Source: a virus
Virus record (IMG/VR): IMGVR_UViG_3300025096_000116
Coordinates: 1-25,389 of that record
Length of the DNA: 25,389 bases
Strand: one strand, 5' to 3'
Shown: positions 1 to 25,389 of the stretch, one piece after another
Numbering within the stretch: position 1 is the first letter of the stretch
Layout of the letters: each line of letters starts with the position of its first letter
The notes under the pieces: model-generated
The model's input: only the letters and a program-made list of their open reading frames with translations
Database searches by the model: none
Told to the model about the DNA's origin: nothing
Made by a program: the position numbers and the translations under genes

Positions 1-94
1 CAGTGGGGATTCTTAAGTCTTAAGTCTTATAAGGCGGTTGTTTCTCGGAGCCACCTCGGGAGCTCGGAAGGGTTTAAACTACATAAAGGTTTTA
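1..94. other. Left-edge stretch, no assignable gene
   Basis: No gene can be assigned with confidence. Frame 1 is open from the window edge to a TAA at 106-108 (about 35 codons), so this could be the 3' end of an upstream gene, but so short an open frame carries little weight. Two short repeat sets stand out: the heptamer CTTAAGT occurs twice in tandem (12-25) followed by a partial third copy, and three CTCGG-type octamers lie at 44-50, 55-62 and 63-70. The second set is clearly richer in G+C than the surroundings and could belong to an RNA structure, but no convincing long stem or tRNA cloverleaf is visible. Confidence 0.3.
12..30. repeat. Short tandem repeat CTTAAGT x2.6
   Basis: The heptamer CTTAAGT is repeated exactly at 12-18 and 19-25, then continues as CTTA(T) at 26-30. 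CTTAAG is itself a palindrome. Function unknown; such arrays can arise by replication slippage. Confidence 0.55.
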
Positions 95-123
95 TTGACA
101 GGATCTAAATATTGAGTTATAAT
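95..123 (+). promoter_or_regulatory. Sigma70-type promoter for the nuclease-Mom operon
   Basis: A consensus -35 box TTGACA (95-100) and a consensus -10 box TATAAT (118-123) are separated by exactly 17 bases. All twelve box positions match the bacterial housekeeping sigma consensus. Transcription would start near 130, about 25 bases before the ATG at 156. In T4-like phages such promoters are read by unmodified host RNA polymerase early in infection, so early expression of the downstream pair is inferred. Confidence 0.85.
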
Positions 124-141
124 TAGATTATTATATGAAGT

Positions 142-148
142 AAAGGGA
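142..148 (+). promoter_or_regulatory. Shine-Dalgarno for the nuclease gene
   Basis: AAAGGGA lies 7 bases before the ATG at 156 and supports that start. It contrasts with the structural genes further right, which mostly lack such a site. Confidence 0.6.
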
Positions 149-155
149 TTGCTAA

Positions 156-701
156 ATGATTACTGTTAAGCGAGTAATCATTCAAAGAATCAACAACTAT
201 GATTTTGATTCTAAAAATACATTTAAATATAATGAGTTTCTGACCTTTGATGAAAATAGAGGATATTTTCTTTCAAGGGTAGTTGATCAATTTATTGGCG
301 ATTACGTTGAGTCTGCGATACCTGAATGGAATCCTGATCCAGAATCAAATCATTTAGGTGTTGGGTTGAAAACTGATTGGGAAGATTCTAGGTTTGTTGC
401 TGAACAGAAAAAGAATCCATCAACTGACAATAGTTCTTCAAGAAAGTCTAATTTGATTAAACTCAAACAATCAGCTGAGGAGAAGAATAAAATTCCTCTC
501 TATGCCTACTGGGAAGATCGTAAGAAGAATGATTATATGAAAGATGGTGTTCGTCATCTTCATGGAAAAGCTATCTTCAAAGTCCTAGGTATTGAAGATC
601 AATGGGATGACTTTCTTTCAGACGTAGAATCTGTTAAAATAGTAATTATTGATAAACTCAGAGATAAATTCAATGAACATTATCAAAGATCTCCTGTATG
701 A
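156..701 (+). CDS. Putative PD-(D/E)XK endonuclease, Eco47II-like
   Basis: Probable DNA endonuclease of 181 residues. The likely active site is acidic residues D74/D77 followed by E83-Q84-K85, giving a D...ExK arrangement. It is followed at 87-96 by NPSTDNSSSR, which resembles the KN..NT.NSSS stretch I associate with Eco47II-type type II restriction enzymes. A conserved-looking C-terminal block HLHGKAIFKVLGI (134-146) fits the end of that fold. At 181 residues it is shorter than typical Eco47II-type enzymes, so it may be a reduced or diverged form. The ATG at 156 is chosen because AAAGGGA (142-148) precedes it at a suitable distance and a consensus sigma70 promoter lies just upstream. It overlaps the Mom-like gene by 29 bases, implying translational coupling. 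Recognition sequence and activity cannot be read from the sequence. Another phage PD-(D/E)XK nuclease role, such as host DNA degradation or homing-like competition, is the main alternative. Confidence 0.6.
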   Translation: MITVKRVIIQRINNYDFDSKNTFKYNEFLTFDENRGYFLSRVVDQFIGDYVESAIPEWNPDPESNHLGVGLKTDWEDSRFVAEQKKNPSTDNSSSRKSNLIKLKQSAEEKNKIPLYAYWEDRKKNDYMKDGVRHLHGKAIFKVLGIEDQWDDFLSDVESVKIVIIDKLRDKFNEHYQRSPV

Positions 702-1320
702 TGATCTGGATTTGAGACATCTGAGTGTCAAAGATTTTGATGTTAAACCCACCACCATTCAATATGTGAGGGATTTTGTAGAAACTTGGCATTACTCGTC
801 CAATGTCAATGGACTCAAAATATCTCAGGTCTTTGGATTGTTCTACAATTCTCAACTCATTGGTGCCATGATTTATGGGCCACTTGGTATGGCCAACTCT
901 TGGAAAAAGTATGGTGAAAGTGAATCAGATGTTGTTGAACTCAGGAGACTTTGTTGTATAGACAACACACCAAAGTGCGCTGAAAGTTATTTCATTGGAA
1001 AAACAATCAAATGGTTGAAGAGGAATACGAACTATAAAATAATCGTCTCATACGCGGATGCTTTTCATAATCATAGTGGAACAATATACAAAGCCAGTAA
1101 CTTCACATATGGAGGACTTACATCAAAAGGTAAGGTCATTATCTACAATGACAGAACATATCACGATAAGTGTATAAGAACTTATCACATAGACAAAGAT
1201 GGTAATAAGAGATTGAAACCATTTGCACAGAGAGTAAAGAATGCTTTAGAGGATGGAACTGCAAAATATGTTGAAACCCCTGGTAAACATATATTCACAT
1301 ACAAATTAAGAAAGAAATAA
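673..1320 (+). CDS. Mom-like DNA modification protein (GNAT fold)
   Basis: Homologue of phage Mu Mom, a GNAT-fold enzyme that converts adenine in phage DNA to a methylcarbamoyl-type derivative and so blocks many restriction enzymes. Of the 215 residues, the diagnostic part is ELRRLCCIDNTPKCAESYFI (89-108), then IKWLKRNT (112-119), SYAD (126-129) and H..HSGTIYKASNF (132-144); the order and spacing match the Mom core. An N-terminal W-H-Y-S (39-42) also fits the family. The ATG at 673 is preferred over an in-frame TTG at 649, which would add eight residues and lengthen the overlap with the nuclease gene; AGAGAT lies shortly before 673. The gene overlaps the upstream nuclease gene and shares its promoter. 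It probably protects phage DNA from host restriction and from its own partner nuclease; the second part is inference. The acyl donor and target sequence are unknown. Confidence 0.82.
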   Translation: MNIIKDLLYDDLDLRHLSVKDFDVKPTTIQYVRDFVETWHYSSNVNGLKISQVFGLFYNSQLIGAMIYGPLGMANSWKKYGESESDVVELRRLCCIDNTPKCAESYFIGKTIKWLKRNTNYKIIVSYADAFHNHSGTIYKASNFTYGGLTSKGKVIIYNDRTYHDKCIRTYHIDKDGNKRLKPFAQRVKNALEDGTAKYVETPGKHIFTYKLRKK

Positions 1321-1343
1321 TATACCTTCTTATTAAATATGAG

Positions 1344-1372
1344 TTGACATCTTCTAAATAAACTGTTAAAAT
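1344..1372 (+). promoter_or_regulatory. Sigma70-type promoter for the glycosyltransferase operon
   Basis: Consensus -35 TTGACA (1344-1349), 17-base spacer, and -10 TAAAAT (1367-1372; five of six match TATAAT). It sits in the 97-base gap after the Mom-like gene and about 45 bases before the ATG at 1418. No terminator is visible between the Mom-like gene and this promoter, so read-through from the first operon is likely. Confidence 0.78.
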
Positions 1373-1397
1373 ATTGTTGAGTGAAAGGAAACTATTA

Positions 1398-1418
1398 ATG
1401 AAATGGAGTTCTAATTAA
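1398..1418 (+). other. Possible six-codon leader ORF (MKWSSN)
   Basis: An ATG at 1398 is preceded by AAGGA (1385-1389), a better Shine-Dalgarno match than the one before the glycosyltransferase gene. It encodes six residues and stops with a TAA whose last base is the first base of the ATG at 1418. This could be a translational-coupling leader or chance. Confidence 0.25.
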
Positions 1419-2266
1419 TGGCTAAAGGATTTACAGTTAAGGCTTCTAGCCCTAAATCAAAGAAAACTGAGGAACCTGAATGGGATATAGATGCTATTAA
1501 AGCACGTTGGAGGGGTAAGGCAATTGTATTTTGTTTGCCAGGACGTGGTGTTTCGTATATGTTCTTGAAGAATTTTGTACAATTGTGTTTTGATTTAGTT
1601 CAGAACCAAATGAGTATTCAAATTAGTCAAGATTATTCTTCTATGGTTAACTTTGCTAGATGTAAGTGTCTAGGAGCTAATGTATTACGTGGTCCTGATC
1701 AGATTCCTTGGGATGGTAAGTTACAATATGATTATCAGTTATGGATTGATAGTGATATTATTTTTGATAGTCAGAAGTTTTGGCAATTAGCTGATATGGC
1801 ATTACCAGCAGAGGCTATTGTTGATACTACTACACAAGATGAAGAAGGTAATGATGTAGTAACTAATAGTGTTGATGAAAGTAAAGAGAGAAGGATTGCA
1901 GCTGGTTGGTATAGTACAGAAGATGGTAAGACTACATCAGTTGCACATTGGTTAGATGAAGATGACTTCCGTCAGAATGGTGGAGTCATGAATCATGAGA
2001 TGGTAGATTCTATTAGTCAAAGGAAGAAGCCTTTTACTGTAGATTATACTGGTTTTGGTTGGGTTATGATTAAAAAGGGTGTATTTGAACATCCAGAGAT
2101 GAAGTATCCTTGGTTTGCTCCTAAGATGCAAGTATTTGAATCTGGTGCAGTACAAGATATGTGTGGTGAAGATGTTAGTTTCTGTCTAGATGCTATGGAT
2201 GCTGGATTTGAAATATGGTGTGATCCTAGAATTAGGGTAGGACATGAGAAAATGAGGATCATTTAA
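1418..2266 (+). CDS. Glycosyltransferase-like protein (GT-A type)
   Basis: Probable nucleotide-sugar glycosyltransferase of 282 residues. Visible features are a hydrophobic start of the nucleotide-binding half (KAIVFCLPGRG, 34-44), a DxD-type metal site in LWIDSDIIF (D111, D113), and a C-terminal acceptor-side block GFGWVMIKKGVF (212-223). It ends with GEDVSFCLDAMDAGFEIWCD (250-269) and GHE (275-277), the GED...G...D...GH pattern common in GT-A enzymes. The N-terminal 20 residues are basic and low-complexity. There is no signal peptide or membrane segment, so it should act in the host cytoplasm. The ATG at 1418 has GGAG at 1405-1408. The stop codon overlaps the start of the next gene (TAATG), and both share the promoter at 1344-1372. 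The target is unknown: modified DNA bases, a virion protein or a host glycan are all possible. Confidence 0.7.
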   Translation: MAKGFTVKASSPKSKKTEEPEWDIDAIKARWRGKAIVFCLPGRGVSYMFLKNFVQLCFDLVQNQMSIQISQDYSSMVNFARCKCLGANVLRGPDQIPWDGKLQYDYQLWIDSDIIFDSQKFWQLADMALPAEAIVDTTTQDEEGNDVVTNSVDESKERRIAAGWYSTEDGKTTSVAHWLDEDDFRQNGGVMNHEMVDSISQRKKPFTVDYTGFGWVMIKKGVFEHPEMKYPWFAPKMQVFESGAVQDMCGEDVSFCLDAMDAGFEIWCDPRIRVGHEKMRII

Positions 2267-2412
2267 TGTCAAAAATTAAAAGATCATTAATGGGCACAGA
2301 TTATGTGGAGTCGATACCCAAAAAAACCCGCCAGGGTCAAGGGAAACATACCAAATTTGTTGCAACTAGTAGAAATAATAAGAAAAAGAAGTCTCGCGGC
2401 CAAGGAAAATAG
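2266..2412 (+). CDS. Small basic conserved cyanophage protein (48 aa)
   Basis: A 48-residue, strongly basic protein. It begins MSKIKRSLMGTDYVES and contains KKTRQGQGKHTKF (19-31). A Lys/Arg-rich tail ends in SRGQGK (43-48), so the short RQGQGK/RGQGK element appears twice. I recognise this as similar to a small protein found in cyanomyoviruses near the baseplate genes, but no function is known to me. The charge suggests nucleic-acid binding, an inference only. It has no cysteines and no membrane segment. The ATG is overlapped by the stop of the glycosyltransferase gene (TAATG), so translation is probably coupled. An intrinsic terminator starts 12 bases after its stop codon, making it the last gene of the operon. 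Confidence 0.75.
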   Translation: MSKIKRSLMGTDYVESIPKKTRQGQGKHTKFVATSRNNKKKKSRGQGK

Positions 2413-2424
2413 AAAAATCTCCTT

Positions 2425-2450
2425 CCTCTCCATTTTGGAGGGGTTTTTTT
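2425..2450 (+). terminator. Rho-independent terminator
   Basis: A seven-pair stem, CCTCTCC (2425-2431) with GGAGGGG (2437-2443) including one G-T wobble, has a five-base loop ATTTT and is followed by seven T (2444-2450). It ends the glycosyltransferase operon and separates the accessory genes from the late structural genes. Confidence 0.85.
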
Positions 2451-2461
2451 ATGCTTTATAT

Positions 2462-2469
2462 GGTAAATA
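2462..2469 (+). promoter_or_regulatory. Possible T4-type late promoter GGTAAATA
   Basis: Six of eight positions match the T4 late consensus TATAAATA. It lies 21 bases before the ATG at 2491, nearly the same distance as the better matches ahead of gp25 and gp8, and directly after the terminator. In T4-like phages such octamers are read by the phage late sigma factor gp55. Confidence 0.35.
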
Positions 2470-2490
2470 GTAGTGAAATTAAGGAAAATT

Positions 2491-2667
2491 ATGGAAAATC
2501 AAGACTTTTTACGGGAGATCTCTAATGATAAATTTACTCCTGCTCGAAAAAACTCTAAGGAAAGTGAATTATTTGAGGAATTACCATCTGTAGAGGAATT
2601 TGTTGATAAAAAGAACGATTCTACCCCACTATTTGAGTATGGTGGCAGAACTTTGCCTTTAGGTTGA
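2491..2667 (+). CDS. Small acidic protein, unrecognised (58 aa)
   Basis: A 58-residue protein that I do not recognise. It is rich in Glu, Asp and Lys, has no cysteine and no hydrophobic stretch long enough to span a membrane, and ends in a Gly/aromatic segment FEYGGRTLPLG (48-58). The ATG at 2491 is preferred to an in-frame GTG at 2473 because AAGGA (2481-2485) sits five bases upstream. It lies between the terminator and gp25 and is probably transcribed late from the octamer at 2462-2469. The stop codon (2665-2667) overlaps the late promoter motif of gp25. Its place ahead of the wedge genes suggests a structural or assembly role, without direct evidence. Confidence 0.6.
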   Translation: MENQDFLREISNDKFTPARKNSKESELFEELPSVEEFVDKKNDSTPLFEYGGRTLPLG

Positions 2668-2673
2668 TAAATA
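2666..2673 (+). promoter_or_regulatory. T4-type late promoter GATAAATA before gp25
   Basis: Seven of eight positions match the T4 late consensus TATAAATA. It ends 23 bases before the gp25 start, so the predicted leader is very short (about 15 bases). It would start transcription of the baseplate wedge block. Confidence 0.55.
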
Positions 2674-2696
2674 AAGCCAGTATTAACTGTAATTAA

Positions 2697-3098
2697 GTGC
2701 CGGTACAACGCGTTAGTCAAGGATTTAAAGATATAAGTGCTACTTTTCAAATAAATCCGATTAATTACGACTTAATTGCATTGAGAAATGAGAATGCTAT
2801 TGCAAGATCAGTTAGAAATTTGATTATGACCCTTCCTGGCGAGCGTCCTTTCGCTCCTGTTTTGGGTTCTAATGTTAGTAATTTGTTATTTGAAAATTTT
2901 GATAATTTAACTTCATCTGCTATTAAAAGTGAAATTAGAACTACATTAGAAAATTATGAGCCACGTATTGAATTAAATAGTGTTAAATGTGAAGCAAATT
3001 ATGATGAACATGCATTTAATGTAACTATTACTTATTATATTATTGGTATTGATGTACCACAACAAGAACTCACCTTTGCGTTATTGCCCACTAGGTAA
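2697..3098 (+). CDS. 25: Baseplate wedge subunit gp25
   Basis: The wedge protein that binds the sheath end of the baseplate and shares its fold with lysozyme-like subunits of contractile injection systems. At 133 residues it is essentially the T4 gp25 length (132). The family signature is visible: ARSVRNLIMTLPGERPFAP (36-54) followed by LGSNVSNLLFENFD (56-69), the T-x-P-G-E-R and G-S...L-L-F-E blocks of the GPW/gp25 family. Translation starts at GTG: the resulting MPVQRVSQGFKDIS start is the one typical of cyanophage gp25, and no ATG fits. No Shine-Dalgarno is seen. The stop codon is directly followed by the gp6 ATG with no gap, so the two are likely translationally coupled. With gp6 and the gp7-like protein it should form the wedge core. 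Confidence 0.93.
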   Translation: MPVQRVSQGFKDISATFQINPINYDLIALRNENAIARSVRNLIMTLPGERPFAPVLGSNVSNLLFENFDNLTSSAIKSEIRTTLENYEPRIELNSVKCEANYDEHAFNVTITYYIIGIDVPQQELTFALLPTR

Positions 3099-5003
3099 AT
3101 GCCTTTAGTAAATTTTAGCAACGTCGATTTTGACCAAATAAAGTTCTCTATTCAGAATTATCTGAAAGCGAATTCCAACTTCACTGATTATGATTTTGAA
3201 GGGTCAAACTTATCGACAATTATAGACACATTAGCTTATAATACTTATATTGCCTCATATAATGCCAACATGGCTACTAATGAGGTGTTCATTGATTCTG
3301 CCACTCTCAGAGAGAATGTGGTGTCTCTGGCGAGGAATATAGGGTATGTGCCCAGATCGAGAAAATCAGCCAAAGCTAACATATCTTTTAATGTAGATGC
3401 ATCTAATACATCTGCATCATCATTGACACTTAAAGCTGGTTTGGTTGCAATAGCAGGTCAAGGATTTGAGAAAGTGCCTTATTCTTTCTGTATACCAGAT
3501 GATATTACTGTTCCCGTAAGATCTGATGGACTAGCACAATTTTATGATATTGACATTTATGAAGGTACACATATTAAACAAACCTTCACAAATAGTTCTA
3601 GAACTCCTTATCAAAGATTTATTCTTTCGAATGAAGGAATAGATACTTCAATTCTTAGAGTGAAAGTATATAATAATAGTACTTCATCTGCCTTCAAGAA
3701 ATTCAATCAGTTTGATAGTTTGATAGGCATAGATTCACAATCTCGTATTTACTTTATTCAAGAAACTGATAATGAGAGATATGAATTATTATTTGGTGAT
3801 GGAACTTTTGGAGTGGCTTTAGAAGAGAATGAATATATCTCTGTTGATTATATTATTTCTCATGGTAGTGCAGGAAATAACATAGGACGTGTTAGTTATT
3901 CTGGAACTTTAGTAAACAATAATGGAGATACTGTTACTGCAGGTGTTTCTGTTGTTGCAACAAATCAATCTTCTTATGGTGGAAAAGAAATTGAATCTAT
4001 TGATTCTATTAAAAAGTATGCTCCTAGAATTTATGCTTCTCAGAATAGAGCAGTAACATCAGCTGATTATGAAGCTCTTCTTCCTAAAATTTATCCAGAA
4101 ACAGAATCAGTTTCAGCTTATGGTGGAGAAGAATTGAGTCCTCCTTCTTTTGGAAGAGTTTTTATTAGTGTTAAACCTTATAATGGAGTCTACCTTTCCA
4201 CTTCAATTAAACAAAATATCAAAAATGAATTGAAAAAGTATGCTGTTGCTGGTATTACTGCCGAAATTGTTGATTTGAAATATTTGTATGTAGAAACCAA
4301 TAGTACTGTTTATTATAATCCAAATTTAACATCTTCAACAGAGTATGCAAAAACTGTAGTTTCAAACAATGTCGCACATTACTCTAATTCTAGTGAGTTA
4401 AATAAGTTTGGGGCTAGATTTAAGTACAGCAAATTCCTTAATGTTATCGATAATAGTGATAAATCAATAACTTCTAATATTACTACGGTAAATATGAGAA
4501 GGGATCTAAAAGTTACATTAAACCAATTTGCTGAGTATGAACTTTGTTATGGAAATCGATTCTACATTAGATCCGAAGATGGATATAATATTAAATCTTC
4601 TGGATTTAAAGTGAGTGGTATTAGTGATATTGTTTATCTTGGAGATCTTCCTAATGAGGATCTTATTACAGGTACTATTTTCTTATTTAAATTAGATTCT
4701 CCAACACAGCCTGTAATTGTGAAGAGAAGTATTGGAACCATTGACTATAGTAGGGGTGAAATTATGTTAAATCCATTGAAGATTATTTCTACAAATGTAT
4801 TTCGTAATGATCTTTCTCTTATTGAAATATCTGTAAATCCTTATTCTAATGATGTAATAGGATTACAAGATCTCTTTTTACAATTAGATGCTAACAACCT
4901 TACCATTAATATGGTATCTGATGAAATTGCTTCTGGAAATGACGTTTCTGGTAGTAATTATATAGTAACTTCTAGTTATTCATCCACATCACTTATAAGA
5001 TAA
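3099..5003 (+). CDS. 6: Baseplate wedge subunit gp6
   Basis: Core wedge protein of the T4-type baseplate, whose dimers join neighbouring wedges into the iris around the hub. The 634 residues compare with 660 in T4. The N-terminal part (DFDQIKFSIQNYLKAN, 10-25, then DTLAYNTYIASYNANMATNE, 44-63, and LARNIGYVPRS, 77-87) is typical of gp6 in cyanophages. The middle holds the baseplate-J-like core, with SADYEALLPKIYPE near 320 and GRVFISVKPYNG near 350. No membrane or signal segments are seen. It starts at the base after the gp25 stop codon and ends six bases before the gp7-position gene. Codon choice in the first 130 codons or so is richer in C- and G-ending codons than in the rest. Confidence 0.92.
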   Translation: MPLVNFSNVDFDQIKFSIQNYLKANSNFTDYDFEGSNLSTIIDTLAYNTYIASYNANMATNEVFIDSATLRENVVSLARNIGYVPRSRKSAKANISFNVDASNTSASSLTLKAGLVAIAGQGFEKVPYSFCIPDDITVPVRSDGLAQFYDIDIYEGTHIKQTFTNSSRTPYQRFILSNEGIDTSILRVKVYNNSTSSAFKKFNQFDSLIGIDSQSRIYFIQETDNERYELLFGDGTFGVALEENEYISVDYIISHGSAGNNIGRVSYSGTLVNNNGDTVTAGVSVVATNQSSYGGKEIESIDSIKKYAPRIYASQNRAVTSADYEALLPKIYPETESVSAYGGEELSPPSFGRVFISVKPYNGVYLSTSIKQNIKNELKKYAVAGITAEIVDLKYLYVETNSTVYYNPNLTSSTEYAKTVVSNNVAHYSNSSELNKFGARFKYSKFLNVIDNSDKSITSNITTVNMRRDLKVTLNQFAEYELCYGNRFYIRSEDGYNIKSSGFKVSGISDIVYLGDLPNEDLITGTIFLFKLDSPTQPVIVKRSIGTIDYSRGEIMLNPLKIISTNVFRNDLSLIEISVNPYSNDVIGLQDLFLQLDANNLTINMVSDEIASGNDVSGSNYIVTSSYSSTSLIR

Positions 5004-5009
5004 TACAGA

Positions 5010-8000
5010 ATGGCCGTCGATAGAGTTAAATTCCAGGATATTGTTGCAAGTCAACTTCCTAGATTTGTTAGAGAGGATTTTCCTCTTCTTTCTGATTTTA
5101 TGGAGCAGTATTATGTTTCTCAAGAACATCAAGGAGGAACATATGATTTGCTTCAAAATATAGATCAATACGTAAAAGTTGATCAATTATATAATTTAAC
5201 TAGTTCTACACTTCTTGAAGAGGATATTGGATTTACATCCAATATCATTTCAACTGCGCAACCAGGCGCAACTGGTATTACTACGACTACTGGTGGGGTT
5301 TTAATAAGTGATGTTAGATATTTGGAAAATGATGGATGTTATACTGAAGGATTTCCAGAAACTAATGGTATTATTCAAATTAATGATGAAATCATTACTT
5401 ATGAATATAAGACTAGTACACAATTTGTAAATTGCACAAGAGGATTCTGTGGTATTACCTCTTTTACTAATATTAATAATCCAGAAGAATTAGTATTTTC
5501 TACTTCTTCTGCATCTCCACATAATAAAGGAGATGTAATTTATAATTTAAATATTATATTTTTACAGGAGTTCTTTAAAAAGATTAAAGCTCAATTTACT
5601 CCAGGATTTGATGATAGAACTCTCTATCCTGGATTAGATAAGAGAAATTTTATTTACGGTGTTGATAGTTTTTATAGCTCGAAAGGTACTGATTCTTCCT
5701 TTAAAATATTATTCCAAAGTTTATATGGGAAAGATGTAGAGATAGTTCATCCTAGTAAATTTCTTTTCCGTCCTTCAGATGCTGATTATAAAGTAACCAA
5801 AGACATTGTAGTCGAATCTTTTCAAGGAGATCCTTTAGAATTAAATAATTTAACTCTTTTTCAAGATTCTACTGGAGCGAAGGGATCTGTTGCTAATGTA
5901 AGAAAAGTTTTATATAATTCTAAGGTAGGAGCTGGCTCTACTACCGCTGAATTTGTAGAACCAGAGCATGATAGTCAATATTATCAAGTTAGTCTTGATA
6001 TTATAGAAGAATCTGCTGCAGTTGATGATTTTAAACCCAATCCAAAAACTAAATTATTAACAGATATAATTTATGATAGTACGAGTAATAATAATATTAT
6101 TGATGTAGATTCAACAGTTGGATTTCCCGATACAGGATATCTTGTTGTAAAAGATGTTAATGGGGATGTAGTTACTTTAGGATATAGTGGTAAAACTGTA
6201 AATCAATTTCTTAATGTTACAGGAATTACGATATCAATTAGTTTATGTAATAAAAAGAGTGATATTAGTTTAGATGACTATGCATATGCATACGTTGGAA
6301 TTAATACTTCAACACAAATTAAAGTTAGAGTTACAAATACTTTAAAAAGTTTAAAATTAGATAGTAAAACATATCGTTATAATGCCAAAGATACCATTAA
6401 AGTTCAATCTTTGGGTATAGAAGCTTCAGGTGTCCAAGATTCTGCGTGGTGGGTTAATAACCAGCCGTATTGGGATGTTAAAGCTATTAGGGCCGTTGAT
6501 GTATCAACTTATGAGGTTGATACACATGCGATTCAGACATTTTTGCCTGGAGATAAAATTACTATCACAACTAATGATACGTCTCCTGTTGGTGGTACTG
6601 TTATTCTTATCAATTCTAATTTTACATTTAGGATTAAATGTAGTGATAATGTAGATATATCATCACCAAATCTTTACTATAAAATACAAAAAGATCTTTT
6701 AAAGGTTGATTCAGATTGGTCTGGATCTACAGAAATAACTGGTTTTTCTAGTTTTAGGGGTTATGAATTGGAAGGGGCTGGACCCGGATTTTCAACTGTT
6801 TTTGGACTGACTCTTACTCCAGTAATAAATGATTATAATGCAAATATATTAAATGCTTATGCAAAATTTGATGGTGATGTTTTAGTAGCTACTAATTCTA
6901 TTCCAAAATATGTTGATGATAGTGGTCAAGATATTCCTACTAATCCATATACTAAGGCTCTTGTTTATAGTGGATCTCCGTATGATGCTACGGGTACTGG
7001 TTATAATGATACGTTACAATTAACTAGAAGTGTTGATCATGGATTTTATACGGGTGATGCTATTTTTTATAATCCAGGAATTAGTACATCTACTTTAAGT
7101 CTTGACGTTTATAGCAATCTTAATTACACAGATGATGATGGACAAGGTATTTTACCATCTAGTGTTTATTATGTAAGAAGAGTTGATGGTCAAAATATTA
7201 AAATCTCTAGAAGTAGATCAGATTTATTTGCTGGTAGTTTTGTAAATTTTGTTGGAATCGTAACTAATACGTTCTTTACTTACTCCCAATTTTATCAAAA
7301 AGAATTTATTCCTCAACCAATTTATAGAAATATATCCAGCCCTTCCCGTAAAGGAGGAGTTTATAAGACAGATCCAGGACATATAGGTATATTGAATAAT
7401 GGTGTAGAAGTAATTAATTATAAATCATCAGATAATGTTTTTTATGGTCCTATTGAATCTGTTGTTGTTGGAAAAGGGGGTTGGGGATATGATGTTATAA
7501 ATCCTCCCCTGTTCCATATTGATGATAATATTTTTGGAGTTTCCAATACAGGAACAGGAGCTACTGGTATTTGTGCTGTTAAGGGTCAATTAGAAAGAAT
7601 TAATATTATTGATTCTGGTCTAGATTACATTGGCACACCTTCTATTGAAATTGGGGGTGGTAATGGCCAAGGAGCCAGTGCAGAAGTTAATATGGCTTCT
7701 ATTATTCATTCATCATCATTTGTTGCTCAAGGAACTGTTGGTGTAGGCAAAACTTCACCCGATCTTAATATTGCTAATGATACTATAGGATTTTCTACTT
7801 TTCACAAGTTTAGTTCATTAGAAAAAGTAATTTATCAATCATTGGGATTGACAGGAGTGGGAGGTCTTTCTACTGACGCAACTTATTATGTGCAAAAAGT
7901 AGATAATTATAATATTAAATTACATGATACTCTTAGTGATGCAACACTTGGTATTGGTACTATTAATATAACTTCTTATGGATCTGGAGTTCAAAAGATT

Positions 8001-11000
8001 CGATCATTCTCTAGGAAAAGGATTGTTTCTAATATTATTGTTAGTAATTCTGGATCTGGGTATCAAAATAAGCAGAGAAGTATTGTCGAAGTTAAGACAT
8101 CCAATAATAGAATTTACATTAAAAATCATGGATATTTGAGTGGAGAAATTGTTCAATATAGTGCCGGTTCAAATCCACTTGGAGAACTTTCTACAACTGC
8201 AAAATATTATGTTAAAAAAATTGATAATGATAATTTTTCTTTAAGTCTAGTAGGATCAGGAAATACATCTTCTCGTTATTATTATGATAATGATATTATT
8301 GTTGGTTATGCTGCTACTGGAGATGGTTCTTTTAATTATGAGCCAATTACAGTTGAAGTTAAAGGTGTAGTGGGAATTGGTACTACAAGTGGTGACGGTC
8401 AAGATTTTAATTGTAAGGTTCAACCTATTTTTAGAGGATCTATTGATTCTGTTGATATAACTTCTGGTGGAATTGGTTATGGTGCTTCTGAAGTTTTGAA
8501 TTTTAATAGACAGCCAGTTATTACTTTTAAGAGTGGAAAAAATGCTCAACTTCAACCAATAATTGGTAATGGAGAAATTGTAGGTATTATTATTAGAAAC
8601 GGAGGAACAGAATATAATTCTCCTCCAGATTTAATAGTTGAAAGTCCGGAAGGAAAAAATGCAAGACTTACTCCAATTATAACTGATGGGGTGATTACTG
8701 ATGTAAAAATAATTAATGGTGGAATAGGATTCACTCTCGACACGACGATTATTAAGGTAGAAGCAGTACCGGATGTTGATGCATCTGAAGGACAAGCTAC
8801 TATAATTGTGAATAGTAAAAGATGGAATGTTGATTTATTCCAGAAGAATTATAATGATGGAAATTCTTTAGGCCTTATTAAATCGGATGATGGATTTTTA
8901 ACTAATAATATTACTAATAGTTCTCTTCAATATGGATGTCTTTATATACCTCGTGCTTTAAGGAGACATAGTTATTCAGTTTCTGAGGCAGGAAATGTAG
9001 TTTTTGGATCTCCAGATCTGAGAACTGTAGATTTAACTGTAATAGATGGAAGAGAAGTTGATAGTCTTCAACATTCGCCTATTTTAGGATGGGCTTATGA
9101 TGGAAACCCAATTTATGGTCCTTATGGATATGCTGGTGTTGAAGGTGGTGCAGTTAAACAGATGATGTCTGGATATGAACTTAAAGATGCTCCCAATAAT
9201 AGGCCGCCATTTGTTGATGGATTTTTTGTTGAAGATTATATTTTTACAGGTAAAGGGGATTTGGATGATCATAATGGAAGATTTTGTGTAACTCCCGATT
9301 TTCCAAAAGGAGTATATGCCTATTTTACTTCTCTATCTGAATCTTTATCAGAGGGAGGTCCTTTTAACAATTATAAAAAGCCTGCTTTCCCCTATGTTAT
9401 TGGTAATACTTATCAATCAGAACCTAATAATTTTAATTTCTTAGGATCTTCCAATCAATCTGATTATGATATCGAATCTAATGACTGGTTTAGAAATACT
9501 AAGAACTATAATCTTAATGAAAGTCTTAGTGGATATGATTATATTTTTAATTCTAATAGAATTAGAAAACAGAGTATTGATATCACAGCATCGTCTGTAG
9601 GTAATGTGGAAAATATTGGTATTTTTAGTGGGGGAAACGATTATCAATATGATGATCGTTTGGTTTTTGATAGTGTAGGAACAGGTGGTAAAAATGTTGG
9701 TGCCAGAGTTGAAAGGGTGGGTGGAAAAGATATCACCACTATAAGTGCTGAGACTAGTTCAATTCCATTAGTTGAATTTGGATATGGTTCAAATAGAACT
9801 GAATTTATTGGTTTTACTTCTACACCACATAATTTGTTATCGGAAGATATTGTAAATGTTGACGGACTCTCTCAATATTTTAAAGGATTTAATGGTACGT
9901 ATAAAGTTGGAGTTAGATCTGATAGTCTTGTTTTAAGAGAAGATATTGGAACAAGTGAGGCTACAGGTTTAACAACTTATTTTAATGTTTATGGTAATTT
10001 AGAATTTCCTGCTATTCGTCCTAATGATATTTTAGGGATTGCGACGGAAAGAGTCAAGGTTTTAAATGTTGATACAAAACTTCAAAGAATTCGTGTTTTA
10101 AGAGCTCAAGATGGGACTGCTGGATTGAGTACATTTAATGGAGAAGTTTTATTTGAGGATCCTAGGAAATTTACAATCAATGTTGGATCTATTGCTACCA
10201 CTAAATCTTTACCTGTAAATACTGAACTTTATTTTAATCCAGTAGAATCTGTCGGACTTGGAAATACAACTGGTATTGGTATTGGAAATACTCTGGCAAT
10301 TGTTAATCCTGGAGCAGGTATTACGAATATATTTGTCAAACCTCAACATCTTTATATACCTGATCACGGATTAAATTTGAATGATAAAGTTTATTATAAT
10401 ATTAATGATGGAACATCATCTATTATTGGGTGGAACGGTACTACTGGTATTGGAACTACCGCTTTATCGGCTTTTGAATTCTTTTATGCTGCTCCACTAT
10501 CAAAAGATTTTATTGGAATTGCAACTAATAAAGTTGGTATAGGAACTACTACAATTGGAGTTGGTGCATACCCAAATGCTCTTAATTATGTTGGAATTGG
10601 AGTAACTAAAGGTCTTTTCTTCTTTACAGATATTGGAATAGGTTCTTATCATAGCTTTAAAACTTCTTTTACTAATACAGTCACTACTCAAGTTGATAGA
10701 ACTGTGGCTACAGTATCTACCGCATCTACTCATGGATTAAATCGTGGGGATAAAATTATAGTATCTGTAAAACCTACAGATACTGTATCTGTAGCTGTAA
10801 GTTATAGTAATAATAGTAGAAGAATTATATTTGATCCCGTTGGATTTACATCTACAAATATTGATATAACTCAAAATACTATTGGCATTACATCACATAC
10901 CTTTAAAAAAGGTGATAAAGTTCTTCATACTGCTGCTTCTGCTTGTGGAGGCCTTATAGATGGTGGATTGTATTATGTTCTTCCTTTTACTGGGGATAAG

Positions 11001-14000
11001 ATTAAGTTAGTTTCTGAGAAATTCGAACTCACAGAACCTGTTCCATCAGTTATTGATATTACTAGTATAGAAAATGGAACTTTATCTAAGATTAATCCTT
11101 TAGTTGAAATTAATAGAAATAATAAGCTTATATTTGATCTTTCAGATTCTTCATTGGCTTTTAATGTAAGTGGTAATATAAACAAATCCGCTTTTAGGAT
11201 GGGATTGTATTCTGACGATAAATTTACACAAGATTTTGTAACTGCTGGTAAAAATGTTGGATTTGCTGTTACTAGATCTTCTATAGATGTAGGTAAGCCA
11301 GGAGCACAACTTACTTTATCAGTTTTGGATGATGTTCCAAACAATTTGTGGTATAAATTTAGTCCAGATAATCTCGATCAAGTTCCAGCCACTAAGAGTG
11401 AAATTATAGTTGACGAAACTGTAAATTCATATAATCAGATTAATGTTGTAAAAAGTCGTTATGATGGTCAATATACTGTTGGTACTGTAGGGGCTGCAGG
11501 AGACACCTTTACCTATGATCTGGGTACACCTCCAACTAAAGATTATACCTCAACAGTTGATGTGGGATCTACTCCTACATCAGTATCTGTATATGAAACG
11601 GATTCATCTACAGTTTATGGTTCTATTAATAAACTTAAGATTTTAAATGCTGGATCTGGTTATAAGAATCTTCCTGGAATTGCTTCTGTTACAAGTGGAT
11701 TTGGAACAGGTGCTATTCTGTTTACCGAAAGTACAAATATAGGTAATATTGTAGATTATAAATTTAATGCTAACTGTATAGGATGGGATTATCCTACTGA
11801 TAGAACTTTAAGACCAGTAGCAAATCTTCCCGAAATTGTAAAAATAGAATCATTAGCATCTTTTGAAAATATTGGTATTACTTCTGTGGGAGTAGGTTAT
11901 CTTTTAGCTCCTTCTTTGGTAGTAATTGATAGTTATACTAAGAAAAAGGTTGATGATGTTGAGTTAAAATATGATCTTGGGGATACTCAAGTTAGTATTA
12001 TTAGAAATACTACTGGATTGTATAATTATCCTCCTCAAATTATTCCTACAAACAATACCAATGGTTCTAAAGTTTTATCTGTTGATTGGACCCAATCTAC
12101 AAGTATTGTAAAGATCACCTTTGATACCACTTTTGCTAATAATTCAGATTTCCATTATGCTATTGGAGAAAATATTTTAGTTGAAAATATTAGTGTAGGA
12201 ATTGATAGTACAGGAATTGGTTATAATTCTTCAGATTATGATTATAAATTATTCGCCGTTACCGGTGTTCAAACCAATGCTGGTGGAACTGGAGGATGGG
12301 TTGAATATAGTTTAGATGGCCTTATAGGTGTTGGTCAAACTCCAGGAAGAATGGATGCTTCCAATTCTAGCGGAAGAGTGGTTGCTCAAAAAGATTTTCC
12401 ATCCTTTAATCCTACTTTAAAAGTAAATAATTTCTTAGTTGGAGAAAAGGTAATTAGTAACTTCCAACAAGGCGAAGTTGAGAGTTGGAATGCTCTTTCT
12501 GAGACATTGAAAGTATCAACATCTCAAGAATTGGTGGTTGGAGATGTAATTAGGGGACTAACTTCCAACACTCAAGGAGAAATAAAGAGTAAAATTGATT
12601 TTGATGCTGAAATTATTACAGGGGCTGGAGCTACTGTTGTTGAAGGATGGCAAAATAACACTGGATTTTTAAGTGATGATCTCCAAAGACTTCCTAACAA
12701 TGAATATTATCAAAATTTCTCATATTCTTTAAAATCTGAAGTTTCTATGGCTTCTTGGGGGAATCCTGTAGGTTCCTTTGAGCATGCTGCTGGCTTTGAT
12801 TTATATTCAGATTTTCAAGTAGTGAGTCAGACTGATGACAATACTCCTGTTCAAAATCGTAATGTTCGTGTAGATACTCGTGGGTCTGGAATAGAGATTG
12901 TATCGCATTTGGTTGGAAAGGCAAGTCTTAATTGTTATTCTGATTTTGATTTGGTAAGTGAAGGAATTATTCAAATTGGATCTCAATATGTGTCTAATAG
13001 TATAGATTTTAAAACTAGAATCCTTACTGATTATTTTGAATCAGTTGGAAATCGTGTATTAAGTATTGATGATTTTAGTAGTAGTTTTAGTAGTTTTGCA
13101 AGTAGTCAAAAATTTAGTGTAGCTGGTGTATTCGGAGAGAATGAAATCTTCAATAAAGCGCTAGTTTTAGTAAGAGATAATAAGTATACTGATGAAAGAC
13201 AATTTGGGCTTGTAACACTTCTTCAGTATGGTGGACTCGGTTATATAAACCAATACGGTCATCAAAATAATTTTACTGTTTCCGGCACTTTGGATGATAC
13301 TCAATATGATGAGTTGGGTGATTTTGATTTTTTAAATACATCTACTGGTTGGCATTTGACATTTAGTCCAGTTAAGTATGAATACAATACTTATGATATA
13401 TCATCTATTTCTTTTAGTATTCTCAATGATAATTCATCAACTGGAATTCAGACTTTGGGTGATGTATCTCGCATTTATAGTGGAAAGACAAATATTCCAG
13501 CATCTGCTACAACTACAGTAGCATCTATTTCTACATCCTATAGATCTAGTAGTTTACTTGTTCAGATTGAAGATACTAGTAATAATTTCTATGCAAGTCA
13601 ATTGAATATTATTCATGATGGCACAAATGTTTATGTTAATGAATATGGAGCTTTAAGTAATACTACTCCTGATAATAGTTTTGGAGTTGGATTTGGAACT
13701 TATAGCGCTTCTATTAGTGGAGGCAACGTTGAGATTGACTTTATTCCTAATGTAGCTGTTGCTCTTACAGCTAATTATTCTGCAGTTTCTATAGCTGATA
13801 CACAAACATCTATTGGATCTACATTACTTAGTTCAGGAGTAGTTTCATCAGGTTATACATCTATTGCTGCTTCTGGAAGCCCTTCAGCTGTTGCAATATC
13901 TTCTTATTATAGTGCTGGAGCTGGTTCTACTAATGCATCTTATTATATTCTTTCTGTTGAAGATACAACTAATAATAAGTATGAAATGGCTGAAGTTTGT

Positions 14001-17000
14001 GTTTTGAATTCAAGTTCAACGGAATCAATGATTGAATTTGGAAATGTACTTTCTGGTTCAGGTATTGGTACAGTAGGAATCTCTACTGATGGAGATTATA
14101 TTAATCTTAATTATACTCCAAATGCAAGTATTGATGTAGATGTTAGGTTATTTGCTATTAATAGCTTCCCTTATGACAATAATTCTTATTCTAGTCAAAT
14201 AAATCTGAATAATAGTATTGTTAATAGTAAAGTAGGCGTTTATACAGGAACAAAAATAAGAGTAAAAGATTCCTTTGCTTTACAGTATAAAGGTTTAAAT
14301 ATCTTTAAGAGAAATTTTGATGGTTCAGATAGTAGTGTTGTTGATACAACATCAAATGCTGTTTTCTTGGGAGATCATTTCTTTATTACTGGTGAAAAGA
14401 TAACATATGATTATCCAGGTAGTGATACTTCAACTACTAATGCTATTAGTATAGCATCTACTAATATTAGTGGTATCGGTGTAACTACAAAACTTCCTAA
14501 GAATCTCTTTGTTGTAAAAGAATCGGGTACTCTGAAATTTACTGATACCGCATCAAAAGCTTTATCTAGGTATCCAACTACTTTTGAGCTTACTGCAGTT
14601 GGTATTGGAACCACTCATGCGATTAATACTGTTGAACCCAATAAGCGGGCATTGATGGCTATTGATAATATGATTCAGGCTCCAGTTGCTCCTACTAAGA
14701 TTACTAGTGGATTGAGTACTGATGTTTTATTAGAGCAACAAATAGGAGTCACTGGATTTACATCTATTTTCTCTTCTGATTTGATTAAAATTGATGATGA
14801 AATTATGAAAGTGGTGCATGTAGGATATGCTGGTAGTAGTCAATTAACTGTTCTTCGATCACAATTAGGAACAACATTAGAAAGTCATGGTATAGGTGCA
14901 ACCATTACCAAACTGAGTGGTAATTATAATATTGTAGATAATACTGTTTATTTTGCTTCTGCTCCCCACGGCCAAGTCCCCCAAAGTGATGAGTTCGCAC
15001 TTGATCCGGATAACAGAGATTGGACGGGAATTACTACAAGTTCTACTTTCCAAGGTAGAGTATTCCTAAGAACAGCTGCAGAAGATACTAGTAGAGATGT
15101 ATATGCTGACAATTATATCTTTGATGATATTTCTAATGAATTTACAGGAATTACTAGTCAATTTACTTTAACTAATTCTGGTGACAATATTACTGGATTC
15201 TCTACGTTTAATGGTATTGTTCTTATTAATAATATTTTCCAACAACCACAAGGAGTTCAAGCTCAAGCAGATGCTTATACATTAGAAGAATATAGTGGAG
15301 TTAGTAGCGTTAGATTTACTGACACATCTACTACATTTACAGGATATGATGCCAATAAAACTTCTTATCCTAGAGGTGGAGTTATTATTTCCGTGGGATC
15401 TAGTCAAGGGTTTGGATATCAACCTTTAGTATCTGCTGGTGGAAGTGCTATTGTTTCTACTGCTGGTACTATTGCTTCTATTAGTATTGGAAATAGTGGG
15501 TCTGGATATAGATCTGGTATTCAATCATCAAATGGGGCATATGGTCAAATTAGTGTTGGTATTCAAACCTATAGTGCAGGAGTTCCTAATATTATAGCAA
15601 TTGGAACTGGTGCAATTAGTGGAGGTCATATTGTAAGTATAGCTGTTACAAATCCAACTCTTTTATATAAGCCTAGAGATATTGCAAATGTTGGATATAG
15701 TTCAGCTACAGGTTTAACTACAGTCACCACCTTGACAACTCATGGATTATCTCAAGGTGATGATATTCAGTTAAGTGGAATAGCATTTACTTGTGATTAT
15801 TCCACTCCTAAGACTATTACTAATGTAGGATATACTACTACATCAGGTATAATGACAGTTACTACCTCAGGAGCTCATGCTTATTCTGTGGGACAGGATG
15901 TTATTCTTACTTCAATTGGAATGACCTGTCAATATGATACTGTTAATCCATCTTGGTATCCTAGAGGAAAGGATTATGCCTACGATAATGGAGTTGGTAT
16001 AGTATCAGCTACTTCTAATACCATTACAGTGGATATTGGATATGGTGGTCCAGGTGATCAGTTTACTCATACTTACACTGGTGGTACTGTATCAGCTGCT
16101 GTTACTAGTGGTGGTAATTATATTCATCAGTTTGTAAATGCTACTGGTAATGCAGTTATTAGTGGTGGTGATTATCCTCATACATTTGTAAGTGCCGGAG
16201 TAGGAAGTATTTTTGTAGGTTCTGTAGATAGTGGTGTAATTACAACAGCTACTTATGCTACCTATGATGGAGGCACAGGTGAGTTAGTCTTAACAGTTGT
16301 AGGTCATGGATTAGAATCTGGTAATTTGGTTGGTTTCGATACAGGTTCGTTAGTATTCACCTGTGGAATGGATAGTAATTCTGATGATAAGACATATCCT
16401 CGTTCAGATGATCCTATTTGGGTTGGTGGAGGAACAACCAGCATTACCGAAGTTACTGATAATACATTTACAGTAAATGTAGGTAAATCGCCAATTGTAT
16501 ATTATACACCTACCGATGCTACTTACACAGGTAGTACTGGATTCTTAGAACTTACTATTGGTTCTCATGGATTCTCTACAGCAGTTAGTATTCCTAGTGT
16601 TAAATTTAAGGATAATAGTTTGAACTTTAGATGTTCAATGGATGATTATAATTCTATCCATAGCTATCCTAGAACTACACTCGATTATTTCACACCTACT
16701 ACAGCAGCTTATAATCCAACTACTGGTGTAGTAACATTAACTATTGCTAATCATGGATTTGTTGATGGTGATAGAGTTCAACTTGTTGATGGTGCTCTGA
16801 CCTTTACATGTAACTTAGATAGTCATACTGCTCAGAAGACATATCCTAGATCATCAGATCCTATTAGTGGTAAGTGGGTATTAGTATCCAATATAACTAC
16901 CAATACTTTTGAGATACAAGTATTAGATTCTACACCTTCCACTAATACAGATGCTCACACATTTGTAAGTGCATTGAGTAATGGTGTTATGAGAAAACGT

Positions 17001-19415
17001 GATAGATCTTATAATACTTCTGTTGCTATTGCTGCTACTTCCGCCACTACTATTACTCTTAATGTGGGCGCATCACCTTTAGTAACTCACAATGTTACTG
17101 GTGCCGATTATAGCCCATCAACAGGGTTGATGAAGTTGACATTTGATGCAAATCATACTCTTACTACTGGCACTAATGTTAGGATTAAAGAAGATTCTTT
17201 ATCATTCACTTGTACCAAAGATGGTAACTCTACCACTCACAAATATCCTAGAAAACCAGATCCATCATATGGTGGAGTAGGAATTACTAGCGTTCCTAGT
17301 AGCAATACTTTCGTCGTGAATGTTGGTACTTCTACAGTAGCTACTTATTATAAGACTGGCGGAACAGTACAAGGTTGTATTATTGCTCCTAGAACTAATG
17401 GATCTACATCACCTGGTGGAGCAGATCCAGCTGCAAAAAATACACAAATTCTTAGAATTGTTGATAGTAAGACTTTTGAATGTAATACAGGAACTACTAC
17501 TTGTCATCATTATTATTCCAGAAGTGGAAGTGTTAAATTCCCCATGGAAGTAGTATTTGATGATCCACTCAGTTATGAAAATATTCCTTTAGTTTATAGT
17601 TCAGATTCTACTCCTGGCATTGGTCAGAGTGCAACTGTTGATGTTGTTGTCGGTAGAGGATCAAGTGTTGTTAGCTTTACTATTGACCAAACTGGTGTTG
17701 GTTATGGTTCTTCTGAAGTTCTTACAGTTGAAGTTGGGGGCACTACAGGAATTCCAACTAACACTAACTTAACTTTTAATGAATTCCAACTCAATATTGA
17801 TGATGTATTTACTGATAAGTTTGGTGGGTGGTCTGTAGGTGAACTTGAAGTTCTGGATAGGATAGAATCTCAATTTGATGGATATACAAAATCCTTTAGA
17901 ATTGAACTTTCTGGAACCCCCGTTTCTATTCAGGCATCTCCAGGATCTAATGTTGATGTCCAAATGGTTCTTTTAGTCTTTATTAATGATATTTTGCAGG
18001 AACCAGGAGAATCTTATGTGTTCAATGGTGGTAGTACTCTTACATTTACAACTGCACCTAAATCTGGAGATTCATCTAAGATTCTTTTCTATAAGGGAAG
18101 TGGTGAGATTGATGTGAAATTTACTGATATTCTCGAAACAGTAAAGGTTGGAGATAAGTTGGATATAAATGTTGATATGTCCCAAGGATATGGATCAGCT
18201 TTTGATGAAGATCCGCGAATGGTGGTTGGTATTAATACTATGGATAGTGTATCAACTAATGATTATGCTGGTGTTGGTATATCGTCAGATGGATTGATTC
18301 CAGGTACACTTACTGAATTGTTTAGACCTGTAACTTGGTGTAAGCAGCAAGTTGATATGATTATTAATAATGAAAGAATAGGAAAAGATAGAATTCACTA
18401 TGAGCCATTAATTTATCCTACTACTAATGTTCTTCATAATATTGGAGTTGGAACTTATTTCGTATATGTTGACAGCTTAAGACCTCTATTTGATTCAAAT
18501 AATGAAGCTGCTATTAGGGCATTCCAAGATTCTATTGTGATAGATTCTCAAGATGTAGTTATTGGAGCCTCAGCTACCGCTACTGTTTCTGTGGCAGGAA
18601 CAGTTTCTGCTATTACTGTAACTGATGGTGGTTATGGATATAGTAGTACTCCTACAGTAACTATTGCTGATCCTGTGGGGTTAGGAACTACAGGAGGAGC
18701 TACAGCTACAGCTACACTATCTTCTGGACTTATTGATAGTGTTACAGTTTCTTATGGAGGATCAACAACTGGTACAGCTTATACTACTTCTAGTCCTCCT
18801 GTGGTTTTAATATCACCACCTACACTTATAAAAGAGAAAATTAACGTATCTTCTTATAGTGGTGATTATGGAACTGTTGTGGGATTTGGAACTACTACAT
18901 CTGGACCTCAAAATAGACTTTATTTTGATTTGTGGATTCCTTTAGATTCTTATATGAGAGATGCTGATTATGTTGGATCAGCAGTTACTATAAGTACCAT
19001 AAATGTTGGTGATTATTTCACAATTTATAATACAAATGTATCTAGTGGACTTAGTACTTTTGCAAGTCAAACCTATCAAACTGCTGTTTCTGTAGGAATA
19101 GCTACTACATGTGTTGATGATGTTTATCAGGTCTACAGTGCAGAAACAAGAGAACTTCCATCAGAAGTTCTTGGATTTAGCACTTACGTAAGAAGAATAT
19201 TTACTAATGTTGATAGAGTTGGTAGTGGAATAGCCTATACTACCTCTTATCAGAATGAACTTCCTTCTTTGGGTGAATTTAGTTGGGGTAAGATTATTTT
19301 AGACAATTCTCCATCAAAGGTTTATAATTTCTATGGGGACAATGGAATAAGTGGAATTTCTACTTCTGCTCTTGTGACTCGGTATGAACCTCTTAAATAT
19401 AATAATTATACTTAA
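5010..19415 (+). CDS. 7: Giant baseplate wedge protein in the gp7 position
   Basis: A 4801-residue virion protein between gp6 and gp8, where T4 encodes gp7 (1032 residues). The N-terminus (VASQLPRFVREDFPLLSDFM, 12-31; DSFYSSKGTDSSFKILFQSL, about 218-237) is the conserved wedge part. Module series follow: an N-terminal INDEIITY element, HG..(x)GD repeats (about 677-1965), three with YYV (plus one at 1963), a YHYH domain (about 1340-1445; WAYDGNPIYGPYGY), many SGxGY and GIGTT motifs, and an IDDEIMKV...VLRSQLGT module (about 3250-3300). There are also LMAIDNMIQAP/GIVLINNIFQ/VFINDILQEPG elements and Cys/YPR repeats (about 3578-4175). WCKQQVDMIINNERIGKDRI (about 4443-4462) marks the C-terminal region. 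Nearly all of it should be beta-rich, with no membrane segments. The ATG at 5010 has no clear Shine-Dalgarno. Scaffold plus peripheral fibre or adhesin functions are inferred. Confidence 0.85.
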   Translation: MAVDRVKFQDIVASQLPRFVREDFPLLSDFMEQYYVSQEHQGGTYDLLQNIDQYVKVDQLYNLTSSTLLEEDIGFTSNIISTAQPGATGITTTTGGVLISDVRYLENDGCYTEGFPETNGIIQINDEIITYEYKTSTQFVNCTRGFCGITSFTNINNPEELVFSTSSASPHNKGDVIYNLNIIFLQEFFKKIKAQFTPGFDDRTLYPGLDKRNFIYGVDSFYSSKGTDSSFKILFQSLYGKDVEIVHPSKFLFRPSDADYKVTKDIVVESFQGDPLELNNLTLFQDSTGAKGSVANVRKVLYNSKVGAGSTTAEFVEPEHDSQYYQVSLDIIEESAAVDDFKPNPKTKLLTDIIYDSTSNNNIIDVDSTVGFPDTGYLVVKDVNGDVVTLGYSGKTVNQFLNVTGITISISLCNKKSDISLDDYAYAYVGINTSTQIKVRVTNTLKSLKLDSKTYRYNAKDTIKVQSLGIEASGVQDSAWWVNNQPYWDVKAIRAVDVSTYEVDTHAIQTFLPGDKITITTNDTSPVGGTVILINSNFTFRIKCSDNVDISSPNLYYKIQKDLLKVDSDWSGSTEITGFSSFRGYELEGAGPGFSTVFGLTLTPVINDYNANILNAYAKFDGDVLVATNSIPKYVDDSGQDIPTNPYTKALVYSGSPYDATGTGYNDTLQLTRSVDHGFYTGDAIFYNPGISTSTLSLDVYSNLNYTDDDGQGILPSSVYYVRRVDGQNIKISRSRSDLFAGSFVNFVGIVTNTFFTYSQFYQKEFIPQPIYRNISSPSRKGGVYKTDPGHIGILNNGVEVINYKSSDNVFYGPIESVVVGKGGWGYDVINPPLFHIDDNIFGVSNTGTGATGICAVKGQLERINIIDSGLDYIGTPSIEIGGGNGQGASAEVNMASIIHSSSFVAQGTVGVGKTSPDLNIANDTIGFSTFHKFSSLEKVIYQSLGLTGVGGLSTDATYYVQKVDNYNIKLHDTLSDATLGIGTINITSYGSGVQKIRSFSRKRIVSNIIVSNSGSGYQNKQRSIVEVKTSNNRIYIKNHGYLSGEIVQYSAGSNPLGELSTTAKYYVKKIDNDNFSLSLVGSGNTSSRYYYDNDIIVGYAATGDGSFNYEPITVEVKGVVGIGTTSGDGQDFNCKVQPIFRGSIDSVDITSGGIGYGASEVLNFNRQPVITFKSGKNAQLQPIIGNGEIVGIIIRNGGTEYNSPPDLIVESPEGKNARLTPIITDGVITDVKIINGGIGFTLDTTIIKVEAVPDVDASEGQATIIVNSKRWNVDLFQKNYNDGNSLGLIKSDDGFLTNNITNSSLQYGCLYIPRALRRHSYSVSEAGNVVFGSPDLRTVDLTVIDGREVDSLQHSPILGWAYDGNPIYGPYGYAGVEGGAVKQMMSGYELKDAPNNRPPFVDGFFVEDYIFTGKGDLDDHNGRFCVTPDFPKGVYAYFTSLSESLSEGGPFNNYKKPAFPYVIGNTYQSEPNNFNFLGSSNQSDYDIESNDWFRNTKNYNLNESLSGYDYIFNSNRIRKQSIDITASSVGNVENIGIFSGGNDYQYDDRLVFDSVGTGGKNVGARVERVGGKDITTISAETSSIPLVEFGYGSNRTEFIGFTSTPHNLLSEDIVNVDGLSQYFKGFNGTYKVGVRSDSLVLREDIGTSEATGLTTYFNVYGNLEFPAIRPNDILGIATERVKVLNVDTKLQRIRVLRAQDGTAGLSTFNGEVLFEDPRKFTINVGSIATTKSLPVNTELYFNPVESVGLGNTTGIGIGNTLAIVNPGAGITNIFVKPQHLYIPDHGLNLNDKVYYNINDGTSSIIGWNGTTGIGTTALSAFEFFYAAPLSKDFIGIATNKVGIGTTTIGVGAYPNALNYVGIGVTKGLFFFTDIGIGSYHSFKTSFTNTVTTQVDRTVATVSTASTHGLNRGDKIIVSVKPTDTVSVAVSYSNNSRRIIFDPVGFTSTNIDITQNTIGITSHTFKKGDKVLHTAASACGGLIDGGLYYVLPFTGDKIKLVSEKFELTEPVPSVIDITSIENGTLSKINPLVEINRNNKLIFDLSDSSLAFNVSGNINKSAFRMGLYSDDKFTQDFVTAGKNVGFAVTRSSIDVGKPGAQLTLSVLDDVPNNLWYKFSPDNLDQVPATKSEIIVDETVNSYNQINVVKSRYDGQYTVGTVGAAGDTFTYDLGTPPTKDYTSTVDVGSTPTSVSVYETDSSTVYGSINKLKILNAGSGYKNLPGIASVTSGFGTGAILFTESTNIGNIVDYKFNANCIGWDYPTDRTLRPVANLPEIVKIESLASFENIGITSVGVGYLLAPSLVVIDSYTKKKVDDVELKYDLGDTQVSIIRNTTGLYNYPPQIIPTNNTNGSKVLSVDWTQSTSIVKITFDTTFANNSDFHYAIGENILVENISVGIDSTGIGYNSSDYDYKLFAVTGVQTNAGGTGGWVEYSLDGLIGVGQTPGRMDASNSSGRVVAQKDFPSFNPTLKVNNFLVGEKVISNFQQGEVESWNALSETLKVSTSQELVVGDVIRGLTSNTQGEIKSKIDFDAEIITGAGATVVEGWQNNTGFLSDDLQRLPNNEYYQNFSYSLKSEVSMASWGNPVGSFEHAAGFDLYSDFQVVSQTDDNTPVQNRNVRVDTRGSGIEIVSHLVGKASLNCYSDFDLVSEGIIQIGSQYVSNSIDFKTRILTDYFESVGNRVLSIDDFSSSFSSFASSQKFSVAGVFGENEIFNKALVLVRDNKYTDERQFGLVTLLQYGGLGYINQYGHQNNFTVSGTLDDTQYDELGDFDFLNTSTGWHLTFSPVKYEYNTYDISSISFSILNDNSSTGIQTLGDVSRIYSGKTNIPASATTTVASISTSYRSSSLLVQIEDTSNNFYASQLNIIHDGTNVYVNEYGALSNTTPDNSFGVGFGTYSASISGGNVEIDFIPNVAVALTANYSAVSIADTQTSIGSTLLSSGVVSSGYTSIAASGSPSAVAISSYYSAGAGSTNASYYILSVEDTTNNKYEMAEVCVLNSSSTESMIEFGNVLSGSGIGTVGISTDGDYINLNYTPNASIDVDVRLFAINSFPYDNNSYSSQINLNNSIVNSKVGVYTGTKIRVKDSFALQYKGLNIFKRNFDGSDSSVVDTTSNAVFLGDHFFITGEKITYDYPGSDTSTTNAISIASTNISGIGVTTKLPKNLFVVKESGTLKFTDTASKALSRYPTTFELTAVGIGTTHAINTVEPNKRALMAIDNMIQAPVAPTKITSGLSTDVLLEQQIGVTGFTSIFSSDLIKIDDEIMKVVHVGYAGSSQLTVLRSQLGTTLESHGIGATITKLSGNYNIVDNTVYFASAPHGQVPQSDEFALDPDNRDWTGITTSSTFQGRVFLRTAAEDTSRDVYADNYIFDDISNEFTGITSQFTLTNSGDNITGFSTFNGIVLINNIFQQPQGVQAQADAYTLEEYSGVSSVRFTDTSTTFTGYDANKTSYPRGGVIISVGSSQGFGYQPLVSAGGSAIVSTAGTIASISIGNSGSGYRSGIQSSNGAYGQISVGIQTYSAGVPNIIAIGTGAISGGHIVSIAVTNPTLLYKPRDIANVGYSSATGLTTVTTLTTHGLSQGDDIQLSGIAFTCDYSTPKTITNVGYTTTSGIMTVTTSGAHAYSVGQDVILTSIGMTCQYDTVNPSWYPRGKDYAYDNGVGIVSATSNTITVDIGYGGPGDQFTHTYTGGTVSAAVTSGGNYIHQFVNATGNAVISGGDYPHTFVSAGVGSIFVGSVDSGVITTATYATYDGGTGELVLTVVGHGLESGNLVGFDTGSLVFTCGMDSNSDDKTYPRSDDPIWVGGGTTSITEVTDNTFTVNVGKSPIVYYTPTDATYTGSTGFLELTIGSHGFSTAVSIPSVKFKDNSLNFRCSMDDYNSIHSYPRTTLDYFTPTTAAYNPTTGVVTLTIANHGFVDGDRVQLVDGALTFTCNLDSHTAQKTYPRSSDPISGKWVLVSNITTNTFEIQVLDSTPSTNTDAHTFVSALSNGVMRKRDRSYNTSVAIAATSATTITLNVGASPLVTHNVTGADYSPSTGLMKLTFDANHTLTTGTNVRIKEDSLSFTCTKDGNSTTHKYPRKPDPSYGGVGITSVPSSNTFVVNVGTSTVATYYKTGGTVQGCIIAPRTNGSTSPGGADPAAKNTQILRIVDSKTFECNTGTTTCHHYYSRSGSVKFPMEVVFDDPLSYENIPLVYSSDSTPGIGQSATVDVVVGRGSSVVSFTIDQTGVGYGSSEVLTVEVGGTTGIPTNTNLTFNEFQLNIDDVFTDKFGGWSVGELEVLDRIESQFDGYTKSFRIELSGTPVSIQASPGSNVDVQMVLLVFINDILQEPGESYVFNGGSTLTFTTAPKSGDSSKILFYKGSGEIDVKFTDILETVKVGDKLDINVDMSQGYGSAFDEDPRMVVGINTMDSVSTNDYAGVGISSDGLIPGTLTELFRPVTWCKQQVDMIINNERIGKDRIHYEPLIYPTTNVLHNIGVGTYFVYVDSLRPLFDSNNEAAIRAFQDSIVIDSQDVVIGASATATVSVAGTVSAITVTDGGYGYSSTPTVTIADPVGLGTTGGATATATLSSGLIDSVTVSYGGSTTGTAYTTSSPPVVLISPPTLIKEKINVSSYSGDYGTVVGFGTTTSGPQNRLYFDLWIPLDSYMRDADYVGSAVTISTINVGDYFTIYNTNVSSGLSTFASQTYQTAVSVGIATTCVDDVYQVYSAETRELPSEVLGFSTYVRRIFTNVDRVGSGIAYTTSYQNELPSLGEFSWGKIILDNSPSKVYNFYGDNGISGISTSALVTRYEPLKYNNYT
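7036..8270 (+). repeat. HG..(x)GD...YYV repeats in the gp7-position protein (first cluster)
   Basis: Three related segments of about 50-70 residues begin with a His-Gly or His-Lys turn and end in YYV followed by an Asp and a Lys/Ser-Leu strand. They start near residues 677 (HGFYTGDAIFY ... YYVRRVDGQNIKI), 932 (HKFSSLEKVIY ... YYVQKVDNYNIKL) and 1040 (HGYLSGEIVQY ... YYVKKIDNDNFSL). A fourth full copy lies near residue 1963 (HTFKKGDKV ... YYVLPFTGDKIKL, about 10896-11030). Shorter copies of the HG..(x)GD part occur near residues 1607, 1786 and 1908. They are protein-level repeats with diverged DNA. Confidence 0.75.
9030..9345 (+). other. YHYH-type domain within the gp7-position protein
   Basis: Residues about 1340-1445 contain SPILGWAYDGNPIYGPYGY followed 45-70 residues later by DLDDHNGRFCVTPDFPKGVY and AYF. 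This matches the pattern of the YHYH domain (W-A-x-D-G-x-P-I-Y-G-P-x-G, then D..NGR...P.G.Y.Y), found in bacterial secreted proteins and some marine phage virion proteins. Its biochemical role is unknown to me; the His/Asp/Tyr-rich pattern is compatible with metal or ligand binding. Confidence 0.7.
15741..17370 (+). repeat. Tandem HG...C...YPR repeats in the gp7-position protein
   Basis: Five full copies carry, in order, an HG-type turn, one cysteine (MTC, FTC or FRC) and Tyr-Pro-Arg, usually followed by a Val-rich strand. The His residues lie near 3623, 3766, 3853, 3915 and 4049, and the Tyr of YPR near 3650, 3796, 3886, 3945 and 4079, giving His-to-Tyr spacings of 27, 30, 33, 30 and 30. A truncated copy precedes them (His 3578, FTC ending at Cys 3595, no YPR) and a degenerate one follows (FECNTGTTTCHHYYSR, near 4160). 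Between some copies lies a HTFVSA or HTYTGG element. The units are likely small beta domains in a string. Confidence 0.8.
17950..18110 (+). other. Fibre-type module (VFINDILQEPG) in the gp7-position protein
   Basis: Residues about 4318-4370 read as a strand LLVFINDILQEPG followed by SYVF, TLTFTTAPKSGD and KILFYKGSG. This is the common phage tail-fibre or virion module with the pattern V-x-I-N-G/D-x-x-Q-x-P-G ... F...AP..GD...I.F..G. Weaker copies of the first strand occur near residues 3214 (LMAIDNMIQAP) and 3402 (GIVLINNIFQQP). It suggests that part of this wedge-linked protein has fibre-like surface modules. Confidence 0.6.
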
Positions 19416-19421
19416 TAAATA
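19414..19421 (+). promoter_or_regulatory. T4-type late promoter AATAAATA before gp8
   Basis: Seven of eight positions match TATAAATA. It overlaps the stop codon of the preceding gene and ends 19 bases before the gp8 ATG, so the predicted transcript would have a leader of about a dozen bases. It provides gp8 and the DUF4815 gene with their own late start after the 14.4-kb gene. Confidence 0.5.
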
Positions 19422-19440
19422 AGAAAAAACCCTTTAAAAA

Positions 19441-20994
19441 ATGGCGGCAATAATTACTGATCAACTTCGTATATTAAATGCAAAGAATTTTGTGTCTGGG
19501 GTTCAATCCAGTTCAAATTCTTATTATGCATTTATTGGATTACCCAACCCAACATCTTATCAGTCTGATTGGGATACTGCTCCTCCTTCACCTAAGGATA
19601 GTTTAAATCAGTCTAATGAGTATTGGGATACTATGTTGGCGATGAAAAAAATTGCTCCAAATGATTGTAATCAGGTAGTGTCAAAGAATACTTGGCAATC
19701 TGGTATTACCTATGCTATGTGGAGAAATGATATTACTATATCCAATCCCTCCCAACCCGGTGGTCAGGCTGATATCTATACTGCTAAGTATTATGTGATG
19801 AATAGTGATTATAGGGTATATATTTGTCTTTTTAATAACGCTAAACCAGAAAATAATCATGAGGGGGGTCCATCCTTGGACGAACCTACTTTTACTGATT
19901 TAGAACCTAGAGAAGCTGGTAGTAGTGGAGATGGATATATTTGGAAATATTTGTATACTATTAGACCAAGCCAAGCAATTAAGTTTGAATCTACTAATTA
20001 TATTCCTGTTCCTAGTAATTGGGAAACAAATACTACTGATGCTGCTGTGAGAGAAAATGCTGCTAGTGGTGCGCAATTAAAAATTGTTACTATTAGGAAT
20101 AGAGGTGTTGGTATTGGTACTGCAAATTTAACTTATACCAATGTTCCTATTCAAGGAGATGGTTCTGGAGCTAAGGCTACTATAGTTATTAATAACGATT
20201 CCAAAGTTGATTCAATTACTATTTCGGAAGGTGGTTCTGGTTATAGTTATGGTACTGTAGATTTAGCCGCTGGTGGTGTTCCTACAGGAAGTACTTCTCC
20301 CGTATTTAATGTAATTATCCCCCCTCCAGGTGGATATGGGGCCAATATCTATAGCGAGTTGGGCGCATTTAATGTTCTAACTTACGCTAGATTTGAGAAT
20401 GATACTTCTAATCCAGATTTTATCACTGGAAATCAATTTGCAAGAGTTGGTTTTATATGCAATCCTCAACAGTATGGTTCAACTGAACTATTAAGTGATG
20501 ATAAGGTGAGTGCTGTATATGCTCTTAGATTGAGTGGAATAGGATATAGTTCTGCTAATTTTACTGTTGATGATAAAATTTTACAAACTGTTGGTTTAGG
20601 ATCTACTGCTGTGGGAAGAGTTGTATCTTATGATCAAACAACTGGAGTTTTAAAGTATTGGCAAGATAGAACTAGTAATGGGTTTACTTATGATGGTGCC
20701 GCAGGTATTACAACTTTGGGATATAATGACTACCAATTTACTGATGCTCCTGATACTGGGGGTAGTTTGAGTATTACTGGCGGAGACATTAATTTGTCAA
20801 TTAGTACTCAGTTTAATGGTATAACAACAGTAATAAATAGTAAAACATATAATCTCGGTCAAAATTTCGTAAATGGTGTATCTCAACCAGAGTCACAAAA
20901 ATATTCTGGTAAGATCATTTATGTTGATAACAGACCTTCTGTAACAAGGTCTTCATCTCAAAAAGAAGACGTCAAAATTATCTTGGAATTCTAA
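19441..20994 (+). CDS. 8: Baseplate wedge subunit gp8
   Basis: Wedge protein that in T4 sits as a dimer at the outer baseplate and contacts gp7 and gp10. The 517 residues exceed T4 gp8 (334). The N-terminus is the conserved cyanophage gp8 start: MAAIITDQLRILNAKNF, YYAFIGLP (28-35), SDWDTAPPSPKDS (41-53), YWDTMLAMKKI, and later YYVMNSDYRVYICLFNN (117-133), PSLDEPTFTDLEP and SGDGYIWKYLYTI. The extra length includes a Gly-rich module with ISEGGSGYSYGT (about 261-272), resembling SGxGY motifs in the giant protein upstream. It may have been gained from there, or both may have taken it from a common pool. It starts 25 bases after the preceding stop without a clear Shine-Dalgarno and is followed six bases later by the DUF4815 gene. 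Confidence 0.93.
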   Translation: MAAIITDQLRILNAKNFVSGVQSSSNSYYAFIGLPNPTSYQSDWDTAPPSPKDSLNQSNEYWDTMLAMKKIAPNDCNQVVSKNTWQSGITYAMWRNDITISNPSQPGGQADIYTAKYYVMNSDYRVYICLFNNAKPENNHEGGPSLDEPTFTDLEPREAGSSGDGYIWKYLYTIRPSQAIKFESTNYIPVPSNWETNTTDAAVRENAASGAQLKIVTIRNRGVGIGTANLTYTNVPIQGDGSGAKATIVINNDSKVDSITISEGGSGYSYGTVDLAAGGVPTGSTSPVFNVIIPPPGGYGANIYSELGAFNVLTYARFENDTSNPDFITGNQFARVGFICNPQQYGSTELLSDDKVSAVYALRLSGIGYSSANFTVDDKILQTVGLGSTAVGRVVSYDQTTGVLKYWQDRTSNGFTYDGAAGITTLGYNDYQFTDAPDTGGSLSITGGDINLSISTQFNGITTVINSKTYNLGQNFVNGVSQPESQKYSGKIIYVDNRPSVTRSSSQKEDVKIILEF

Positions 20995-21000
20995 AGAATT

Positions 21001-24000
21001 ATGCCACAGGAAACTAATCTTAATGTTGCTCCCTACTTTGATGATTTTGAGTCGGAACGCAATTACTATAAGGTATTATTTAAACCAGCCTTTCCAGTTC
21101 AGGCAAGAGAATTAAATAATCTTCAATCTATACTTCAAAATCAGATTGAAGATGTAGGATCTCATCTTTTTAAAGAAGGTTCTGTAGTTATTCCTGGGCA
21201 AGTTACTTATTTGAGTGCATATTCTGCTATTCAAATAGAATCTGAGTTTTTAGGAATTCCTATTTCACTTTATCGTGATCAGTTAGTTGGAAAAATTATT
21301 GGGGGTGAAACTTCTGGTGTAAAAGCTAGAATTATTAATTCTATTACTGATAGTGAATCTGATAGAGGTAATTATACTTTATATCTTGAATATTTGGAAT
21401 CTGGTACTGATGGTATTACATCTACATTTTTAGATAATGAAGTTCTTCTAACTCAGGACAGTATTAGTTACGCCACTACTTTTATTTCTTCTGGAGAAGG
21501 ATTTGCCAAAACCCTTTCTTTAAACGCTAATGCTGTTGGTTCTGCATTTGGACTTAATGAGGGTATTTACTTTTTAAGAGGATATTTTGTTGAGGTTAAG
21601 GATCAAATTTTAATTTTAGATCAATATACCAATACTCCTAGTTATAGGATAGGTTTAAATGTTGTAGAAACTCTTGTTTCTTCTGATATTGATCCGATTT
21701 TAAATGATAATGCTGCCGGATTTAATAATTACACCGCACCTGGAGCTGATAGACTTAAAATTGAAGCTACTCTTGCCAAAAAATCAAGAGATGATTTTAA
21801 TGATCAAAATTTTGTTCAGTTAGCAGATATTCAAGATGGTCTTATTAGAGATATTAAAGATTCTACAAAATATAATGAATTAGGAAATGAATTAGCGAAA
21901 AGAACTTTTGATGAATCTGGACATTATTATGTGAAGGAGTTATCTACTTCTTGTCATGAAAGTTTAAATAATGGATTTGGTAATAGAGGAATTTATGAAC
22001 CAGGACAAACTACTCAACAAGGAAATACTCCCAGTAACGATTTATTTCTTTATAAAATTTCTCCAGGAAAAGCTTATGTGAGAGGATATGAAGTTAAGGT
22101 GCATAGTCCTGTATTTATGGATGCCGTCAAACCAAGAACTACTAATACTTTAACAAATCAACAAGTTAATTTTGGGTTTGGTCCTAGTTTTAAGATCAAT
22201 AATGCTTACGGCGCACCTAAAATCGGATTTAATACTACAAATACTTTGAGTTTAAGAAGCCAAAGGGTTGGATATACTACTGCACCTGCTGGGAAGGAAA
22301 TTGGAGTTGCTAGAATCTATGATTCTAAATTAGATACCGGTACTTATGTTTCTATGGGAGGAACTCTTCCTGCCACCAATCAATGGGATCTTTCTCTTTT
22401 TGATGTTCAAACATATAGTGAATTTACACTTAATGAGCCAGTTACTTTAACTGTTCCTACATATATTGAAGGTAAATCTAGTGGTGCAAGAGGATATTTA
22501 AGACATACTGTTAATGTAGGAACATCAATAACTGCATATGATATAAAAGGTAATTTTAGTTTAGGGGAAAGGTTAGAATTTAATGGTATTGGAAATAGCT
22601 CCAGAACAGCTATTGCTTATACATCTTATAATATTTCTGATATTCAGTCTGTTTTTGGTTTTAGTAACTATACTGGCTCGGGAATTGGTGTTGGAACATA
22701 TTTGGGAGATTTAGTTCCTTCTTCAATTGAGATGGTTGGGATTGTCTCTATTACTCCATATAATGTTGCTAATGGCCAATCTCAAGTTTCTACCAATATT
22801 GTTGGACTTACTACTGCTTTTGGCAGTTCTGGTGCTTGGCCAGGGATTGTTACAGTTGGAAATTTAGTAAGATTTTCTCAACTTGGTCAAAATTTACCGA
22901 CTTTAGCAACTGTTGATGAAGTTAATACAACTAATATAGTAATTTCAGGAGTTACAACTGTTCCTGGAGTTTTTAGTGGCACTATGCCTGGTATAGGAGT
23001 AACCGTAAGTAATTTTGAAGTAGTTGGCACTGTAATGGAGAATCAAATGGGGAGTGGTAATGCTGCTTCTAACGAATCTCTTTATAGTGTTTTTCCTAAA
23101 GAGAATATTAAATCCGTTGATACATCTGATACAGAACTTGTTATTAGGAAGTCTTATACTAGTGTAATTGCTAATAATTCTACATCTTCTATATCACCTG
23201 AACCAAATTGTGTATTTTTGCCATTTGATGAAGAAAGATATACTGTAATTGGTTCTGATGGTACACTAGAATCTATTACTCGGAATCAACTTGTATTTGA
23301 AGGTGGTGGAACTATTAGGTTTGATGGGCTTAGTAGGAATGATGTTGAAGGTGCAACAGTAATTACAACTCAACGTCAATCTACAGTTACCGCTAAAGTA
23401 AAGAATAATAATATTGTAAAATCTCTTGTAATTGATAAATCTAATAATGCAGGTTCTGGTATCGGATCTACAACATTTCAAGATGGATTAACTTACGGTA
23501 ATTATCCTTTTGGAACTAGGGTTCAGGATCCTATGATTTGTTTAAATGTTCCTGATGTTATAATGATTTATGGAATATTTGAATCTAGTGACACTGAAGA
23601 TCCTTCAGCTCCTTCAATGACTACAGGATCAATGAGTGGTTCTACTGCTACCACTAATGATTTGATTGTGGGAGATCAAATTATAGGTAAACTCAGTAAA
23701 GCAAAAGCTCTTTATATCGGTAAAATAAATGATAGTAGTATTAGTTTCATTTATCAAACTAATACTCTATTTGAAAGTGGTGAGGTTGTAGATTTTGTTG
23801 ATTCTGGAGTTGCCGCCATTGTCACCAATATTGATACTGGGGATGAAAATATTCTAGGAGATTTTAAATTTAGTAATGGTCAAAAGAGTAGTTTTTATGA
23901 TTATTCAAGAATTATAAGAAAGGCTGATGCTTCTGTTCCTACTAATAGACTTAAAATTTATTACGAGAGTGCTTCTTATAATTCTTCTGATACTGGTGAT

Positions 24001-25389
24001 ATTACGTTTGCAAATTCATATGATAGCTTTGATTACACTACTCAAATTTCTACCGTGGATTCAATAAGAAATACTGAGTTAATTGACGCTCGTCCTAGAG
24101 TTAATGATTATAGTGTCGCATCAGGTGGAAGATCTCCATTTGAATTTTATGGAAGAGTTTTTGATGATGGTCAAAATAGTGCAAAGAATGTATTAGCCAC
24201 TGATGAATCAATAACTGTAGGATATAGTTATTATCTTGGAAGATTGGATAGGATATATTTGAATGATAAGGGGGTTCTTAGTGTAATTTATGGAGAACCT
24301 GCGGATGATCCCACCTTACCTGATGTGATACCAGGAACTTTAAATATTGCTACTGTTGCTCTTCCAGCCTATTTGTATAGTGCTAGGAACGCAAGCGTAT
24401 CATTTATTAGCCATAAGAGATATCAGATGAATGATATTTCGAAGCTAGAACAAAGAATTAAGAATTTAGAATATTATACCGCACTTAATAGTTTAGAATC
24501 TACTACTTTAAATCAACATATAGTTGATGCAAATGGATTGAATAGATTTAAATCTGGAGTGATGGTTGATGATTTTACATCATTTGGACATCAAGATACT
24601 TCTATAGGTGTTAGGAATTCAATTGACGTTACTCGCAGAGTTTTAAGACCTGCTCATTTTACCACTCAAGTGAATATGGAAATTGGCAATGATAGTATTG
24701 TTGGTCTTGGAACTACAACAATTTCCAATCAAGATGCTAGATTTGTTAATGTAGTTGGAACTAATATTAAGGTCGAAGGTGATGTGGCTATGTTGAATTA
24801 TGGTGAGGTTTCTTGGTATAATCAAAAATTTGCTACTAGAAGTGAAAGTGTAACTCCTTTCCTTGTTAGGTATTGGGAAGGATCTATAGCACTTACTCCA
24901 ACTACTGATGTGTGGATTAATGTCAGAGAGATGGCTCTCAACAAGGTATTGATGGAAGGTTCTTTTGCTGGTGTTGCTGCAGCAATGCAAGCTGAGGTAA
25001 GGCCTGGTGCTGATGGCAAGAGAATTGGAGTAAGTCCTCCCATTTTCGGTTCGTGGGAAACAACCAGTGTTAATGTTAAGATGGATTTGACTGATAAGCA
25101 AGATCCAAAGAAGGTTACCGCTAAGAGGCCGGGAACTAGAGGTGAATTCTTAAATCTGCAGACGAAAGAGAATTTTATGGATTTTGTAACGCTCCGGCCG
25201 GAGAAATCGTGGAATAATCCCAATAGAGCTCAAGGTGAAGTTCCACCGGGATTCGAAGTAGAAGAAGACACTATTACCACTACAAACACTATTGGTGGTA
25301 GTACTAGTGTTACTTTGGGCCAACAAAGATCAGTTACTATTAATACAGTAAATGAAAAAATTGAAGAATCTTCTTTGGGTAGTAGGGTT
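21001..25389 (+). CDS. DUF4815-type virion structural protein, 3' end cut by window
   Basis: Large structural protein, open for 1463 codons to the window edge, so the true C-terminus is missing. The start MPQETNLNVAPYFDDFESE and the following FPVQARELNNLQSILQNQIE (31-50), GSHLFKEGSVVIPGQ and KISPGKAYVRGYEV (about 352-365) are typical of the DUF4815 proteins placed after gp8 in cyanomyoviruses. The middle is a long Gly/Ser/Thr-rich beta region. Near 1140-1175 (YQMNDISKLEQRIKNLEYYT and on) there is a short predicted coiled coil, suggesting an oligomeric stem. The last 150 residues are more charged. A role at the baseplate periphery or as a fibre attachment protein is inferred from position. Six bases separate it from gp8, and no strong Shine-Dalgarno is seen. 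Confidence 0.85.
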   Translation, partial: MPQETNLNVAPYFDDFESERNYYKVLFKPAFPVQARELNNLQSILQNQIEDVGSHLFKEGSVVIPGQVTYLSAYSAIQIESEFLGIPISLYRDQLVGKIIGGETSGVKARIINSITDSESDRGNYTLYLEYLESGTDGITSTFLDNEVLLTQDSISYATTFISSGEGFAKTLSLNANAVGSAFGLNEGIYFLRGYFVEVKDQILILDQYTNTPSYRIGLNVVETLVSSDIDPILNDNAAGFNNYTAPGADRLKIEATLAKKSRDDFNDQNFVQLADIQDGLIRDIKDSTKYNELGNELAKRTFDESGHYYVKELSTSCHESLNNGFGNRGIYEPGQTTQQGNTPSNDLFLYKISPGKAYVRGYEVKVHSPVFMDAVKPRTTNTLTNQQVNFGFGPSFKINNAYGAPKIGFNTTNTLSLRSQRVGYTTAPAGKEIGVARIYDSKLDTGTYVSMGGTLPATNQWDLSLFDVQTYSEFTLNEPVTLTVPTYIEGKSSGARGYLRHTVNVGTSITAYDIKGNFSLGERLEFNGIGNSSRTAIAYTSYNISDIQSVFGFSNYTGSGIGVGTYLGDLVPSSIEMVGIVSITPYNVANGQSQVSTNIVGLTTAFGSSGAWPGIVTVGNLVRFSQLGQNLPTLATVDEVNTTNIVISGVTTVPGVFSGTMPGIGVTVSNFEVVGTVMENQMGSGNAASNESLYSVFPKENIKSVDTSDTELVIRKSYTSVIANNSTSSISPEPNCVFLPFDEERYTVIGSDGTLESITRNQLVFEGGGTIRFDGLSRNDVEGATVITTQRQSTVTAKVKNNNIVKSLVIDKSNNAGSGIGSTTFQDGLTYGNYPFGTRVQDPMICLNVPDVIMIYGIFESSDTEDPSAPSMTTGSMSGSTATTNDLIVGDQIIGKLSKAKALYIGKINDSSISFIYQTNTLFESGEVVDFVDSGVAAIVTNIDTGDENILGDFKFSNGQKSSFYDYSRIIRKADASVPTNRLKIYYESASYNSSDTGDITFANSYDSFDYTTQISTVDSIRNTELIDARPRVNDYSVASGGRSPFEFYGRVFDDGQNSAKNVLATDESITVGYSYYLGRLDRIYLNDKGVLSVIYGEPADDPTLPDVIPGTLNIATVALPAYLYSARNASVSFISHKRYQMNDISKLEQRIKNLEYYTALNSLESTTLNQHIVDANGLNRFKSGVMVDDFTSFGHQDTSIGVRNSIDVTRRVLRPAHFTTQVNMEIGNDSIVGLGTTTISNQDARFVNVVGTNIKVEGDVAMLNYGEVSWYNQKFATRSESVTPFLVRYWEGSIALTPTTDVWINVREMALNKVLMEGSFAGVAAAMQAEVRPGADGKRIGVSPPIFGSWETTSVNVKMDLTDKQDPKKVTAKRPGTRGEFLNLQTKENFMDFVTLRPEKSWNNPNRAQGEVPPGFEVEEDTITTTNTIGGSTSVTLGQQRSVTINTVNEKIEESSLGSRV
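25192..25203. repeat. 12-base perfect palindrome CTCCGGCCGGAG
   Basis: A perfect inverted repeat, all but four of its bases G or C, inside the DUF4815 coding region, where it encodes part of TLRPEK. It is conspicuous in this AT-rich genome. It may be a by-product of codon choice for Leu-Arg-Pro-Glu; no function is evident. Confidence 0.6.

Follow-up and report, generated by a model that had tools for sequence, protein, structure and literature searches.

In phage T4, the phage marks its own DNA with hydroxymethylcytosine, and endonucleases II and IV cut the unmarked DNA of the host. In the type II system of EcoO109I, the restriction endonuclease is paired with a methyltransferase. The com-mom operon of phage Mu shares with the locus described here an upstream gene that overlaps mom within one operon; Com, however, is a small zinc-finger translation activator and not a nuclease, whereas the upstream gene of our locus encodes a predicted nuclease. 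Fusions of Mom to a restriction endonuclease (Mom-REase), encoded by jumbo phages, have been predicted to provide self-marking together with the cutting of unmarked DNA (Iyer et al. 2021, PMC7824862). Our locus resembles these fusions in that a Mom domain is tied to a domain predicted to have a restriction-endonuclease fold, and we propose for it the logic that was predicted for them.

The window, that is the whole stretch of DNA that we analysed, is a complete IMG/VR entry of 25,389 bp, which its baseplate genes (gp25, gp6 and a giant gp7-like ORF) assign to a T4-like phage. At its left end lie a promoter, a 181-aa ORF and an overlapping Mom-family gene (Table 1). Here we compare this arrangement with its relatives in other phages, and we weigh what the two genes may do together.

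Results

Table 1. Features of the nuclease-Mom locus at the left end of the window.
Feature	Position	Strand	Details
sigma70-type promoter	95..123	+	TTGACA 95-100, 17-bp spacer, TATAAT 118-123; 12/12
type-A PD-(D/E)XK nuclease (predicted), 181 aa	156..701	+	predicted active site D74, E83-x-K85; motif invariant; homologous by profile to type B, more weakly to EcoO109I family
predicted catalytic segment, codons D74-K85, DWEDSRFVAEQK	375..410	+	position computed from ORF start 156
overlap of nuclease 3′ end and mom 5′ end, 29 bp	673..701	+	from ORF coordinates; 29-41 bp in relatives
Mom-family DNA modification gene, 215 aa	673..1320	+	ATG 673, stop at 1320; PF25680, phrog_1384

The original prediction placed both genes behind one consensus sigma70 promoter and had them overlap by 29 bases, and both features are present as described (Table 1). 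The promoter is the sole 12/12 sigma70 site of the window when both strands are scanned. Within the 150 bp upstream of the type-A cassettes, which carry a nuclease of the same group as that of the window, the best site scores 10-12/12 in 14 of 14 cases and at least 11 in 10 of 14; among 150-bp stretches drawn at random from these loci, 7.7% reach at least 10 and 3.0% at least 11. Unlike the type-A cassettes, the freshwater cassettes with a second type of nuclease (type B, see below) have no such strong upstream promoter. A second near-consensus promoter (11/12) is found immediately 3′ of mom, at 1344-1372 of the window, and the gene that follows it (1418-2266) belongs to phrog_1574, with weak similarity to glycosyltransferases. 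At 5010-19415, a single 4801-aa ORF lies between gp6 and a gp8-like gene, where the baseplate wedge initiator gp7 would be expected.

The downstream gene had been taken for a clear member of the Mom family. Indeed, its product matches PF25680 with E=4.6e-34 (118.3 bits against a cut-off of 27.1, profile positions 2-172 of 202) and phrog_1384 with E=2.1e-58. Relatives of Mom are encoded in 320 phage records, and the gene is under purifying selection (median dN/dS ~0.06, from pairs that are not independent).

The D...ExK motif and the NPSTDNSSSR stretch pointed out earlier in the 181-residue protein are likewise found, the latter at residues 87-96. D74, E83 and K85 are invariant across the 15 type-A relatives aligned from IMG/VR, with identities down to 43%, and the nuclease gene is under purifying selection (median dN/dS ~0.18, again from non-independent pairs). 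The Eco47II-type label that came with the motif did not hold: PF09553 is matched by a single one of 15 members, with E=0.27, and we rejected membership in this family. The window nuclease matches no family of Pfam, the EcoO109I family PF14511 included, nor any of PHROG or NCBIfam, and no match to it was obtained by tblastn of phage records. A search for cellular relatives of type A returned one match, on a contig which is itself a T4-like phage, and PDB sequence searches with type A or type B gave nothing meaningful. The AlphaFold model of type A is of moderate quality (pLDDT 75), being uncertain near the active site and weak at residues 62-76, and, as modelled with this weak stretch, it has no significant fold match among PDB and viral structures; its secondary structure elements come in the same order as those of type B.

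To which nucleases, then, is type A related? In the freshwater phage DSL-LC03, a gene annotated in GenBank as 'type II restriction endonuclease' is located upstream of Mom, with a 38-bp overlap, and together with its marine relatives it makes up the second nuclease group, type B. The type-B counterparts of D74, E83 and K85 are D84, Q94 and K96, a Q thus replacing the E of E-x-K (Q94-x-K96), a change that is tolerated in some families. The two types are homologous by profile comparison (E=4.6e-7, score 48.7), the maximum of 200 column-shuffled control comparisons being 21.9. For type B, a Foldseek search with the model (pLDDT 85) identified the fold of EcoO109I (E=1.5e-4, probability 1.00), and PF14511 is matched by 4 of 10 type-B members, with a best E=2e-5. 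We also built an alignment of the EcoO109I family from 37 bacterial proteins, which type B matches with E=9e-6 and type A more weakly, with a score of 27.0 versus a maximum of 19.9 in 60 shuffles. The stretch aligned in the latter case is the active-site region, GVGLKTDWEDSRFVAEQKKNPSTDNSSS of type A facing the GVDLEF...RFIVxIKSGPNWGNSS segment. Judging from its model, type B has the EcoO109I fold, and the profile comparisons make type A a remote relative of type B and of the EcoO109I-like nucleases. For the 181-aa protein of the window, a predicted EcoO109I-like nuclease is the better supported assignment, rather than one of Eco47II type.

The linkage of the two genes was assessed by searching with the nuclease only and counting the contigs with downstream sequence (n=50). 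Mom is directly downstream, and overlapping, in all 50 of these evaluable contigs, namely 27 type-A contigs, 1 type-A contig in a MAG and 22 out of 22 evaluable type-B contigs; among them no nuclease occurs without Mom or with other cargo. The overlap is mostly of 38 bp. The adjacent pair, which the original prediction proposed to look for in other phages, is thus widespread, recurring with its overlap in dozens of contigs, and, since both genes are also under purifying selection, the pair and its overlap are far beyond chance. Among the best 80 Mom loci, 47 have a nuclease of type A or B, 23 have none and 10 are too short for a call. S-SSM7 carries a Mom without the nuclease, and most of the mom genes inspected in other phages have no adjoining nuclease. 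As the nuclease always comes with Mom and Mom also occurs alone, the dependence appears to be one-way, as in restriction-modification systems, and this pattern of occurrence suggests that it is the nuclease that depends on Mom.

Other genes are also found next to mom. In eight marine contigs (L142-L148, L152), a third upstream gene overlapping mom was considered and rejected as a nuclease, being a second Mom homologue: two different Mom homologues stand there in tandem, at the place held elsewhere by the nuclease, with a 29-bp overlap between them (for example L147:1795-2502 and the mom that follows). In Roseobacter phage CRP-902 (L072), a VRR-NUC gene overlaps mom by 4 bp.

When type-A cassettes are compared with type-B ones, the identity is 14-25% for the nucleases but 61-85% for the Moms. 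The same imbalance is seen between L048 and L061, with a dN of 0.02 for Mom and of 0.27 for the nuclease. Both types are present in the slot between regA and hsp20 (A in L005, L007, L042 and L047; B in L177 and L178) and in the slot between psbA and psbD (A in L006; B in L176). This divergence of the nuclease beside a near-constant Mom, sometimes in the same slot, indicates that the nuclease gets exchanged. The DNA of the overlap is alike in type-A and type-B cassettes, the final codons of both nucleases being read from it, and this likeness at the start of mom places the exchange junction there. Elsewhere, cassettes follow uvsX, lie close to the gp25 baseplate region (in the window) or stand between hsp20 and gp43, where L066, from a MAG labelled Formosa sp., has one of type A; in DSL-LC03 the cassette is ~20 kb from gp25. 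Given these several genomic places, the unit behaves as a cassette. The exchange is argued from pairwise identities and gene neighbourhood, the Mom phylogeny being too poorly resolved for counting exchanges. The L066 contig is T4-like phage DNA that was binned into the Formosa sp. MAG.

Methyltransferases of the D12 (PF02086), N6/N4 (PF01555) and C5 (PF00145) families are absent from the complete DSL-LC03 genome and from eight contigs of 25-122 kb; for these three families and nine records, the partner enzyme of the unit is Mom and not a DNA methyltransferase. One contig, L005, encodes a D12-class adenine methyltransferase (1404-2258) several genes upstream of the cassette. We found no avoidance of palindromes that tracks the nuclease type, and RGGNCCY, the EcoO109I site, is not avoided. 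CCGG is nearly absent from DSL-LC03 (2 seen for 68.6 expected) and likewise from other freshwater type-B contigs, the scarcity extending over the loci L078-L081 (DSL-LC03), L188-L193 and L204 (S-SSM7), all from phages that carry Mom. We rejected this scarcity as a reporter of nuclease specificity, because S-SSM7, which has no nuclease, is also nearly free of CCGG (0 seen for 27 expected). Moreover, CCGG contains no adenine, and an adenine modifier would therefore be unable to protect it; host restriction is the likelier cause. In S-CRM01, which is not among the Mom matches listed, CCGG is not scarce.

Discussion

We consider it probable that the locus is a phage restriction-modification-like cassette, with Mom as the protective half and the nuclease as the cutter. 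A unit of this kind had been proposed from the window, and that proposal is supported in part, by the linkage of the two genes and its asymmetry, by the conserved active site, by the EcoO109I-like fold predicted for type B, by the absence of three methyltransferase families from the records searched and by the in-place exchange; the Eco47II assignment is the part that has to be given up. The strong promoter before the type-A cassettes and the several genomic places of the unit also speak for it. On the other side of the balance stand the weak type-A model without a fold match, the lack of family matches for type A, the Q in the type-B motif, the lack of palindrome avoidance that follows nuclease type, the D12 gene of L005 and the many mom genes of other phages that have no nuclease as neighbour. 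In such a unit Mom, a GNAT-fold enzyme, would put an acyl-derived group on the N6 of adenine and so mark the phage DNA, and the PD-(D/E)XK nuclease would cut unmarked DNA, that of the host early in infection and that of co-infecting phages devoid of Mom. The single strong host-type promoter would drive both genes together, and the overlap probably couples their translation, so that no nuclease would be made without its protector. One Mom could serve several nucleases because it would be broadly protective, as in Mu; shielding against nucleases of differing specificity, it would allow the nuclease to be exchanged in place. DNA modification, cleavage, protection and target are what we infer for these genes, and, as to the target, we lean towards host DNA, the exclusion of Mom-less phages being a second effect.

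Could the unit instead be a mobile element of the homing type, whose nuclease would spread the unit by cutting the unoccupied site of phages devoid of Mom, Mom itself being no more than cargo and an anti-restriction gene? Its presence in several slots, including psbA/psbD and regA/hsp20, would fit, and cyanobacteria are known to have homing enzymes of the PD-(D/E)XK class. However, in the contigs found, the nuclease always comes with Mom and with no other cargo, its overlap with mom is constant, and it is the nuclease that changes while the slot and Mom stay. The fold match of type B, moreover, is to EcoO109I, homing enzymes being absent from the matches listed, and we regard this explanation as unlikely. 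We give the same low weight to the view that these are two independent early genes, Mom acting against host restriction and the nuclease in host takeover or recombination without any dependence on Mom. In line with this view, phages often carry Mom alone, and Mu Mom acts in anti-restriction, but the view accounts poorly for a linkage with overlap in 50 of 50 contigs, for the one-way dependence and for the exchange of the nuclease beside a constant Mom.

In Mu, com is located upstream of mom, overlaps it and is needed for its translation, and the overlap of the upstream gene with mom is conserved here too. The upstream gene might accordingly be imagined to serve chiefly in regulating mom, as Com does, or in coupling its translation, with a nuclease activity that is lost or unimportant. 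The D, E and K residues that 15 relatives of type A share without exception, the purifying selection and the type-B fold all argue against this, and we find it very improbable, much more so than either of the preceding explanations.

Returning to the cassette in which Mom would protect and the nuclease would cut, a broader proposal can be made, about which our doubts somewhat outweigh our confidence. One broad acyl mark may make several sequence-specific nucleases safe, in what would be a general-protector restriction system. Specificity could then evolve by gene exchange at the start of mom, with no need for a matching methyltransferase, and the system could be used in marine contests among phages and between phages and hosts.

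If the restriction-modification-like reading is true, phages would possess, in this cassette, a restriction system protected by an enzyme other than a methyltransferase; as this protection would not be bound to a single site, the cutter could be swapped freely. It would also explain how some T4-like cyanophages without the T4-type cytosine modification could distinguish their own DNA from that of hosts or rivals, and it would supply tools in the form of nucleases that come with their matching protection. A natural comparison of phages with and without the nuclease is provided by DSL-LC03 and the S-SSM7-like phages.

How does the cassette compare with known systems? In the degradation of host DNA by T4, the mark is a pre-replicative change of cytosine, the nucleases are different and there is no two-gene cassette. 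With the EcoO109I type II system, type B shares the predicted fold and type A appears as a remote relative, but the partner here is Mom. In Geobacillus phage PK3.6 (L063), an HNH nuclease gene (2514-3023) is directly upstream of mom (2965-3696), with a 59-bp overlap; as the fold is unrelated, this is possibly an independent pairing. No match was found between the type-A and type-B profiles and the Mom proteins of 15 other phages, two long ones included.

The original prediction knew of no such pairing described in cyanophages. This has to be qualified: the logic was predicted in PMC7824862, and the adjacent pair of DSL-LC03 is annotated in GenBank, with no mention in the DSL-LC03 paper. In the openly licensed literature we found no description of the two-gene form, of the EcoO109I-like nucleases, of their exchange or of the cyanophage distribution. 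In the jumbo-phage Mom-REase, a single fused polypeptide known from prediction only, the two activities would be joined in one chain; here there are two overlapping ORFs, two EcoO109I-like nuclease types and their exchange, in cyanophages. In conclusion, the underlying kind of system was known so far by prediction only, and what is new here is the split into overlapping genes, the types of nuclease, their exchange and their distribution among cyanophages.
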